From assembly GCF_000024005.1 (NCBI RefSeq), contig NC_013132.1:7000001-7064000 (forward strand): a DNA stretch of 64,000 nucleotides, read 5' to 3'. Below, piece by piece: positions 1 through 64,000 of the stretch. Origin of the DNA: Chitinophaga pinensis DSM 2588 (GTDB lineage: Bacteria; Bacteroidota; Bacteroidia; Chitinophagales; Chitinophagaceae). Below the pieces are notes generated by a model, which was not told where the DNA came from, made no database searches, and saw only the letters and a program-made list of their open reading frames with translations. Position numbers and translations under genes: made by a program. The first letter of the stretch is position 1. Each line of letters opens with the position of its first letter.

Positions 1-2
1 GA

Positions 3-146
3 CAGATAGATCCCTCTCGGCTGCAAGCCTATCAGCACACTCTGGGAAAAATCCAGGTGATTTTCAATCAACTGGTGACAAAGTCTGTCTACGGTTATGG
101 CCACTTGCGTACCATTCAATATGGTCTTCAAAGTTTGCGGATTTAA
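3..146 (+). CDS. C-terminal end of an unidentified protein (partial)
   Basis: An open frame enters from the left edge and stops at TAA 144-146, giving 47 residues that end GYGHLRTIQYGLQSLRI. The composition (Tyr, Gln and Leu rich, no low-complexity bias) looks like coding sequence and the other two forward frames are less convincing. I do not recognise a family. The next gene starts 83 bases downstream on the same strand and has its own promoter-like box, so the two need not be co-transcribed. The start lies outside the window. Confidence 0.4.
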   Translation, partial: QIDPSRLQAYQHTLGKIQVIFNQLVTKSVYGYGHLRTIQYGLQSLRI

Positions 147-206
147 AGGGCCAAAAATAATGATTAATAGCGGGTAACAAAAGTTTCGTCAGTATTTTCT
201 GTTTCG

Positions 207-214
207 TACATTTA
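207..214 (+). promoter_or_regulatory. possible -7 box of the peroxiredoxin gene
   Basis: TACATTTA matches the Bacteroidota -7 consensus TAnnTTTG at all but the last base and lies 15 bases before the ATG at 230. No clear -33 TTTG was found at the expected distance. Confidence 0.3.
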
Positions 215-229
215 TCCTAACGTATTTAA

Positions 230-742
230 ATGAAAACTAGATCCATACTTATAATCCTATTTATGATTCTTTTCGGCAAAGCCCAGGGCCAGCTGAAAGC
301 AGGCGATAAAGTGCCCTCTTTCCAGCTGCAGGACCAGAATGGTCAGACCTTTGATATTAACACCGTTCTTGGCAAACAGCCACTGATCATTTACTTCTAT
401 CCTAAAGACGAAACCAGCGGCTGTACCAAAGAAGCCTGCTCTTTCAGGGACGCCTATGAAGATTTTACCAGTCTCGGCGCCAAGGTAATCGGTATCAGCG
501 GAGACGATGTTGCTTCTCATAAAAGCTTTGCGGAACATCACCGGCTCCCCTTCACCTTACTGGCTGACAAAGGCAATAAAGTGCGGAAGCAGTTCGGGGT
601 GCCGAAAACCATGTTTATCCCGGGCAGGGTGACCTATGTCGTAGATAAGCAGGGTGTGATCACGTATGTGTTCAATAACCTGACAGATGGGCCGAAACAT
701 GTGACTGAAGCGTTGGAGGCGCTGAAGGCAATTAGGAATTAG
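230..742 (+). CDS. secreted PrxQ/BCP-type peroxiredoxin
   Basis: 170-residue thiol peroxidase that reduces hydrogen peroxide or organic peroxides. Residues 1-20 are a hydrophobic signal peptide ending AQGQ, so it is probably periplasmic, unlike cytoplasmic Bcp. The AhpC/TSA fold follows. The motif YPKDETSGCTKEAC (57-70) carries the peroxidatic Cys65 and, five residues on, the resolving Cys70, the atypical 2-Cys PrxQ arrangement. The length suits the family plus a leader. Its last codons and its TAG stop are supplied by an AATTAGG-type repeat (see 730-753), so the C-terminus may have been altered when the repeat arrived. The insertion sequence lies 11 bases after the stop. The periplasmic thiol donor is not identifiable here. 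Confidence 0.9.
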   Translation: MKTRSILIILFMILFGKAQGQLKAGDKVPSFQLQDQNGQTFDINTVLGKQPLIIYFYPKDETSGCTKEACSFRDAYEDFTSLGAKVIGISGDDVASHKSFAEHHRLPFTLLADKGNKVRKQFGVPKTMFIPGRVTYVVDKQGVITYVFNNLTDGPKHVTEALEALKAIRN

Positions 743-753
743 GAATTAAGAAT
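730..753 (+). repeat. left arm of AATTAGG/AATTAAG repeat, locus A
   Basis: Tandem 7-mers AATTAGG, AATTAGG, AATTAAG then AAT, interrupted at 754 by the insertion sequence and resuming at 2191 (AGAATTAAGAATTAAGAATT). The inverted partner is at 2432-2450. The arm supplies the stop codon of the peroxiredoxin gene. Confidence 0.75.
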
Positions 754-780
754 CTATAGTGTCCGGTTAAAATTGGGATT
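754..780 (+). repeat. left terminal inverted repeat of the IS
   Basis: CTATAGTGTCCGGT is shared exactly with the complement of the right end. The next bases match with one substitution and one gap up to GGGATT. Confidence 0.85.
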
Positions 781-812
781 ACCCCTTTATTCCTTTCAAA
801 CTCAATATAGAT

Positions 813-858
813 GGGAGGGGCTTACTGCTATTATAAAAGTAAGCCCCCCTCTTTTTTT
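813..858 (+). terminator. hairpin terminator inside left IS end
   Basis: Arms 813-825 (GGGAGGGGCTTAC) and 839-851 (GTAAGCCCCCCTC) pair almost fully and are followed by T7 on the plus strand. It would stop transcription coming from the peroxiredoxin gene before it runs antisense into the transposase gene. Confidence 0.7.
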
Positions 859-2095
859 AAAAGGAGAATAATTTCAATTGCAGGTTTATCTGATCTGGCC
901 CCTTATTATGCTGTAAAAGTGCATACTCGGGTTCTGCCAGAAAATTCATTAGGTGGATATAAGTGTAAAGATGTAACCTTAGAAAGCCAGTTAGGTTACT
1001 AAAAGACCATTTTTTACTCCCTTTCTCTGTCAGCTTGTCTTTTACGATCTTTGTCAGTAAATCCTTTATTAGCGTGCACCAGAGCTGTATACTTATAGCA
1101 TTTTTGTTTTCACCTAAAAAATTGTTTAATTGAGAGTTCTGCTTAATTCTTTTAAAAAGCATTTCGATTGCCCATCGCTTTTGATACAATTTCCTGATCG
1201 TTGTCGGCGTATAAGTAAAATTGTTTGTTAACAGATGTATTTTCTTTTTTGTATTTCTATCGTAAATGCTGATTACACGCGCCGTCTGTACAGGACTTTT
1301 CTCCTCTGTTAGAGGGTTACCTAGTTGAATAACCCAATCTTTTAGGATACCTTTTCTTTTATTGAGTATTTTTAATCTGTTTCGTGTCAATAATTTTATT
1401 TTCATACTCTTGGTTACACGAGTTACCCACGTGATCTCTTTTTCAGTCCATTCCTTCATGAGTTTATAGTTCACATAAGCTCTATCCATGGCTATTATAG
1501 AACCTGGCAAGAGCTCTAACTGTGGCATAATGATTCTATCATTTTTGGCAGCTTCCGTCAGAATAGTAAAGCTTGGTAGTTCTGTTTTGGCCGTCATCAA
1601 TACGTGCGCCTTTATTCCTCCCTTCTTTCTGCCGTCCATTCTAATTACACCTGCCCCCTTCATTACATTAGAAAATAGGCTGACCGTCGTCGAGTCCACT
1701 ATGAATAACCGGTCAACCAACGATTTTCTCTTTCGGCTGTCCGGGGAAAACGCTTGATAATGATGGTTATATAGACGATGATAAAGCTTTTCAAAAAACG
1801 CCACCGGACGCGTCCTGTTAGCATCGGAAATAGTGCTTCGACGCGGGGTATGTTTAATGCCCAAATGGTGAAGCCGATGCTGGTTGGCTAACAATCCTGT
1901 ATGAAGCTCTCGTAATGAAGTACACTGATGAAAACTACTAAATAGCATTGTTACCAAATGGTCAAAAGCCTTAAAATGCTTATAATAGTAATCTGCGTTT
2001 GTCTCTCTACAGACTTTATCTATCAACGTGGTTGGTATAAAAGAAAGTAGTTGATTAAAAATCGGCTGTCCGGAAAAAAATTTACTTTTGCTCAT
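857..2095 (-). CDS. IS4 family transposase (DDE, DUF4372 N-terminus)
   Basis: 412-residue cut-and-paste transposase for the surrounding element. The N-terminal stretch FSGQPIFNQLLSFIP is the DUF4372 type often fused to IS4 transposases. The RNase-H-like catalytic core shows the first Asp in VDSTTVSL, the second in AMDRAYVNY, and the glutamate within Y-x2-R-W-x2-E-x2-F-K-x2-K (YQKRWAIEMLFKRIKQ), the YREK signature of IS4. No frameshift or internal stop is seen, so it is likely functional or recently so. It is the only gene in the element. The start at 2095 leaves a short leader preceded by the hairpin at 2130-2157. Confidence 0.93.
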   Translation of the reverse strand: MSKSKFFSGQPIFNQLLSFIPTTLIDKVCRETNADYYYKHFKAFDHLVTMLFSSFHQCTSLRELHTGLLANQHRLHHLGIKHTPRRSTISDANRTRPVAFFEKLYHRLYNHHYQAFSPDSRKRKSLVDRLFIVDSTTVSLFSNVMKGAGVIRMDGRKKGGIKAHVLMTAKTELPSFTILTEAAKNDRIIMPQLELLPGSIIAMDRAYVNYKLMKEWTEKEITWVTRVTKSMKIKLLTRNRLKILNKRKGILKDWVIQLGNPLTEEKSPVQTARVISIYDRNTKKKIHLLTNNFTYTPTTIRKLYQKRWAIEMLFKRIKQNSQLNNFLGENKNAISIQLWCTLIKDLLTKIVKDKLTEKGSKKWSFSNLTGFLRLHLYTYIHLMNFLAEPEYALLQHNKGPDQINLQLKLFSF

Positions 2096-2129
2096 AAGTA
2101 AGTTCTAGTGTGGTAACTTAAACTTACTG

Positions 2130-2157
2130 AAAAAGGAGGCCTCGGCCTCCTTTTTTT
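2130..2157. terminator. bidirectional hairpin terminator inside right IS end
   Basis: AAAAAGGAGGCC (2130-2141) and GGCCTCCTTTTT (2144-2155) form a tight stem flanked by an A-run and a T-run, so it could terminate on either strand. It sits 35 bases upstream of the transposase start, where it would block read-through from outside promoters. Confidence 0.75.
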
Positions 2158-2164
2158 ATGACTT

Positions 2165-2192
2165 AATCCCATATTTTTACCGGACACTATAG
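2165..2192 (-). repeat. right terminal inverted repeat of the IS
   Basis: Reverse complement of the left end: ACCGGACACTATAG matches exactly over 14 bases, with AATCCC as the inner part. Confidence 0.85.
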
Positions 2193-2211
2193 AATTAAGA
2201 ATTAAGAATTG
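2191..2211 (+). repeat. AATTAAG repeats resuming after the IS (locus A)
   Basis: AGAATTAAGAATTAAGAATT continues the 7-mer series cut at 753. A degenerate copy (TTTAAGAATTAATA) is seen near 2268-2281. Confidence 0.7.
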
Positions 2212-2335
2212 GGCCGTAAATGCCGGTCGGTTTACGTATTGACGACTTAAGAAATCAGGTGTAAGATTTAAGAATTAATATGAAATTTTTGCATCAGCGT
2301 TAATTGTGTATCCAGATCTTAGTTCACAAATAACA

Positions 2336-2371
2336 AAGGAAGGGCGCTTCAATACTGAAGCGCCCTTCCTT
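2336..2371. terminator. terminator between peroxiredoxin/IS and pruA
   Basis: A perfect 16-bp stem, AAGGAAGGGCGCTTCA against TGAAGCGCCCTTCCTT, with a 4-base loop and TTT on the plus side and A/T flanks on both. It would serve the convergent peroxiredoxin and pruA units. The rest of 2212-2431 holds no gene that I can see. Confidence 0.85.
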
Positions 2372-2431
2372 TTATCCAGGAATAAAAAATTAATTATTCA
2401 ATTATCTACCAACACAAATCTCCGCTGCATT

Positions 2432-2450
2432 CAATTCCTAATTCCTAATT
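2432..2450 (-). repeat. right (inverted) arm of locus A
   Basis: CAATTCCTAATTCCTAATT is the inverse of the 7-mers at 730-745 and ends one base before the pruA stop codon at 2452-2454. Confidence 0.75.
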
Positions 2451-2451
2451 A

Positions 2452-4086
2452 TTATTTGTCTTCCTTCAGGAAAGGATACCTGTAATCCGTTGGCGGAACC
2501 AGGGTTTCTTTCACCGTTCTTGCACTTAACCAACGGTAGAGGTTCAATGCAGAACCAGCTTTATCATTGGTACCGGAAGCACGTGCACCACCAAATGGCT
2601 GCTGACCAACAACTGCGCCGGTTGGCTTATCGTTGATGTAGAAGTTACCAGCTGCATTCACCAGCTTTTTAGTAGCCAGATCAACCGCATAACGATCCTG
2701 TGCAATGATGGAACCGGTGAGTGCATATGGAGAAGTTGTATCAACGATCTCCATGATCTCTTCGAATTTATCTGCTTCGTATACATAGATAGTCAGCACG
2801 GGGCCAAAGATCTCTTCGCACATAGTTACATAGCGCGGATCCGTTACTTCGATCACCGTTGGTTCGATGAAATAACCTTCAGATTTACTATAGTTACCAC
2901 CGGCAATGATCTTTGCCTTAGGATCTTTCTTTGCATTCTCGATGTAGTTAGCGATCTTATCGAAAGAGCGCTCGTCGATTACGGCATTGATAAAGTTGCT
3001 GAAATCTTCTGTAGTACCCATTTTCATGGTTTTCAGTTCAGCAACCAGTTTTGCTTTCACGGCTTCTGCGATGTTGGATGGCAGGTAAGCGCGGGAAGCG
3101 GCAGAACATTTCTGGCCCTGGTATTCGAAAGCACCACGTGCCAGCGCGATCGCTGTGATATCAACATCTGCTGATTTGTGTGCCAGCACGAAGTCTTTAC
3201 CACCGGTTTCACCTACGATACGCGGATATGTTTTGTATTTGTGAATGTTTGTACCGATTGTCTTCCACATGTGCTGGAATACGCCGGTAGAACCGGTGAA
3301 GTGGATACCAGCGAAATCAGGATGACTGAAGCAGATATCACCCAGTACCGGACCGTCGGTATATACCAGGTTGATCACGCCATCAGGCAGTCCTGCTTCT
3401 TTCAGGATCTGCATGATCACATGCGCAGCCAGTACCTGTGTATAAGCTGGTTTCCATACTACAACGTTACCGCACATAGCAGCAGAAGTAGGCAGGTTAC
3501 CGGCAATAGCGGTAAAGTTGAACGGTGTGATGGCTACTACGAAACCTTCCAGCGGACGATATTCCAGACGGTTGTGAATACCCTGCGGACTGTAAGGCTG
3601 TTGTTTGTATATATCAGTGAGATAGTGAACGTTGAAACGGAGGAAGTCGATGAATTCGCAGGCGCTGTCGATTTCAGCCTGGTATGCATTCTTACTCTGA
3701 CCCAGCATGGTGGCTGCATTCAGGTGATAACGATACTTGGTAGCGATCAGTTCTGCAGCTTTCATGAATACGCCGGCGCGTTGTTCCCATGGTGTATCCG
3801 CCCATTTGGTACGGGCAGCCAGGGCAGCAGCGATAGCATCTTTTACATGGCTGGCATCTCCTTCGTGGAAATGACCCAGTTTATGCTTTATTTCATGGGG
3901 AGGACGGATGTCGATAGTCTTACCAGTACGCACCTCTTTATCCCCGATATACATCGGAATATCAAACTCCTGTGCTTTGAAAGCGGCCAGTTGTTTTTTC
4001 AGCGCTTCCCTTTCGGGTGAACCTGGTGCATAGCTGTACACTGGCTCGTTGGCAGGTGCAGCAAATTGAAAATAAGCATTATGCAT
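2452..4086 (-). CDS. pruA: 1-pyrroline-5-carboxylate (glutamate semialdehyde) dehydrogenase
   Basis: 544 residues. It oxidises L-glutamate gamma-semialdehyde to glutamate with NAD, the second step of proline breakdown, in the cytoplasm. This is a full-length aldehyde dehydrogenase: the cofactor-binding segment HFTGSTGVF (about 262-270), the general base Glu293 in VGETGGKD, and the nucleophile Cys327 in EYQGQKCSA are all present. The C-terminal part contains FGPVLTIYVY and QQPFGGARASGTNDKAG, typical of P5C dehydrogenases. It is a stand-alone enzyme; no proline dehydrogenase is found nearby. The gene is monocistronic by context, with its own terminator downstream and a separate terminator for prfB upstream. 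Confidence 0.93.
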   Translation of the reverse strand: MHNAYFQFAAPANEPVYSYAPGSPEREALKKQLAAFKAQEFDIPMYIGDKEVRTGKTIDIRPPHEIKHKLGHFHEGDASHVKDAIAAALAARTKWADTPWEQRAGVFMKAAELIATKYRYHLNAATMLGQSKNAYQAEIDSACEFIDFLRFNVHYLTDIYKQQPYSPQGIHNRLEYRPLEGFVVAITPFNFTAIAGNLPTSAAMCGNVVVWKPAYTQVLAAHVIMQILKEAGLPDGVINLVYTDGPVLGDICFSHPDFAGIHFTGSTGVFQHMWKTIGTNIHKYKTYPRIVGETGGKDFVLAHKSADVDITAIALARGAFEYQGQKCSAASRAYLPSNIAEAVKAKLVAELKTMKMGTTEDFSNFINAVIDERSFDKIANYIENAKKDPKAKIIAGGNYSKSEGYFIEPTVIEVTDPRYVTMCEEIFGPVLTIYVYEADKFEEIMEIVDTTSPYALTGSIIAQDRYAVDLATKKLVNAAGNFYINDKPTGAVVGQQPFGGARASGTNDKAGSALNLYRWLSARTVKETLVPPTDYRYPFLKEDK

Positions 4087-4391
4087 TCTCAGAATGTTTT
4101 AGTTTTCGATCTTGTTGTTTCCACTACACGCTGTAAGTATAGTTGCTAATGTTGTAACGTCATAACGCAGCAGCAGTTCTATGTCTTTTCTCTGGCAATT
4201 GGCTGTGCCGGCATTTCATTTTCTGTCAGCTGAAAGTCTGCTGATGATCGCCCTACTGCAGCCGCACTGCTGCATTATCCGCAGTAAATATCCTACACGC
4301 CTCTCAATGGTGCATGTTGTATAATATGCAAAAGTGCTGATAAGTTGAATAAGATCAACTTATCAGCACATGGCATATGGGCAAAGTTACG
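4087..4391. other. intergenic region between prfB and pruA
   Basis: About 305 bases without a gene. It contains the prfB terminator hairpin and must hold the pruA promoter. CAAAGTTA at 4382-4389 reads as TAACTTTG on the minus strand, a consensus -7 box, but it lies upstream of the prfB terminator, so its role is doubtful. I see nothing else in it. Confidence 0.4.
4330..4369 (-). terminator. prfB transcription terminator
   Basis: A perfect 15-bp stem, GTGCTGATAAGTTGA (4334-4348) against TCAACTTATCAGCAC (4355-4369), with a 6-base loop. On the minus strand it is followed by TTTT. It lies 22 bases past the prfB stop. Confidence 0.85.
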
Positions 4392-5481
4392 TTATTCTTC
4401 TCCTTTGGACATCATCAGGTAAGCCTTGATGAAACCCTCCAGTTCGCCGTCCATAACAGGCTGTACGTTACCTACTTCATAATCCGTACGGTGATCTTTG
4501 ATCATTTTGTAAGGATGGAATACATAGGAACGGATCTGTGAGCCCCACTCGATCTTGCGCTTGTTTGCGTTGGCGGCATTTTTAAGTTCCTCACGTTTAC
4601 GCAGTTCTTCTTCATACAACCGGGATTTCAGCATTGTGAGCGCCTTTTCACGGTTCTCACCCTGCGTACGTGCCTGTTGACATTCTATGATAATGCCGGA
4701 AGGAACGTGCTTTAAACGCACTGCGGTTTCTACCTTGTTTACGTTCTGTCCACCTTTACCACCTGAACGGTAGAATTCCCATACCAGGTCGGCAGGATTG
4801 ACAGCGATTTCAATGGTATCATCCACCAGCGGATACACAAATATGGAAGCGAAGGAAGTATGCCTGCGGGCATTGGCATCAAACGGAGAAATACGTACCA
4901 GACGGTGTACTCCACTTTCTGCTTTCAGCAATCCATAGGCGAAACTGCCATCCATTTCCAGGGAAGCCGATTTAATACCAGCGCCATCCCCGTATTGCAC
5001 ATCAATTTCGGATACTTTCCAACCCTGCTTTTCCCCATACATACGATACATACGCAACAGCATCTCTGCCCAATCCTGGCTCTCGGTGCCACCGGCGCCG
5101 GAGTTGATGGTGAGCACTGCCGGCATTTCGTCTTCCGGTTCGTTCAGTGTTGATTTAAATTCTAGCTCATCGAGCGCTTCAGTGGCAGCATGGTAGGCCT
5201 GTGCAACTTCCTCTTCGGAGGCTTCACCTTCTTTCTGGAAGTCGAGCAGGACTGCGCTGTCCTCTATTGACGTTTGCACGTTCTCATAAAGGTCAACCCA
5301 AAACTTATTCACTTTAATCTCTTTGAGAATTGACGTAGCCCTGGCGTTGTCGTCCCAGAACCCTGGGGCTAACGTTAATTGTTTGTCATTTTCGATTTTA
5401 GCTATGCGGTCCTGGACGTCAAAGAAAACCTCCCAGGACATGGAGACGGTCCCTCATAGCTTTGAGTTGTTCTGCTGTCAT
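4392..5481 (-). CDS. prfB: peptide chain release factor 2, with programmed +1 frameshift
   Basis: RF2 reads UGA and UAA stop codons and triggers peptide release on the ribosome. Translation begins at ATG 5481-5479 ([12 protein letters not shown]), reads 20 codons to CTT at 5424-5422, meets an in-frame TGA (5421-5419) and shifts +1 to continue [10 protein letters not shown], giving about 362 residues. A reading that starts at 5441 (MSWEVFFD) is only the zero-frame overlap and is not the true N-terminus. The anticodon-like tripeptide SPF ([12 protein letters not shown]) identifies RF2 rather than RF1, and [12 protein letters not shown] carries the GGQ motif that enters the peptidyl transferase centre. 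Low RF2 favours the frameshift, so the site autoregulates the gene. It is conserved across many bacteria. Confidence 0.96.
5418..5433 (-). promoter_or_regulatory. RF2 programmed frameshift site
   Basis: On the minus strand GGAGG (5433-5429), TTTT, CTT TGA C (5424-5418). The Shine-Dalgarno-like GGAGG placed four bases before the slippery CTT, followed by TGA and C, is the canonical prfB arrangement. Confidence 0.95.
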
Positions 5482-5489
5482 AATGGGCG

Positions 5490-5497
5490 CAAATGTA
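5490..5497 (-). promoter_or_regulatory. -7 box of prfB
   Basis: Minus-strand TACATTTG, a full match to TAnnTTTG, ends eight bases before the prfB ATG. The transcript would have almost no leader. Confidence 0.5.
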
Positions 5498-5570
5498 AGG
5501 AAAAAGGGGAACAATATTTGCGGGACTTTTAGCATATTAATTCCCAGTCAATTAAAAACTTTTTCTATCT

Positions 5571-6374
5571 ATGACAACCTCCCATAAGACCCTTTACTAT
5601 AAGAACAGTGCGATATTTAACACAATAGGGTACATCATGGTGATCGTTGTTAATCTGCTGGCCAACCTGAACGTCATCAACAACAGGAGCACCGGCGACG
5701 TATCAGATAAATACGATAACCTCTTTGTACCTGCTGGTCTTACATTCGCCATCTGGGGGCTGATTTACCTCACTTTACTGGGATTCATCGTTTATCAGTT
5801 ATGGCTGACATTTTCCAATGGTCGTACGGAAGAACTGGAGCGCTTCATGGAACGCCTGCGCGGCTGGTGGCTGATCAGCTGTATGGCTAATTCCTGCTGG
5901 CTTTTTGCCTGGCATTATGAGCTGCTTCCGCTGTCCGTACTACTTATGTTAGCATTACTGGTATGCCTGCTGGCCATCCACCTTAATTTCAACATCTCCC
6001 TCCCCCGCTCTGCCGGCAAGATCGAGAAACTGCTCGTACACCTGCCCTTCAGTCTTTACCTGGGCTGGATCTGTGTGGCGACGATCGCGAATATTGCCGC
6101 CTTTATGGTCTATCTCGGCTGGAATGGCATGAGTGTGCCGGGGACTATTTTTCTCATTCTGTTATGTACCATCGGCTCAACGTTGCTGATTATACGCAGA
6201 CATAACATTATCGTAGGCCTGGTGGCACTCTGGGCTCTTTATGGTATCATTGTAAAACGACAGACTGCCGGTGGCGCAGCCGAAATACCGATTACCTGCG
6301 CATGTATCGGAGCCATGCTCATTATCACCGTCAGCAGCGCATGGCGGCTGATCACCAACCGTAGATTGTCATAA
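5571..6374 (+). CDS. TspO-like tryptophan-rich sensory membrane protein
   Basis: 267-residue polytopic inner-membrane protein with about seven hydrophobic segments (near residues 17-33, 53-77, 96-113, 115-138, 157-183, 187-208 and 212-225). Segments such as [28 protein letters not shown] and [13 protein letters not shown] resemble the TspO/MBR tryptophan-rich family as found in Bacteroidota, which is longer than the classical 160-residue, five-helix TspO. TspO proteins bind porphyrins and sterol-like ligands; what this branch binds is unknown. It stands alone between prfB (divergent) and pgi (same strand, about 150 bases on). Assignment to the family is moderately sure, the function is not. 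Confidence 0.65.
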
Positions 6375-6503
6375 CAGATGTCGTTATCCGCGTTTCCCTT
6401 GTATATTTTACCGGAGATATAGTCCGCACTGCCTGAACAGGTTATCTTTAAGATTGGTCCTCCTTTCCGGCCTTTTGGTCCTGCGACTATCTAACTATTT
6501 TAT

Positions 6504-6511
6504 TACTTTTG
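6504..6511 (+). promoter_or_regulatory. -7 box of pgi
   Basis: TACTTTTG fits TAnnTTTG, 20 bases before the ATG at 6532. A TTTG at 6474-6477 is about 6 bases further upstream than the usual -33 spacing. Confidence 0.45.
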
Positions 6512-6531
6512 ATACCATAAAATGCGTTTTT

Positions 6532-8184
6532 ATGTTCCCAACGACTAATCCTACTGCTACAAAAGCCTGGCAACAGCTGGAGCAGCATGCATCCAAGATG
6601 AAGGAAACGCACCTCCGCACACTGTTTGCGAAGGATGCTGACAGATTCGATAAGTTTACTCTTTCTTTTGAAGAAATATTGTTCGACTACTCAAAGAACA
6701 TCCTCACAGAAGAAACGCTTCAATATTTACTGCAACTGGCCAAAGAAACCGGTGTTGAAGAAGGTATCAAAGCCATGTTCAGTGCAGAAAAAATCAATGC
6801 GACAGAAAACAGGGCCGTACTGCATACCGCACTCCGTAACTTCTCCGGCAATCCGGTAGTACTGGACGGAAAAGACGTAATGCCTGAAGTACACGCCGTA
6901 CTGAATAAAATGGAGAGCTTTACTAAGCGTATCCACAGCGGCGAGTGGAAAGGTTATACCGGTAAGCCTATACGTTACATCGTGAACATCGGTATCGGTG
7001 GTTCCGACCTGGGTCCGGTAATGGTGACAGAAGCCCTGAAGCCTTACTGGAAGGAAGGTATTCAGCCTTATTTCGTATCCAACGTAGACGGTACCCACAT
7101 CGCTGAAACACTGAAAAAAGTAACGCCGGAAGAAACCCTCTTCCTGATCGCTTCTAAAACTTTCACCACACAGGAAACTATGACCAATGCATTAACTGCA
7201 CGTCAGTGGTTCCTCGATACGGCAAAAGATGAAGCTTTTGTAGCAAAACACTTTGCGGCACTGTCTACCAATGAAAAAGCAGTAACCGCATTCGGTATAG
7301 ATCCGGCTAACATGTTCGAATTCTGGGACTGGGTTGGCGGCCGTTATTCATTATGGTCCGCAATCGGTCTGAGTATCTCCCTCACCGTTGGTTTTGATCA
7401 TTTCAAAGCATTACTCGAAGGTGCACATGCAGTAGATAATCACTTCCGTACAACGCCGTTAGAGAAGAATATTCCTGCTATCATGGCCCTGATCGGCCTG
7501 TGGTATGGTAACTTCTTCGATACCGCTACAGAAGCGATCCTGGCATACGACCAGTACATGCACCGCTTTGCCGCTTACTTCCAGCAGGGTAACATGGAAA
7601 GTAATGGTAAATATGTAGACCGTAACGGTCAGGCTGTTTCTTACGAAACCGGTCCTATCGTATGGGGTGAACCAGGTACTAACGGACAGCACGCATTCTA
7701 TCAGCTGATCCACCAGGGTACCCGTATCATTCCGGCTGACTTCATCGCACCTGCCATTAGTCACAACCCGATCGGCGATCATCATGTGAAGCTGTTATCT
7801 AACTTCTTCGCACAGACAGAAGCACTGATGAACGGTAAGACAGAAGAAGAAGTACGCGCAGAACTGGTTAAATCCGGTCTGAAAGAAGAAGAAATTCAGA
7901 AATTACTGCCTTATAAAGTATTCACCGGTAACAGACCTACCAACTCTTTCCTCGTAAAAGAAATCACACCAAGAACCCTCGGTTCACTGGTAGCACTGTA
8001 TGAGCATAAGATCTTTGTACAGGGTGTTATCTGGAATATCTACAGCTTTGATCAGTGGGGTGTGGAACTGGGTAAACAACTGGCGAACAAGATTCTGCCT
8101 GAACTGGAAAGTGCGGATGTTGTGACCAGCCATGACGCCTCTACGAATGGCCTGATCAATGCCTGGAAGCAGATGAAGAAATAA
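6532..8184 (+). CDS. pgi: glucose-6-phosphate isomerase
   Basis: Interconverts glucose 6-phosphate and fructose 6-phosphate in glycolysis and gluconeogenesis. I chose ATG 6532 ([19 protein letters not shown]): the N-terminus NPTxTxAWxxL matches the family, the length becomes 550 residues as in E. coli Pgi (549), and a -7 box sits just upstream. A TTG at 6454 would add 26 unrelated residues. Both family signatures are present, [16 protein letters not shown] and [20 protein letters not shown], as are the sugar-phosphate loop [10 protein letters not shown], the catalytic Glu in [14 protein letters not shown] and the His in GDHHVKLL. It is followed by a terminator at 8210. Codon choice is strongly biased, as expected for a highly expressed gene. 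Confidence 0.96.
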
Positions 8185-8209
8185 GCATTGATTGTATAAT
8201 TGAATAATG

Positions 8210-8240
8210 ACAAAGGGCTCCGCGAGGAGTCCTTTGTTGT
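8210..8240 (+). terminator. pgi terminator
   Basis: ACAAAGGGCTCC (8210-8221), loop GCGA, GGAGTCCTTTGT (8226-8237) with a single G-T pair, followed by TGTTT. It lies 26 bases after the pgi stop. Confidence 0.75.
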
Positions 8241-8603
8241 TTAAAAACCTATCCACTTACATATCATGAATCAACAACATATAGTTTTCGCGGAAAAACC
8301 AGCTCAGTAGGGCTCTCGATACAAATAATACCTGTTCCTACCATTATAACGCCATTATGCCGTTATTACGACCATATTTCTACGTTTCTGAACGAAGAGA
8401 TATCGGCATAATAACGGTATAGTTACGTTGTATATCGAAGACTAAAGACATATCAGATTAACAATCAGACACTTAATAGCAATTCGATCGAAGAACCTCT
8501 GTAAACTAATATTAATCAATCAGTTAGGAAGAACTAAAGTGCGATCATACCTCATTTCCAAACAATAGCTCATAAGGAACAATCACATGCATACAGGGGC
8601 ATA
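8241..8603. other. gene-free intergenic stretch
   Basis: About 360 bases, AT-rich, with no credible coding frame and no tRNA-like fold. The only structure I see is the inverted repeat at 8346-8420. Confidence 0.5.
8346..8420. repeat. imperfect inverted repeat
   Basis: 8346-8365 and the complement of 8401-8420 agree at 15 of 20 positions and share ATTATGCCG exactly, separated by 35 bases. Function unknown. Confidence 0.4.
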
Positions 8604-8634
8604 AAAAAACCTCCGGAGAAACCGGAGGTTTTAT
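8604..8634. terminator. bidirectional terminator after the PUR gene
   Basis: AAACCTCCGG (8607-8616), loop AGAAA, CCGGAGGTTT (8622-8631) with A-run and T-run flanks. It lies 36 bases past the stop of the minus-strand gene at 8667. Confidence 0.85.
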
Positions 8635-8666
8635 ATATCATCAAATAAAAATGATCTAAAGTAATA

Positions 8667-9092
8667 TTACCATTTGTCTACGTCCTCAGTATGAGAAGAA
8701 GCAGATGCGGCAACAGGCGCTGCAACAACAGCAGCTTCTACTACTGATTCAACAGCAGCTTCTGCACCTTCGCCATCTTCATCATCACGTACGTAGTCAT
8801 GGTTGTAGGCATCAAAATCGAAGTCGGGCATCAACTCAGTTTTCACGTAGTTGATGGTCTCTGTCAATGCATTCAGGAACTTGTTGAAGTCTTCCTTGTA
8901 CAGGAACACTTTGTGCCTGTCATAACCATTGTCGTTAAAGCGTTTTTTGCTTTCAGTAATGGTCAGAAAATAATCATTTCCACGAGTGGTCTTTACATCA
9001 AAGAAGTAAGTTCTCCTTTTGCCCGCTTTCAATCGTTTAGAAAAGATACTGTCATTATTTCTTTCCTGCTGATTGGTATTTTCGTACGCCAC
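8667..9092 (-). CDS. PUR-alpha-like DNA/RNA-binding protein (DUF3276)
   Basis: 141-residue protein of a family widespread in Bacteroidota. Residues about 15-95 (SKRLKAGKRRTYFFDVK through NALTETINYVKTEL) form the PUR repeat, a beta-sheet/helix fold that binds single-stranded DNA or RNA, as shown for the Borrelia relative BpuR. The C-terminal 45 residues are acidic and Ala/Val-rich (DDEDGEGAEAAVESVV) and probably disordered. The gene is monocistronic, with its own promoter and terminator. A role as a nucleoid or RNA-binding regulator is inferred from the family; targets are unknown. Confidence 0.85.
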   Translation of the reverse strand: MAYENTNQQERNNDSIFSKRLKAGKRRTYFFDVKTTRGNDYFLTITESKKRFNDNGYDRHKVFLYKEDFNKFLNALTETINYVKTELMPDFDFDAYNHDYVRDDEDGEGAEAAVESVVEAAVVAAPVAASASSHTEDVDKW

Positions 9093-9143
9093 AGTTGATA
9101 GATTTAAGTTGTTAACGAATCAAATCCTTTTTCCAATAAGAAA

Positions 9144-9173
9144 CAAATATACTATTAGTTTACAAATATCAAA
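9144..9173 (-). promoter_or_regulatory. promoter of the PUR gene
   Basis: On the minus strand TTTG (9173-9170), 18 bases, TATATTTG (9151-9144): both parts of the Bacteroidota promoter at nearly the usual 19-21 base spacing. It lies 52 bases upstream of the start codon. Confidence 0.55.
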
Positions 9174-9251
9174 ATAATTTTAAATGATTTTGAAAAATGA
9201 TAGAATATAGCTTTACCTACTGATTCACAGGTATATATAAGAATGTGATTA

Positions 9252-11048
9252 CTATTCTATTACGGTTTCCTCTTCGCCAGACTGCTGGCGGGCGTATAAC
9301 TCAGCGTAGTAACCGTTTAATGCCAATAATTCGTTATGTGTACCTGTTTCAATGATTTTACCTTCATCCAGGACAATGATCTTATCAAACTCAAATAACG
9401 CGAAAATGCGATGGGTAATAATGATAGCGGTTTTCTCTTTCAGATAAGCGTAGAGGTTACCAATGATCTCTTTCTCCGTTCGGGCATCTACGGCAGACAG
9501 ACAATCGTCAAATACTAACAGGTTCGGATCCTTGATCAGACCACGGGCAATGGAGATACGTTGTTTCTGTCCGCCGCTAAGTGTCACCCCTCTCTCCCCT
9601 ACTACCGTATCAAAGCCTTCCGTAAAATTCAGGATGTCCTTTTCTACAGAAGCCTGACGGGCGGCTTTTCTTACGGTTTCCGGATTCGCCTCCGGCGTAC
9701 CAAAACGGATGTTATTCTGGATCGTATCCGAAAACAGGAAAACGTCCTGCGGTACATAACTGATCTGACTACGCAGACTTTCCAGTTTTACCTGCCGGAT
9801 ATTCTGCTGGTCCAGCAACACCTCTCCCTCCTGCGGGTCATACATACGTATGAGCAGCTGTGCAAGGGTAGATTTACCGGAACCGGTACGACCGATGACC
9901 GCCACTTTCTCACCAGCTTTTACCGTAAGATTGAAGTTTTTGATCGCCTGAATACCAGTATGCGGATATGTAAAAGACACATTCTTAAAGACTACCTCAC
10001 CCTTGATATCCATGTTAACAGCACCAGGATAGTCCGTGATAGCCGGTTTGATATCAAGAAATTCGTTGAGACGTTGCTGACTGGCCGCTGCACGTTGTAT
10101 CATGGATGCTACCATTCCGATGGAAAAGAACGGGAACATCAGCATATTTACATAGATCACAAATTCCGCCAGATTACCCACGGTAATCGTGCCATGGATC
10201 ACCTGGATACCACCGATAAAGATGGTGATTACCACACTCAGACCGATCATCAGCGCCATACTTGGCTGGAATAAAGCATCGGTTTTCGCCAGGCTCACAG
10301 AACTGATCTTATACGCTTCGCTGGCCTGCTCGAAATGTTTAATGCTGTCTTCTTCCTGTACATAGGACTTGATCACCCTGATACCGGAGTAAGATTCCTG
10401 TGCAATGGAAGTAATATTGGATAACTGCGACTGTATACGCTCACTTTTACGGTGAATGATATGATTCACATAATAGATGATCAGCGCCAGTACAGGCAGC
10501 GGAGATAATGTGTATAATGTCAGTAACGGGTTTACGTCTATCATCAGGTACACCACGATCACGATCATAAAGATGGTGCGGGTAGCATACATAATAGCAG
10601 GCCCTACGTACATGCGTACCCTGGATACGTCTTCCGTAATACGGCTCATTAAATCACCGGTACGGTGCATTTTAAAGAAGTTGAGATCCAGCAGCTGATA
10701 GTGCTGGTAAATTTCGTTTTTGAGGTCGTATTCAATGTAACGGCTCATTACAATGAGGGATTGCCGTTGCAGATAGAGGAAGAATCCGGAGAGGAGGGCA
10801 AACAGCAGGATGCTGACGCCGTAGAATGCCAGTACACTGGTAAATTGTCCGCGGAAAGCAGCTTTTAGTCCGGTGTCGCTGAGCAGGTTGTAATTATCGA
10901 GATTTTGTGCCAGCAGATCAAAGATCTGCCGCACCATGATAGGCTGGAACACGCTGAATACAATAGATACAGCAGTACAGGTCAATCCGGTCAGGAATCT
11001 CCATTTGTACTTTACAAAATACTTGTTTAGTGTGGCCAGGTGTTTCAT
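9252..11048 (-). CDS. ABC exporter, fused permease and ATPase (MsbA/MdlB-like)
   Basis: 598-residue half-transporter that would export a lipid, drug or peptide across the inner membrane as a dimer. The transmembrane domain (about 15-320) holds six hydrophobic segments. The nucleotide-binding domain has Walker A GRTGSGKST (386-394), signature LSGGQ (490-494), Walker B LLVFDD (510-515), D-loop SAVD and switch His in IITHR. The residue after the Walker B Asp is Asp rather than the catalytic Glu, as in one half of asymmetric exporters such as the MdlA/MdlB group, so a second subunit encoded elsewhere is possible. purC lies 80 bases upstream on the same strand, with a hairpin between. The substrate cannot be told from the sequence. 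Confidence 0.9.
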   Translation of the reverse strand: MKHLATLNKYFVKYKWRFLTGLTCTAVSIVFSVFQPIMVRQIFDLLAQNLDNYNLLSDTGLKAAFRGQFTSVLAFYGVSILLFALLSGFFLYLQRQSLIVMSRYIEYDLKNEIYQHYQLLDLNFFKMHRTGDLMSRITEDVSRVRMYVGPAIMYATRTIFMIVIVVYLMIDVNPLLTLYTLSPLPVLALIIYYVNHIIHRKSERIQSQLSNITSIAQESYSGIRVIKSYVQEEDSIKHFEQASEAYKISSVSLAKTDALFQPSMALMIGLSVVITIFIGGIQVIHGTITVGNLAEFVIYVNMLMFPFFSIGMVASMIQRAAASQQRLNEFLDIKPAITDYPGAVNMDIKGEVVFKNVSFTYPHTGIQAIKNFNLTVKAGEKVAVIGRTGSGKSTLAQLLIRMYDPQEGEVLLDQQNIRQVKLESLRSQISYVPQDVFLFSDTIQNNIRFGTPEANPETVRKAARQASVEKDILNFTEGFDTVVGERGVTLSGGQKQRISIARGLIKDPNLLVFDDCLSAVDARTEKEIIGNLYAYLKEKTAIIITHRIFALFEFDKIIVLDEGKIIETGTHNELLALNGYYAELYARQQSGEEETVIE

Positions 11049-11085
11049 GTCGGTCTATAGTCAGATGTCCTTCTCTGAAAGCAGC

Positions 11086-11110
11086 GAGGGCATATTTGTA
11101 ATATGCCCTC
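11086..11110 (-). terminator. hairpin between purC and the ABC exporter
   Basis: A perfect 11-bp stem, GAGGGCATATT/AATATGCCCTC, with a 3-base loop, 18 bases past the purC stop. There is no U-run on the minus strand, so it may be a partial terminator or an RNA-stabilising element rather than a full stop. Confidence 0.5.
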
Positions 11111-11127
11111 CCGCTGTATCAGTTTGC

Positions 11128-12057
11128 TTATAATGTCTTCAGCGTGTCGATGATCTTCTGTTCAGCATCTGCTTTGGAAACATCTTGCTTCACAAATTGC
11201 TGACCAGTGATATTTTCAAACAGCTCGATATAACGTTCACTTACGGTCTTCACGAATTCGTCGGTCATTTCAGGCACCTGCTGTCCGTCTTTACCCTGGA
11301 AGCCATTTGCCATCAGCCATTCACGTACGAATTCTTTACTCAGCTGTTTCTGCGGTTCACCGTTTTTCTGTTTTTCCTCGTAACCTTCTGCATAGAAGTA
11401 ACGGGAAGAATCCGGCGTATGGATTTCGTCGATCACATAAATGGTATCGCCGATCTTACCAAATTCGTATTTGGTATCTACCAGGATCAGACCACGTGCT
11501 GCCGCCAGTTCTTTACCACGGGCAAACAGTGCCAGTGTGTATTTTTCCAGCTGTTCGTAGTCTTCTTTGGTAACGAGCCCCTTTGCGATGATATCTTCAC
11601 GGGAGATATCTTCGTCGTGCCCTTCGTGTGCTTTAGTAGTCGGCGTAATGATCGGAGAAGGGAAGAAATCGTTCTCTTTCAGACCTTCCGGCATGGTTAC
11701 ACCACACAATTCACGTTTGCCGCTTTTGTAAGTTCTCCAGGCATGACCGGTGAGGTTACCGCGCACCACCATTTCCACAGGGAAAGTTTCACATTTCAAG
11801 CCAATGGTTACGTTTGGCAGGGGAACATTTTTCACCCAGTTCGGAACGATGTCCTTTGTCGCCTCCAGCATGATGGCAGCTACCTGGTTCAATACCTGTC
11901 CTTTGTAAGGAATCGGGCGGGGTAATACGACATCAAAAGCAGAGATACGATCGCTCGCCGCCATCACCATCAGTTTATCGCCGATAGTGTATACGTCCCT
12001 TACCTTTCCCTTATAAAAAGCCGTCTGACCGGGAAGCTTAAAATTTGACTCTAACAT
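11128..12057 (-). CDS. purC: phosphoribosylaminoimidazole-succinocarboxamide synthase
   Basis: 309 residues. It condenses CAIR with aspartate using ATP to form SAICAR in purine synthesis. The N-terminus [29 protein letters not shown] is the SAICAR synthetase signature with the ATP-binding [18 protein letters not shown], the [11 protein letters not shown] block and LVDTKYEFG are also family hallmarks. It resembles the longer, yeast-like type of PurC common in Bacteroidota. It stands alone, away from other pur genes. A minus-strand TATTTTTG box at 12153-12160 would give a leader of nearly 100 bases. Confidence 0.95.
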
Positions 12058-12152
12058 GAATAAAAACTTACCTATTAAAAATGATTAAATGAAAGCCTTC
12101 ATTTACAGGCCATTGACAAGGATATCAATAACCGGTTTTGCATTCAGGTCCG

Positions 12153-12160
12153 CAAAAATA
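12153..12160 (-). promoter_or_regulatory. possible -7 box of purC
   Basis: TATTTTTG on the minus strand fits TAnnTTTG, 95 bases upstream of the purC start. No clear -33 partner. A small AAATGAA/TTCATTT hairpin lies in the predicted leader. Confidence 0.35.
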
Positions 12161-12192
12161 CTTTAGGTTGAGGGAATTACCACAGTTTATCT

Positions 12193-13563
12193 CTAAGAAA
12201 ACTTCAGCAGTTCCTGATCATGCGCGCCGGCATGCTGGTGAATGAGATTCAGAATATATTCATTTTCAGGATACTGTGTCAACCATTCCTTGCACTGCGG
12301 CCCTTCTGTGATAGCGGTATCACGGGGAATATACCCCATTCCGTAGAAACGTCCTTTCTCCATCAGGATGCAACTCTGCTCCTGCGCATCGCGTCCCATA
12401 CCAATAATGGCGAATGTCGGCTGCTGTTGCTGCATATGGATAATGGCAGCTTTTACCCGGAGATTGTAGGTTTCGGACGTTTCTTTTTTCTCACAGGCGC
12501 CCCGGCAGGTATGATCGGGGATCGGTGAACAGGCGCCCTGCCCTTTTTGTAAGAAGCACAGGCGGGGACAAAGATCAAATTCCCTGATCAGGCCCCGTAA
12601 CATCTGATGCCCCTGCACCAGTAACGGAAAAGAGTGCAACGGGGCGGAATATTTACGGCGTTTCTCGATGACCAGACGCAGATAGCCTTCCTGGTCTTCA
12701 AAACAATAAAAGCCGTATTTGAATTCTATATATTTCTGCGAATAGTTATAAACCGGCCACAGTCGTTTGATCTCCACACTTTCCAGTATATGCGCCATCA
12801 GCTCTGTGCCCGTCACTTCGTGCGAAATACTGTATATATTACGAAGAAACTCCTGTCTTTTCCTGCCGGCACTGTTACCCGTAAAATGACTATTGACACG
12901 TTTCCGGATATTCTTCGCCTTCCCTACATACACCACTTTTCCTTTCTGATCATGGAAATAATAGACACCCGGAGTACCCGGTAATGCCGTTACCTGTTCA
13001 GGTGGCAGGTTCGGTGGCAGGAACTGTTCTTTGGAGTGGGTGGACAAAGCATGGGCAATGGCCTTACCAGTATCCTGCTGTAATAACAGGCCAAACAGTT
13101 TTACCGTTGCTGCTGCATCTCCCGCAGCGCGGTGACGCTGTGTAACGGAGATTTCCAGTGATTTACACAGATTACCCAGACTGTAAGAAGGCAGTCCCGG
13201 AATGATCTTACGGCCAAGCCTTACCGTACACAGTTTTTTAGTGCGTAACTGATATCCAGCCTGGGCAAGATGATATTGAATAAAGGAATAATCGAAATTA
13301 ACGTTGTGTGCTACGAAGATCTTATCATGTAACAGGGCGAAGATATCGCCGGCTACTTCATCAAAGGCCGGTGCGTTTGCTACCATCTCGTCCGTAATAC
13401 CGGTAAGGGATTGAATATATCGGGGAATGGGTACACCCGGATTAATCAGCGTTTCGTATTGCTGTACAATATTCCGTCCGTCATAAATATAAATGGCTAT
13501 TTCCGTAATGCCGTTTGCACTGGCATGGCCACCTGTAGTTTCTATATCAACTATTGCATACAT
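12193..13563 (-). CDS. DEDDh exonuclease fused to a GIY-YIG (UvrC/Cho-like) nuclease
   Basis: 456-residue two-nuclease protein. Residues 1-165 are a DnaQ-type 3'-5' exonuclease with the DEDDh acidic residues in place: Asp6 and Glu8 (VDIETTGG), Asp91 (VAHNVNFD), His144 and Asp149 (HRAAGD). Residues about 195-275 are a GIY-YIG endonuclease domain (GVYYF, VVYVGKA, Arg220) like the N-terminal incision domain of UvrC. The C-terminal half keeps a Cys pattern (LCPRLCFLQ, GACSPIPDHTCRGAC) resembling that of UvrC and Cho. Family context suggests DNA repair, with incision and resection in one chain; the substrate is not known. A consensus -7 box lies 20 bases upstream. Confidence 0.88.
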   Translation of the reverse strand: MYAIVDIETTGGHASANGITEIAIYIYDGRNIVQQYETLINPGVPIPRYIQSLTGITDEMVANAPAFDEVAGDIFALLHDKIFVAHNVNFDYSFIQYHLAQAGYQLRTKKLCTVRLGRKIIPGLPSYSLGNLCKSLEISVTQRHRAAGDAAATVKLFGLLLQQDTGKAIAHALSTHSKEQFLPPNLPPEQVTALPGTPGVYYFHDQKGKVVYVGKAKNIRKRVNSHFTGNSAGRKRQEFLRNIYSISHEVTGTELMAHILESVEIKRLWPVYNYSQKYIEFKYGFYCFEDQEGYLRLVIEKRRKYSAPLHSFPLLVQGHQMLRGLIREFDLCPRLCFLQKGQGACSPIPDHTCRGACEKKETSETYNLRVKAAIIHMQQQQPTFAIIGMGRDAQEQSCILMEKGRFYGMGYIPRDTAITEGPQCKEWLTQYPENEYILNLIHQHAGAHDQELLKFS

Positions 13564-13582
13564 AACTCTCCACTCGTCCGGA

Positions 13583-13590
13583 CAAATATA
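13583..13590 (-). promoter_or_regulatory. -7 box of the exonuclease/GIY-YIG gene
   Basis: Minus-strand TATATTTG matches TAnnTTTG, 20 bases before the start codon. Confidence 0.45.
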
Positions 13591-13731
13591 ACCACAAGTT
13601 CCAATCTGGAGAATTATTTATATAAAGAAGAGTTGTTAGCCTCCGGATCGACATTCCCGAACTCAACACTCACAACAAATCATCCGAAAACTAACAACTA
13701 CTTATTTTAACAATCAACGCTATCCGTTGTG

Positions 13732-14307
13732 CTATTTCTTCTTCATCGCATCCTGGATCGCCTTAGCGGTATCCTGGTGTGCTTTCAGCGTAGGCAATGT
13801 GTTACCTGCCCATGTTTTCAGGTCCGGATCAGTCAGGTTCTGAGACGCTTTGTCAAACATATCTACATCTTTATCATGATCATTTACCATCATGTCGATG
13901 AAGTGTTTGTCAAACTCTTTACCGGAGAGTTTACTCATGTCTCTCAGGTGTTCAGAATAGTCGGACCCTACACTATCTGGCAGGGTAATATTCTTAGTAG
14001 TCGCCAGTCCCTTCAGTTCGTCGCCCGCTTTAGAGTGATCACGCACCAGCAGTGCACCAAAATCCTTGATACGCTGTGTTGTACCTTTTTCCTGTGCCAG
14101 TTTACCAGCCTGTACTTCCAGCATGCCGCCGTCAGCAGCTTTTACTGCGAAGTCAGATGATTCTTTATCTACAGGAGCGGTTTCTTTATTTACTGCCTGC
14201 GCACTATCTACAGCATCTTCGTGTTTGGCTTCTGTGTTTCCTGAATTACAAGCCTGAAACATCCAGGCAGCCAGCATTGTAGCGGCAATAAAAGTGAGCT
14301 TTTTCAT
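13732..14307 (-). CDS. DUF4142 lipoprotein
   Basis: 191 residues. The signal peptide ends in a lipobox with Cys20 (MFQAC), so it is a membrane-anchored periplasmic or surface lipoprotein. A linker rich in Glu, Lys and Ala (about 21-50) is followed by the DUF4142 domain (about 52-188), a helical ferritin-like fold recognisable from GGMLEVQAGKLAQEKG, HSKAGDELKGLA and HDKDVDMFDKAS. DUF4142 proteins are common in soil Bacteroidota; their function is not established, and metal or stress roles are guesses from the fold. It is a single gene with a start supported by the leader peptide. Confidence 0.85.
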   Translation of the reverse strand: MKKLTFIAATMLAAWMFQACNSGNTEAKHEDAVDSAQAVNKETAPVDKESSDFAVKAADGGMLEVQAGKLAQEKGTTQRIKDFGALLVRDHSKAGDELKGLATTKNITLPDSVGSDYSEHLRDMSKLSGKEFDKHFIDMMVNDHDKDVDMFDKASQNLTDPDLKTWAGNTLPTLKAHQDTAKAIQDAMKKK

Positions 14308-14546
14308 GTCTTCCTTTTTTGGTTTAACAAATAGATGTACCAGCTAACGTGTCATCCAGTTCTGAGATACATTTTGCAAAAAGGGTACCATGCCGGCTCG
14401 TCTGAGTACGTTTCTTTAGGATAGAAACAATCGAAATGCAAGACAGTCAAGCATTTCAGTAACACGAGCTGTACTATAATGATTATCAGCCCCTACCGCT
14501 GACATATAAGGTTATTTTGTAGACCGTTTTCCCCGTTTTCCGGGTA
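14308..14546. other. gene-free stretch upstream of tetR-type gene
   Basis: Between the DUF4142 gene and its divergent neighbour. I see no coding frame and no strong structure apart from the operator region that begins at 14547. Confidence 0.4.
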
Positions 14547-14570
14547 AATGAGCATTCCGGAACGCTCATT
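14547..14570. promoter_or_regulatory. 24-bp operator-like palindrome
   Basis: The sequence equals its own complement at 22 of 24 positions (core GAGCATTCCGGAACGCTC). Its right half, GGAACGCTCATTCT (14559-14572), recurs as GGAACATTCATTCT (14584-14597) and GGAACAATCATTCT (15209-15222). Likely binding site of the TetR-type regulator encoded just downstream. Confidence 0.65.
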
Positions 14571-14580
14571 CTAAAAATAT

Positions 14581-14612
14581 TTTGGAACATTCATTCTATT
14601 ATTCTACATTTG
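14581..14612 (+). promoter_or_regulatory. promoter of the TetR gene with embedded operator copy
   Basis: TTTG at 14581-14584, 20 bases, TACATTTG at 14605-14612: a full match to the Bacteroidota -33/-7 promoter at ideal spacing. The second operator-like copy (14584-14597) lies between the two boxes, so a bound repressor would block the polymerase. The -7 box ends four bases before the ATG at 14617, so the mRNA would be leaderless or nearly so. Confidence 0.6.
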
Positions 14613-14616
14613 CATC

Positions 14617-15189
14617 ATGGCACGGAATAAAGCATTTGATCCTGAGGAAAAGCTGGAAAAAGCGAGGGATCTCTTCTGGGAGAAGGGATACAACGCGACA
14701 TCCATGCAAGACCTCTGTGAGGAAATGAAACTGAACCGGGCCAGTATATATGATACTTACGGTGACAAATACGCCCTCTTTCAACAGTGTCTGCAGAACT
14801 ACGCGAAGGAGAAACTATTTGATTACAAACAATGCTGTGAGAAGGTATCACCACTTTCAGCGATAGATAGTATCATACGAAGAGCGGTCCACAACAGGAA
14901 AGAAGGGAAGTCCTGCCTCATGGTAAAGACATCCTTTGAACTGGCTTCAATGGATGAAGGCATAAGACACATTGTACAGGAACAGGCAAGACAAAGCATC
15001 AGCGTATTACAGGAACTTTTGGAGAAAGCACAAAAGATGAACGAAATACCAGCAGAAAAGGATCCGGCTACACTAGCACAGTTCCTATACGCAAGCTTCA
15101 GTTCGATCTGGTTGATGGACGTATTATTCGGTGATAAAGCAATGTTGGACAGCATGGCAGACCATATATTGTATAGCATCAGGCATTGA
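14617..15189 (+). CDS. TetR/AcrR family transcriptional regulator
   Basis: 190 residues. The N-terminal helix-turn-helix (about 10-55) reads ARDLFWEKGYNATSMQDLCEEMKLNRASIYDTYGDKYALF, the standard TetR DNA-binding motif. The all-helical C-terminal ligand domain keeps Cys108 and other cysteines but cannot be assigned a ligand. It is followed 56 bases later by an Old-Yellow-Enzyme gene, the same partnership as nemR/nemA, where a TetR regulator senses reactive electrophiles. Repeats of GGAACnnTCATTCT in front of both genes suggest autorepression and control of the reductase. Confidence 0.9.
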   Translation: MARNKAFDPEEKLEKARDLFWEKGYNATSMQDLCEEMKLNRASIYDTYGDKYALFQQCLQNYAKEKLFDYKQCCEKVSPLSAIDSIIRRAVHNRKEGKSCLMVKTSFELASMDEGIRHIVQEQARQSISVLQELLEKAQKMNEIPAEKDPATLAQFLYASFSSIWLMDVLFGDKAMLDSMADHILYSIRH

Positions 15190-15208
15190 TATTTTTTTGC
15201 ATTTTTTT

Positions 15209-15222
15209 GGAACAATCATTCT
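15209..15222 (+). promoter_or_regulatory. operator-like copy before the OYE gene
   Basis: GGAACAATCATTCT, preceded by TTTT like the copy at 14584, lies 24 bases upstream of the OYE start. Confidence 0.55.
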
Positions 15223-15245
15223 GGAATTAATTAACTGAAGAACCC

Positions 15246-16277
15246 ATGTATCCAACATTATTATCATCCGCTACTATAGGCAATTATGCCATTTCAAACA
15301 AGGTGGTGATGGCGCCCACCGCTGGTAAAAGTCACGTACCTGCAGGTATACCCAACGACGTGACCGTCAACTACTACAGCCAGAGGGCCAAAGCCGGCCT
15401 GATCATCGCAGAGGGAACCGGTCCTGCAGAAAACGGTATGGGCCAGGCGCACATGCCAGGAATTTATAGCAAGGACCAGATTTCAGGATGGAAGAAAGTA
15501 ACAAAAGCCGTACATGAAAACGGTGGCCGGATCTTCCTGCAGATCAAACACACAGGGCGTATATCACACCCTGCCAACATGCCGGCTAAGGCAGACGTAA
15601 TAGCTCCTTCGGCTATAACAGCCAAAGGTGAGATATGGACAGAGAAACTGGGCTGGCAACCACATGCCACTCCAAGAGCAATGACTACATCAGAGGTAGG
15701 AAAAATGGTCCAGCAGTATGTAAAGGCAGCAACACAGGCAATAGCAGCAGGTTTCGACGGAGTGGAAATACACGCAGCGCATGGATATTTAATGGACCAG
15801 TTCCTGCACCCTGATACAAATCAACGGACAGACAAATACGGCGGCAGTATTCCTAACAGGGTGCGCTTTGTACTCGAAGCCGTCGCAGCTGTCAGTCACG
15901 CAATAGGCAGGCACCGTACAGGCATCCTCCTGTCTCCTTACAGCCAGGTCAATGACCTGCAGCATCACAATCAGATAGACGCTACTTACGAATACCTGAC
16001 AGATGCTCTGGATACTTACGGATTGTCTTACATACACCTGCTGACTGAAACGGCAACTCCCGCCACACTGATTGCTGGCATACGTTCCCGCTTCAACGGA
16101 ACACTGATCTTAAATGGTGATTATGACGCCCTGAGCGCAGAACAAACAGTGCAGAATGGCCTGGCTGATCTGATCGCGTTTGAGAATCCATGTGTCTCTT
16201 CTCCTCTCTCCGGTAAGTTTGCAACAACTTCCAGTGAGCCGTTAAAAAAGCCCAATTACGCTTGTGCGAATTGTTAA
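15246..16277 (+). CDS. Old Yellow Enzyme family flavin oxidoreductase
   Basis: 343-residue FMN-dependent NAD(P)H ene-reductase of the cytoplasm, acting on electrophilic enals, enones, nitro-esters or similar. Family marks: NKVVMAPTAG at the flavin site (the usual MAPMTR is altered), LQIKHTGRISHP, the substrate-binding HAAHGYLMDQFLHPDTNQRTD (shown here in part: HAAHGYLMDQFLHP), and KYGGSIPNRVRFVLEAV. The C-terminal phosphate-binding segment (GTLILNGDYD) and LIAFENPCVSS complete the barrel. Position and shared operator copies make it the likely target of the adjacent TetR regulator, a NemA-like detoxification unit. The natural substrate is not known. Confidence 0.9.
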   Translation: MYPTLLSSATIGNYAISNKVVMAPTAGKSHVPAGIPNDVTVNYYSQRAKAGLIIAEGTGPAENGMGQAHMPGIYSKDQISGWKKVTKAVHENGGRIFLQIKHTGRISHPANMPAKADVIAPSAITAKGEIWTEKLGWQPHATPRAMTTSEVGKMVQQYVKAATQAIAAGFDGVEIHAAHGYLMDQFLHPDTNQRTDKYGGSIPNRVRFVLEAVAAVSHAIGRHRTGILLSPYSQVNDLQHHNQIDATYEYLTDALDTYGLSYIHLLTETATPATLIAGIRSRFNGTLILNGDYDALSAEQTVQNGLADLIAFENPCVSSPLSGKFATTSSEPLKKPNYACANC

Positions 16278-16465
16278 TTATAAATCTGAGAGTTGTTTAG
16301 TTGTATACACTTCCGTAGCGGAAGCCCTGTTGCGGAAGTGCTTTCTACAGGCAAAACATAAGGAACTTTAGTGAAGGAAATATATTTAGCTCGTTTAAGA
16401 TTTAGCCTCCCTGGAGAAAGATGAAGATTGTGACATGGAGAATGCAATTCTCTGCTAGTCCCGGA

Positions 16466-16573
16466 AGTATAAAATAGGCCATCTGTTGCCGCATGATTTT
16501 TAAGACGCAAACAGATAGGATTTTTAATAAAACAGCTTTAGCGAATACCAACAGATAAAGCCTATTTTATACT
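16466..16573. repeat. long-range inverted repeat (22 paired bases)
   Basis: AGTATAAAATAGGC (16466-16479) is the exact complement of GCCTATTTTATACT (16560-16573). Inside it ATCTGTTG (16481-16488) pairs exactly with CAACAGAT (16549-16556), leaving a 1x3 internal loop and a 60-base apical region. Confidence 0.85.
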
Positions 16574-16594
16574 GACCTGAGGATTATAATGATT

Positions 16595-16619
16595 GCCGCT
16601 ATTGAAAGCGGCTTTTTTT
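16595..16619 (+). terminator. Rho-independent terminator converging on uxaC
   Basis: GCCGCT (16595-16600), loop ATTGAA, AGCGGC (16607-16612), then T7. The T-run reaches the uxaC stop codon from the opposite side. Confidence 0.75.
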
Positions 16620-18051
16620 ATCGGCTTACCCCAGCCTCTACCGCCAGCTCTTTCCAGTTGAAATACTGCTGCGCATTGTAATAGCAGATGTCTTTTACCA
16701 CCTTACCGATCCACTCCACATCATTGGGTAATTCTCCATTCTCTACTTCCTGCCCGAACAGCTCACATACAATTCTCCGGAAATACTCATGCCGGGGATA
16801 AGATAAAAAGCTGCGGGAGTCCGTCAGCATCCCTACAAACCGGCTCAGTAATCCCATATTGGAGAGTGCATTGATCTGTTTGATCATACCATCCTTCTGA
16901 TCCAGGAACCACCACGCCGAACCAAACTGCACCTTCCCCGCCACCGAACCATCATTGAAATTACCGATCATAGTAGCCAGCAGTTCATTATCCGCCGGAT
17001 TCAGATTATATAATATCGTCTTCGCTAATCTATCCTGACTATCCAGTCTGTCGAGGAACTTCGCCAGCGCCCTCGCCTGAGAGAAATCACCAATGGAATC
17101 CCATCCGGTATCTGGTCCTAATACACGCATCATACGCGAGTTATTATTCCTTAAAGCACCCAGGTGATACTGCTGGACCCAGCCCTTCTCCCAGTCCATC
17201 TCCGCCAGTTGCAAGAGCAAGGCAGACTTGATCTGACGTGCTTCTAACAGACTCAATCGCTGGCCACTCCTTACTTTCAGGAAGATCACGTTGATATCTT
17301 TTTCCAGAAAATCTTCTGCATAGATCTCTTCAATACCATGATCTGAAACAGAACAACCCTGCGAAGCAAAGAAGTCATGTCTGTTCTTTAAGGCATCCAG
17401 CAGATCCGTATAAGTATCGATGGTAATACCGGCCGCTTCTTCCAGTTTTGACAGGTAAGCATTGTACTTCTCCGGATCATCTACATTCATCGCCTGATCC
17501 GGACGGAACGCAGGCAGAATAGGTATTTCAAAACCATCCTGGCGTAACTGCTGATGGTGTTCCAGCGTGTCTGCCGGATCATCCGTCGTACATACAAGCG
17601 CTACATTCATCTTACGCAGCAGGTTACGGGTACTGAAAGCAGGTGTTTCCAGTTGCGCACTGGCATTGTAATAAATATCCGAAGCAGTCGCCGGACCTAA
17701 AATATCATGTATATCAAAATAACGTTGTAATTCCAGATGCGTCCAGTGATAAAGGGGATTACGCAGGGTATATGGCACCGTAGCAGCCCATTTCTCAAAC
17801 TTCTCCCAGTCTGTTTTATTACCGGTGCAGTAGCTTTCATGCACACCGTTTGTACGCATTGCTCTCCATTTATAATGATCCCCATACAGCCATGCCTGTG
17901 TGAGCGTACCAAAAGTGGTATCTGCCGCTATCTGCGCTGGTGGAAGATGACAGTGATAATCGATCACAGGCATCTCCTTTGCATAATCGTGATAAAGACG
18001 TTTTGCGGTATTGTTAGTCAGGAGAAAATGTTCATCCAGGAACTTCTTCAT
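16618..18051 (-). CDS. uxaC: glucuronate/galacturonate isomerase
   Basis: 477 residues. It isomerises D-galacturonate to D-tagaturonate (and glucuronate to fructuronate), the first cytoplasmic step of uronate breakdown. The N-terminus MKKFLDEHFLLTNNTAKRLYHD and the metal-binding VIDYHCHLPPAQIA are typical of UxaC. Conserved C-terminal blocks FGSAWWFLDQKDGM and MLTDSRSFLSYPRHEYFRR are present. It is the last gene of a seven-gene minus-strand run starting at susC (30144), 29 bases after uxaA. Substrate preference for galacturonate is inferred from the pectinases in the operon. Confidence 0.95.
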   Translation of the reverse strand: MKKFLDEHFLLTNNTAKRLYHDYAKEMPVIDYHCHLPPAQIAADTTFGTLTQAWLYGDHYKWRAMRTNGVHESYCTGNKTDWEKFEKWAATVPYTLRNPLYHWTHLELQRYFDIHDILGPATASDIYYNASAQLETPAFSTRNLLRKMNVALVCTTDDPADTLEHHQQLRQDGFEIPILPAFRPDQAMNVDDPEKYNAYLSKLEEAAGITIDTYTDLLDALKNRHDFFASQGCSVSDHGIEEIYAEDFLEKDINVIFLKVRSGQRLSLLEARQIKSALLLQLAEMDWEKGWVQQYHLGALRNNNSRMMRVLGPDTGWDSIGDFSQARALAKFLDRLDSQDRLAKTILYNLNPADNELLATMIGNFNDGSVAGKVQFGSAWWFLDQKDGMIKQINALSNMGLLSRFVGMLTDSRSFLSYPRHEYFRRIVCELFGQEVENGELPNDVEWIGKVVKDICYYNAQQYFNWKELAVEAGVSR

Positions 18052-18080
18052 TGTAGACAGTTTAATTAATGGTTAGTAGA

Positions 18081-19745
18081 TTACAGTGATACGCCTCTTT
18101 TCCACGGAATAAAATCATCCTGTCCGTTGATGACGGATCTGGCTTTTGTAATTCCACTGGCAACATCTATGACATAATTTAAAATGCGTTCTCCCGCCTC
18201 TGGGATAGACTCTTCTCCATCGATGATGGTACCTGTATTGATATCGATGATATCCGGCATACGCTGATAAAGTTTTGTATTGCTGGACAGTTTGATAACA
18301 GGCGTCACAGGATTACCGGTAGGCGTACCCAGTCCGGTGGTGAACAGTACGATAGTGGCCCCCGCTCCTACTTCTGCTGTAGTAGATTCTACATCGTTTC
18401 CTGGTGTACAAAGCAGGTTCAGACCTGGCAGACTTACCTTCTGCGGATAATCCAGCACAGCGGCTACCGGAGAAGTACCTCCTTTTTTTGCCGCCCCGGC
18501 TGATTTGATGGCATCAGTAATCAGCCCGTCTTTGATATTACCTGGAGAAGGATTCATATCAAAGCCGGAACCTGCTTCTTCTGCACGACGTTGATACGTG
18601 CGCATCAGCTCTATAAAACGTAAGGCATCTGTCGTATTCACACAACGATCGCTCATTTCCTGTTCGACACCACAAAGCTCAGGGAACTCAGATAGAATAA
18701 CCGATCCTCCTAATGCAACCAGCAGATCAGAAGTATAACCGATAGCAGGATTGGCAGAGATACCAGAGAAGCCATCAGAACCACCACATTCCAGTCCTAT
18801 ACACAACTTGTATAAGGGAGCCGGTGTTCGGGTAATTTTATTGGCTTCAATCAATCCGGCCATCGTCTGCCTTACCGCCGCAGTGATCAAAGCCTGCTCT
18901 GTACCTGTCTGCTGCTGATCGAGTATAAACAGGGGTTTGCTGAAATCAGGAGAACGTTTACGGATCTCTTCTTCCAGCATCGTAATCTGTGCATTCTGGC
19001 ATCCCAGGCTCAACACCGTTGCCCCCGCTACATTCGCATGTGTGATATAACCTGCCAGCAATCCACACAAAGTCTGCGCATCCTGACGGATACCACCACA
19101 ACCACCTTCATGCGTCAGGAACTTGATACCATCCACATTTTCAAACAGGCGTTGTTGCCCCTGCTGCGCAGGATCTTCTGTATATACCGTTTCCAGTATA
19201 GCAGAAGCATCTGCACCCTGCTGGTATTGCTGCGCCAGCTGACGTGCAAAGGCAGCATATTTTTTCGGACGACCATAACCTAATTCTTCCACCAGTGTTT
19301 CCCTCAGGACCTCTACATTCCTGTTCTCACAAAACACCATGGGAATGACCAGCCAGTAGTTACCCGTACCGACACTACCATCTGCCCGATGATAGCCCAT
19401 AAAGGTGCGGTCCTGCCATTTCGAAATATCCGGTATATGCCATGCTGTCTTACGTGTAGCTGCCAGCTGAAAATCACTGGATGCGTGTTGTACATTGCCA
19501 ACAGCTATCTTCGCGCCTGCGGGCAATAATTCTTTTGCCTTACCCACCAGTACGCCATACATGGTAATCGCATCTCCCGGATGCAATATGGTTTCGGTAA
19601 ACTTGTGCTTTGCAGGTACATCTTCTGCCAATGTGTATACCCGTCCGTTTTCCTGCACGCTTTCTCCTTTTTTCAGATCCGTCAGTGCTACCACTACATT
19701 ATCCTGCGGATGAACTTTCAGGACTTTTCTTTTCAATCCCGTCAT
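18081..19745 (-). CDS. uxaA: altronate dehydratase (SAF and catalytic domains)
   Basis: 554 residues. It dehydrates D-altronate to 2-keto-3-deoxygluconate. The N-terminal SAF domain (about 1-95: VLKVHPQDNVVVALTDLKKG) is fused to the UxaA catalytic domain (GYHRADGSVGTGNYWLVIP, THEGGCGGIRQD, LECGGSDGFSGISANPA, TTGLGTPTGNPVTPVIK). Full length for the family; an iron cofactor is known for relatives. The gene is 12 bases from uxaB and 29 from uxaC, so the three are co-expressed. No Kdg kinase or aldolase is in the window. Confidence 0.95.
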   Translation of the reverse strand: MTGLKRKVLKVHPQDNVVVALTDLKKGESVQENGRVYTLAEDVPAKHKFTETILHPGDAITMYGVLVGKAKELLPAGAKIAVGNVQHASSDFQLAATRKTAWHIPDISKWQDRTFMGYHRADGSVGTGNYWLVIPMVFCENRNVEVLRETLVEELGYGRPKKYAAFARQLAQQYQQGADASAILETVYTEDPAQQGQQRLFENVDGIKFLTHEGGCGGIRQDAQTLCGLLAGYITHANVAGATVLSLGCQNAQITMLEEEIRKRSPDFSKPLFILDQQQTGTEQALITAAVRQTMAGLIEANKITRTPAPLYKLCIGLECGGSDGFSGISANPAIGYTSDLLVALGGSVILSEFPELCGVEQEMSDRCVNTTDALRFIELMRTYQRRAEEAGSGFDMNPSPGNIKDGLITDAIKSAGAAKKGGTSPVAAVLDYPQKVSLPGLNLLCTPGNDVESTTAEVGAGATIVLFTTGLGTPTGNPVTPVIKLSSNTKLYQRMPDIIDINTGTIIDGEESIPEAGERILNYVIDVASGITKARSVINGQDDFIPWKRGVSL

Positions 19746-19757
19746 ATGCTGTTTTAT

Positions 19758-21203
19758 TTAAGCGATCGTTGTTTCTTCTGATACCCGTCTGATTAGTGAC
19801 GGTGCTCCTTCTGTGAGCAAAGCGCCCATCATGATAGTAACGGCATGTGAAAAACCCGGTAACTGCGTAAGATCTACTCCCCAAAGGGCGGTATCTTTCA
19901 ACACGGTCTGTACAAGTACAGCTGGTTCCAGTTTTTGCCATTTTTCTTTAAAATAGGCTGCATAGTCATCCGTCACCTCTCCATCGCGCATGAACAACAG
20001 GTAAGCTGCAAAGCCTAAGGCCATCAGTGCAGGAACTTCATCCAGGCGCTGATAATGTCGTACGATCACAGGTATCACCCTCATCTTCATTTTGGAGGTA
20101 TACTGCATGGTGATACTCTGCCAGCGATGTTCGATAAAGGGGTTCCTGAAACGATCCAGCACACTGCCGGCAAAACGTAAAGCCGCATCTTCCCGGATCG
20201 TTACATCCGTAATAGCAGGTACTATTTCATGTTGCGCAAGCGCAGAGATACAGCTTTCCATGGCGGTGTCTTCCATTGCCTCTTTTACTGTATTAAATCC
20301 TGCCAATACGGCCAGTCCGCAGCTAAGCGTATGCGTACCATTCAGCAACCGTAGTTTCAGTTCGCGGAAGATATTAATATCCGGCGCCAGCACGACCCCG
20401 CTATCCGCAGGTGCAAATGACAACACCTTCCTGACCCGCTCACTGGAGGTCTCTATCGCCCATAAAGCATAAGGTTCTGACATGATCATCAGTTGATCTG
20501 AATACCTCAGTTGCGCTTCCACCGCAGCCTGTGCAGCTGCCGGAAGAGCGCCCGGAACGATACGGTCCACCAGTGAATTACAGATATGATTCGCAGCAGA
20601 TAACCAGTTGATAAAAGCAGCTTCCAGCTGATGCTGTTGCGCCAGCTCTAAAAGGATGTGCTGCAATTTAGTCCCGTTATCAGGGATCAGTTCTGTAGGA
20701 ATGATAACCATTCCCTTATTGATATCTCCTTTGAAATGCCGATAACGACGTAAAAGAAATGCCAGTAGTTTACCCGGGAAAGAAGCCGGCGGAGCAGCAT
20801 CTATGTTATCCGCCGTCAGTGTAATACCCACCTCTGTCGTGTTGGAAATAATGATCTCCATCTCCGGATCAGCCGCGCATTCCAGGATTTGTTCCCATTC
20901 ACCGGTAGCAGACAATACCCTGCTGATCGCATCATTGACAACATACTCTTCTACTCTTCTTCCCTGCATGATCCCCTGGATACAATGCGTATACAGGTAA
21001 TCCTGTTCACTGTAAGCATCGGTATTGCCTTTATCAGTGGATTTCACCACGACGATACGCCCATTGAAAATACCGGCCTTATTGGCCTTATCAATGAAAT
21101 AATCAGGCAGACCACGCAGTAACACACCGGTACCGAATTGCAGTACTTTTTCGGGCAATACAGCACGCGCTTTGCCTGTCAAAAACTGTTTGTTCAATTG
21201 CAT
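19758..21203 (-). CDS. uxaB: tagaturonate reductase (altronate oxidoreductase)
   Basis: 481 residues of the long-chain mannitol-dehydrogenase family. It reduces D-tagaturonate to D-altronate with NADH. The N-terminal Rossmann part begins KVLQFGTGVLLRGLPDYFIDKAN, and IVVVKSTDKG is typical of UxaB. The C-terminal helical domain carries LRLLNGTHTLSCGLAVLAGF, with the catalytic Lys region represented by the KLRLLNGTH block, and FRNPFIEHRW. The relation to fructuronate reductase (UxaB versus UxuB) is decided by the neighbours uxaA and uxaC rather than by a unique motif. Confidence 0.9.
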   Translation of the reverse strand: MQLNKQFLTGKARAVLPEKVLQFGTGVLLRGLPDYFIDKANKAGIFNGRIVVVKSTDKGNTDAYSEQDYLYTHCIQGIMQGRRVEEYVVNDAISRVLSATGEWEQILECAADPEMEIIISNTTEVGITLTADNIDAAPPASFPGKLLAFLLRRYRHFKGDINKGMVIIPTELIPDNGTKLQHILLELAQQHQLEAAFINWLSAANHICNSLVDRIVPGALPAAAQAAVEAQLRYSDQLMIMSEPYALWAIETSSERVRKVLSFAPADSGVVLAPDINIFRELKLRLLNGTHTLSCGLAVLAGFNTVKEAMEDTAMESCISALAQHEIVPAITDVTIREDAALRFAGSVLDRFRNPFIEHRWQSITMQYTSKMKMRVIPVIVRHYQRLDEVPALMALGFAAYLLFMRDGEVTDDYAAYFKEKWQKLEPAVLVQTVLKDTALWGVDLTQLPGFSHAVTIMMGALLTEGAPSLIRRVSEETTIA

Positions 21204-21254
21204 ATTTCTTATTTAATGCGTCAATGCACCACTTTCATCGACAGTATTTACTAA

Positions 21255-23144
21255 TTATTTATGCGACGCCTGTCTGAATAACCATGCTGTCAGATCAATC
21301 GCTGCCTGGTAATTTTCAAAGGAAGCCGGTAAACGGCGTCCATCCAGGTATTCATTATAAAACCAGGGATCACCTACGGCGAATACGGCTCCCTTGCCCA
21401 CTTTGGCGGTCGCCATGATTACATCTCCCTTATCGGTATAGACTGCTTTGGCTGGTTGTTTTAATTCAAGTGTAGAGATCTCTTTGATGTAGATCTTCTT
21501 TGTATGTGAGAATACACTATTCTCTGCCGGCAGGAACAGTGCACCTTGTTCAAATTGTTTTCCTTCCACATGATTACGGCTGTCTTCCTTGAAATGAATA
21601 CCGAATTTATCTGTCAGTGTATTGAAAGTTTTGATCTCTGCATTGCCGGCGTCATTCTGTAGTATCACCAATACGCCACCCTGCTTCACCCAGTTTTCCA
21701 ATTGCGTAGCATGAGCCTCTGTCATGTAATTAGGCTTTGCCGTTTCCTTCTCTGTATCAGGATCTACGATGATCAGGATATCGGATTTGGCCAGATTGGC
21801 CGCGGTGGGTGCTGCTGATAGTATGTTGGTCTTTGCGCCTCTGTTATGGAAAATATGTCCCCAGAGCGAAAAGCCGCCATTATCCATCTCATTCCAGAGG
21901 TAATGCCATGATTCGGGTTGCCCCGTAATCCCTTTCCTGAATTCGTTATTAAAAAAGTTATCGATAGTTACTGTCAGTCCTTTACCTGTCTGCGGAATAG
22001 CCGCCTGCTCCATCTCATTTGAAGCCAGCATATAAGCGCCGACACCCTTAGGATCATTGGTCACTACTTTCTCACTCAGGTAGTAAGCATAGCTGCCATC
22101 CCTGTAAGGATCTCCCCCCAGACCAGCTACACTTACGGTACCCTCCAGGTTAACGCCTCCCTCCGGCGCAGTGCGTACAAATTGTTTAGTAATCCCTTTA
22201 TAGCCTTTCTCAGCTACCGTCCGGTAGCTTGCAGGCAAATAACCCAGTCTTATACCTTTGGCCAGTGCATACACAAACATGCAGGAACCCGAAGCCTCCA
22301 GGTAGTTACCTTTAGACCCTGCTTTGTCCAGCACCTGATACCAGCAACCACTGGCAGGATCCTGGTATTTCTTAACGGCTACTGCCATCCTGTTCAGGAT
22401 CTTCAGCAGACTATCCCTTCCCGGATGTCCGGCAGGATAATATTCCAGTGCATCTACCAGCGCCATCCCGTACCAGCCCATTGCACGTCCCCAGAAATTA
22501 GGAGAACGACCGGTGGTTTTATCCGCCCAGCGTTGCTCACGGGATTCATCATAACCATGATACAGCAACCCTGTTTTATTATCACGGGAGTGTTCTTCCA
22601 TCAGTACAAACTGACGGGTGATGTCTTTGAAGGCTGTTTCGTCATGATACATCGCAGCATATTCCGCATAGAAAGGTTCTGCCATGTACAAGCCGTCCAG
22701 CCACATCTGGAAGGGATAGCGTTTCTTATGCCAGAAGCCGCCTTCTTTCGTACGCGGCATTTTATCCAGCTGTGCTTTTAGTTTGTCGGCCGCCAGTTTA
22801 TACTTCTCTTCGTTTGTCACTTTGTATAGCAAGAGTAATGAGCGCCCATTTTTGATATTGTCTATGTTGTAATCCTCCGCCTTATAAGTCCGGATCGTAC
22901 CGTCTTTCTCAATGTAATGATCAAGACCTGTCTGTATGAATTTAAAATACCTGCCGTCGCCGGTGTTCTTCCACAATCCGGTAAAACCTTCGAGTACTAC
23001 ACCCTGATCATATGTCCAGTGTGCATTTCTTCCTGCCAGTTGTAAAGAATCTCCCCATATGCGTATCATGGTTTCCGCCATCTTTGCCGATTGCGCAAAA
23101 GCGGCAGAAGGGAGGAGGAGGAGAAAAGCCAGTAGTTTTTTCAT
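21255..23144 (-). CDS. GH105 unsaturated rhamnogalacturonyl hydrolase with DUF4350-like C-terminus
   Basis: 629 residues with a signal peptide cut after AAFAQ (about 18), so periplasmic or exported. Residues about 20-395 are an alpha6/alpha6-barrel of the GH88/GH105 type, with the catalytic Asp150 in MWLDGLYMAEPF and GRAMGWYGMAL. These enzymes remove 4,5-unsaturated galacturonate from oligosaccharides left by pectate or rhamnogalacturonan lyases. Residues about 400-625 form a second domain (LTVTIDNFFNNE, LEQWVKQGG-like LENWVKQGGVLVILQND, VGDPWFYNEY) similar to DUF4350, a class I glutamine-amidotransferase-like fold without obvious enzymatic residues; its role is unknown. It sits inside the pectin operon between uxaB and the GH28 gene. 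Confidence 0.88.
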   Translation of the reverse strand: MKKLLAFLLLLPSAAFAQSAKMAETMIRIWGDSLQLAGRNAHWTYDQGVVLEGFTGLWKNTGDGRYFKFIQTGLDHYIEKDGTIRTYKAEDYNIDNIKNGRSLLLLYKVTNEEKYKLAADKLKAQLDKMPRTKEGGFWHKKRYPFQMWLDGLYMAEPFYAEYAAMYHDETAFKDITRQFVLMEEHSRDNKTGLLYHGYDESREQRWADKTTGRSPNFWGRAMGWYGMALVDALEYYPAGHPGRDSLLKILNRMAVAVKKYQDPASGCWYQVLDKAGSKGNYLEASGSCMFVYALAKGIRLGYLPASYRTVAEKGYKGITKQFVRTAPEGGVNLEGTVSVAGLGGDPYRDGSYAYYLSEKVVTNDPKGVGAYMLASNEMEQAAIPQTGKGLTVTIDNFFNNEFRKGITGQPESWHYLWNEMDNGGFSLWGHIFHNRGAKTNILSAAPTAANLAKSDILIIVDPDTEKETAKPNYMTEAHATQLENWVKQGGVLVILQNDAGNAEIKTFNTLTDKFGIHFKEDSRNHVEGKQFEQGALFLPAENSVFSHTKKIYIKEISTLELKQPAKAVYTDKGDVIMATAKVGKGAVFAVGDPWFYNEYLDGRRLPASFENYQAAIDLTAWLFRQASHK

Positions 23145-23164
23145 AGTGCCCTATTTATTTTTTC

Positions 23165-23199
23165 AATTAGGAATTAGGAATTACGAATTAGGAATTACG
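23165..23199 (+). repeat. left arm of AATTAGG repeat, locus B
   Basis: AATTAGG, AATTAGG, AATTACG, AATTAGG, AATTACG: five tandem 7-mers directly upstream of the GH105 gene. The inverted arm is at 23273-23303. Confidence 0.85.
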
Positions 23200-23272
23200 C
23201 TTTTGCAAATGCCTTCCACGATACTTTCTGATTCAAAAGCGAAATGGTCACTTTCAATATGAAGGCTAACCC

Positions 23273-23303
23273 ATTCCTAATTCCTAATTGTTAATTCCTA
23301 ATT
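23273..23303 (-). repeat. right (inverted) arm of locus B
   Basis: ATTCCTAATTCCTAATTG then TTAATTCCTAATT, ending at the base before the GH28 stop codon (23304-23306). With the left arm it can form a long AT-rich stem around a 73-base spacer. Confidence 0.85.
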
Positions 23304-25487
23304 TCATTTCATACTAACCTGTTTACTATCCTGTACATTAAGTTTGCCATTGTCTTCCGTGATCAGTGTCACATTACTCATACTGATATTGCTGCCAACG
23401 ATACAGTCACCCGCTTTCTTTGCCTTGATGGTGATATCTTTCAGATGGATATCGCTGATTGGCATCTCCGGTAATCCGCGTATAAAAATGGCTTTCTCCG
23501 CACCGTGACATACCACATTGCTGATATGGAAGTCTTTGAACTGTGGAGTAGCATCTGTTACAGGAAAGAGTTCAACTTTTACCGCTTCGCGTTTCTCTCC
23601 GGATAATGGCACAGGATCTTTCGCCATGTAATACATGTCAAGGAGGATCGCTTCCGCCGGTATATCCTTCATGTTGATGTTATTGACGTAGATCTTTTCT
23701 ACTATACCACCACGGCCACGGGTTGTTTTAAAACGCAGACCGATATCGGTACCGAGGAAAGAACAATTGGAAACAAACAGGTTTCTCGCACCGCCGGACA
23801 TTTCACTGCCCACAACGAAACCGCCATGTGCGTGATATACCGTACAGTTATTGACGATCACGTCTTCTGTAGCTACACCACGCTTACGACCCTGTTCATC
23901 ACGACCGGACTTGATACAGATGCCATCATCACCCACATCAAAGGTGCAACCTTCAATACGTGCATAACGACAGGATTCCAGGTCAATACCATCGCCATTC
24001 TGGGCATACCAAGGATTTTTAGCGTATACGTCTCTTAAAGTAATATGTTCGGTCAGCAGCGGATGCAGACACCAGGCCGGTGAATTCTGGAAAGTCACCC
24101 CTTCCAGTAATACATATTTACAGGATGTGATGCTGAGCATATTAGGACGGAGAAAGTCCTTGATATCGTTGTAATCCGCAGCCGTTTTACCTGATTCAAT
24201 CACACCGGCGAGTTTGGTATGCGATCCTTTCTGGGACTTTGCCGAAGGGTACCAGGTCTTTTTGTCTTCTCCTTCTATCCCCCCCGAAGCCAGCAATTTC
24301 TTCCATTGCGATTCTGTCAGTTTATCTTTCTTGACAATGCGCCAGGCATCGCCGCCACCATCTATGATCCCTTTACCCGTAATAGCGATATTTTCTGCGT
24401 TTACAGCAGATATCGGCGCCTGACAGCGCATGGCTTTTAACCCTTCATATGTCGTCTCTACAAGCGGATACTGGTCAAAATCAGTTGTAAACTGTAACAG
24501 GGCATTAGGTGCGAGGTACAGGTTTACATTACTTTTCATGACGATAGGACCGGTCAGCCACAATCCCGCCGGTATCATCACCACACCTCCGCCGTTCTCA
24601 CTAGCTTTGGTAATGGCAGCATTGATGATTTTACTGTTCAGCGTCACACCGTCTGCTTTCGCCCCCAATGCGACGATACTGAGTGTATCTCTTCTGAAAT
24701 GCGGCTCATAGATTTCGGGCAGGTCAAAACGGTATTTGCCTTCGAATCCGGTCTCCTGCAGATATTTCTCCAGCCCGATATGTTTATCCCTGATCTCTCT
24801 GGCTACCAGTCCGGCAACCAGGGTAGCGCCATAAGTATTGAAATGGGTATTATCCGTTACGCCATTAGGCAGGGTTGTATAGTGCCCTGCGGGAGTGGTT
24901 TTAAACAGCTTTTCGGAACCTTGTACGCCCTGCTGTACCAGTAAGGCTTCACTGCTTTTATGCAGATCGATCAGCGGTACTTTCAGACTGGCGGCAATCT
25001 CGCGTACTACCCCGGGGTATTCGCCATGCTGGTCAACAAAAGCGCCTTTTTCATCAAACTTCCTGCGCATTACCGGCGTAACCAGGATAGGATTAGCTTC
25101 TTTGGCCCGGGCTTCTTTCACAAAACGGATCAGGTTATCCTTATAAGCGCCCCTGGGAGCCGCAAAACGGGTCGAATCATCCTTTTTTGAGTCATTATGC
25201 CCGAATTGGATAATAACCCAGTCTCCGGCCTTTAATTGCACTAAAACGCTATCCCAGCGATGCTCATTGATGAAACTTTTGGTACTGCGACCATTCACGG
25301 CATAGTTTTTTACCGTCACGCCTTTCTGCAGGAACAAGGGGAACAACTGTCCCCATCCTCTTTCGGGATTGTCAGCGAGGGGTTTATCGGCCATGGTGGA
25401 ATCTCCGATCATAAACACGCGCGGCGGATCGTCTGTCGGTATCCAACTGATCAAAGGAAAAAGCAGCGCCAATAGATACAACTTCAT
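23304..25487 (-). CDS. two-domain pectinase: CE12 acetylesterase fused to GH28 polygalacturonase
   Basis: 727 residues behind a signal peptide (about 1-18). Residues 22-245 are an SGNH hydrolase of CE12 rhamnogalacturonan acetylesterase type: nucleophile Ser30 in MIGDSTMAD, GHND at 96-99, Asp212 and His215 in DNTHFN. Residues about 265-720 are a right-handed beta-helix of GH28: NGDGID (497-502, acid Asp499 and Asp502), DD at 520-521, HGG at 554-556 and RFK (585-587) match the four GH28 motifs. The protein would deacetylate pectin and cleave the exposed galacturonan. It is co-transcribed with the susCD pair 20 bases upstream. The fusion is clear; exo or endo mode is not. Confidence 0.92.
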   Translation of the reverse strand: MKLYLLALLFPLISWIPTDDPPRVFMIGDSTMADKPLADNPERGWGQLFPLFLQKGVTVKNYAVNGRSTKSFINEHRWDSVLVQLKAGDWVIIQFGHNDSKKDDSTRFAAPRGAYKDNLIRFVKEARAKEANPILVTPVMRRKFDEKGAFVDQHGEYPGVVREIAASLKVPLIDLHKSSEALLVQQGVQGSEKLFKTTPAGHYTTLPNGVTDNTHFNTYGATLVAGLVAREIRDKHIGLEKYLQETGFEGKYRFDLPEIYEPHFRRDTLSIVALGAKADGVTLNSKIINAAITKASENGGGVVMIPAGLWLTGPIVMKSNVNLYLAPNALLQFTTDFDQYPLVETTYEGLKAMRCQAPISAVNAENIAITGKGIIDGGGDAWRIVKKDKLTESQWKKLLASGGIEGEDKKTWYPSAKSQKGSHTKLAGVIESGKTAADYNDIKDFLRPNMLSITSCKYVLLEGVTFQNSPAWCLHPLLTEHITLRDVYAKNPWYAQNGDGIDLESCRYARIEGCTFDVGDDGICIKSGRDEQGRKRGVATEDVIVNNCTVYHAHGGFVVGSEMSGGARNLFVSNCSFLGTDIGLRFKTTRGRGGIVEKIYVNNINMKDIPAEAILLDMYYMAKDPVPLSGEKREAVKVELFPVTDATPQFKDFHISNVVCHGAEKAIFIRGLPEMPISDIHLKDITIKAKKAGDCIVGSNISMSNVTLITEDNGKLNVQDSKQVSMK

Positions 25488-25507
25488 GAGCTTTCGGTTT
25501 AATGGTA

Positions 25508-27157
25508 TTACTGATAGTTTGGATTCTGTGTAAATTCAGCTTTGTTGGTCACAGCGTCTATCTGGTCCTGCGGGATCGGACGTACATTGTGGAATTCCCG
25601 GAAGTTCTTTGCGGCATCCGGATTATGCGCAATAATATGTGCAGACAGTTTACCGGTACGTTTCAGGTCGAACCAGCGGAGCTGTTCTCCTGCCAGTTCG
25701 CGGGCTCTTTCATCCAGGATAAATTCCAGGGTCATATCTGCGGCAGATACCTGCATATCTGCCTCATGTCCCGGAATAGCTGCACGCATACGCAACACGT
25801 TGATGTATTCTGCCGCCTTCCCGGGATTAGCCAGTTTGATCTGTGCTTCCGCGGCGATCAGGTACATTTCGGCCAGTCTGATAATATAAGCATCTTTCGC
25901 ACTCTGTTCTTCATTCATGGAAGCGCGGCTCGGGTCATCAAATTTCTGTAAGGAAACATAACGCGTACGGTCTTTACCACCCTCGTTGGCATAATAACAG
26001 ATATTCCTGTCATATACCCGGTATTTCTTACCAGCGGTGTCTGCATTGGAAACGACATATTTGGTACAGATAACCGCTGTATCGCCCAGTTTCATACCTG
26101 CCGGAGCCGTCTTGGTATTATTGCACAGCCACACGCTTTTAAAGGTCGCATCATAACGGGCATCCGCCTTCTCATTGAACAGGTCCAGCAGGTACAGCGT
26201 AGGCATATATCTGTTGAAAGGACGGCCATTCAGGATGTCGCGCTGCATACCCGGTAAATCGTCATATTTCATACCAAACATCAGGTGACCGTTATTCGCA
26301 CCACGGGAGTGGCCGTTCGGATATAAGGTAGCGTCGATCCTATCGTCAAATACCAGATTTTTCATATAGTTAACGGCCCATACGATCTCTTTGTTTTGCA
26401 GGTTGTCCATCTTCCACAGGTCTGCATACTTCGGTACCAGGGAGAAACCATATTTCGTGATTACGGAATCAGCCAGTGCCGCTGCACGGTCATTCATGCC
26501 ACGGGTCAGGTACATACGCGCCAGGAAAGCCTGCGCTACCGGTCTGGTAGCACGGCCATAATCGCTGGTACTGACCGGCAGGTGCTGAACCGCAATGTCC
26601 AGGTCGCGAAAGATCTGTGCATAGAACGTGTCTACCGGCGTACGGTTAGCCGTTGTTTCTACTCCCGCCGTTTCAGTAACAGTAAAGTGTACGCCACCCC
26701 ACATTTCTACGATATGCCAGTAATAGAATGCACGCAGGAAATGTAGTTCTGCATCACGCATAGCTCGTTTTTCATCCGTAAACCCGGCATTACCGATTCT
26801 GCCGATACCGGTATTGCAAAGATTGATTGCGGAGTACAACTGTCTCCACAACACACTCATCACACCATTGCTCGCCTGCAGATTGATATACTGTGTCAGG
26901 TCAGGATATTTATCGCCGGTACCGCTGGTCCAGAGATCTGTACCCATTTCTGAGATACTGTAACCTTCTTCTTTCCCATACCACCAGCGGTTATAGGAAT
27001 AGGCGGCACTCACCAGTGTTTCAAAACCCTCCGGTGTACTGAATACCTGATCTACGGTAAGTCCGGAAGGATTGTATTCTTCCAGTTGTTTATTACAGGC
27101 AGCCAGCAGACCAGCCCCTGCAATCAATAGTATAAAAAGATTTATATAGCGTTTCAT
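25508..27157 (-). CDS. SusD/RagB outer-membrane glycan-binding lipoprotein
   Basis: 549 residues. The lipobox LLAACNKQ with Cys21 marks an outer-membrane surface lipoprotein. The SusD fold with TPR-like helices is visible in FSTPEGFETLVSAAYSY, RDAELHFLRAFYYWHIVEMWG, ARPVAQAFLARMYLTRG and the C-terminal LEFILDERARELAGEQLRWFDLKRTGKL. It caps the SusC transporter encoded 26 bases upstream and would hand oligogalacturonides to it. The ligand is inferred from the operon. Confidence 0.94.
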   Translation of the reverse strand: MKRYINLFILLIAGAGLLAACNKQLEEYNPSGLTVDQVFSTPEGFETLVSAAYSYNRWWYGKEEGYSISEMGTDLWTSGTGDKYPDLTQYINLQASNGVMSVLWRQLYSAINLCNTGIGRIGNAGFTDEKRAMRDAELHFLRAFYYWHIVEMWGGVHFTVTETAGVETTANRTPVDTFYAQIFRDLDIAVQHLPVSTSDYGRATRPVAQAFLARMYLTRGMNDRAAALADSVITKYGFSLVPKYADLWKMDNLQNKEIVWAVNYMKNLVFDDRIDATLYPNGHSRGANNGHLMFGMKYDDLPGMQRDILNGRPFNRYMPTLYLLDLFNEKADARYDATFKSVWLCNNTKTAPAGMKLGDTAVICTKYVVSNADTAGKKYRVYDRNICYYANEGGKDRTRYVSLQKFDDPSRASMNEEQSAKDAYIIRLAEMYLIAAEAQIKLANPGKAAEYINVLRMRAAIPGHEADMQVSAADMTLEFILDERARELAGEQLRWFDLKRTGKLSAHIIAHNPDAAKNFREFHNVRPIPQDQIDAVTNKAEFTQNPNYQ

Positions 27158-27183
27158 GGCTTGTAAGGTTAATTTGAATGAAA

Positions 27184-30144
27184 TCAGAATTCTACGTTCA
27201 GACCGGCTACATACATTTTCGTCAGCGGATTACTCAGGTCTCCTCCTCTCTCCGGATCATAGTCCTTCACTTTACTGAAGGTAAACAGGTTCTTACCCGT
27301 TACATAGACACGCAGATTGGTCAGGTGCAGGTTCTTCAAAGCTGAACCCGGCAATGTATAACCCAGGGAAATGTTACGGATCTTCACGAAAGAACCGTCT
27401 TTGTAACCCAGTGTTCTGATGAAAGGTGTACCATCTTTGGAAACACTGGCATTCGGACGCGGATAAGCGTTTGTCTCGTGCTCAGGCGTCCAGTAATCCA
27501 GCGGTGCACTATTCTCAAGGCCCTGCGGATCATATTTCGCTGCATATTCTGAATTGATCCATTGACCAATACGGGCGAACACATAAACGTTCAGGTCAAA
27601 ATTCATAAAGCGGATATCGTTATTCAGACCACCACTCCAGGTAGGTACCTGTCTTCCGAGTATCACACGATCCTGTGAATTCAGCACACCATTTCCATCC
27701 TGATCGCGCACTTTGATATCGCCGGGTTTATAACCAAAGGCACTGGCGGCATCTGCTTCTTTGGTCTGCCAGATACCTGTCTTTTCATAGTCGTAAAACA
27801 CGCGCACCGGGTAGCCGATAAACCATCCGTTCGCCACATCATTGGTATTTGCATCCGCCAAGGCCACAATCTCTTCTTTGTTTCTGGAGAATACGATATT
27901 GGAATTCCAGCTGAAGTTTCTGCCTCTGACATTGACGGTATTGATACCGATTTCTATTCCCCTGTTCCTGGTCTTACCAATGTTCTGTATCACAGTACTT
28001 ACACCGGAGGAAGATGGCAGTGTTCTTTGCAGTAACAGATCTTTGGTCTTCGTATCATACAGATCGATCGTAGCACCGATTCTGCCATCAAAGAAACTCA
28101 TATCCAGGCCGATGTCTGTAGTGGCAGACAGCTCCCATTTCAGGTTCCTGTTACCGATCTGACTACCGATACCATATGCCAGTGCGGAATTAGTATCGTC
28201 ATAAGAGAATGGGATCTTGGTCAGGTAACTGGCGGTTGCATAGGGCGGTACCGCATCATTACCCGCAAGACCATAGCTGGCGCGTATTTTCAGATCGCTG
28301 AACACACGCTGTGATTTCATGAAGGGTTCGTCGGAGACACGCCATGCACCTGCTACAGAAGGGAAGAAAGCCCATTTATTTCCTGGCGCGAGTTTGGAAC
28401 TACCATCCGAGCGACCTGTGAGTGACAACAGGTATTTTCCTTTATAGTTGTAGTTGATACGACCGGTAAACGAGATCAGTTTATTCGCCATGTAGCTGGA
28501 ACGGATTGCGATACCGCTTACATTGTTCTGCATTGCGTAATATAACTGAGCGGGCAGCAACTGGCCTTCACCCTGTAAAAAACTGGAATCCCGCTGATCA
28601 GAGAGTAAACTGGCTACACCCGTCAGACCGAAAGTATGGTCTCCCAGTTTCTGGGTATAGTTCAGTACGTTTTCCCAGCTGATATACCGTTTATTGCCGC
28701 TGTTATACTGTGATCTGGAAGCCGATGCCGTAGAACGTTCGATCGTGTTTTTGGAAGCGAAGATCCCTGTGCGGGCATTATCCAAAGTAACACCCAGGTT
28801 GGAACGGAAGGACAGCCCCTTTAAAGGTGTCAGTTCTACATAGGCATTGACAAAGGTGCGGGTTACACGACCATTGTTCTGATAGGCATTGGGTTGTTCG
28901 TCCGCCAGCGGATTGATCATTGAGCCCATATTCGGGAACAGGATCAGGTTGCCGTTTTCATCATAGGGAAGATTCAGCGGTACAATCTTATTGGCCTGGT
29001 TCAGCGGATCACGACGATTGTCCTGGTTGTAGTAAGTCACCTGGCTCTGCATACCTGCTTTCAGGTAATCGTTGATCGTCTGATCGATATTTAATCGGGC
29101 AGAATAACGTTTCAGGTGATCCAGTTTGAAGATGCCTTTTTCGTCGAAATAATCCAGCGAGAGATAGACTTTCGTTTTCTCAGAGCCACCGGAAACACCC
29201 ACCTGGTAATCCTGCTGTAAACCATCATGGATCAGCATGTCTGCATAGTCGGTCCAGAGGTTGTTCTGAATAGATGCTACTTCGGCAGCATTGAAGATCA
29301 GCGGGTCATCCGCTTCACTTTTCCAGCGGCCGGTGGTACGGTTCGCTTCACGTTTCTGTGCAACATACTGCGGACCGGTAGACATGGCAGGATAGCCGGC
29401 TACCTGTGAGATACCTGCATAAGTATTCACAAAAACACGTGGTTTACCCGAAGCGCCTTTTTTGGTGGTGATGATAATAACACCGTTTGCACCGCGGGAT
29501 CCGTATACGGCGGTGGAGGAAGCATCTTTCAGTACTTCCATCGACTGAATATCGTTGGGGTTAATATCCTGTATATTTTCGTATTGCACACCGTCTACGA
29601 TGTACAGCGGACCATTATCCGCACGGATAGACCTGTTACCACGTACGGTAACATTGATCTTTGCACCAGCGGCGCCATTGCTTTTGGTGATATCGACACC
29701 TGGCAGTTTACCCTGTACGGATTCCATTACGTTGGTGGAAGGTACTTTTCTGAGTTCTTCACCTTTCACAGATGTAACGGCGCCTGTCAGGTCACGTTTC
29801 TTTACTTCACCATAACCGACTACCACGACTTCATCCAATTGCTTATTATCTTTTTCCAGTTTCACTACAATGTTGCTGTTACCATGAATGTTTTGTGTCA
29901 AAGCCTGATAGCCGAGGTAACTGATTAACAGTACACCAGTCTGGGCATCTGGAACGGTAAGGGAAAATGTGCCTGTGGCGTCGGTCTGTGTGCCTGTTGT
30001 GGATCCTTTAAGTTGCACATTGACCATAACCAGCGGTTCTCCGGTTGCTGCGTCGGATACCCGCCCTTTGATTGTCTGGCGTTGCGCAAATGTCACACTG
30101 ACACTTACTAGCAAAAACCAGCAGATGATGAGTAGTTTTTTCAT
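27184..30144 (-). CDS. SusC/RagA TonB-dependent outer-membrane transporter (pectin locus)
   Basis: 986 residues. Signal peptide (1-20), a carboxypeptidase-D-like beta domain (about 22-105: IKGRVSDAATGEPLVMVNVQLKG), a TonB box-like segment followed by the plug (VVVGYGEVKKRDLTGAVTSV, SANVxES-type VPSTNVMESVQGKLPG, DASSTAVYGSRGANGVIIITTKKG) and a 22-strand barrel ending in VAGLNVEF with a terminal Phe. It imports oligosaccharides energised by TonB. As the first gene of the minus-strand operon it leads into susD, CE12-GH28, GH105 and uxaBAC. A LacI-type palindrome lies about 185 bases upstream. Confidence 0.95.
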   Translation of the reverse strand: MKKLLIICWFLLVSVSVTFAQRQTIKGRVSDAATGEPLVMVNVQLKGSTTGTQTDATGTFSLTVPDAQTGVLLISYLGYQALTQNIHGNSNIVVKLEKDNKQLDEVVVVGYGEVKKRDLTGAVTSVKGEELRKVPSTNVMESVQGKLPGVDITKSNGAAGAKINVTVRGNRSIRADNGPLYIVDGVQYENIQDINPNDIQSMEVLKDASSTAVYGSRGANGVIIITTKKGASGKPRVFVNTYAGISQVAGYPAMSTGPQYVAQKREANRTTGRWKSEADDPLIFNAAEVASIQNNLWTDYADMLIHDGLQQDYQVGVSGGSEKTKVYLSLDYFDEKGIFKLDHLKRYSARLNIDQTINDYLKAGMQSQVTYYNQDNRRDPLNQANKIVPLNLPYDENGNLILFPNMGSMINPLADEQPNAYQNNGRVTRTFVNAYVELTPLKGLSFRSNLGVTLDNARTGIFASKNTIERSTASASRSQYNSGNKRYISWENVLNYTQKLGDHTFGLTGVASLLSDQRDSSFLQGEGQLLPAQLYYAMQNNVSGIAIRSSYMANKLISFTGRINYNYKGKYLLSLTGRSDGSSKLAPGNKWAFFPSVAGAWRVSDEPFMKSQRVFSDLKIRASYGLAGNDAVPPYATASYLTKIPFSYDDTNSALAYGIGSQIGNRNLKWELSATTDIGLDMSFFDGRIGATIDLYDTKTKDLLLQRTLPSSSGVSTVIQNIGKTRNRGIEIGINTVNVRGRNFSWNSNIVFSRNKEEIVALADANTNDVANGWFIGYPVRVFYDYEKTGIWQTKEADAASAFGYKPGDIKVRDQDGNGVLNSQDRVILGRQVPTWSGGLNNDIRFMNFDLNVYVFARIGQWINSEYAAKYDPQGLENSAPLDYWTPEHETNAYPRPNASVSKDGTPFIRTLGYKDGSFVKIRNISLGYTLPGSALKNLHLTNLRVYVTGKNLFTFSKVKDYDPERGGDLSNPLTKMYVAGLNVEF

Positions 30145-30216
30145 AACGTAACGTGTTGTATCTGTCTTCTAAAATTGGGTAATTTGTTAGTCCGCAATGG
30201 AAATAGCGATATTGCT

Positions 30217-30242
30217 ACAGTGGCAATATATTGTGGCACTGT
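30217..30242. promoter_or_regulatory. inverted repeat upstream of susC
   Basis: ACAGTG (30217-30222) and CACTGT (30237-30242) flank the self-complementary CAATATATTG. It lies about 75-100 bases upstream of the susC start, a plausible activator or repressor site. Confidence 0.4.
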
Positions 30243-30328
30243 TCCTCTTCAGTTCATCCTTTGGGTCTCCCCGAAACAATTCTACGCCGATATTCATTAA
30301 TACGGAAAGGAATGGAAGTATTTATTTA

Positions 30329-30342
30329 CGCAAACGTTTGCG
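30329..30342. promoter_or_regulatory. LacI-family operator palindrome
   Basis: CGCAAACGTTTGCG is perfectly self-complementary with a central CG and AAACGTTT core, the form of LacI/GalR-family operators. It lies 185 bases upstream of the pectin susC and 186 upstream of the divergent gene. The LacI-type regulator at 33503 is the nearest candidate. Confidence 0.65.
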
Positions 30343-30527
30343 GAAAAGCGATCAGCAGCAAGCTGCCAGACGGAGAAAACAGACTAGTCAAAAGCTACCA
30401 GGAAGACGGGTGAAACAGAACAATTGATAAATTATAAATAAAACTATATCTTTAGATCCATCTAAGAGACAAATCCCTGCAACAAGGCTAATATTACCGT
30501 TCAATCCCTGTACCTAAATCAGCTACC

Positions 30528-31754
30528 ATGAACACACATGCTGACACCGCAATAGCGCAGAAAAGCAAATCTATTGCCGGCCATACATCCCGGACCACTA
30601 ACAATACGGCTGTAAGCCAGCTCGTGAGCGATCGCCCCGAAGACACCCTGCAAAGGAAGTGGCAGAATATTGCTGATAACAGTTCACAGGTGCAGCAATT
30701 AAAACAGCAACAGCAGATGGCAGATACCAGTCCTCAGCAGCTCCTGCAGCGAAGGCAGACGGATGCCATCAGTAACAGTCCGAAGTTGACAGCACAACTG
30801 CAACAAAAATCCACCATGGCGGAAAGCAATGTGTTACAGGCAAAACCTGCTCCACAGGCAGGAGCCTTGCGGATGGTACATATCAATCACGCAGCGCCCG
30901 TACAAAGAAGAGAGATTCCGGTGATTCAAACCGACCTGGATGCATTAAAGAATCTGGCAATGCCGGTCTTACCGGATTGGGCATCCGCTGCCAGTATTGT
31001 AGCCCGGCAAACGTTGATTACACAGAAACGCACTGCATTAGATGCATTTGTAGTGGAAGTGGACGAGAAGAAAGATGAATACATGGCCCAGCGCACTTTT
31101 ACCCAGCCAATGCAATCCGCAGCACATATCAAAACCAGACTCGCGGCGTTACCTGGTGAAATCACCAGGCTGGATGCAGATATTGCAGGAGGATCTGCTG
31201 TAGAACCGGCAAGACCTCCGGCAGGTACGATGTGGGGACCAGTGGCGGCAACACACAGAAGCTGGAAAGCATTGAACGATAACCTGGCAACAAATACGGC
31301 AACCAGAATCTCAAGACTGGCAGAACAAACCAGGTCTACTGCCGATTTACCGGTAGCAGATCTGCTTGCGGCAGTAATAGCGGCCACTAAGAAACTGGAT
31401 GACGAGCAGGCTTTGCTTAACAGGCGGAAAAAAGAACGGTATTTTGAGGATGTGATTACCAGTGTACAACCAGTTTGCACAGATTTACATAATGAAGGAA
31501 CATGGGGCCATGGCCCTTCTGCCCTGGGAGTTTTCGCATATACACTGCCTGCCTCTCTCAACGGCATTGACCGTTGTATCGACCCATTCACTGTGCATAT
31601 TCATAAACCCCATGCCGGCAAAGTAGTAAGAAGAGCGCATGTGCGGGGCGGAGAATTTGACAACATAATCCTGTACAGCGGAGAGCCTGTGGGGCCCGGT
31701 GTTATCGGAGGCTGGGAAGGACGTGCACTTGCTAAAATCTTTGCAGCATTATAG
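30528..31754 (+). CDS. orphan protein with injection-system-cargo-like N-terminus and unknown C-terminal domain
   Basis: 408 residues, no signal peptide or membrane segment. After a Thr/Ser-rich start comes DRPEDTLQRK, then four tandem 16-residue repeats (42-57, 58-73, 74-89, 90-105) aligned on A-D-N-S-P-Q (ADNSSQ, ADTSPQ, ISNSPK, MAESNV). DRPE...QRK with NSPQ repeats is the N-terminal pattern I know from Bacteroidota proteins that carry the DUF4157 (eCIS core) domain. Here no DUF4157 and no HExxH follows. A helical middle (about 150-300) leads to a compact C-terminal domain (305-408) with Cys317, Cys350 and several His (HIHKPH 357-362, His371). I do not recognise that domain; a toxin or effector is a guess. 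No injection-system genes are nearby. Confidence 0.75.
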   Translation: MNTHADTAIAQKSKSIAGHTSRTTNNTAVSQLVSDRPEDTLQRKWQNIADNSSQVQQLKQQQQMADTSPQQLLQRRQTDAISNSPKLTAQLQQKSTMAESNVLQAKPAPQAGALRMVHINHAAPVQRREIPVIQTDLDALKNLAMPVLPDWASAASIVARQTLITQKRTALDAFVVEVDEKKDEYMAQRTFTQPMQSAAHIKTRLAALPGEITRLDADIAGGSAVEPARPPAGTMWGPVAATHRSWKALNDNLATNTATRISRLAEQTRSTADLPVADLLAAVIAATKKLDDEQALLNRRKKERYFEDVITSVQPVCTDLHNEGTWGHGPSALGVFAYTLPASLNGIDRCIDPFTVHIHKPHAGKVVRRAHVRGGEFDNIILYSGEPVGPGVIGGWEGRALAKIFAAL

Positions 31755-31758
31755 TAAT

Positions 31759-31801
31759 TTATAGCAGGGAGCAGCTGTTATTGCTATGCTTCCCGCTATA
31801 A
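31759..31801. terminator. hairpin between convergent genes
   Basis: TTATAGCAGGGAGCA (31759-31773) and TGCTTCCCGCTATAA (31787-31801) pair at 13 of 15 positions, between the 408-residue protein gene and the GH43 gene. The U-run is weak. Confidence 0.55.
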
Positions 31802-31811
31802 ATATCAGTAC

Positions 31812-33440
31812 TTAATCTACCCTGAACCAATCATAGTCCGCAAACCCGCTGTCATTGATCTGTGTATTACGCATACAAAAGATCCCTACCTTGGCTCCTA
31901 CCCATCTTCCAGGCTGCGCTGTAAACGGTTTCCCCGCATCAACAAACTTCGTACCGTCGGTACTATAGCTAAACTGACACACCGCTCCTTTATCTACTTT
32001 CACCCGAAACCAACAGGTATTACCATCAATAGTCTTCAGGACTTCCTGTTCTTCTGCCGCACCTTTATCCGCTTTCAGACAGGACGCATATAAGAGTTGC
32101 AGTTGATTATCTTTCTTCATCAATGAGATACCCGCATAATCAACACCCATAATAATCAAGCCGGTCCGCTCTCCTTCCAGCGCAGGATTCGGTGTAAATG
32201 TGCATTTAGCAGTCACAGTAAAGCTATCTGCCGGAAATTTCTGTAACAACAGGTTCGGCGCCTGCCAGTAGTTACGCGAAGAATCAGGCATTTTCGCAGA
32301 AAACAATCGCAATACGCCTTTCGCCGGATACATCATCATCCAGGTAGATACCGGGTTAGCCTGCCATTGCCATTGCAATCCCAATGTCGCACTGTTGAAT
32401 TCGTCTGACTCAGGCGGTGTCATCACGGGCATACCCGCCAGTGGTTTACGGTAAGTCATGACCGGCTCTCCTTTCCCATCACCATCTGCATCCATACCTA
32501 TCACCGGCCAGTCTTTCACCCATTGCATAGTTTGCAAATGCACCACACGACCATAAGCGCCTTTATCCTGAAAATGCAGGAACCAGCTACTACCGGAAGG
32601 CATATCTACCCAGGCTCCCTGATGCGGACCATTCACAACACTCCTTCCCTGATCCATCACTATTTTCTCTTCATATGGACCATAAATGTTCCGGGAGCGC
32701 AATACCAGTTGCCAACCCGTACTCACACCTCCGGCTGGTGCAAAAATGTAATAGTAACCATTGCGTTTATACAATTTGGGACCTTCCAGGGTGGGGTGTG
32801 CACCATGTCCGTCGAAAACCAGTACACCTTCATCTGTGACAGCCGTACCCGTTTCATTCATACGATTGAGTGTCAGGATACTCTTGATACCGGCGCGGCT
32901 ACCCGCCCAGGCATGTATGAGATAGGCTTTGCCGTCATCATCCCACAGCGGACAAGGATCTATCAGTCCTTTACCAGCTTTTACCATTACAGGATCAGAC
33001 CAGGGACCTGCTGCATTTTTCGCCCTGATCATGTATATACCGAAATCAGGATCAGGGTAATAGATATAAAATTCTCCTTTATGATAACGAATGGAAGGCG
33101 CCCATACACCATTGCCATGTTGTACCTTGCTGAAATGCGCAAAAGGAGGCTGCCGTAACAGTGCATGTCCCACCAGTTGCCAGTTAACCAGGTCTTTCGA
33201 CTGCAAAATGGGCAATCCCGGGGCTGCATTAAAACTGGAAGCCGTCATATAAAACTCATTACCCGCCCGACAAACATCCGGATCAGAATAATCGGCATTT
33301 AATACAGGATTTTTATAGGATCCATTTCCGAGATCAGCTACCCAGGAAAGGGAGCGCTGCTGACCATAAAACAGCGTTGGGAGGCACAAACCGGCCAAAA
33401 TAAACAGCAGCTTTTCCTTCATCTGCAAAGCGTTTTTCAT
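31812..33440 (-). CDS. GH43 family glycosidase with C-terminal beta-sandwich
   Basis: 542 residues with a signal peptide ending FYGQQ. Residues about 38-340 are a five-bladed propeller of GH43: YKNPVLNADYSDPDV holds the catalytic-base Asp, LIDPCPLWDDDGKAYLIH the second Asp, and HPTLEGPKLYKRNGYYYIF the acid Glu. Residues about 355-540 are a concanavalin-like domain (SDEFNSATLGLQWQWQANP) as in beta-xylosidase/arabinofuranosidase members. It probably trims arabinose or xylose side chains, which fits pectin or hemicellulose use. An alternative start at 33422 (MKEKLLFILAG) is possible. It is transcribed divergently from a LacI-type regulator 62 bases away. Confidence 0.9.
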   Translation of the reverse strand: MKNALQMKEKLLFILAGLCLPTLFYGQQRSLSWVADLGNGSYKNPVLNADYSDPDVCRAGNEFYMTASSFNAAPGLPILQSKDLVNWQLVGHALLRQPPFAHFSKVQHGNGVWAPSIRYHKGEFYIYYPDPDFGIYMIRAKNAAGPWSDPVMVKAGKGLIDPCPLWDDDGKAYLIHAWAGSRAGIKSILTLNRMNETGTAVTDEGVLVFDGHGAHPTLEGPKLYKRNGYYYIFAPAGGVSTGWQLVLRSRNIYGPYEEKIVMDQGRSVVNGPHQGAWVDMPSGSSWFLHFQDKGAYGRVVHLQTMQWVKDWPVIGMDADGDGKGEPVMTYRKPLAGMPVMTPPESDEFNSATLGLQWQWQANPVSTWMMMYPAKGVLRLFSAKMPDSSRNYWQAPNLLLQKFPADSFTVTAKCTFTPNPALEGERTGLIIMGVDYAGISLMKKDNQLQLLYASCLKADKGAAEEQEVLKTIDGNTCWFRVKVDKGAVCQFSYSTDGTKFVDAGKPFTAQPGRWVGAKVGIFCMRNTQINDSGFADYDWFRVD

Positions 33441-33502
33441 ACGTGTAAGAATGACACTAATATAGTATAAAATAAATTATAAGTATATTTACTCACTACG
33501 TT

Positions 33503-34525
33503 ATGAAATTTGAAGCAGCCACTATAAAAGATATAGCCATTGCGCTGGGGTTATCTACCTCTACCGTGTCCCGTGCATTACGGGACAGTCACGAGATCAG
33601 TATTGCTACCAAACAGCTGGTACTGGAATATGCCACAAGGATCAATTACCATCCTAATCCTATTGCGCTCAGTCTCAAGGAAAAACGAAGCCGCTCTATC
33701 GGGGTGATCGTTGCAGAAATTGCCAACAGCTTTTTCTCCCAGGCCATCAATGGTATTGAGTCTGTCGCTAAGGATAAGGGATATAATGTAATGATTTCCC
33801 AGACGCATGAGTCTTTCGACAAGGAAGTGATGACCCTGCAATACCTGGCCTCCCGTTCCATCGACGGACTACTGATCTCCGTATCCAGTGGTACAGAGAA
33901 CCTGGACCACCTGAAAGCCTTACATGAAAGAGGGTTCCCGATCGTCTTTTTTGACCGTATCGTGGAAGAGATCCAGACGCATAAAGTGATGGTAGACAAT
34001 TTCAGGGGGGCTTATGATGCGACCCTGCACCTGATCAATAAGGGGTACAAACACATTGCGGTTATCGCCGGACCGGAAAGTTTGTCTATCAGCAGGGAAC
34101 GTATTGCCGGTTATCGTGAAGCGCTGGCCCAGACAAAAGTAAAACCAGGTAAAGCCCTGATCAAATACAGCCGTTATGCCGGTCTGCACCTGCAGGAAGT
34201 AGAACAGGCCGTGAGTCAGTTGCTGAAACTGCGCCCACGACCTGATGCTATATTCACGGCGTCAGATAAGCTGACCACCAATTGTATGCGGGTATTGAAG
34301 AGTAAAGGTATACGCATCCCACAGGACATTGCCCTGGTGGGATTCTCTAACTCTGATCTGATAGAATTGCTGCATCCACCGCTGACTGTTGTACGGCAGC
34401 CAGCCTTTGAAATGGGACAGATTGCTACGAACCTGCTATTGCAACTGATAGAAAGTAAAAAGCCTGTGAAGGAATTTGAAAGAAAAATTCTGAATACAAG
34501 CCTGATCGTACAGGCGTCTTCCTGA
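33503..34525 (+). CDS. LacI/GalR family transcriptional regulator
   Basis: 340 residues. The N-terminal helix-turn-helix TIKDIAIALGLSTSTVSRALRDSHEIS and hinge helix (NPIALSLKEKRSRSIGVIVAE) are classical LacI. The periplasmic-binding-like ligand domain (about 62-335) includes FDRIVEEIQ and GFSNSDLIELLHPPLTVVRQP. It is divergent from the GH43 gene and near the pectin locus, so control of either by a sugar or uronate is likely. The CGCAAACGTTTGCG palindrome at 30329 is a suitable operator. Its stop lies 2 bases from the GAPDH stop on the other strand. Confidence 0.93.
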   Translation: MKFEAATIKDIAIALGLSTSTVSRALRDSHEISIATKQLVLEYATRINYHPNPIALSLKEKRSRSIGVIVAEIANSFFSQAINGIESVAKDKGYNVMISQTHESFDKEVMTLQYLASRSIDGLLISVSSGTENLDHLKALHERGFPIVFFDRIVEEIQTHKVMVDNFRGAYDATLHLINKGYKHIAVIAGPESLSISRERIAGYREALAQTKVKPGKALIKYSRYAGLHLQEVEQAVSQLLKLRPRPDAIFTASDKLTTNCMRVLKSKGIRIPQDIALVGFSNSDLIELLHPPLTVVRQPAFEMGQIATNLLLQLIESKKPVKEFERKILNTSLIVQASS

Positions 34526-34527
34526 TA

Positions 34528-35535
34528 TTATGCCTGCGCAGCCGTCAGCCGTTGTGCCATCTGTACAGTCAGTTCTGCAATCCTGTTGGAGATGCCCACT
34601 TCGTTATCATACCAGGCCACTACCTTCACCAGGTTGCCGATCGTACGTGTCAGACTCGCATCTACGATAGAAGAATGGGTATTTCCCAGAATGTCAGCTG
34701 ATACCAGCGGTTCTTCTGTATATTCCAGTACACCTTTCAGATTCGTGTCTGCATGTTGTTTGAACAGCGCGTTGATCTCTGCAGCGGATGCAGGTTTTAC
34801 CAGGTTCAGTGACATATCTGCAATAGAACCGTCAATCACCGGTACACGATAAGAGAATCCATCCATCTTACCTTTCAGTGCAGGCAATACATCTCCGATC
34901 GCCTTTGCAGCACCAGTAGTTGTTGGTATAATTGACTGCGTCGCTGCGCGTGCTCTTCTGTAATCTTTATGCGGTCCATCCTGTAACATCTGGTCCATGG
35001 TAAATGCATGTACGGTACTCATATAACCGGAAGCAATACCATACTCTTTATCCAGCAGGTATAATACCGGCGCGATACAGTTCGTCGTACAGGATGCAGT
35101 AGACAGGATCTCATCTTCATCCGTGATCAGGTCATCATTCACACCTGCGACAATCGTCTTCACATTACCTGTTGCCGGCGCAGTGATCAATACCCTGCCT
35201 GCTCCTGCAGTAATATGCTGCTGTGCAAGCTCTTTCTGTGTAAAACGACCGGTAGACTCAATCACAACGTCTATACCCAGTTCGCCCCAGGGCAGTTTCT
35301 CAGGTGATCTTTCATTCAGTAAAAGGATCTTTTTCCCGTTTACAACAAGGTGTTTATCATCATGTGTAACAGTACCGGGAAACTTACCATGTGAAGTATC
35401 ATATTTCAGCAGGTGCGCGAGCAACCCGATCTCAGTAAGGTCATTAATAGCCACTACCTCCACTCCTTTTTTGTCCTGTAACGCTCTGAGTGTCATTCTG
35501 CCGATACGTCCGAATCCATTAATAGCTACTTTCAT
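34528..35535 (-). CDS. gap: glyceraldehyde-3-phosphate dehydrogenase, type I
   Basis: 335 residues. Oxidises glyceraldehyde 3-phosphate with phosphate and NAD in glycolysis. NGFGRIGR is the dinucleotide loop and Asp32 in INDLT favours NAD. The catalytic Cys149 sits in STASCTTNCIAP, and the signature is intact. WYDNEVGISNRIAELT closes the fold. It lies 20 bases downstream of an AraC-type gene on the same strand and converges on the LacI gene with only 2 bases between stop codons. It may be one of several GAPDH copies; the main glycolytic role is not proven by context. Confidence 0.95.
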   Translation of the reverse strand: MKVAINGFGRIGRMTLRALQDKKGVEVVAINDLTEIGLLAHLLKYDTSHGKFPGTVTHDDKHLVVNGKKILLLNERSPEKLPWGELGIDVVIESTGRFTQKELAQQHITAGAGRVLITAPATGNVKTIVAGVNDDLITDEDEILSTASCTTNCIAPVLYLLDKEYGIASGYMSTVHAFTMDQMLQDGPHKDYRRARAATQSIIPTTTGAAKAIGDVLPALKGKMDGFSYRVPVIDGSIADMSLNLVKPASAAEINALFKQHADTNLKGVLEYTEEPLVSADILGNTHSSIVDASLTRTIGNLVKVVAWYDNEVGISNRIAELTVQMAQRLTAAQA

Positions 35536-35555
35536 CGTAATATATTTTTAGGTGA

Positions 35556-36560
35556 TCAATGAACGGTTTGTAATGATGTTCTGAATGTTCTGCGGTAATC
35601 GCTGGGCGATACCATCATATGCCGCATAAAGGTGCGCCGCATAGATACGATTCCTCCCAGTCCGCATTTTTCCGCAATCTGCTCCATACTCAGGTCACTG
35701 TCCTCCAGGTATTTCCTCGCCATTTCAATCCGCAGTTTTTCTACGAATTTCCCTGGCGTCATTCCCGTCTCCTTCTGGAAGATCCGGTTGAAGTTGCGCA
35801 GACTCATATTGCTATGTACTGCCAGTTCTTCGACGCTCAGGTCATCCTGTAAATGCTGCATCATCCAGGGTTGAAGTTTACCGGCAATGGAGTTCTCCAT
35901 GGAATGCACCTGCAACAGGGTACTGAACTGTGATTGATACCCCGTGCGTTTCAGGAACAATACCAGCTTGCGTGCTGCCGCAAGGGCCACATCCCTTCCA
36001 TAGTCTTCCTCCACCAATGCCAGCGCCAGATCAATACCTGACGCTACCCCGCCGGAAGTATACACATTCCCGTCTCTCGTATAGAAAGGGTTTGTATCCA
36101 CCTTGATATCCGGATAACGGCGCTGGAAGTCCTGGCTGAATTCCCAGTGCGTAGTCGCCTGTTTACCGTGCAGTATACCTGCCTCTGCCAGCGCATAAGT
36201 TCCCACGCATACAGATCCAATCCGGCGCATTCCGGGATAGGCATTCTTTAACCACTGACAGAAACGTTTGCCTGTCTCCTGGTTCCTGATAGAAAAACCG
36301 GCTACAATCAGTGTGTCTATCGGACGGTCTAATTCATCCACTTTCGTCGGACAGGTAATCTCTACGCCACTCTTTGTGGTGATCTTCTTTGTACTGAGTG
36401 GAGACGCTGTGACGATTTCGTATCCGACATCGTCTTTCCCCGCGGTTTCGCAGAGCATTCTGTCGGCAGCTGCGAAGACGTCCAGCGGTCCTGCAATGTC
36501 CAGCATATAAGTACCAGGCATAGGTACAATGACGATCAGTTTTTTATGTTTCGGAGACAT
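35556..36560 (-). CDS. GlxA-like AraC regulator with DJ-1/PfpI domain
   Basis: 334 residues from ATG 36560 (MSPKHKKLIVIVPMPGTYML). An open frame extends to 36986 but that part is antisense to the divergent gene. Residues about 8-185 are a DJ-1/PfpI-like domain (LDIAGPLDVFAAADRM, RIGSVCVGTYALAEAGIL, YTSGGVASGIDLALALVEEDYG). The Cys of VCVGTYAL is at the nucleophile elbow. Residues about 225-325 are an AraC double helix-turn-helix (LAVHSNMSLRNFNRIFQKETGMTPGKFVEKLRIEMARKYLE). Such regulators act on small-molecule metabolism; the ligand is unknown. A palindrome lies between it and the divergent AraC gene. Confidence 0.9.
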   Translation of the reverse strand: MSPKHKKLIVIVPMPGTYMLDIAGPLDVFAAADRMLCETAGKDDVGYEIVTASPLSTKKITTKSGVEITCPTKVDELDRPIDTLIVAGFSIRNQETGKRFCQWLKNAYPGMRRIGSVCVGTYALAEAGILHGKQATTHWEFSQDFQRRYPDIKVDTNPFYTRDGNVYTSGGVASGIDLALALVEEDYGRDVALAAARKLVLFLKRTGYQSQFSTLLQVHSMENSIAGKLQPWMMQHLQDDLSVEELAVHSNMSLRNFNRIFQKETGMTPGKFVEKLRIEMARKYLEDSDLSMEQIAEKCGLGGIVSMRRTFMRHMMVSPSDYRRTFRTSLQTVH

Positions 36561-36600
36561 ATAATTGCTTGAACAGGATAAAGGTAACATTGTTTCGGGA

Positions 36601-36635
36601 TGGCACAAATGCCATAAATGATACAATTTGTGCCA
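36601..36635. promoter_or_regulatory. palindromic site between divergent AraC-type genes
   Basis: TGGCACAAAT (36601-36610) and ATTTGTGCCA (36626-36635) are exact complements 15 bases apart, centred between the starts at 36560 and 36663. Likely the shared operator. Confidence 0.65.
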
Positions 36636-36662
36636 AACGGGAAGATACCTTACCTTCACCAT

Positions 36663-37493
36663 ATGCAACCATCCAACGCATACATCACCGGCCATCTTCC
36701 CGTTCCTCCCGAATGGCAGGACATATTCGACCCTTTCTACTTCATCCACAACCACACCTCCTCCCCCGTCACAAAAATCCTTTCCCCTACCTTCCAGACC
36801 ATACTCATCTTCAACTTCTCCGCCCCCGGCCTGTTCTTCATCGAAGAAAACATTCCGATCACCATCGATAAAAGCATGGTCATTGGTCCTATTAAACTCG
36901 CCCATCAATACACCATCCCTGCCAATGGCGAAATGCTCGTCGCCAATTTCAAACGCGACGCTTTTTACCGCTTTTTCGGCAAACACCTACAATCCTATAC
37001 AGACTTCCTCCTTCACCCGGATGAAATCCTGGGAGAACACTGTTTCGCGGCCTTCTGGGATACCCTTAAAGCATTTGCCACCATGCAGGAACGTGTAGAC
37101 GCTATTCTTGATTTCTCCGCCGATTATCTGCGCGAAAGAGATAAAGGCGCCGGAGACATCATTACGGCCAGTGAAGCCGACGGTGCTGTCAACCCTATAA
37201 AAGACATCGCGGACAAACAGGGCCAAAGCGAAAGGAATATCCAGTTAAAGCACAAAAAGTACCTTGGCTACAGCGCCAAGGAAATGAACCGCTACCAGCG
37301 TTTCCAAAAGACCCTGACACGATTGCAGGAACAGGCAGTAACCGGTAATATTGACTGGTTTGAACTGGTTCATGAAGGCGGATACTATGATCAGAGTCAC
37401 CTGATTCACGATTTTAACCACTTTTTAGGCCTTTCTCCGGCCCAATTCCTGAAATTACAGGCAACAGTGTGCATTGCTGGCGGACGATCATAA
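36663..37493 (+). CDS. AraC family regulator (DUF6597-type sensor domain)
   Basis: 276 residues from ATG 36663 (MQPSNAYITGHLPVPPEWQDIF). An ATG 45 bases earlier would lie in the operator region. The N-terminal 150 residues form a cupin-like sensor (FNFSAPGLFFIEENIP, MVIGPIKLAHQYTIP) of the type seen before AraC domains in Bacteroidota. The C-terminal AraC HTH has QSERNIQLKHKKYLGYSAKEMNRYQRFQKTL and EGGYYDQSHLIHDFNHFLGLSPAQF, of which QSHLIHDFNHFLGLSPAQF is the diagnostic second helix-turn-helix. It probably controls the medium-chain reductase gene that follows 42 bases later and/or its divergent neighbour. Confidence 0.85.
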   Translation: MQPSNAYITGHLPVPPEWQDIFDPFYFIHNHTSSPVTKILSPTFQTILIFNFSAPGLFFIEENIPITIDKSMVIGPIKLAHQYTIPANGEMLVANFKRDAFYRFFGKHLQSYTDFLLHPDEILGEHCFAAFWDTLKAFATMQERVDAILDFSADYLRERDKGAGDIITASEADGAVNPIKDIADKQGQSERNIQLKHKKYLGYSAKEMNRYQRFQKTLTRLQEQAVTGNIDWFELVHEGGYYDQSHLIHDFNHFLGLSPAQFLKLQATVCIAGGRS

Positions 37494-37510
37494 TTGGCCC
37501 CTAAATTGCC

Positions 37511-37518
37511 TACATTTG
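37511..37518 (+). promoter_or_regulatory. -7 box before the medium-chain reductase
   Basis: TACATTTG, a full match to TAnnTTTG, 17 bases before ATG 37536. It supports that start over the upstream TTG at 37494. Confidence 0.5.
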
Positions 37519-37535
37519 TTTCAGTAAGACATCAC

Positions 37536-38540
37536 ATGAAAGCAATAGTCCTGAAACAGCTCGGCAGCGTCGATAATTTCGCGTTGGCAGATACCGATCT
37601 CCCGCATATCAACGACAATGAAGTCCTCATAAAAATCTCGTCCACCGCCTTCAATCCCATCGACTACCAGATGCGGTCCGGCGCTAACGAAAGCAAACGT
37701 ATACACTCGCCCATATTAGGCAGGGAATTCTCCGGCGTCATTACCGCCAAAGGAAGATCTGTCAGAAACTTTGACATCGGCGACGATGTTTTCTGCGCTT
37801 CTGGCAGTATGGGTACCAATGGTACCTATGCAGAATATATCGGAGTACCGCAACAGATCCTCGCTAAGAAACCCGCCAATATCAGCTTCGACCAGGCAGC
37901 CGCCATGCCGATCAGCGCACTGACCGCCTTACAGTGCTGTAACCGGCTGAAGATATCTACGGAAGAATCCGTGTTCATCAGCGGTGGCGCAGGTGGCGTC
38001 GGACTGGTACTGATCAAACTCCTCCTTTCACAGGGCATCAGTAAGATAGTCACTACCGCCGGTAATGAAGATAGCAGACAACAATTGCTCAACGCCGGAC
38101 TTTCCGCCAGACAAATCACCGATTATAAAGCAGATAACGTCATCCCGGCGATCATACAGGCTAATAACAACCAGCTGTTCGACTATAGCATCGACCTCGT
38201 CGGCCGTAAAATGTCTGAATTGTGCAGCAATCTCGTAAGACTCAACGGCACCTATGTGGATGTGACCAACTTCGCCACCGAAGAAGCCAGGGAAAACCTC
38301 TTTAATATCGGCGCAGTAGTCATGAACATTTCCAATTATGCTTATAGTCTGAAAGGCAACTTCTCCTATTACGGCGAACTGCTCGAACGGGTAAGATCAT
38401 TGGTAGAAAAAGGTATTATCACACCTTCACCTGTCAACGTACTCGGCGACTTCAGCGTAGACACCGTCAGGAAAGCACATACCATGCTGGAAAACAATGA
38501 AACCCGTGGCCATAAACTGATCATGCGTATCAGCGAATAA
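37536..38540 (+). CDS. zinc-independent medium-chain dehydrogenase/quinone reductase-like
   Basis: 334 residues starting MKAIVLKQLGSVDNFALADTD. The N-terminal GroES-like domain (NEVLIKISSTAFNPIDYQMRSG, LGREFSGVITAKGRSV) lacks the zinc ligands of alcohol dehydrogenases. The Rossmann domain has ISGGAGGVGLVLIKLLLSQG, the NADPH-binding AxxGGVG motif of quinone oxidoreductases. It would reduce quinones or enones in the cytoplasm. It is followed 10 bases later by an AraC-type regulator, so the two are probably one transcript. Substrate unknown. Confidence 0.88.
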   Translation: MKAIVLKQLGSVDNFALADTDLPHINDNEVLIKISSTAFNPIDYQMRSGANESKRIHSPILGREFSGVITAKGRSVRNFDIGDDVFCASGSMGTNGTYAEYIGVPQQILAKKPANISFDQAAAMPISALTALQCCNRLKISTEESVFISGGAGGVGLVLIKLLLSQGISKIVTTAGNEDSRQQLLNAGLSARQITDYKADNVIPAIIQANNNQLFDYSIDLVGRKMSELCSNLVRLNGTYVDVTNFATEEARENLFNIGAVVMNISNYAYSLKGNFSYYGELLERVRSLVEKGIITPSPVNVLGDFSVDTVRKAHTMLENNETRGHKLIMRISE

Positions 38541-38550
38541 AAAGCGTTTC

Positions 38551-39462
38551 ATGAAAGCAAAAGACAACATAACAGAGTTCTATACCCGTCATCAACAGGC
38601 ATATCCTCTTTCTGGTCAGTTTCATATCTATCGCAGAGAAGAATTCGGCTGTGATACCGTGGCCTTACCGGTCAGCCGCTGGAACTTCTACAAAATATCA
38701 TTGATGGTAAAAGGAGAAGGTACCATCTCCCTCGCCGATAAAACCATCCATTCAAAGAACAGTACAATCATGTTCACCAATCCCATGATACCTTATGCAT
38801 GGGAACCGGCAAACGAAGACCAGACAGGTTATTTTTGCCTCTTTACAGAAGACTTCGTGACCGCTAACCTGAAACAGGAAGCACTCTCTCAATCCCCCCT
38901 GTTTAAAGCCGGCGGCAATCACATCTTCTTCCCCAATGAAGAAAGTATGAAACGCCTGAGCGGTTTCTTCGAAAACATGATCACCGAAATGCAATCAGAC
39001 TATGCCAATAAATACGATCTTCTAAGAAGCTATCTGCAGCTGATCATGCACGAAGCCATCAAGATGGATCCGCCGGATACTTATTACCCACCGGTAAACG
39101 CTTCCGAAAGGATCACAACGCTCTTCCTCCAATTACTTGAACAGCAGTTTCCCATCGAAGCACCCCACGAGACAATCCCACTGAAAACAGCCAAAGAATT
39201 TGCCGCACAACTCAACATACATACCAACACCCTCAACAGGGCGCTGAAAGAAAGTACAGGCAAAACTACCACCGACCTGATCGCAGCACGTCTTATACAG
39301 GAAGCAAAAGCCCTCTTACACGCTAACCGCTGGGATATCGCCGAAATAGGATATACCCTCGGATTTGAACATGCCTCTAACTTTAACATCTTCTTTAAAA
39401 AACATACCTCACAGACACCGCTCCATTTCAGGAAAGAAAATGACATTGTTGCTATTTCATAG
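38551..39462 (+). CDS. AraC family transcriptional regulator
   Basis: 303 residues. The N-terminal cupin-like sensor (about 20-170) includes FYKISLMVKGEGTISLADKTIH and TIMFTNPMIPYAWEP. The C-terminal AraC domain shows KEFAAQLNIHTNTLNRALKESTGKTTTDLI and the second motif IAEIGYTLGFEHASNFNIFFKKHTSQTPLHFR. It is the third AraC-type gene in 4 kb, placed between a medium-chain and a short-chain oxidoreductase that it may regulate. Confidence 0.92.
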   Translation: MKAKDNITEFYTRHQQAYPLSGQFHIYRREEFGCDTVALPVSRWNFYKISLMVKGEGTISLADKTIHSKNSTIMFTNPMIPYAWEPANEDQTGYFCLFTEDFVTANLKQEALSQSPLFKAGGNHIFFPNEESMKRLSGFFENMITEMQSDYANKYDLLRSYLQLIMHEAIKMDPPDTYYPPVNASERITTLFLQLLEQQFPIEAPHETIPLKTAKEFAAQLNIHTNTLNRALKESTGKTTTDLIAARLIQEAKALLHANRWDIAEIGYTLGFEHASNFNIFFKKHTSQTPLHFRKENDIVAIS

Positions 39463-39480
39463 TCATTCGTTTGATCCGCA

Positions 39481-39488
39481 TAATTTTG
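39481..39488 (+). promoter_or_regulatory. -7 box of the short-chain dehydrogenase gene
   Basis: TAATTTTG matches TAnnTTTG, 43 bases before ATG 39532. Confidence 0.4.
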
Positions 39489-39531
39489 GGGGAATTACGA
39501 CGCCGACCTTTACGCCATAAAAACAAATACT

Positions 39532-40314
39532 ATGGCACAAGACATCTTAAAAGGAAAAGTCGCACTGGTGAGCGGCGGAGCAACAGGCATCGGATTCGCA
39601 ACAGCAAAACTATACCTTGAAAACGGGGCTAAAGTAGTCATCGCAGGACGCAGACAGGAACAAGGCGAAACAGCCCTGGCTACCCTCAGACAAATCAGTC
39701 CTGATATTACCTTTATCCAGGCAGATGTTTCCAAAGCAGCAGATGTAAAACGACTGATCAGTGAAACCGTCCGCATCCACGGCAGTCTTGATATTGCTTT
39801 CAACAACGCTGGTATTGAAGGTAATTTCGCTCCTATTGATGACATGAGTGAAGAAGATTTCGACGCCATTATCGACATCAATCTGAAAGGGATATGGCTC
39901 TCCTGTAAACATGAAATCGAACAATTCAGAAAACAAGGCTCCGGAGGCGTCATTGTAAACACCTCTTCCTGGCTCTCTGTAGGCGCATTTCCTGGCTCAG
40001 GGGCTTATTCTGCCAGTAAGGCTGCCCTAGATGCATTGACACGCGTATTAGCTGTAGAAACAGCCTCCGCTAATATCCGGGTGAATAACGTCCGTCCGGG
40101 TTATATCCAGACGCCTATGTTTGATCGTTTCTTCCCTGCCGGTGATGAAGCTAAAAAAGAACCGGTGAAGAAACAGGCTCCTATCGGTCGTTTCGCTGCA
40201 TCAGCTGAAATCGGTGAACTGGTCCTCTGGTTAAGCAGTCCCGCTTCTTCTTTTATCACTGGTGAAAGTATACTAGCAGATGGAGGATTAGCCATTCCCG
40301 GACAACGACAATAA
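39532..40314 (+). CDS. short-chain dehydrogenase/reductase
   Basis: 260 residues of the classical SDR family. Cofactor loop SGGATGIGFATAKLYLENGAKVVIAGRR (TGxxxGxG form, with Arg residues after the second strand favouring NADPH), NNAGIEGNF, catalytic Ser in NTSSWLS, and YSASKAALDALTR with the Tyr-x3-Lys pair. The closing PIGRFAASAEIGELVLWLSSPASSFITGESILADGG is typical. The substrate cannot be told. It follows the AraC-type gene by 69 bases with its own -7 box, and its stop abuts an AATTAAG repeat. Confidence 0.92.
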   Translation: MAQDILKGKVALVSGGATGIGFATAKLYLENGAKVVIAGRRQEQGETALATLRQISPDITFIQADVSKAADVKRLISETVRIHGSLDIAFNNAGIEGNFAPIDDMSEEDFDAIIDINLKGIWLSCKHEIEQFRKQGSGGVIVNTSSWLSVGAFPGSGAYSASKAALDALTRVLAVETASANIRVNNVRPGYIQTPMFDRFFPAGDEAKKEPVKKQAPIGRFAASAEIGELVLWLSSPASSFITGESILADGGLAIPGQRQ

Positions 40315-40349
40315 ATTAATTAAGAATTAAAAATTAAGAATTAAGAATT
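40315..40349 (+). repeat. left arm of AATTAAG repeat, locus C
   Basis: AATTAATTAAGAATT followed by AAAAATTAAGAATTAAG and AATTG, tandem 7-mers starting at the base after the SDR stop codon. The inverted arm is at 40463-40488. Confidence 0.8.
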
Positions 40350-40462
40350 GGTTAGCCGCACGTTGGTTTAGACCCTCTATCTGGTAAAATTCTCTTCTAT
40401 TAAATAATATACCCTCCATTAAATAATACAACCTTTAACTTAATAAGAAGACATGAATCGAT

Positions 40463-40488
40463 CAATTCTTAATTCTTAATTCCTAATT
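40463..40488 (-). repeat. right (inverted) arm of locus C
   Basis: CAATTCTTAATTCTTAATT then CCTAATT, inverse of the left arm. Between the arms, ATTAAATAATA occurs twice (near 40398 and 40420) in an otherwise featureless AT-rich spacer. Confidence 0.8.
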
Positions 40489-40489
40489 T

Positions 40490-40534
40490 AAAAAGGGGTG
40501 CACCAACGCCGTGGAGCGGACGTGTGATGCACCC
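40490..40534 (-). terminator. terminator of the GH76 locus
   Basis: On the minus strand GGGTGCA (40534-40528) pairs with TGCACCC(C) (40502-40495) and is followed by TTTT. It lies 27 bases past the GH76 stop. Confidence 0.65.
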
Positions 40535-40560
40535 TGGAATAGAGACATATAGGATATGGA

Positions 40561-41682
40561 TTACTTCTCTGGTGGACAAACCTGCATGAACTCAACAGCG
40601 CTGCTGGCTTCGTAGGACTGTACGATCCCTGTCGGACAAGGTATCTTATAGTTCCTGTGCATGATCCCCCTCGCAGCATCCCTGTTACCCCATGCCATAT
40701 TAATATTCTTTCTGATCCATGGCAGATATTGCGGCTGATTGGCGTCTTTCACCAATGTCAGCAGATAATGTGCCAGGATCGCCTTTAATACGCCCTGTTC
40801 ATTCCAGTCTCCCTCTGCCGGCAGAATGCCATCAGCGTCAGACATTTTCTGCTGCGTATAGTCAGCTCCTTTCTTCGCATTATCGAGATAAGATTGCTGA
40901 CCGGTCGCCTTATACAGCATCACCGCAGCGCCGATGAAAGTACCCTGGTTATAGGTATAATCAGACCAGCCTTTGTTACCCCTGATATTGTTATCAGCGG
41001 CGCGGCCGGTTGTACTGTCAGTCAGATTCGCCAGCGACCAGCTATACAGGTCTTTCGCCTTGTCAAGATATGCAGTCTCCTTCGTAATATTATACAAAGT
41101 CATCGCAGCAATAACTGTCGGGAAATTAATACAGGAATTCTTACCTGTATGATTGAAATCCCACCACATACCACCATGTTCCTTGTCATAAGACTCCTGG
41201 TATACATACTGGAATCCTTCTATAGAACGGGTCAGATACTCCTGGTTACCGGTAATCTGATGTGCGTGTGCCAGTGAAATGATCCACCACATCATATCAT
41301 CATAAATAAACCATACCACTTTGTTACGCCAGTTATACTTGTCATAACGGTTGTAACCTCCCTGGTACAGATCATCGATCATCCTGCGATGTGCCGCATC
41401 TCCCGTACGCTTGTAAGTATCCATGATCAGATCCCAGTACACCGCCTGTGTCCAGATGGCGCCGATATCTTTTTTTTCTGTATTGGAATAATACAGTTTG
41501 TCCGTCGTACTATAGAAGTACTGATTGAACGTGTTAAATGCAGCCGTAGCATCTTTCGATGTAAAAGATACAGGCGGCAGCACAGGTGGCTCTTCATTAA
41601 CCGGCCCCCGTGGGTTGCTCTTGCTACAGGAAATGCTTATCAGCAAAACCGTAGCCGTCAGCAGACAGGTGAGACGCTTCAT
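40561..41682 (-). CDS. GH76 family alpha-1,6-mannanase-like lipoprotein
   Basis: 373 residues from ATG 41682 (MKRLTCLLTATVLLIS); a start 21 bases upstream would spoil the leader. The lipobox SISCSKSN anchors it, probably at the outer membrane. After a Pro-rich linker comes an alpha6/alpha6 barrel of GH76 with the paired catalytic aspartates in WFIYDDMMWWIISLAHA, HGGMWWDFNHTGKNSCIN and YNQGTFIGAAVMLYKAT. GH76 enzymes cut alpha-1,6-mannan backbones such as those of fungal cell walls. It is the last gene of a sigma/FecR/susCD operon, 39 bases after susD. It is the only glycosidase of that locus, so further side-chain enzymes would be elsewhere. Confidence 0.9.
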   Translation of the reverse strand: MKRLTCLLTATVLLISISCSKSNPRGPVNEEPPVLPPVSFTSKDATAAFNTFNQYFYSTTDKLYYSNTEKKDIGAIWTQAVYWDLIMDTYKRTGDAAHRRMIDDLYQGGYNRYDKYNWRNKVVWFIYDDMMWWIISLAHAHQITGNQEYLTRSIEGFQYVYQESYDKEHGGMWWDFNHTGKNSCINFPTVIAAMTLYNITKETAYLDKAKDLYSWSLANLTDSTTGRAADNNIRGNKGWSDYTYNQGTFIGAAVMLYKATGQQSYLDNAKKGADYTQQKMSDADGILPAEGDWNEQGVLKAILAHYLLTLVKDANQPQYLPWIRKNINMAWGNRDAARGIMHRNYKIPCPTGIVQSYEASSAVEFMQVCPPEK

Positions 41683-41720
41683 AATAGTCGTATATGTTAG
41701 CATGATAGAAAACTTTGTAA

Positions 41721-43520
41721 TTACCAGCCTGGATTCTGTACTAACTGTTTATCATTGTTAACATCATCGGTAGGAATCGGGAAGAAATAATGACGCTTGT
41801 TAAACACACGGGTTTCAAACACCACTACCTTCAGGAAATCCGGTAAATCGCTGGCGATATTCAGTCCGTACATCGGTCCGTTCTGTGTTTGCTCCCCGAT
41901 CTTCCAACGACGTACATCGAAGAAACGATTGTTCTCGAATGCCATCTCTATCTTGCGCTCTTTACGGATCGCTTCACGCAATGCATCCTGTCCTGCAGGC
42001 GCTGGCAGTGATTCAGAACCGTATTGTGGTATGCCTGCTCTCTCACGGATCAGGTTAAGGTATCTTAGTGCTTCTGCGCTACCTGGCTCTGCTTCATTAA
42101 GACACTCTGCATAACTCAGATATATTTCCGCCAGACGTAAAAGGATAACAGAACGATTGTCTACATCCCATTTACCAGTACCCATCGCCTTACGTACAAT
42201 ATAACCGGTTGGAGAATAGTCTCCTCCACCTGTCTGTTTACCGGAGTTTCCCGTGTTGTACAAACGTGTTGTGATCTCCCCAAAAGAGGTATTGAGCCAG
42301 GTACTGCCATCAAAAGTTATATTTACATAAAAACGCGGCTCCCTGTCTACCCATTGATTATACACCTCAATCGGATGTGTATCATAAGGGGTCTGGAACT
42401 GGGAATAGCCGGTCTTTACATAACCTGATTGTGGATCATCAATATTTCTGCCATTCTTCATAAAAAAGGCATCCACCATGTTCTGCGTAGCACCCAGGCC
42501 ACCACTTCCTTTTACATCACGCGAAGCGGAGCCGGCATGATAAGGCGTCAGTTCATATTGTCTCGGACCAATAGAGCTACCTGGTCGTGCCAGGATCACT
42601 TCCTTGTTCCAGTCCTTCAGGATTACATTACGACAAGACAGATATGGGCTATAATTTCCGCTGGCATCATTTTCCCTGTACAGTTCATAAGTGCCTGGAA
42701 CAAAGGTGCTCAGGAAACTCTGATAAGCATCCGCAGCTACCTTCCACTTATTGGCATCATAGGTCTGACTGATCAGGTGTTTACCATCTTTATTAACCAT
42801 ATCCGCCAGATCGGTATTACCGTTGTATAATGGACTCGCCGCATACATCAATGCATTTGCACGGAAAGCCATCGCCACACCTTTGGTAATACGGCCATAG
42901 TCTTCTGTTCTACCCTGTATAGTTGGCAGGTCTGTCGCGGCTTTTTCCAGTTCACTGGTAATAAAAGCAACACACTCATCAAAAGAATTACGTGGTAACT
43001 GGATATTCATATCGACAGAAGGCACCTGATCCCCCAGTATCACTACTGGTCCATAAATACGGATCAGGTAGAAATAATACATCGCTCTCAACGCTCTCGC
43101 TTCTGCTTTATATCTTTTGATCAGATCGGGTGAAAGGTCTGTGATCTTATCTGCATTCTCCATGAACACACTGGCGCCACGGATACCACGGTAAAAATTA
43201 CGCCAGTAGTCACCTACAAAACCGGAATTCGCATCCCAGTTACCAATATTGATATCATTGGACCTTACAAAGCTCCATAAAAATTCAGCTTCATCACAGC
43301 CGCCGGTCCATACCCCGCGGTTGCTTTCAGAACCTGCATCACGCTGACCGTATTCGTCCGGGACGCGACGATACACGTCCGCCAGAAAACGCTCTGCGGT
43401 TGCCCAGGTCCTGAAAGTTTCATCAATAGTAAGCCTATCATCAGGTACCTGATCCAGGTACTTTGAGCAGGAAGTGGACATGAGTGCCAAAACGAGGAAT
43501 GTATATACTAGCTTTTTCAT
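41721..43520 (-). CDS. SusD/RagB family lipoprotein (GH76 locus)
   Basis: 599 residues with lipobox STSCSKYLD (Cys18). SusD features: DETFRTWATAERFLADVYRRVPDEYG, the helical core YKAEARALRAMYYFYLIRIYGPVVIL, KGVAMAFRANALMYAASPLYNG, and the C-terminal AIRKERKIEMAFENNRFFDVRRWKIG. It would bind mannan oligosaccharides at the cell surface and lid the SusC encoded 18 bases upstream. The ligand is inferred from the GH76 neighbour. Confidence 0.94.
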   Translation of the reverse strand: MKKLVYTFLVLALMSTSCSKYLDQVPDDRLTIDETFRTWATAERFLADVYRRVPDEYGQRDAGSESNRGVWTGGCDEAEFLWSFVRSNDINIGNWDANSGFVGDYWRNFYRGIRGASVFMENADKITDLSPDLIKRYKAEARALRAMYYFYLIRIYGPVVILGDQVPSVDMNIQLPRNSFDECVAFITSELEKAATDLPTIQGRTEDYGRITKGVAMAFRANALMYAASPLYNGNTDLADMVNKDGKHLISQTYDANKWKVAADAYQSFLSTFVPGTYELYRENDASGNYSPYLSCRNVILKDWNKEVILARPGSSIGPRQYELTPYHAGSASRDVKGSGGLGATQNMVDAFFMKNGRNIDDPQSGYVKTGYSQFQTPYDTHPIEVYNQWVDREPRFYVNITFDGSTWLNTSFGEITTRLYNTGNSGKQTGGGDYSPTGYIVRKAMGTGKWDVDNRSVILLRLAEIYLSYAECLNEAEPGSAEALRYLNLIRERAGIPQYGSESLPAPAGQDALREAIRKERKIEMAFENNRFFDVRRWKIGEQTQNGPMYGLNIASDLPDFLKVVVFETRVFNKRHYFFPIPTDDVNNDKQLVQNPGW

Positions 43521-43538
43521 GATCAGTTTCTTGTAACG

Positions 43539-46500
43539 TTAGAATTTCAGATTCATACCCAGGGAAATAGTCCTGATGTTCGGATAAGCGGAACCATTGT
43601 CTGTGTTCAATTCAGGGTCCCACAGTTTGAATTTGCTGAAAGTAAGTAGATTAATGCCCTGCAAATAAACAGAGGCAGCGCGGATACCTGTTCTGCCCAT
43701 CATCGCTGCCGGGAAGTTATACGCCAGCTGTGCCGATTTAAGACGCACAAAGCTCACGTCTTTAATCCACCAGGAGCTTGCTTGCGTATTATTGATATTC
43801 TCAGATTCTCCATAAGCAAGTCTCGGATAAAATGCATTCGGGTTCGGATTGTCTACCGTCCATCTGTCAGTAGCGATCGCATAAGCATTGGTTACACCAC
43901 CTCCACCGTTAAATGGTACAATTCCGGAACCTCTCAGCATTCTATCTGCATCCGAAATACCCTGGAACAATAAACCAAAGCTGAAGCCTTTATAACCCAG
44001 GTCGAAACCGAAACCATATACCGTGCTTGGTACATCGCCACGACCGATCTTCGTTACATCATAATTATTAATGAGACCATCTCCATTCAGGTCTTTATAC
44101 TTGATATCACCTGGTTTAACTTTAGATCTATCTCCAGGTACTGCACTCTTATTTACTTCATCTTCGCTTCCAAATAATCCTTCAGCGATATAACCGTAAC
44201 GCGCCAGCACGTTGTTTCCTCTGTGCTCCATCCATGGATAATTCTGCGGCGGACGATCATCTTCTATCAGCTTATCTTTTGTATAGGTGATATTACCTCT
44301 CAGTTTTAAGTCTACTGCTCCAAAACGTGTGCTGTATTCGAGTGTTGCATCAAAACCTTTGTTATCCACGATACCCAGGTTAGCATATGGTTGATTCTGC
44401 AGCCCCATAAAGTCTACGCTTGAAGCGCGTTGCAAAAAGATACCGGTACGGTGTTCCTTGAACAGATCAACAATAACAGACAACTGATCATTCAAGGTGC
44501 GGAACTCAATGCCCAAGTCCTGCTTGTTAGACACAGACCATTTTACATTTGTTGCATAACGGTCAATATTGATACCACCTACAAACTGTGGCACCTGACC
44601 ATATTTATAAGCATCGTTGTAAGTATTCAGATTCGTGATATACAGGAATCGGTCGCCTGCGCTACCCAAACCAGTATTACCATTTGAATAACGGAATTTC
44701 AGGAAGTTGATCGCATTTTTCAATGGTTCAAAGAATTTCTCTTCGGATGCGATCCAGCCTATACCTACTGCAGGGAAGAAACCAAAACGGTTACCAGGTG
44801 CAAACAGTTCAGAACCATTATAACCTGCATTCAGTTCAACGAAATATTTGTCTGAGTAAGAATAGGTCACTCTACCTGCAAGCCCCAGTGAACGCTCAGG
44901 GATAGAGCTGATGAAATCTCCTGCCAGTGCGTTCGTTCTATCGCTTGAATAGAACAATGCCAGGCCACCCACGCGATGTTTACCAAAGCTTCTGTCATAG
45001 TTCAGCGATGCCTCTGTATAGAACTTACGGCTGGTCTGACGACTGCCAGGACTATTATCAAATCCCAGGTACTGGTTACCGGTGTATGTTTTCACCAGGT
45101 TCAGTGAACCATCCGGTTTGTAAGGATTGGTCTGGTCAGGATAATAAGTATCCTCTCTCTTTGAACGGATAATGTTGTTCTGGTTGTAAGAATCAAACGC
45201 GAACATCACACTAGCTTTCAAACCCCTGGTCAGTGCGTCCATATCCTGGGTAGCTCTGATGTTGGAATAAAGCTGATTGCGGAACTCGTTGGTATAACCT
45301 CTGCGGGTGAGATCGGCATAAGGGTTACGGAAACCTCCGTTTGATGATTGGCCGGGTACGAAGCCGCCTGGATACATGATCGGATATGCGACAGGAGCAG
45401 CGTCCATTGCACTCTGGAAAATGTCTCCGGATGATATACCGGGATAGTTACCATTGGAAAAATATCCCTGTAAACCTACATCCAGTTTTGTTGTTTTAGT
45501 AACACGCAGATTCAGGTTACTGGTGAAGTTATACCTGTTATACTTCAGGGATGAATTGTACTTTGCCAGGTCATCCGTCTTCAGGAAACCTGATTCATTG
45601 TAATAACCCAGGGACACATAATATTGTGCATTCTCCACACCACCACTCGCATTCAGGTTCGTGCTGCGGGTATGGCCGTATTTATTGAATACAGCGTCCA
45701 TCCAGTCTACATTCGGATACAACAAAGGATCTTTTCCGCTGATGGTGTTCTGAATATATTCTTCAGAATATTTAGGATTCTGATTACGGGTAGTCAACGC
45801 TTCATTTGCGAGACGCATATAAGAGATACCGTCCAGCATTTCCGGACGACGGGTAAATGTATTTACACCCTCATTATAATCCAGATATATCTGTGGTTTA
45901 CCTACTTTACCTGTTTTTGTTTTGATGAGAATAACACCATTTGCACCACGTACACCATATACCGCTGTACCGGCAGCATCTTTCAGTACGGTGAATGATT
46001 CTACATCTTCCGGAGAGATGTTATTGATAGAACGTTCCACACCATCTACCAGTACCAGCGGACCGGAATTATTACCATTACCGAAAGTGGAGATACCACG
46101 TATCCACAGATCGGCAGCGCCTCTACCCGGCTCACCGGAACGTTGTACGCCTACCACACCGGCGATACGACCTGCCAGCATCGTACTGATATTAGCCGTA
46201 GGTTGTTTGAATTCCGCAGGTTTGATCTCGGACTGCGCACCTACCAGGCTTACCCTGCGCTGCGTACCGAAACCTACAACGGCAACCTCACCGAGGGACT
46301 TGCTCGCTATTTTCATATGTACCTCTACGCTCGTCTGTGTACCGACAGTAACAGCAGCGGTTTCATAACCGATAAAGCTGAAGCCGATCACCGCATCACG
46401 TGATTGTACGATCAGTTTAAATTTACCGTCAGCACCGGTAGACGTCATCGTGCTGGTTCCACGTACAGCTACGCTTACACCCGGCATAGGATTACCGCTT

Positions 46501-46931
46501 TCATCCTTCACCACGCCTGACACAACGATGTCTTCGCGGATACTCTTAGGAGCATTAGCAGACGCGTTGTTATTAGCCTTGCTGATAACAACCACATTAT
46601 TTACTTCTTCAAAACCTAATTGCTTATTACGCAGCAGCTGCTCCAATACTATGTCCAGTCTTTCATTAGAGAAAGAACAGTCGGACACAGGGAATGATCT
46701 TAACAGTTGTTTGTCGTACGCAAAAGCGACTTTGGTGGAGGAGTGCAGATCTTGTATCGCTGACTCCAGTGATCCGCTTTTCAGCCGGATCGTAACGTTG
46801 GTTTCTTTCAGGATTTGCCCTTTACCTGCATATACCGGCAGGAAAAGAGACGCACTGAGTACTAGAAAGACGATGGACAGTGCCCGTCTTCTGAAGGTCG
46901 TGGCAATTTTTTTCATACGTAGTTTTGGCAT
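43539..46931 (-). CDS. SusC/RagA transporter with N-terminal STN signalling domain
   Basis: 1130 residues. After the signal peptide (about 15-36) lies an STN domain (about 45-115: VTIRLKSGSLESAIQDLHSSTKVAFAYDKQLL), the periplasmic contact point for FecR-type anti-sigma factors. Then a carboxypeptidase-D-like domain (VVSGVVKDESGNPMPGVSVAVRGTS), the plug (SLGEVAVVGFGTQRRVSLVGAQ, DAAGTAVYGVRGANGVILIKTKTG) and a 22-strand barrel ending SLGMNLKF. It imports glycan and reports its presence to the FecR/sigma pair encoded just upstream. A start at 46916 (MKKIATTFRRR) is equally possible. Confidence 0.95.
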   Translation of the reverse strand: MPKLRMKKIATTFRRRALSIVFLVLSASLFLPVYAGKGQILKETNVTIRLKSGSLESAIQDLHSSTKVAFAYDKQLLRSFPVSDCSFSNERLDIVLEQLLRNKQLGFEEVNNVVVISKANNNASANAPKSIREDIVVSGVVKDESGNPMPGVSVAVRGTSTMTSTGADGKFKLIVQSRDAVIGFSFIGYETAAVTVGTQTSVEVHMKIASKSLGEVAVVGFGTQRRVSLVGAQSEIKPAEFKQPTANISTMLAGRIAGVVGVQRSGEPGRGAADLWIRGISTFGNGNNSGPLVLVDGVERSINNISPEDVESFTVLKDAAGTAVYGVRGANGVILIKTKTGKVGKPQIYLDYNEGVNTFTRRPEMLDGISYMRLANEALTTRNQNPKYSEEYIQNTISGKDPLLYPNVDWMDAVFNKYGHTRSTNLNASGGVENAQYYVSLGYYNESGFLKTDDLAKYNSSLKYNRYNFTSNLNLRVTKTTKLDVGLQGYFSNGNYPGISSGDIFQSAMDAAPVAYPIMYPGGFVPGQSSNGGFRNPYADLTRRGYTNEFRNQLYSNIRATQDMDALTRGLKASVMFAFDSYNQNNIIRSKREDTYYPDQTNPYKPDGSLNLVKTYTGNQYLGFDNSPGSRQTSRKFYTEASLNYDRSFGKHRVGGLALFYSSDRTNALAGDFISSIPERSLGLAGRVTYSYSDKYFVELNAGYNGSELFAPGNRFGFFPAVGIGWIASEEKFFEPLKNAINFLKFRYSNGNTGLGSAGDRFLYITNLNTYNDAYKYGQVPQFVGGINIDRYATNVKWSVSNKQDLGIEFRTLNDQLSVIVDLFKEHRTGIFLQRASSVDFMGLQNQPYANLGIVDNKGFDATLEYSTRFGAVDLKLRGNITYTKDKLIEDDRPPQNYPWMEHRGNNVLARYGYIAEGLFGSEDEVNKSAVPGDRSKVKPGDIKYKDLNGDGLINNYDVTKIGRGDVPSTVYGFGFDLGYKGFSFGLLFQGISDADRMLRGSGIVPFNGGGGVTNAYAIATDRWTVDNPNPNAFYPRLAYGESENINNTQASSWWIKDVSFVRLKSAQLAYNFPAAMMGRTGIRAASVYLQGINLLTFSKFKLWDPELNTDNGSAYPNIRTISLGMNLKF

Positions 46932-47017
46932 TAGAGTGTTACGTTAGTTGGAACTCACGTCACAGTGGTTGCTTACAGTTTTTGCTTTGTGATTTTTGCT
47001 GATGCTGATCGCTTTTT

Positions 47018-47953
47018 TTATTCATAGAGTGTGACCTCGTGGCCGGTCACTTTTATTTTCAGATGGTGGATGGCTGCCAGTACTTCCGCGGCTTTCACAG
47101 GTTCCATAGCGGTCGACAATTCGGTAGTATACCTCGTCTCCCGTATGCGCTGTACAGCTGTTGTCAGAGTAATACCGTAGTTTTTCTGCATCAGGACAAC
47201 CATATCTTCAAAGGAGGCGTCATTCAGCACTAATGTGCCCTGCTGCCATCCCAGCAGACTGTTATCCAGCGGATCTACAGAAACGGTACCCTGCTGTCGG
47301 TCATAGGTCAGTGCTTCATTTTTTACTAATATGTCGGCTTTGTTATTTTCCCTTGCTACACTTACTTTACCGTCCGTTACGGCTACGCTCATTCTGTTCA
47401 GGGATTTATAGGCGCTGACATTAAAAGAGGTACCGAGTACCGTCGTGGTCAGCGGACCGCTCTCCACAATAAAGGGTATATCCGGGTTCCCTTTTACATC
47501 AAAAAAGACCTCACCGTCCACGATGTTCAGTCTTCTTTCCCGGTCCATATTTTCCGGTATACGGACGGTAGAGCCGGCATTCAGCATCAGGCTGGAGCCA
47601 TCTGCCAGCTGGATGGTCTTTTTCTGACCAATAGCGGTGGTAACGGTGATATAGGCTGATCCGTACGACTTCCTGGTCAGCAGATAGCCTGTAATGCCTC
47701 CTGCAAGCAGTAAAGCGACCGCTGCAGCTGCAGCCAGGTTTCTTTTCAGATAATGTACCTTACGTGTACGGATCTCTGGCTGTATCTTACCCCAGATCTC
47801 CTGCCGGATATGCTCTTCTTCCGTGGAACTTAATGATGTTACAGGCTCATTGTCAAAGGATTGATACCAATTTTCAATAACGTTGTTTTCCTTTTCCTTC
47901 GCCTGCCCCAACAGATATTGCCGGAGTATGCGTTTCAGTTTCTCAGTTTCCAA
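47018..47953 (-). CDS. FecR family anti-sigma factor
   Basis: 311 residues. The cytoplasmic N-terminal part (1-68) binds the ECF sigma factor. A single transmembrane helix (about 70-92: LAAAAAVALLLAGGITGYLL) follows. The periplasmic FecR domain (about 100-200) shows TAIGQKKTIQLADGSSLMLNAGSTVRIPENMDRERRLNIVDGEVFFDVKG-type sequence, here in the blocks IQLADGSSLMLNAGSTVRIP and GEVFFDVKGNPDIPFIVES. The C-terminal STN-binding DUF4974 domain lies at about 245-311. It links the STN-SusC signal to the sigma factor. It is separated from the sigma gene by 232 bases containing repeated TAACTATAG elements. Confidence 0.93.
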   Translation of the reverse strand: METEKLKRILRQYLLGQAKEKENNVIENWYQSFDNEPVTSLSSTEEEHIRQEIWGKIQPEIRTRKVHYLKRNLAAAAAVALLLAGGITGYLLTRKSYGSAYITVTTAIGQKKTIQLADGSSLMLNAGSTVRIPENMDRERRLNIVDGEVFFDVKGNPDIPFIVESGPLTTTVLGTSFNVSAYKSLNRMSVAVTDGKVSVARENNKADILVKNEALTYDRQQGTVSVDPLDNSLLGWQQGTLVLNDASFEDMVVLMQKNYGITLTTAVQRIRETRYTTELSTAMEPVKAAEVLAAIHHLKIKVTGHEVTLYE

Positions 47954-48185
47954 AATGTGGACGTTTTAATAGCTTATCCGAAAAAAAGGGGTTTGGTACT
48001 AGCCTCCCGAAAAAAAAAATTTTCCGGCGATAAAAAAGAGAGAAAATAGTCTGGCTATAGTTAGACTATACTCATCCTGCGTTAATGCTACCTTCAAAAG
48101 CCAACACGAACGGAGGATAACTATAGCCTAACTATAGATTAACACCTACAACATTACAAATCAATACATTATAAGAGGAAACGGG
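47954..48185. other. structured gap between sigma factor and fecR
   Basis: 232 bases without a gene, longer than usual for a co-transcribed sigma/fecR pair. It holds an A-rich tract (48010-48020) and three copies of TAACTATAG (see next entry). No consensus -7 box for fecR was found. Confidence 0.5.
48055..48137. repeat. three copies of TAACTATAG able to form alternative hairpins
   Basis: CTATAGTTA (48055-48063) is the inverse of TAACTATAG at 48118-48126 and at 48129-48137. GGCTATAGTTA (48053-48063) pairs over 11 bases with 48118-48128, or CTATAGTTAG (48055-48064) pairs over 10 bases with 48128-48137. AGTCT/AGACT (48048-48052 with 48063-48067) gives a third, local hairpin. Confidence 0.6.
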
Positions 48186-48779
48186 TTATTTCAGATGGCA
48201 GAAAATATAAGCCACAATAAACGCCCAATCGCCTGAGGAGCTATTTTTCAGCGAATTACGCATCCTGCGCAGGGCCTCGGTCAGTTGGTTTTTGACCGTT
48301 TGTTCAGAAAGATTCAGTTTACGGGCTATTTCAGCAATGGAAAGGTCTTCTTCCCGGCTCATCCGGAAAATCTGCTGCATACGGGCAGGCAATTGCGCCA
48401 CGACTGCGGCAATCTTAGCAGTTAATTCTTTTGTTTCCAGTCTGTCAGTAGATTCCTGGCTATCCAGTACGTCAAAGAGGGCCAGTTTTTTGATTTCTGC
48501 CGTACTAAAGGCATAGTGACTGATCACCCGGTATTTGATAGCGGCGTGCAGGTATTTTGCGAATTCTCCTTCCTTAAATACAGGTATTTCCTGGCGTCTG
48601 CGCCAAAGGCTCAGCATCACCTCCTGTACGAGGTCTTTTGCATCGTCTGCATCGACCCGCTGGCAGGCCCTGGTATAGAGTGATTTCCAGTATCGGTTGT
48701 ACAGGGTCTCGAAAGCAGCGGTATCATCTCCTTTAAGCAGCTGTAGCAAGTCCCCGTCACTGATATGCTTTTCGAACAT
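48186..48779 (-). CDS. ECF-type RNA polymerase sigma-70 factor
   Basis: 197 residues. Region 2 (FETLYNRYWKSLYTRACQRVDADDAKDLVQEVMLSLW) and region 4 (LPARMQQIFRMSREEDLSIAEIARKLNLSEQTVKNQLTEALRRMR) are both recognisable in pieces such as KDLVQEVMLSLW and LSIAEIARKLNLSEQTVKNQ. There is no anti-sigma Cys motif. It belongs to the Bacteroidota sigma/FecR group that turns on susCD operons when the cognate glycan is imported. It is the first gene of the minus-strand unit sigma, fecR, susC, susD, GH76. The short hydrophobic C-terminus (WAFIVAYIFCHLK) is common in this group. Confidence 0.95.
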   Translation of the reverse strand: MFEKHISDGDLLQLLKGDDTAAFETLYNRYWKSLYTRACQRVDADDAKDLVQEVMLSLWRRRQEIPVFKEGEFAKYLHAAIKYRVISHYAFSTAEIKKLALFDVLDSQESTDRLETKELTAKIAAVVAQLPARMQQIFRMSREEDLSIAEIARKLNLSEQTVKNQLTEALRRMRNSLKNSSSGDWAFIVAYIFCHLK

Positions 48780-48840
48780 CTTGAACTTCGTGAGCCGTAA
48801 AGAAAGTGCGAATTACTTAACAAAACAAGTGCATAGGGTA

Positions 48841-49833
48841 TTAGATTGGTAATTTTTCTCCGATCTTCCTGCTTTCCAGGCGTCCATCTATCGACCTCTG
48901 CCCATCCAGTTCATGTAAAACAGCAATCGGATCTCCCATCGGTTCATCAGCCAGGTCAAAGGTGCCATAGTGCATCGGAATCATCACTCGGGCGTGCATA
49001 TCGTTTGCACCCTTTACCGCATTGGCAGGGGAAACATGGCTTGGGGACATAAACCATTCAGGCTTGTAAGCGCCAATACCTATAATACAATAATCTATTT
49101 CGGGAAATATCCGGCCCACATCCGCAAAGTGACTGCCATAGCCGGAATCAGCTGCAAAATAAATAGTCTTTCCGCCAGCCTGTAATACAAAAGCGCCCCA
49201 TAACTGTGCATTTTCATCCCGCAATCCTCTTTTCGTCCAGTGACGGGCAGGCAGATAATAAATACGGATGCGTTCGTCGGTATGATATTGCTGATACCAG
49301 CCTGCCGTCTGGATCTTTTCACTACCGGTGAAACGGGATAAAAGCCCCTCCATTTTCAAACCGCTCAGATAGGTTGTAGCAGGATTTTGTTTAGCGACCA
49401 GCTGCAGACTGTGTTTATCACAATGATCCAGGTGATTATGCGATATCAGCACATAATCCAGTCCGGTTAAATGACCGGGATCAATGGGAAACGGTACGCA
49501 TCTTTTTATCAGGGGAATATTATAAAAAACGGGATCGATCAATATATTCACACCACCCAGGCGAATGAAGAAAGTCGCATGTCCCAGCCACACAATACAA
49601 TCCTCTGCAGAATGAATGAACGAGTCATCATGATCAACGGGTGGGTTCCATACTTCTGCCTGTTTGGCTGCTTTCTGCGGATTACGCTGGAACTTCCATT
49701 TCAACAGTTCCATCAGGGAATAATGGTGCGGAAATTCATAGTTGACAAATCTGCCGTGATCATCGACAGGTGTTCCTTTCCATTCAAAAGGTAATTGCAT
49801 GCCGGGCAAAGCCGGATTCAGGACATATTCCAT
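48841..49833 (-). CDS. metallo-beta-lactamase-fold hydrolase (UlaG/NAPE-PLD-like)
   Basis: 330 residues, cytoplasmic by lack of a leader. The metal site HNHLDH at 132-137 (VLISHNHLDHCDKHSL), the preceding LGHATFFIRLGGVNILIDPV, GDSGYGSHFADVG-like AADSGYGSHFADVG and MIPMHYGTFDLADEP place it in the UlaG/RomA/NAPE-PLD branch of the superfamily, which hydrolyses lactones or phosphodiesters. The substrate is unknown. It is the last of five closely spaced minus-strand genes beginning at 54107 and lies 61 bases upstream of the sigma gene. Confidence 0.9.
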   Translation of the reverse strand: MEYVLNPALPGMQLPFEWKGTPVDDHGRFVNYEFPHHYSLMELLKWKFQRNPQKAAKQAEVWNPPVDHDDSFIHSAEDCIVWLGHATFFIRLGGVNILIDPVFYNIPLIKRCVPFPIDPGHLTGLDYVLISHNHLDHCDKHSLQLVAKQNPATTYLSGLKMEGLLSRFTGSEKIQTAGWYQQYHTDERIRIYYLPARHWTKRGLRDENAQLWGAFVLQAGGKTIYFAADSGYGSHFADVGRIFPEIDYCIIGIGAYKPEWFMSPSHVSPANAVKGANDMHARVMIPMHYGTFDLADEPMGDPIAVLHELDGQRSIDGRLESRKIGEKLPI

Positions 49834-49879
49834 AGCTGCTATTGATTCGTATCATATCAAATATACGCTTTCGCAGCCG

Positions 49880-50953
49880 TTATCTGCCATAACGCTGCCG
49901 CAGCTCTTCCAGCAGTGCAGCAATCCCTTCCTGTGTTGCAGCAGCGGCTGCATTGGTAAAAATGATATATGCCCTGTCTGCCTCCCGGATCACCTGTACC
50001 TTCGTAATAAATGCACCCGCATTCCCCTCGTTTGTGGCAATATGATGCCCGGTCTCTTTATCCGTCACATTAAACCAGCCATAAGAGAACGCCGGCATCC
50101 CATACAACAACTGCTCAAAAGTCTTTTTGGGCAACAGCTCACTCTTTCCCTTCAACCCTTTTAATTGTAATTGTATAAAATGGATATACTGTTCCAGCGA
50201 CACATTGATATTCCCTGCCGCCAGCAGCCAGTTCATTTTATAGTTCTCCGCCGGTCCTAATGGTCGCAGCTGATCATCATGGCCCCAGGGCTGCGTAGTA
50301 TCTATCAGGTTCGGATAATCAAAGCGAAAATCGATATCCAGCTGTTTACCCAGATCTGCTACCAGCTCCCTATAGGACTTACCTGAAGCCTTTTCCAGCA
50401 TCAGTCCGGCCATAATATAATCTACATTGGAAGGTGTCAGTCCGCTGGCATCCGGTTTCATCGGTTCCTGGGTCAGAAAGTTGGCGGCCAGCTGTTTCCG
50501 CTGACTGGCATAATCACCGTGCAGGTCGCGAAAGGTAGGTGTAGACGTTGTATAGCTATACCCCTGCACCCTTCCCCGGAAAGTCAGGAGATTTGCCAGC
50601 GTAACCGTATCATATACATAACGCGTACGCCAGCGTAACTCAGGAAATAATGTCAGGAAAGTCGTATTCCAGGCAATCTTCTTTTCCTTCACCAGCATCG
50701 CTGCAATAAAAGCGGTGACGGCTTTGGTATTTGATCCGATATGAAAACGATCTCCTGGTTTTACTGCAAGGTCCGTATCCAACCGTCTTACACCCATCGT
50801 ATTACAGGCCAGTACACTATCCGAAGCAACAACGGCAAAAGCCAGTGCAGGAATCTTGTGTTGCTGACGCACACTATCAGCGAAAGTAACAATAGACTGT
50901 GCGCGGACAATTACCGGTAATAAAAGAAAAACAAAAGGAAAGAGGCGTTTCAT
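49880..50953 (-). CDS. serine hydrolase of the class C beta-lactamase/AmpH type
   Basis: 357 residues with a signal peptide ending VRAQS, so periplasmic. The Ser-x-x-Lys motif is SNTK (Ser74, Lys77) in FHIGSNTKAVTAFIAAML. The second motif region reads TPSNVDYIMAGLMLEKASG, where the expected Tyr-x-Asn is shifted to SNVDY, and the C-terminal HxG-like segment is NEGNAGAF. It may hydrolyse peptidoglycan peptides, esters or beta-lactams; the family is broad and the activity is not predictable. It is 9 bases downstream of the lactonase gene in the same transcript. Confidence 0.85.
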   Translation of the reverse strand: MKRLFPFVFLLLPVIVRAQSIVTFADSVRQQHKIPALAFAVVASDSVLACNTMGVRRLDTDLAVKPGDRFHIGSNTKAVTAFIAAMLVKEKKIAWNTTFLTLFPELRWRTRYVYDTVTLANLLTFRGRVQGYSYTTSTPTFRDLHGDYASQRKQLAANFLTQEPMKPDASGLTPSNVDYIMAGLMLEKASGKSYRELVADLGKQLDIDFRFDYPNLIDTTQPWGHDDQLRPLGPAENYKMNWLLAAGNINVSLEQYIHFIQLQLKGLKGKSELLPKKTFEQLLYGMPAFSYGWFNVTDKETGHHIATNEGNAGAFITKVQVIREADRAYIIFTNAAAAATQEGIAALLEELRQRYGR

Positions 50954-50962
50954 GTAAAGGGA

Positions 50963-52090
50963 TCAGTTATGGTATGTTTTTATCTGTAAACTGGAAGGAC
51001 CTGTCATCTTTACTTTAACACCGGTATAGGTCAGGCGGCCGGTCTGTATATTCCTGCGGAATACGACCACGTCGCCACTGATCTGATTTGCCACCAGTAA
51101 AAATTTACCGGAAGGATCGATCAGGAAATTACGTGGGTGCTCTCCTAAAGTTGACTGATACGCCACAAAGGTAAGACGCCCGTCATCACCAATACGATAA
51201 ATAGCAATATTATTTTCATCGCCCCGGTTAGACGCATACAAAAAACGTCCGTCCGGCGCAATATGTATATCCGCGCTGTTGTAAAAACCATACGGTTCCT
51301 TACCATGCGTCATCAGGCGCTGGATACTATCCAGTTGTCCGTCTGCATAACGATACGCGCTTACGGCACCCGCCATTTCCTCTATACAATAAGCATATTT
51401 ACCGTTGGGATGAAAGGTAAAATGACGTGGTCCGCTGCCAGGCACGGCACGTACAGAACTATCCGGTTGCAAAGGTTGTGATTGTGCAGCCTCAAAACGG
51501 TAACGCCTGATTTTATCCGCGCCCAGATCAGGGGAAAAGACATAGCGATCATCCGGAGAAAATACGGTGGAATGGATATGTGCAGTTTTTTGTCTGCCGG
51601 TATCAATACTATGATCCGTAAACGGGATTACTTTTACCGCAGGTGCAATCGTCCCATCTGCCTTTAGAGGAAACACAGCGATACTACCTCCCGTATAATT
51701 CCCGTTCACCAGCCAGGCCCCGCTTTTATCTGTTGTCAGATAGACAGGATTTTCTCCACCGCTATCCTGTTTACTCAGTAAAGTGATCTTTTGCTGCTGC
51801 CTGTCAAACGTGTAACTACTCACACTTCCCATACCAGGCGTACGGGTTTCACTACAGGCGTAAATATATTGCCCATCCCGGGAAAGAATGAGATAAGAAG
51901 GATTCAGGATGGCGGAATACGTACATACTTTAGTCAGCTGACCGGTCTGCATATTCATCCGGTAGATATAAATACCGTCTTTATCCTTCGCCCCATTATA
52001 AGAACCAACAAATAAATAAGTATCCTGGCTATAGGAAAGAAGATGGGTAAACATTGCCAGTAATAGCAGCAGTGTGGAACGTTTCAGCAA
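50963..52090 (-). CDS. lactonase-family seven-bladed propeller protein (6-phosphogluconolactonase-like)
   Basis: 375 residues with a signal peptide ending LLSYSQ, so exported, unlike cytoplasmic YbhE/Pgl. The lactonase propeller is recognisable from YLFVGSYNGAKDKDGIYIYRMN, GGENPVYLTTDKSGAWLVNGNYTGGSIAVFPLKADG-like blocks, HIHSTVFSPDDRYVF, GSGPRHFTFHPNGKYAYCIEE and GEHPRNFLIDPSGKFLLVANQ. Cytoplasmic members open 6-phosphogluconolactone; secreted ones in Bacteroidota have no settled substrate. It lies in the five-gene run between the M1 peptidase and the serine hydrolase. Confidence 0.9.
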   Translation of the reverse strand: MLKRSTLLLLLAMFTHLLSYSQDTYLFVGSYNGAKDKDGIYIYRMNMQTGQLTKVCTYSAILNPSYLILSRDGQYIYACSETRTPGMGSVSSYTFDRQQQKITLLSKQDSGGENPVYLTTDKSGAWLVNGNYTGGSIAVFPLKADGTIAPAVKVIPFTDHSIDTGRQKTAHIHSTVFSPDDRYVFSPDLGADKIRRYRFEAAQSQPLQPDSSVRAVPGSGPRHFTFHPNGKYAYCIEEMAGAVSAYRYADGQLDSIQRLMTHGKEPYGFYNSADIHIAPDGRFLYASNRGDENNIAIYRIGDDGRLTFVAYQSTLGEHPRNFLIDPSGKFLLVANQISGDVVVFRRNIQTGRLTYTGVKVKMTGPSSLQIKTYHN

Positions 52091-52109
52091 GATGCACGTG
52101 ATTTATGGG

Positions 52110-53663
52110 TCAGGAATTGAATAATAAATTGGTTTCCGGGTCGAGCTGTATTTGCTGTCCCGCGGGTACGGGTAACACCGTCACACGATCTTTAATCGTA
52201 ATACGCTGTAACGCCGGATTACCTTCTACCCTGTATTCCAAGGGGAAAGTAAACAGGTGCTCCTGTTGTTGCTCAACGACCAGCGTATTCGGCTCCGTAC
52301 CCTTGTGTACGGACAATACCGGCACCCCCGGCGTATACAACCATTGCTGGAAAAAAGCACCCAGATCCTGTCCGCTGGCCTTTTCCATTTCCTTTTTAAA
52401 ATCTTCCGTATTGGCATTACGGCCATTATAAGCCGCGAAATAAGCGCGCACACCTTTCCAGAAAAGGCTATCTCCTACCTGACGACGCAGCATATGTAAC
52501 ACCCAGCCACCTTTCTGATAACTGTTCGCGTTCAGCAACTGCATATAGCCACCCTGGCGGGAAGTATCAACAACAGGCGTATGTCTGCGTTCAGCAAAAG
52601 CCACGACCCTTTTACGGTCTGCCCGCAAACCGGCATGCAGCGTATCGACGCCATATTGCTGTTCCATGTAGACATTCGTCATATAAGTAGCAAAACCTTC
52701 ACTCAGCCATACATGCTCCCAGCTGGTCTCCGTCACCGCATCGCCAAACCACTGGTGAGCGATTTCATGTGCTATCAGACTTTCCAGCGATTTCAGTCCT
52801 ACAGACTCTTCCTCATAAAATATTGCGCCGGCATTCTCCATCCCGCCAAACATCGTCCTTGATTGTACATTCGCCAGTTTCTTATAGGCAAATGGTCCCA
52901 GTCTGTTGATGAAAAAACGCAGTACATCTACGGCAATTGCATAGTCTTTAAACCCCCTTTCCTTATTCTCAGGAAATACATAACTATATACCGGAATACC
53001 ATCTGCATCACCAGGATGATCAATGGCAAAATCAGCCACGCCTACCGCAAACACCTTGGTCGGCAATACAACGGTCTCCTTATAATGCGTCCTTTTCAGT
53101 TTCCCGGGCAAACGCACTTCTTCCGTTTTTAATCCGTTCGCAACTAAGGAATAATGCGCAGGTGCTGTTACAGTAATATCGACAGCCGCTTTATCAGAAG
53201 GATGATCTATACAGGGTAACCAGTAGTGTGCCCTGTTGGGCCAGTTATCCGTAAAAAAAGTACGCTTGCCAAACATATTATGGGAAATGATCAGCCCATT
53301 CTTTGGAATACCGCTATAAACGATCCGATAAGTATGCGTCTCCCCTTTCTTTACCTGGATATTCAGCCTGAGGTGCTGGTCATTTTGCCTGAAAGGGATA
53401 CGCACCTTTCCTTCTGTTACAGCGGATACGGCCATACCGGTATCTTTTGTACTACGTCCTACCAGGTCCAGCAGCAATTCGGAAGCATTTTCCTTAAAAC
53501 GTACAGTGATACCCGTGACACCTTGTATTTTATCGGTCTTGTCGTTTAATATAAGGGATATATCGTAGTGTTGTACATCTGCCTTAATATCCTGTGCAAT
53601 GGCCGCAACACCCGTTCCCAACAATAGCGGCAGAGCCGCCAACAGCTTTTTATAAATATTCAT
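52110..53663 (-). CDS. secreted M1 family aminopeptidase
   Basis: 517 residues with a signal peptide ending AIAQD. The zinc site H299-E300-x-x-H303 (LIAHEIAHQWFGDAV) with Glu322 (WLSEGFATYM) and the substrate motif GGMENAG (273-279) are the M1 hallmarks. The N-terminal beta domain (about 25-205) and catalytic domain are complete. The long C-terminal helical domain of aminopeptidase N is missing, as in many Bacteroidota M1 enzymes. It would trim peptides in the periplasm or outside. It is co-transcribed with yjbQ upstream and the lactonase downstream. Confidence 0.94.
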   Translation of the reverse strand: MNIYKKLLAALPLLLGTGVAAIAQDIKADVQHYDISLILNDKTDKIQGVTGITVRFKENASELLLDLVGRSTKDTGMAVSAVTEGKVRIPFRQNDQHLRLNIQVKKGETHTYRIVYSGIPKNGLIISHNMFGKRTFFTDNWPNRAHYWLPCIDHPSDKAAVDITVTAPAHYSLVANGLKTEEVRLPGKLKRTHYKETVVLPTKVFAVGVADFAIDHPGDADGIPVYSYVFPENKERGFKDYAIAVDVLRFFINRLGPFAYKKLANVQSRTMFGGMENAGAIFYEEESVGLKSLESLIAHEIAHQWFGDAVTETSWEHVWLSEGFATYMTNVYMEQQYGVDTLHAGLRADRKRVVAFAERRHTPVVDTSRQGGYMQLLNANSYQKGGWVLHMLRRQVGDSLFWKGVRAYFAAYNGRNANTEDFKKEMEKASGQDLGAFFQQWLYTPGVPVLSVHKGTEPNTLVVEQQQEHLFTFPLEYRVEGNPALQRITIKDRVTVLPVPAGQQIQLDPETNLLFNS

Positions 53664-53684
53664 ATGATATCTGTAGCTTTTCTG

Positions 53685-54107
53685 TTATTCTCCCCAGACG
53701 GTGATTACCAGTCTTCTGTTACCGCCATAATTACGATGCTCGCAGAGATAAATTCCCTGCCAGGTGCCAAAGGCAAAGTTACCATTGCGGACAGGTATCA
53801 TCACAGACGAACCCAACATCGCAGCCTTGAGATGTGCAGGCATGTCATCCGGACCTTCATCATCATGTTCATAATCAGGATCGTTTTCAGGCACTGCTTT
53901 GCTGAAATACATTTCAAAATCCTTTCTCACTGTCGGATCGGCATTTTCGTTGATCGTCAGCGAGGCCGAAGTGTGCTGAATGAATACCTGGCACATACCC
54001 ACCCGGATGTCCCGGAGCTGCGGAATAACCTGTAAAACCTCTGCGGTTATCAAGTGAAATCCTCTCCTTCTTTGCTGTAATACCAACGATTCCTGGAATA
54101 TCTTCAT
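53685..54107 (-). CDS. yjbQ: YjbQ/UPF0047 family protein
   Basis: 140 residues. UPF0047 has a compact beta-barrel fold. The conserved core is CQVFIQHTSASLTINENADPTVRKD, of which IQHTSASLTINENADP is diagnostic, and the closing GTWQGIYLCEHRN is typical. E. coli YjbQ has weak thiamine phosphate synthase activity, from which the family name derives; the physiological role is unresolved. An acidic insert (HDDEGPDDMPAHLKAAMLG) is normal for the family. It is the first gene of the five-gene minus-strand run. Confidence 0.92.
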   Translation of the reverse strand: MKIFQESLVLQQRRRGFHLITAEVLQVIPQLRDIRVGMCQVFIQHTSASLTINENADPTVRKDFEMYFSKAVPENDPDYEHDDEGPDDMPAHLKAAMLGSSVMIPVRNGNFAFGTWQGIYLCEHRNYGGNRRLVITVWGE

Positions 54108-54230
54108 ATCTTAAACTTTATGTATCCGGACCTTGTTGTTTATTCCACAGAAAACGCCGGATACTGGTATATTTTTTTCAGATTTAAGCAGGACAAACTT
54201 AACTTAGTATAAGAGAAAAATGAAATCGTT

Positions 54231-55076
54231 ATGAAAACATTACTGATTCCCGTTGATTTCTCCGCTACCTCTGACAATGCAGTGAATTTTGCCATCGAAT
54301 GGGCCAGAGCCTACAGCTATAACCGGATTATCCTGCTCAAAACTTTCTACGATACTGTATTCGATCATATTGTTGTTTCTGCGGAATACGCCCCTGTAAG
54401 CCCTCATTATATGGCCAGGGAACGCGAGGAAGCTGCACACCGGATGGAAAACCTGTCCAGGGAAATCGCTATCAAAACACGCGGTGTAGACGTCATTTCC
54501 ATGGTCAGCGAAGCGCCTTTACTGCGTGCCATTATGGAAGTAGTCCGTGAAGAATCTCCCGAGCTCATCGTCCTGGGTAGTGACAACTACCGCTATTCCA
54601 GCGGCAGTTTCATTGCCGGCAACCTGATCTCCATCGCAAAAGCCAGTCCGGTAAGGGTACTCATTGTACCGTCTACTTACCAGTACCAGCGCGTAGAGAA
54701 AATACTGGTACCGGCGGACTACAAAACACTTGACTCCCTGGACAAAGTGCGTAATCTGCAGATACCGCCGCAATGGAAAGATAGTAAACTACTGGTACTC
54801 AATGTCGATCCGAAAGAACGTTACCTGAATCCCGACGATCACCTTAAAGCAGCCGAACAACACGTACACGAACGCCTGAAAGACTACCCGCACGACATCT
54901 GCTACAGCAACGACAAAAACATCATCAACGGTATACTGAGTTTCACACAACGCACCCCCGTCCAGTTGATCATCTCCTTGCCCGGCAAACATAGCTTTCT
55001 TTATTATCTGACACATAAAAGCATTTCCGACGCCATCTGTCGTAACGCACAGGAACCTGTGCTCATCTTAAAATAG
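54231..55076 (+). CDS. universal stress protein, tandem UspA domains
   Basis: 281 residues with two UspA folds. The first (1-147) is well conserved: LLIPVDFSATSDNAVNFAIEWA, then ELIVLGSDNYRYSSGSFIAGNLISIAKASPVRVLIVP, in which the ATP-binding G-x2-G-x9-G(S/T) loop is recognisable but altered. The second (about 155-281) starts KILVPADYKTLDSLDKV and is more divergent, lacking a clear nucleotide loop. Cytoplasmic; such tandem proteins often respond to stress or energy state. It is followed 107 bases later by the kinase-like gene on the same strand. Confidence 0.9.
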   Translation: MKTLLIPVDFSATSDNAVNFAIEWARAYSYNRIILLKTFYDTVFDHIVVSAEYAPVSPHYMAREREEAAHRMENLSREIAIKTRGVDVISMVSEAPLLRAIMEVVREESPELIVLGSDNYRYSSGSFIAGNLISIAKASPVRVLIVPSTYQYQRVEKILVPADYKTLDSLDKVRNLQIPPQWKDSKLLVLNVDPKERYLNPDDHLKAAEQHVHERLKDYPHDICYSNDKNIINGILSFTQRTPVQLIISLPGKHSFLYYLTHKSISDAICRNAQEPVLILK

Positions 55077-55183
55077 GTTTCACCCCTGAAAACAGGTATT
55101 TCCCTGCAAATAGTTACCTATTGGCGTAATAATCAATATGTTTATTTAATTAATTTGTTATCTTTTCGCTTGAATCATCCGAT

Positions 55184-56398
55184 ATGCCCACAAGCAAAAG
55201 ATTATCTACAGCTACAGGTTTCTCTCTCCGGACTACCCTCCTGGGTTCGGAAGACGAGTTTTCCTTTGGGCATAGGATATTCAATATGACCTGCGTTATC
55301 ACGCTCGCCATTCTTTCCACCTTCGTTTGTATCAATCTGCTGATCAAGGAGATGCAGGCCGCCCTGCTGGTAACCGGCTTACTCTGTCTGCAAATCTTCT
55401 TTTACGTCTTATCCCGCAGATTCCGCCAGTACCGCAGCATCATCGTATGGTATGTAATAGCTGTTTACGGCGGATTGATCTGTAACTATTACCTGAATGC
55501 GGGCATTAATGGTCCCAGTCTGCTACTGTTCTATACTACGTTTCAGCTGGCGCTGAATGTTTCTGCGAAGAAAAAATACATCCTCTGGATGATACTCGGT
55601 ATAATCATTCCCGGTGGACTGATCTTCTCCGAGTTTTATTTTCCGGAAGCCATCGGCGGCATGTATGATAATAAACTGGATAAGACGATTGACCTGTTTG
55701 GTTGCTACCTACTTGCCTTAGTATATATTGTCTTTGCCAGTTACAGTTTTAAAAGCGAACTGGAAGCACAACACGAACGGGAGAAAAAAGGCAGCGCAGA
55801 ACTGATGGAATATGGTATCCGCCTGCAGGCATTTTTTGAAAGCCTGTCCGACAATTTCATATTGCTCGACAAGGAGATGAAGGTCATCTATTTCAATAAA
55901 GCCGCCCTCGATCTTTCTATCACGGAATATGGTAAAGCATTCGAAGCTAATCAACCCATCGAACAGTACATACACGAATCCAATAAAAAATCTTTCCGCC
56001 AGGGTTTTAATACGGCCCTGTCGGGAGAGACCATCGCACTGGATTTCCGGAGGGAATATGCCGTTAAGGAAACCTGGTGGCAGATCGCATTTAATCCCGC
56101 CCGTAACGGAACGGGAGATATCATCGGCGTGACCATCGTCATGAAAGATATCACAGACGCTTATCTCTACCGGCTCAGGATAGAACGTAAGAATAACCTG
56201 TTGGAAAAGATCGCCTTCATGCAGGCCCATGAACTACGGGGACCACTGACCTCCGTACAGAGCCTTATAGAGCTTATTAAAGACGAATACGGCGATATGG
56301 ACCTGATCTATACCAGGAAGCTGGAAGAAGGCTTAAACAGGCTGGATGCGAAAATAAAAGAGATTATCGCACTGTCATCGGAACACAAAAAGGAATAA
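55184..56398 (+). CDS. membrane PAS protein with HisKA domain but no ATPase domain
   Basis: 404 residues. Residues about 30-195 contain five to six hydrophobic segments (MTCVITLAILSTFVCINLLI, ALLVTGLLCLQIFFYVL and others). A PAS domain (about 210-330) includes FFESLSDNFILLDKEMKVIYFNKAAL and WWQIAFNPARNGTGDIIGVTIVMKDIT. Residues 343-400 are a histidine-kinase dimerisation helix pair with phospho-acceptor His349 in AHELRGPL. The protein then stops at EHKKE and a strong terminator follows, so the HATPase_c domain is absent without sign of a frameshift. It could act as a phospho-acceptor partner of another kinase or as a non-catalytic sensor. Confidence 0.85.
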   Translation: MPTSKRLSTATGFSLRTTLLGSEDEFSFGHRIFNMTCVITLAILSTFVCINLLIKEMQAALLVTGLLCLQIFFYVLSRRFRQYRSIIVWYVIAVYGGLICNYYLNAGINGPSLLLFYTTFQLALNVSAKKKYILWMILGIIIPGGLIFSEFYFPEAIGGMYDNKLDKTIDLFGCYLLALVYIVFASYSFKSELEAQHEREKKGSAELMEYGIRLQAFFESLSDNFILLDKEMKVIYFNKAALDLSITEYGKAFEANQPIEQYIHESNKKSFRQGFNTALSGETIALDFRREYAVKETWWQIAFNPARNGTGDIIGVTIVMKDITDAYLYRLRIERKNNLLEKIAFMQAHELRGPLTSVQSLIELIKDEYGDMDLIYTRKLEEGLNRLDAKIKEIIALSSEHKKE

Positions 56399-56403
56399 TA
56401 CAT

Positions 56404-56433
56404 AAAAAGAGACCGGCACACCGGTCTCTTTTT
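56404..56433. terminator. bidirectional terminator between HisKA gene and susD
   Basis: AAAAAGAGACCGG (56404-56416), loop CACA, CCGGTCTCTTTTT (56421-56433): a perfect 13-bp stem with A and T flanks. It serves both the kinase-like gene and the convergent susCD unit. Confidence 0.9.
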
Positions 56434-56453
56434 ATGTAAGGGGGATGATATAT

Positions 56454-58124
56454 TTAAAAGTTAGGATTCGTGACCGGTACACTTCCCTCTCCCGGCGGAT
56501 TGATATCTGATTCATCCGCAGGTACATCCCAGTAATCCAGGAAATCATAGTTGATCAGTACATGGGTATTCACTGCACCAGCTGACGTCAGGAAAGTATT
56601 TCCATAACTACCGCCACCATTGTCTACGTCATAGGTCCATCCCCATCTCCTGCTATCATAAAAAGACAATCCCCTGAACACCAGCGCCACTCGCCTTTCC
56701 ATTACCAGTTCTTTCAATGCGCCTGCCTTCGTCAATCCTGTCCCCGTTACTGCAGGAACACCTGCACCCATATAAGCCCTGACAGCATCGATCGCGGTCA
56801 ATCCTTCATTGATATTTCCCAAACGAATATTCGCTTCTGCCTGCATCAGCGTATTTTCCTCATAGCTTGGTCCGATATAAAGTTCATACGCACCAGTCGT
56901 TTTCGTACCATATACATACACACCGCCGGCGCCGGCGCCACCATCTGTAATGCTATAACGACTACCAAAAGAAAGGTCATCCCGATAAGTCGTTGCCGTA
57001 TTGAAATTATTGGTCAATCGCTTGTCACCCGCTTTAAAGTTCTGCACCAGGCGTTCCCCCACTTTAAACGTAGCAGCCGTATTAACACCTGTGGATAATG
57101 CCGCAACACTACCTAAAGCAGCTGTAAAGAAGCCGTTGGCGGCAGCAGATCTACCCGTAAATACGAGGTCACTATTCCGTATCCCTTTCCCGGATAAGGT
57201 CAGCACCTGGTTCCAGTCGGCAGCCGTCATCACACCTGTAGACGCCTTCCCGATCACTGCATCAGGATTCCCGTTGACAAAAGGCGCAAGTTTATTGATC
57301 AGCAGGTTCCTGGCCAGCATCGTATTGATATTCCTGATCCACATATCTGTCGTCAGCACACCACCTTTACCTACCTGACAAAATGAAGGAATCAGTTTGC
57401 CCAATACAGCATTGTAATCTTCATTACTGGCGATACCGTTTGACAAAAGACTCGCCGCCATTTGCAGATATTTATCAGACGCAGCGAGCACGGAATCCTT
57501 TAGCACATACTTATTACTACCTACCCCATCCTGGTCAACGATCAACCCTGCATAATACAGGGAACCAATGGCCGCATAAGCATAGCCTTTCCACCAATAA
57601 CACCAGGCTTTCACCGTATTAGATCGTGTGGTCGCATCTCCGCTGAAAGGAATATTATCAATCAATCCCAGTACCTTATTACAAGCACCATTCATCGCAT
57701 ACATATTCAGCCACTGATAATACAATGGATTATACCCGGAGCCGGTCTGTGCACGGGTGTTATTGGCCCTTAACTGACTGATATTGGAAATGGAAGTGGT
57801 CACCTTGGTACTGTTATCCAGCACAAAATATTCAGGTATACTGATCGTACTGACCAGCTGATTGGAAGACTGTGCACCCACCATATCTGCCAGTAATTCC
57901 AGGTAGCCGTAAGGCAGGGAAAAGTAACTGTCTCCCAGCCATACATCTCCTTTCTGAAAACCATTTACATACACCGCACCTATTGCCAGGGAAACAAGTC
58001 CGGCTTCATTGTTCACGTTCTGATCTACCGTAGGCAGATTAGGATTTCCTACGTTCAGTTCCTTCTTACATGCACTGACACCTACTATCAACAAACCGAT
58101 AATTCCGATGATATATCTCTTCAT
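56454..58124 (-). CDS. SusD/RagB-like lipoprotein (third pair)
   Basis: 556 residues from ATG 58124 (MKRYIIGIIGLLIVGVSACKKE), chosen because the leader and lipobox Cys19 then begin at once. An upstream ATG at 58148 overlaps the susC stop codon (TAATG) and could allow translational coupling. SusD features include WLNMYAMNGACNKVLGLIDNIP, TVKAWCYWWKGYAYAAIGSLYYAGLI, NTLMQAEANIRLGNINEGLTAIDAVRAYMG and ERRVALVFRGLSFYDSRRWGWTYD. It pairs with the SusC just upstream. No glycosidase, sigma or regulator belongs to this pair, so the ligand cannot be inferred. Confidence 0.9.
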   Translation of the reverse strand: MKRYIIGIIGLLIVGVSACKKELNVGNPNLPTVDQNVNNEAGLVSLAIGAVYVNGFQKGDVWLGDSYFSLPYGYLELLADMVGAQSSNQLVSTISIPEYFVLDNSTKVTTSISNISQLRANNTRAQTGSGYNPLYYQWLNMYAMNGACNKVLGLIDNIPFSGDATTRSNTVKAWCYWWKGYAYAAIGSLYYAGLIVDQDGVGSNKYVLKDSVLAASDKYLQMAASLLSNGIASNEDYNAVLGKLIPSFCQVGKGGVLTTDMWIRNINTMLARNLLINKLAPFVNGNPDAVIGKASTGVMTAADWNQVLTLSGKGIRNSDLVFTGRSAAANGFFTAALGSVAALSTGVNTAATFKVGERLVQNFKAGDKRLTNNFNTATTYRDDLSFGSRYSITDGGAGAGGVYVYGTKTTGAYELYIGPSYEENTLMQAEANIRLGNINEGLTAIDAVRAYMGAGVPAVTGTGLTKAGALKELVMERRVALVFRGLSFYDSRRWGWTYDVDNGGGSYGNTFLTSAGAVNTHVLINYDFLDYWDVPADESDINPPGEGSVPVTNPNF

Positions 58125-58147
58125 GATTGTTCTCTTTTTGGTAAACA

Positions 58148-61100
58148 TTAGAAGCCTACGTTTAAGCCGATGGCATAAGATTTCAGGTTCGGGATCGTAC
58201 TGTTGTCAACGCCTCTGTCAAAGGAAGAACCAATCGCACCCGAACTGGCTTCCGGATCAAAACCGGTATAATTCGTTACCGTCAGGATATTCCTGCCGGT
58301 CAGTATCAGCTGTAGTTTATGGAAGTATTTTGTCTTCAGCACCTTCGCAATATCAAATCCGATAGAAATATTACGGAGTCGCAGGAAAGAAGCATCTTCA
58401 TAGAAATAGTCTTTGGTAGCATTGTTACCCGGTCCGTATAAACTACCCCACGAGGAAGAGTAAGCACTCTGATAAAACGCGGTATAAGCAGCCGTCACCC
58501 CATTGAGTGTAATCGGTTTTGCAAAATCGCCGTGGATACCATCCCTGTACATCCACTCTTTTGTCTGATTGTACAGATGTGCCCCATATACCCAGTCAAA
58601 CTGAAAGGAAAATGTCAGAAAACTTTTATAAGCGAATGAACTGATGAAAGAAGCGTTGAACTTGGGATTAGGATCACCCAAAGGATAAGCCTCAGAAGAG
58701 AACTGTATGCCCCTTGTTGCCGTATCGACCAGCATACCGTTTACCAGCTGGTATTTACCTGCATCCTGTTCTGAGATATATTTCTCCCCGTTTTTACGGG
58801 TAGCAGCAGCACTGGTCAGTGCTTTATAACCGTAGATCTGCCCTATCTTCTGACCACCCGTCAGCACCAGTGCCGTGCTGCCGGCATAGGAAGTAAGAAT
58901 GATATCTGCACCTCCTTTGATACGGTCGATCATAGAGGTCTGGTGACCGAAATTGGTCGTAAAGTCCCAGACAAAATTCTTCGACTGATATACGGGTAGA
59001 TTCAACTGGAACTGATAACCATTGGACGACATATCAATCGCATTGTTCAGGATACCTGTCGCCCCGGAAGACAACGGCGCACTCACTGTATAGATCACGT
59101 TTTCGCTCTTCCGTTTCCAATAGGTAAAAGAGGCATTGATTGCACGCAGCCACTTGCCTTTCCCTGCATTGAAGGTAAAATCCGTACCTACTTCAAACTC
59201 CTTCGATACTTCTACCTGCAGGTCAGGATTCTGGCTGGTAATCGGTACGGAATACACGACTTCAGATCCGATTGTACTCTGATCAAGCGTCGGATACCGG
59301 TCAAAAGGACCAGGTTGAATACCCGCTTCACCATAGGCCGCTCTCAGTTTGAAATAAGGCACTGCATCTTCCAGTCTGGACCAGAAATTGAAAGCAGAGG
59401 GCAATACATAACCATTTACATTCGGAAAGGTAAACGGAGAGGCGCCGCTACCAAAAGCAGAAGACCAGTCGCTCCTGAATCCACCGCTGATACCGCCATA
59501 GTCCCCGAATTCTATCTTCTGATTGATCAGGTACCCGTAGGTAATAAATGTTTCATCATATTTCCCGGTCGTCTTTGTAACTGTAGAATAAGGCGCTACA
59601 AATAATTGTGAGGCAGTCGCCAGACTCACTGGCGGAGATAATGGTAATCCAAGTCCGTAGACATCTTCTTCCTTATACTTCCGTTTCCGGTAATCATAAG
59701 AAATCTGTGTAGTGGTCTGAATAGGGAAATTGATATTAAAATCCTTTTCAAAATCGGTTCTGATATAGGCACTACCCAGGAAGTTCTGGAAAGTAGTGTT
59801 GTAATCCCAGTTATCTATCTCTCCTTCTGCGTTACTGGCAAAGTTATAAGACCAGGCATCATAATACATGGTATTTGCATTCTGCGTCTGGTTGAGGTAA
59901 GTCCATTTCGCATTTTCATTCCTGTAGTTGATACCATACTTGGCGTCCAGTTCTACAAAACGGTTGACCTGGTAACTGGCATTAAAGCTCTGTAGGATGT
60001 CAATCTTATTATCCAGTCCGCTTCCATACTGTTTAACGAAGTAGGGATTAAAGGCGTTGATGCTTAGAAAGTCGGCGGTCTGGAAAGCAGGTGCATTGCC
60101 GTCTTTCATTTTATAGGTCAGGTCAAAGAATGGCGATGTATTGAGAAAGCTGAAGATATTGTTGATATTACCTGCCCTGCCCCCTTTACCATACAGGTAA
60201 CCACCTGCGCCACCTAAACTGGGTACGGTGGTATTCTTTGTATAGATCACCTGTGTATTGGAGCGTAGTCTGAAGCCTTTAAACAGCTCCATGCCGATAT
60301 TGGCGGTCAGATTGGTGCGGTCTACCGATCCATTCTTCATGACAGGACTCACCGTATGATTATTGGACACGCCAAACATAAAGTCAGTTTTATCAGTGGC
60401 ACCGGAGAAGTTAATACTGTTATTCCATACAGAACCTGTCTGGAATACCTGCTTGAAGTGATCGTAATATTTCAGATTCGCATTATAAGGCTTATTAGCG
60501 ATGTTTCGCGGGTCGAGTACACCATAGCGGGTAGCGCCGCCATAAGCGTAGGAAATGCCCTCTATGGAGCCTACATCATTATAATCAAGGATATTCCCTG
60601 CGGCATCGATGATATTGTTATTCGCATCTGTCATATAAGGATGGAAACGCGCCTTTTCTACATGACCGCTATTAATATAACTATTCGCAGAATAGTTCGT
60701 TGTATAGTTCACGGCTATAGCGCCCTTCTTTCCTTTCCTGGTAAAGAGCTGCATCACCCCGTTGGCGCCCTGTGCACCATAGATAGAAGCAGAAGCGGCC
60801 CCTTGTACGATCTCAGTACGTTCTACGGTACTCAGATCGAGGGAAGCCAGGTCAGAAGCGCCTACCTGTACACCATCCAGCATGATCAGGGGTTGGGTGC
60901 CATTCTGCACGGTATTAACGCCCCTTAACAGGATATTGACAGGGTCTCCCGGGTTACCGCTGACAGAAGATATCTGCGCACCTGGTATCTTACCGATCAG
61001 GGCCTGGTCCACAGAGAAAGTAGGACCGGTAACCAGCTTCTCCGAAGTGACGGACTCCACTGAAATACCCAGCTTCTTTTTACTGGTAGCAGTACCCACA

Positions 61101-61426
61101 CCGGTGATTACTACTTCGGATAATACCTTTCTGTCAACAGCCAGCTTGATGTGTATAGCTGTACCATCGACTACTACTTCCTGCGTTTCGTAACCGATCG
61201 CAGTAAATATCAGTTTACGGCCTTTTTCCGCGTTCAATTGAAAAGCGCCCTGCGCATCAGATACCGTCGCACCACCACCCTTTATCTGTATACTCGTTCC
61301 AGGCACGGGTATGCCTGATTCGTCGTACACAGTACCGGTGATCTTCAATAAGGACTGGGCTTTCACAGAACTGGTAAGGACATGGCATAACAATACCAGC
61401 AGGCATAGTAGCGTTTTCTTTGTCAT
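58148..61426 (-). CDS. SusC/RagA TonB-dependent transporter (third pair)
   Basis: 1092 residues. Signal peptide ending SSVKAQ, carboxypeptidase-D-like domain (ITGTVYDESGIPVPGTSIQIKGG), plug (SEVVITGVGTATSKKKLGISVE, GAASASIYGAQGANGVMQLFTRKG) and barrel ending SYAIGLNVGF. There is no STN domain, so it is not wired to an ECF sigma factor. The plug motif IYGAQGANGV and MQLFTRKG in place of the usual VYGARGANGV and III-T-KKG set it apart from the two other SusC proteins. It is co-transcribed with the following susD. The substrate is unknown; peptides or glycans are both possible. Confidence 0.94.
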   Translation of the reverse strand: MTKKTLLCLLVLLCHVLTSSVKAQSLLKITGTVYDESGIPVPGTSIQIKGGGATVSDAQGAFQLNAEKGRKLIFTAIGYETQEVVVDGTAIHIKLAVDRKVLSEVVITGVGTATSKKKLGISVESVTSEKLVTGPTFSVDQALIGKIPGAQISSVSGNPGDPVNILLRGVNTVQNGTQPLIMLDGVQVGASDLASLDLSTVERTEIVQGAASASIYGAQGANGVMQLFTRKGKKGAIAVNYTTNYSANSYINSGHVEKARFHPYMTDANNNIIDAAGNILDYNDVGSIEGISYAYGGATRYGVLDPRNIANKPYNANLKYYDHFKQVFQTGSVWNNSINFSGATDKTDFMFGVSNNHTVSPVMKNGSVDRTNLTANIGMELFKGFRLRSNTQVIYTKNTTVPSLGGAGGYLYGKGGRAGNINNIFSFLNTSPFFDLTYKMKDGNAPAFQTADFLSINAFNPYFVKQYGSGLDNKIDILQSFNASYQVNRFVELDAKYGINYRNENAKWTYLNQTQNANTMYYDAWSYNFASNAEGEIDNWDYNTTFQNFLGSAYIRTDFEKDFNINFPIQTTTQISYDYRKRKYKEEDVYGLGLPLSPPVSLATASQLFVAPYSTVTKTTGKYDETFITYGYLINQKIEFGDYGGISGGFRSDWSSAFGSGASPFTFPNVNGYVLPSAFNFWSRLEDAVPYFKLRAAYGEAGIQPGPFDRYPTLDQSTIGSEVVYSVPITSQNPDLQVEVSKEFEVGTDFTFNAGKGKWLRAINASFTYWKRKSENVIYTVSAPLSSGATGILNNAIDMSSNGYQFQLNLPVYQSKNFVWDFTTNFGHQTSMIDRIKGGADIILTSYAGSTALVLTGGQKIGQIYGYKALTSAAATRKNGEKYISEQDAGKYQLVNGMLVDTATRGIQFSSEAYPLGDPNPKFNASFISSFAYKSFLTFSFQFDWVYGAHLYNQTKEWMYRDGIHGDFAKPITLNGVTAAYTAFYQSAYSSSWGSLYGPGNNATKDYFYEDASFLRLRNISIGFDIAKVLKTKYFHKLQLILTGRNILTVTNYTGFDPEASSGAIGSSFDRGVDNSTIPNLKSYAIGLNVGF

Positions 61427-61978
61427 AGAGGTGTTTTAATATGACGGAATAAGACCGTGTAATCATTCTGCAACACAAACCGGGTTATAATAATGATAGC
61501 TCATGCATGTTCACTGGCGCGTCCCCAAGGCGCATCATTAACAAGCCTTGCATGTACTGTCGCCAATACATACTATTCCCATTTCAATAAGTTGGTTCAA
61601 TTAAAAAAGCCAGTAAAAGACAACTGGACAGGTGCAATTACAAACCGCACAATCCTCCTGTGGGAGCCGGGCCGACACAATAAAAAATCGATTTTGGTAC
61701 GAGTGTGGTTCCTGGGTTTTCCAAGCTAATGTTCCGCCGATTTATCTGGTTATTTCCTTTTAGGTTTTGGGTGATATCGCTATCATGATAAATATAGAAA
61801 GGTTTCGCTAATTCTCATAATTTTTCTGGGAACAAAAAGTTAAAACAAAATATTGTTTTTAAATTAATATGACTATACTCAATACAATTTTATAGGTGAT
61901 ACTGCTATCGTTATGTCGCAAGTACTCATTGCCAGCCCTCCGCAGAACCAGTGGCTATTGACTGCATAAAGACAATAT
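61427..61978. other. 550-base gene-free region upstream of the third susC
   Basis: No coding frame with family resemblance and no tRNA-like fold. It is AT-rich with a long T/A tract near 61845-61870 and a pair of direct repeats (next entry). I found no consensus -7 box for susC. Confidence 0.45.
61770..61914. repeat. pair of imperfect 20-bp direct repeats
   Basis: GGTGATATCGCTATCATGAT (61770-61789) and GGTGATACTGCTATCGTTAT (61895-61914) agree at 16 of 20 positions, including GGTGATA and GCTATC. Possible binding sites for a regulator of the flanking divergent-end genes. Confidence 0.4.
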
Positions 61979-62719
61979 TCAGACTTCCAGTATATAATAA
62001 GGGATCTCATATCCTGCTTTCGACAATACAGGTTTAGCTACATTAAACACGCGTACGCCCCCTGTTAGGGTGCCTTCCAGGGTACCCATATGTGCATGAC
62101 CATGAAATACAGCCGTCACCTCACGACGTATTAATGGCTCTGCCAGACGGGAAGATCCGAGGAAAGGAAAGATTACTTCAGGTTCGCCTACGACGGTTTC
62201 TCTCAGTGGTGAATAATGTAGTAAGGCGATCTTTTTTAGCTTGTCATGCTGTTGATCGATCCGGGCCAGCGCCCTGTCTAAATGTAATGCCTCATCCACG
62301 GCCTCCTGTACAAAGGCTTTCATAGCATCTTCTCCGAACATGGATAGCATATAGTTGTCAAATCCGCCGCCAAAACCTTTCACACCGGCAAATCCGACGT
62401 CTTTGATCACGATTGCCTCTCCATCCAGGATATGTACATTTTCATTCTGCAATGTCTGCCGGATCAGCTTCTGCCGCCCCTTCTCATAATCATGATTACC
62501 CAGCACGGCTATGACCGGAATCGTACAGGCCTTCAGTTCATCACACAAGATCTGCGCTTCGCTTTCATCACCGGTATTCGTCAGGTCGCCGCAGATTAAT
62601 AATACATCTGCATTTTTAGATACCTCTTTAAAATAATCTACCCACTTGTTCTTATCGGTATCTGTTACATGAATATCAGCCACTGCGGCAATACGCACTT
62701 TCTTGTTTTCTGCATCCAT
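61979..62719 (-). CDS. calcineurin-like metallophosphoesterase
   Basis: 246 residues, cytoplasmic. All dinuclear metal motifs are present: Asp-x-His in AVADIHVTD, GDLTNTGDE, GNHDYEKGRQ, and the closing FHGHAHMGTLEG. The fold suits a small phosphodiesterase or phosphatase. It begins one base after the stop of the nucleotidyltransferase gene, so the two are almost certainly co-translated. That pairing hints at an enzyme that reverses or processes a nucleotidyl product, but the substrate is unknown. Confidence 0.9.
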   Translation of the reverse strand: MDAENKKVRIAAVADIHVTDTDKNKWVDYFKEVSKNADVLLICGDLTNTGDESEAQILCDELKACTIPVIAVLGNHDYEKGRQKLIRQTLQNENVHILDGEAIVIKDVGFAGVKGFGGGFDNYMLSMFGEDAMKAFVQEAVDEALHLDRALARIDQQHDKLKKIALLHYSPLRETVVGEPEVIFPFLGSSRLAEPLIRREVTAVFHGHAHMGTLEGTLTGGVRVFNVAKPVLSKAGYEIPYYILEV

Positions 62720-62720
62720 A

Positions 62721-63464
62721 TTAAACCGTTTTTATAGTCATCCCTTTATAATGCCAGTCGGTAATATCGACAGCGTATTGTGTCTGATCAATAATTGGTC
62801 CACGACAAACCTTCTCCAGGGAAGGCGGCAGGTCATATTGTTCATTGGCGCGTCTCATCAGTTCGTCAAATAACCAGCGGGGAATGATATCAGCATAATC
62901 TGACGGATACACGTACTGGAAATTCAGTATCTGCGATAACAACAGGTGCCAGTGTGGATCTAAGCGATGCAATAGTCTTTCCCAATTGAGTTTTTGTCCA
63001 TACTTCAGAAAGACATGATTGACATCTGCCCCGTCAAAGCGTTCCCTGTTTTGTATGAACACTTTACTCCATACCAGTTCCTCCGCACCTATCAGTCTTA
63101 CAGGATGGTCCATGACGATGGCATCAGTAGTATGTTCATACCAGCTTTCATCTACAATACAAATGTTATTCGTACTGCTGAAGATGATATCTATATAATA
63201 TTCACCTTTAAAAACCTTCGCCAGCCACCTTACATCTGTCAGTTCAATTTCATATCCATTAGATGCAAAAAGTTTCAGGATATCCGCATATTGTGTGGGC
63301 ATACAGAATATATCAAGGTCTTTGGTGTCCCTGTAAAGGCCCGTATAACTGAATAAGGCAAATCCCCCACCCAGCATAAAATCAAGTTTGCTGTCCACCA
63401 GCAATGCCAGCGCCTCCCGGTAAAAAACTTGCGCTTCCTGTTTTTGTTCTTCATGCGTACTCAT
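62721..63464 (-). CDS. nucleotidyltransferase-fold protein paired with a phosphoesterase
   Basis: 247 residues from ATG 63464 (MSTHEEQKQEAQVFYREALAL). In-frame upstream starts at 63500 (ATG) and 63542 (GTG) would add 12 or 26 residues and cannot be excluded. The Pol-beta-type nucleotidyltransferase core reads FMLGGGFALFSYTGLYRDTKDLDIF: the GG motif followed by the Asp-x-Asp pair (KDLDIF), with the third acidic position in YYIDIIFSS. The C-terminal half is helical with many Trp and His (LDPHWHLLLSQILNFQYVYPSD). It resembles uncharacterised nucleotidyltransferases annotated in Bacteroidota; no toxin-antitoxin partner of the AbiE type is seen. The downstream phosphoesterase starts 1 base later. 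Confidence 0.82.
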   Translation of the reverse strand: MSTHEEQKQEAQVFYREALALLVDSKLDFMLGGGFALFSYTGLYRDTKDLDIFCMPTQYADILKLFASNGYEIELTDVRWLAKVFKGEYYIDIIFSSTNNICIVDESWYEHTTDAIVMDHPVRLIGAEELVWSKVFIQNRERFDGADVNHVFLKYGQKLNWERLLHRLDPHWHLLLSQILNFQYVYPSDYADIIPRWLFDELMRRANEQYDLPPSLEKVCRGPIIDQTQYAVDITDWHYKGMTIKTV

Positions 63465-63612
63465 ACCAGAAACACCTAAAAAACTGTGCCGTTGGGTCAT
63501 CAAAGCGGTCTTATCAGTGCAAACCCTTTTTATGAGCGCCACCGGACAGGTGTGCTTGATAAATAAACCTGTAAATAATTTGCCTGTTCTGTGAAGATTT
63601 TACCCCATTTAT

Positions 63613-63620
63613 TATATTTG
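63613..63620 (+). promoter_or_regulatory. -7 box of the last gene
   Basis: TATATTTG matches TAnnTTTG, 23 bases before ATG 63644. Confidence 0.5.
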
Positions 63621-63643
63621 ATGCAAACATTTAATATCTCAAC

Positions 63644-64000
63644 ATGAAATGTGCTTCGCTTATCGCCGTAGCTGTTACATTGCTGATGTCCTGTGATACC
63701 AAAAAGGACGCATCACCTGCAACAACAACAGAAAAATCTCCGCTTTCCGGTACCTGGAAACTTATTAGCGCCAAGTCTATCCAGAATACGGATACGACGG
63801 TAACGGCTCCTGTACCCGGACAGGAGACCATCAAGATCTTCAATGACAGTTACTTTGCCTTCTTCAACCATGACCTGAACCATGGTGCAGATACAGCAAG
63901 CGCCGCATTTGGTGCAGGTAGCGGTACCTATACCCTGGTAGGTGATAAATACAGCGAACACCTGGAGTATTGCAGTTACAGAGGATGGGAAAACCAGGAT
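63644..64000 (+). CDS. lipoprotein, probably lipocalin-like (partial, cut by window end)
   Basis: 119 codons are visible with no stop. The leader MKCASLIAVAVTLLMSC has a lipobox with Cys17. After a short Thr/Ala-rich linker comes LSGTWKLISAKSIQNTD, then ETIKIFNDSYFAFFNHD and GSGTYTLVGDKYSEHLEY, the pattern of small beta-barrel lipoproteins of lipocalin or DUF4488 type in Bacteroidota (LxGTWKL... start, then alternating strands). Function unknown. It is divergent from the nucleotidyltransferase gene and has its own -7 box. Confidence 0.75.
   Translation, partial: MKCASLIAVAVTLLMSCDTKKDASPATTTEKSPLSGTWKLISAKSIQNTDTTVTAPVPGQETIKIFNDSYFAFFNHDLNHGADTASAAFGAGSGTYTLVGDKYSEHLEYCSYRGWENQD

Follow-up and report, generated by a model that had tools for sequence, protein, structure and literature searches.

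Extracellular contractile injection systems (eCISs) carry protein cargo, and the closest described examples to the protein considered here come from AlgoCIS of Algoriphagus machipongonensis. Its cargo proteins Cgo1 and Cgo2, which have a similar disordered N-terminus, a DUF4157 domain and differing C-termini, are reported to fill the tube (PMC8894135). In PVC, N-terminal signal peptides are described as enabling loading with the AAA ATPase Pvc15, and their truncation as abolishing Pvc15-dependent loading (PMC11495950). According to two reports, a conserved signal sequence was not detected for PVC and Afp (PMC8213781, PMC11297309). A further group for comparison is the eCIS-associated toxins (EATs), among which EAT14 of Chitinophaga rupis was toxic to both E. 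coli and yeast (PMC8213781, PMC11297309). The EAT candidates of Geller (2021) were chosen inside eCIS operons, with DUF4157 favored, while Danov (2024) scanned whole genomes with distance to the core among the strongest features (PMC8213781, PMC11297309). In one study, almost all known eCIS toxins lay no more than ten genes from the last core gene (PMC11297309). As these reports describe them, searches for eCIS toxins rely heavily on operon proximity and DUF4157 (PMC8213781, PMC11297309).

We analyzed a window of 64,000 nucleotides, positions 7,000,001-7,064,000 of the 9.13 Mb single-contig genome of Chitinophaga pinensis DSM 2588 (NC_013132.1), and within it a gene for a 408-aa protein, hereafter the orphan (Table 1). 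We think it likely that this gene encodes an effector of one eCIS class, here called class 2, that is unlinked to the eCIS cluster and loaded through an N-terminal leader; its loading, injection and activity we infer by analogy. Like Cgo1 and Cgo2, the orphan belongs to a set of Bacteroidota proteins with a common N-terminus, in the orphan possibly disordered, and different C-termini; unlike the orphan, the AlgoCIS proteins have DUF4157, sit in an eCIS cluster and were loaded experimentally (PMC8894135). PVC effectors would resemble it in needing an N-terminal signal to be loaded with a cluster-encoded AAA ATPase, and they have signals that can be grouped by alignment, but their signal homology is rare in lineage Ia and the effectors studied are encoded directly downstream of the operon (PMC11495950). 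Variable C-terminal domains are a point of likeness to the EATs. What appears to be new is a candidate eCIS cargo protein away from the operon, lacking DUF4157 and marked by an alignable leader; a conserved DUF4157-independent leader was not found in the open-licence literature as far as it was covered.

Table 1. Features of the orphan gene and its surroundings (window coordinates).
Feature	Coordinates	Strand	Basis
Putative eCIS cargo gene, 408 aa	30528..31754	+	ORF; YR627 ortholog at the same place, 76% identical; dN/dS ~0.19
Leader, residues 1-75, also heads unrelated proteins	30528..30752	+	Profile A2 matches; first detected with family alignment
Four 16-residue repeats, residues 42-105, fourth degenerate (by eye)	30651..30842	+	Lag-16 autocorrelation
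Helical middle, residues 130-300, long helices predicted	30915..31427	+	AlphaFold2 model; 71% identity to YR627
C-terminal domain, residues 305-408, matched no family	31440..31751	+	Residues 301-408: 86% identity to YR627, dN/dS 0.06
Inserted block, missing from nine syntenic loci	30355..31811		G036 alignment; orphan absent in nine
Promoter-like element, identical in YR627	30424..30455	+	Sequence comparison
Terminator-like hairpin	31757..31803	+	YR627 sequence differs, also folds (-22.0 and -30.1 kcal/mol)

The first-pass annotation, made from the sequence of the window, had described four repeats followed by a helical middle and had remarked on the absence of DUF4157. Autocorrelation confirms the repeats (BLOSUM62, lag 16): the score per pair is 0.94, whereas shuffled sequences average -0.22, and 0.94 was reached by none of 2000 shuffles at lag 16 and by 0.65% at any lag from 5 to 32. 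DUF4157 is indeed missing: neither of the two Pfam hits reached the cut-off, and a search of NCBIfam gave no hit. The AlphaFold2 model is poor overall, its C-terminal part included, and yielded no structural assignment, with pLDDT below 50 at residues 1-41 and 62-126; block values in the middle are 77-83 over residues 151-180, 75-87 over 281-310 and below 50 over 189-273. N-terminal hydrophilicity, considered as a cargo marker, was not distinctive, the orphan ranking 8th among 42 window ORFs, and this, if anything, counts against a class-2 effector.

A leader common to proteins with different C-termini

When the alignment of the orphan's family (four members) was searched against 79 Chitinophaga genomes, the partial matches were mostly N-terminal (E 4e-9 to 0.05) and belonged to proteins of quite different sequence; two matches, L021 and L029, were removed as non-leader. 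The leader profile, A2, has 75 positions and 14 rows. Eleven rows are matches from this search and the rest are the window protein, P0003 and P0005, so that A2 scores within the genus are partly by construction, an effect from which matches in new genera and in the protein database are free. At E<=0.01, A2 matches 17 of the 79 genomes; 19 of the matching proteins score below E 1e-20, and three match weakly (four rows that were second matches within ORFs already counted are left out). The orphan is the sole match in its own genome at this threshold, and the DUF4157 protein of its own class-2 cluster therefore has no leader match.

Most of these proteins lack DUF4157. By motif, it occurs in 3 of the 19 strong genus matches, all three kin to one another, and is missing from the other 16, and Pfam searches of ten leader proteins found it in one and nothing above cut-off in nine. 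Grouping 36 leader proteins by their C-termini gave 25 groups (BLAST, E 1e-3, a threshold that leaves room for remoter kinship between groups), with DUF4157 called by sequence motif and Pfam run for ten proteins. One group (G014b, G020, G039b, G058b and P0015) mixes members with and without the domain. Not among the 36 are P0001 and P0006, which duplicate entries already included, P0012 and P0014, each 99% identical to P0011, and P0003, P0004 and P0005; the weakly matching proteins of G221, G069 and contig 11 of G058 were also set aside. G107, G132b and G132c are in the set but truncated where the fetched locus ends.

A canonical leader taken from one DUF4157 protein, with words from residues 1-80 only, retrieved 14 database proteins including itself, with Flavobacterium among the sources. 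Eight have DUF4157, one has annexin repeats and five have no Pfam domain, three of the five being near-identical. The leader is thus not found mainly in unrelated proteins, which agrees with the tie to eCIS-type proteins proposed in the first-pass annotation. No upstream motif common to the leader genes was evident by eye.

Several leader proteins deserve separate mention. P0019 joins the leader to annexin repeats (PF00191), which are mostly eukaryotic, and contains an HExxH motif. The same tandem leader pair occurs in three genomes (L060:7640-10294, L061:9221-11955 and L062:8058-10823), the upstream gene with DUF4157 and the downstream gene without it. Genome G029 encodes two leader proteins without DUF4157 (L065:9898-11397 and L064:9592-10704) that have a C-terminal HExxH motif and are possibly metallopeptidase cargo. 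Near the G017 leader gene lie two ORFs that we take to resemble an insertion-sequence transposase pair (L067:6505-7856).

Association of the leader with class-2 eCISs

The absence of sheath and tube genes from the window, recorded in the first-pass annotation, stands, but an eCIS is not missing from the genome. Matches to DUF4157 (three), sheath (two), tube gp19 (four) and Pvc16_N (two) all fall outside the window, and the genome holds two eCIS clusters, the class-2 cluster 2.1 Mb from the orphan and the other at about 0.37 Mb. The orphan lies more than ten genes from any eCIS core and has no DUF4157, and both facts count against its being an effector; its neighbors lack DUF4157 too, a domain that is common but not essential in or beside eCIS cargo. 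Ten proteins encoded in the class-2 cluster were scanned: eight correspond to eCIS components (cap, sheath, tube, CIS_tube, spike, PAAR, gp25 and AAA), one is a GH18 protein and one matched nothing.

eCISs are widespread in the genus, having been reported in 89% of Chitinophaga by Geller et al. (PMC8213781); in our set, DUF4157 occurs in 75 of 79 genomes, and Pvc16_N and a sheath match in 74 each. Class 2 was defined as the genomes with a full-length match to the sheath of the cluster at 4.87 Mb in the C. pinensis genome. It comprises 31 of the 79 genomes (745-1112 bits, 65-100% identity), with the next full-length match at 378 bits and 46%, though other sheaths match in part, at the C-terminus, with up to 60%. 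Every one of the 17 leader genomes belongs to this set of 31 (Fisher p 3.3e-9, with kinship ignored and the link noticed post hoc), and in genomes of at least 7.5 Mb the p value is 1.9e-4, again with kinship ignored. In five leader genomes (G014, G017, G032, G039 and G058), class 2 is the only sheath match; it is likewise the only one in G034, G038 and G066, which have no leader.

Because the link within the genus was post hoc and ignored kinship, genomes of the wider family were examined. In 394 Chitinophagaceae genomes (leader E<=1e-5, class-2 sheath E<=1e-140, with the best 14 leader and 3 sheath candidates at most scored per genome), the leader was found in 7, the class-2 sheath in 16 and both in 6 (p 1e-8). 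With ten same-genus genomes excluded, the sheath occurs in three of four leader genomes versus 12 of 384 overall (p 9e-5), the three representing three genera. The exception, G221, has a weak leader match of 44 positions ahead of a DUF4157 protein and no class-2 sheath match. Within this family sample, the leader is almost confined to class-2 genomes, a second respect in which the proposed tie to eCISs held up.

Leader genes also occur at class-2 loci themselves. In G073, a leader protein without DUF4157 is encoded just upstream of a minus-strand GH18-like gene, Pvc16 and sheath, in the slot held in C. pinensis by a 201-aa DUF4157 protein; the G073 leader was a weak first match (E 0.014) and is a row of A2. 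In G132, a protein with both the leader and DUF4157 is encoded between the last baseplate-region gene and an opposite-strand AAA ATPase gene of the class-2 cluster, and its leader lies outside A2. The orphan's N-terminal segment is accordingly common to proteins encoded at eCIS loci. In C. pinensis, the GH18-like protein (PF00704) is encoded at L010:8177-10264 (about 4.868-4.870 Mb), next to the class-2 eCIS but on the other strand, and G073 and G132 have homologs in the corresponding position (40% and 29% identity, respectively). To our knowledge, it is no standard eCIS part.

The leader might instead serve for sorting or chaperone binding in a general system of polymorphic secreted proteins that happens to share these large genomes. 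Leader genes stand single or paired among unrelated genes in the 13 neighborhoods viewed, and 14 of the 31 class-2 genomes have no leader match, as such a system would allow; the latter count also weighs against an effector and makes the leader at most one cargo route. We regard a general system as unlikely, since the association holds in large genomes and recurs in other genera, none of the 48 Chitinophaga genomes without class 2 has the leader (43 of them having another sheath), and leader genes sit at the class-2 loci of G073 and G132.

The effector reading, for which an orphan eCIS effector or toxin had been the starting proposal, is supported by these comparisons and draws on leader sharing, the association with one class and the leader genes at the two class-2 loci. 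The eCIS components of the C. pinensis class-2 cluster, the C-terminal constraint amid divergence described below and the precedent of AlgoCIS Cgo1 and Cgo2 lend it further support. Apart from that precedent, each of these points was computed directly, as was the insertion. By analogy with AlgoCIS cargo and PVC signal peptides, the first ~75-105 residues would be a class-specific loading leader, probably recognized by the class-2 loading machinery, for which the Pvc15-like AAA ATPase of the cluster is the best candidate. Packing of the protein into the tube would then occur despite the 2.1 Mb between gene and cluster, with the helical middle perhaps serving as a spacer or pilot segment, and after injection the C-terminal domain (~305-408) would act in the target cell.

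A leader that belongs to one eCIS class and can be found by sequence search would reveal effectors ranked low by searches based on operon proximity and DUF4157, and it would offer a defined tag for testing cargo choice. Leader proteins also supply C-terminal domains without an assigned family that can be screened for new activities.

Relatives, divergence and the C-terminal domain

The orphan has few relatives. A search of 5.8 billion proteins, in which the best 7995 candidates by common words were scored, gave five matches including the query itself; this search and that with the C-terminus were limited to proteins with a length ratio to the query of 0.55-1.75. The family among these candidates consists of the query and three relatives, namely P0002 from Chitinophaga sp. 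YR627 (76% identical), P0003 (72%) and the fragment P0004 (79%). P0005, which has DUF4157, matched on the leader only (E 1e-3). With the C-terminal 113 residues alone, 156 candidates were scored, and at E<=10 nothing beyond the four family members matched. Full-length members occur in 2 of the 79 Chitinophaga genomes, C. pinensis itself and G068, and a scan of genome contigs with six peptide patterns matched YR627 only. No relatives were matched in plasmids or phages, and the 188 stretches that two short patterns picked out in viral contigs include no relative.

The C-terminal domain had been singled out earlier as compact, bearing His and Cys residues and unrecognized, and each of these last two points is upheld. 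C350, H357, H359 and H371 are invariant across the four family members, and C317 is present in three of four. No known family, housekeeping families included, was found for the domain in Pfam, NCBIfam or PADLOC, and PDB profile searches gave weak hits only. No toxin domain was recognized anywhere in the protein (Pfam, NCBIfam, PADLOC), which counts against an effector. The conserved His/Arg residues had also suggested a BECR-type nuclease, an idea that no test result supports.

Compared with its YR627 ortholog, the orphan has diverged far more than its neighbors, at 76.2% identity versus 94.6-99.7% for six neighboring proteins and a dN of 0.145 versus 0.001-0.025. The divergence is uneven: identity and dN/dS are 71% and ~0.67 for residues 1-41, and 73% and ~0.28 for residues 42-105, while dN/dS is 0.23 for residues 130-300 and lowest at the C-terminus (Table 1). 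From these segment values, the C-terminus is the constrained part of a rapidly diverging protein. The first 41 residues are weakly constrained in this single comparison, a point against an effector loaded through its leader.

These values bear on the alternative that the gene once encoded a DUF4157 cargo protein, is now in decay and survives by chance, with its product no longer being loaded. The missing DUF4157, the fast divergence of leader and middle, and the high dN/dS of residues 1-41 would all be expected of such a gene. We nevertheless find decay improbable, as the window, YR627 and P0003 all have the protein at full length, dN/dS is 0.19 overall and 0.06 at the C-terminus, the hairpin is retained despite altered sequence, and 16 of 19 strong leader proteins in the genus are also without DUF4157.

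A self-contained insertion in a glycan-utilization locus

The orphan gene lies between two genes that, from their sequences, we take to encode SusC (27184-30144, minus strand) and a GH43-type protein (31812-33440, minus strand). In a survey of 12 chosen Chitinophaga genomes, nine had the GH43 protein; SusC, GH43 and a LacI-type gene are syntenic in all nine and the orphan is absent from all nine. SusC and GH43 are ~232-329 bases apart in these empty loci versus 1667 in the window. The closest empty site, that of G036, matches the window through 30354 and from 31812 onward, and 25 bases specific to G036 take the place of the block. Two of the nine genomes (G015 and G069) carry a leader match elsewhere. 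The gene forms a self-contained unit inserted between SusC and GH43. The first-pass annotation was right to call it inserted, and the nine empty sites bear this out, but it had placed the gene beside a pectin locus and the gene lies within it. The promoter-like element may resemble the Bacteroidota -7 element, TAnnTTTG.

Although the gene sits between SusC and GH43 in both the window and YR627, it is very improbable that the protein is an accessory of the surrounding glycan-utilization locus, given its strand opposite to both neighbors, its own promoter-like and terminator-like elements, its absence from nine of nine syntenic loci and a leader common to proteins in other settings.

No immunity gene was found beside the orphan, its neighbors in the window and in YR627 being SusC and GH43 on the other strand. 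The largest small ORF upstream (76 aa, 30197-30427) lies mostly in sequence common to the empty site, and only 57 bases separate the orphan from the downstream end of the block. For an unlinked effector, the target might therefore be eukaryotes such as fungi; speculatively, the absent immunity gene fits either a eukaryotic target or an activity that depends on delivery. Contractile syringes may take up cargo whose genes are dispersed over the genome. We offer more tentatively a broader reading, in which class-2 Chitinophagaceae eCISs would read an alignable, repeat-bearing N-terminal address. As this address would be independent of DUF4157, effectors could be single mobile genes spread over the genome and swapped between strains, their products being recruited to the particle from afar, and the orphan would be one of them, lacking an immunity gene and bringing a new activity in its C-terminus.

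Elsewhere in the same 64-kb window, positions 23304-25487 encode a protein that, by the look of its sequence, we take to be a fusion of an SGNH/GDSL esterase with a GH28-type pectinase.
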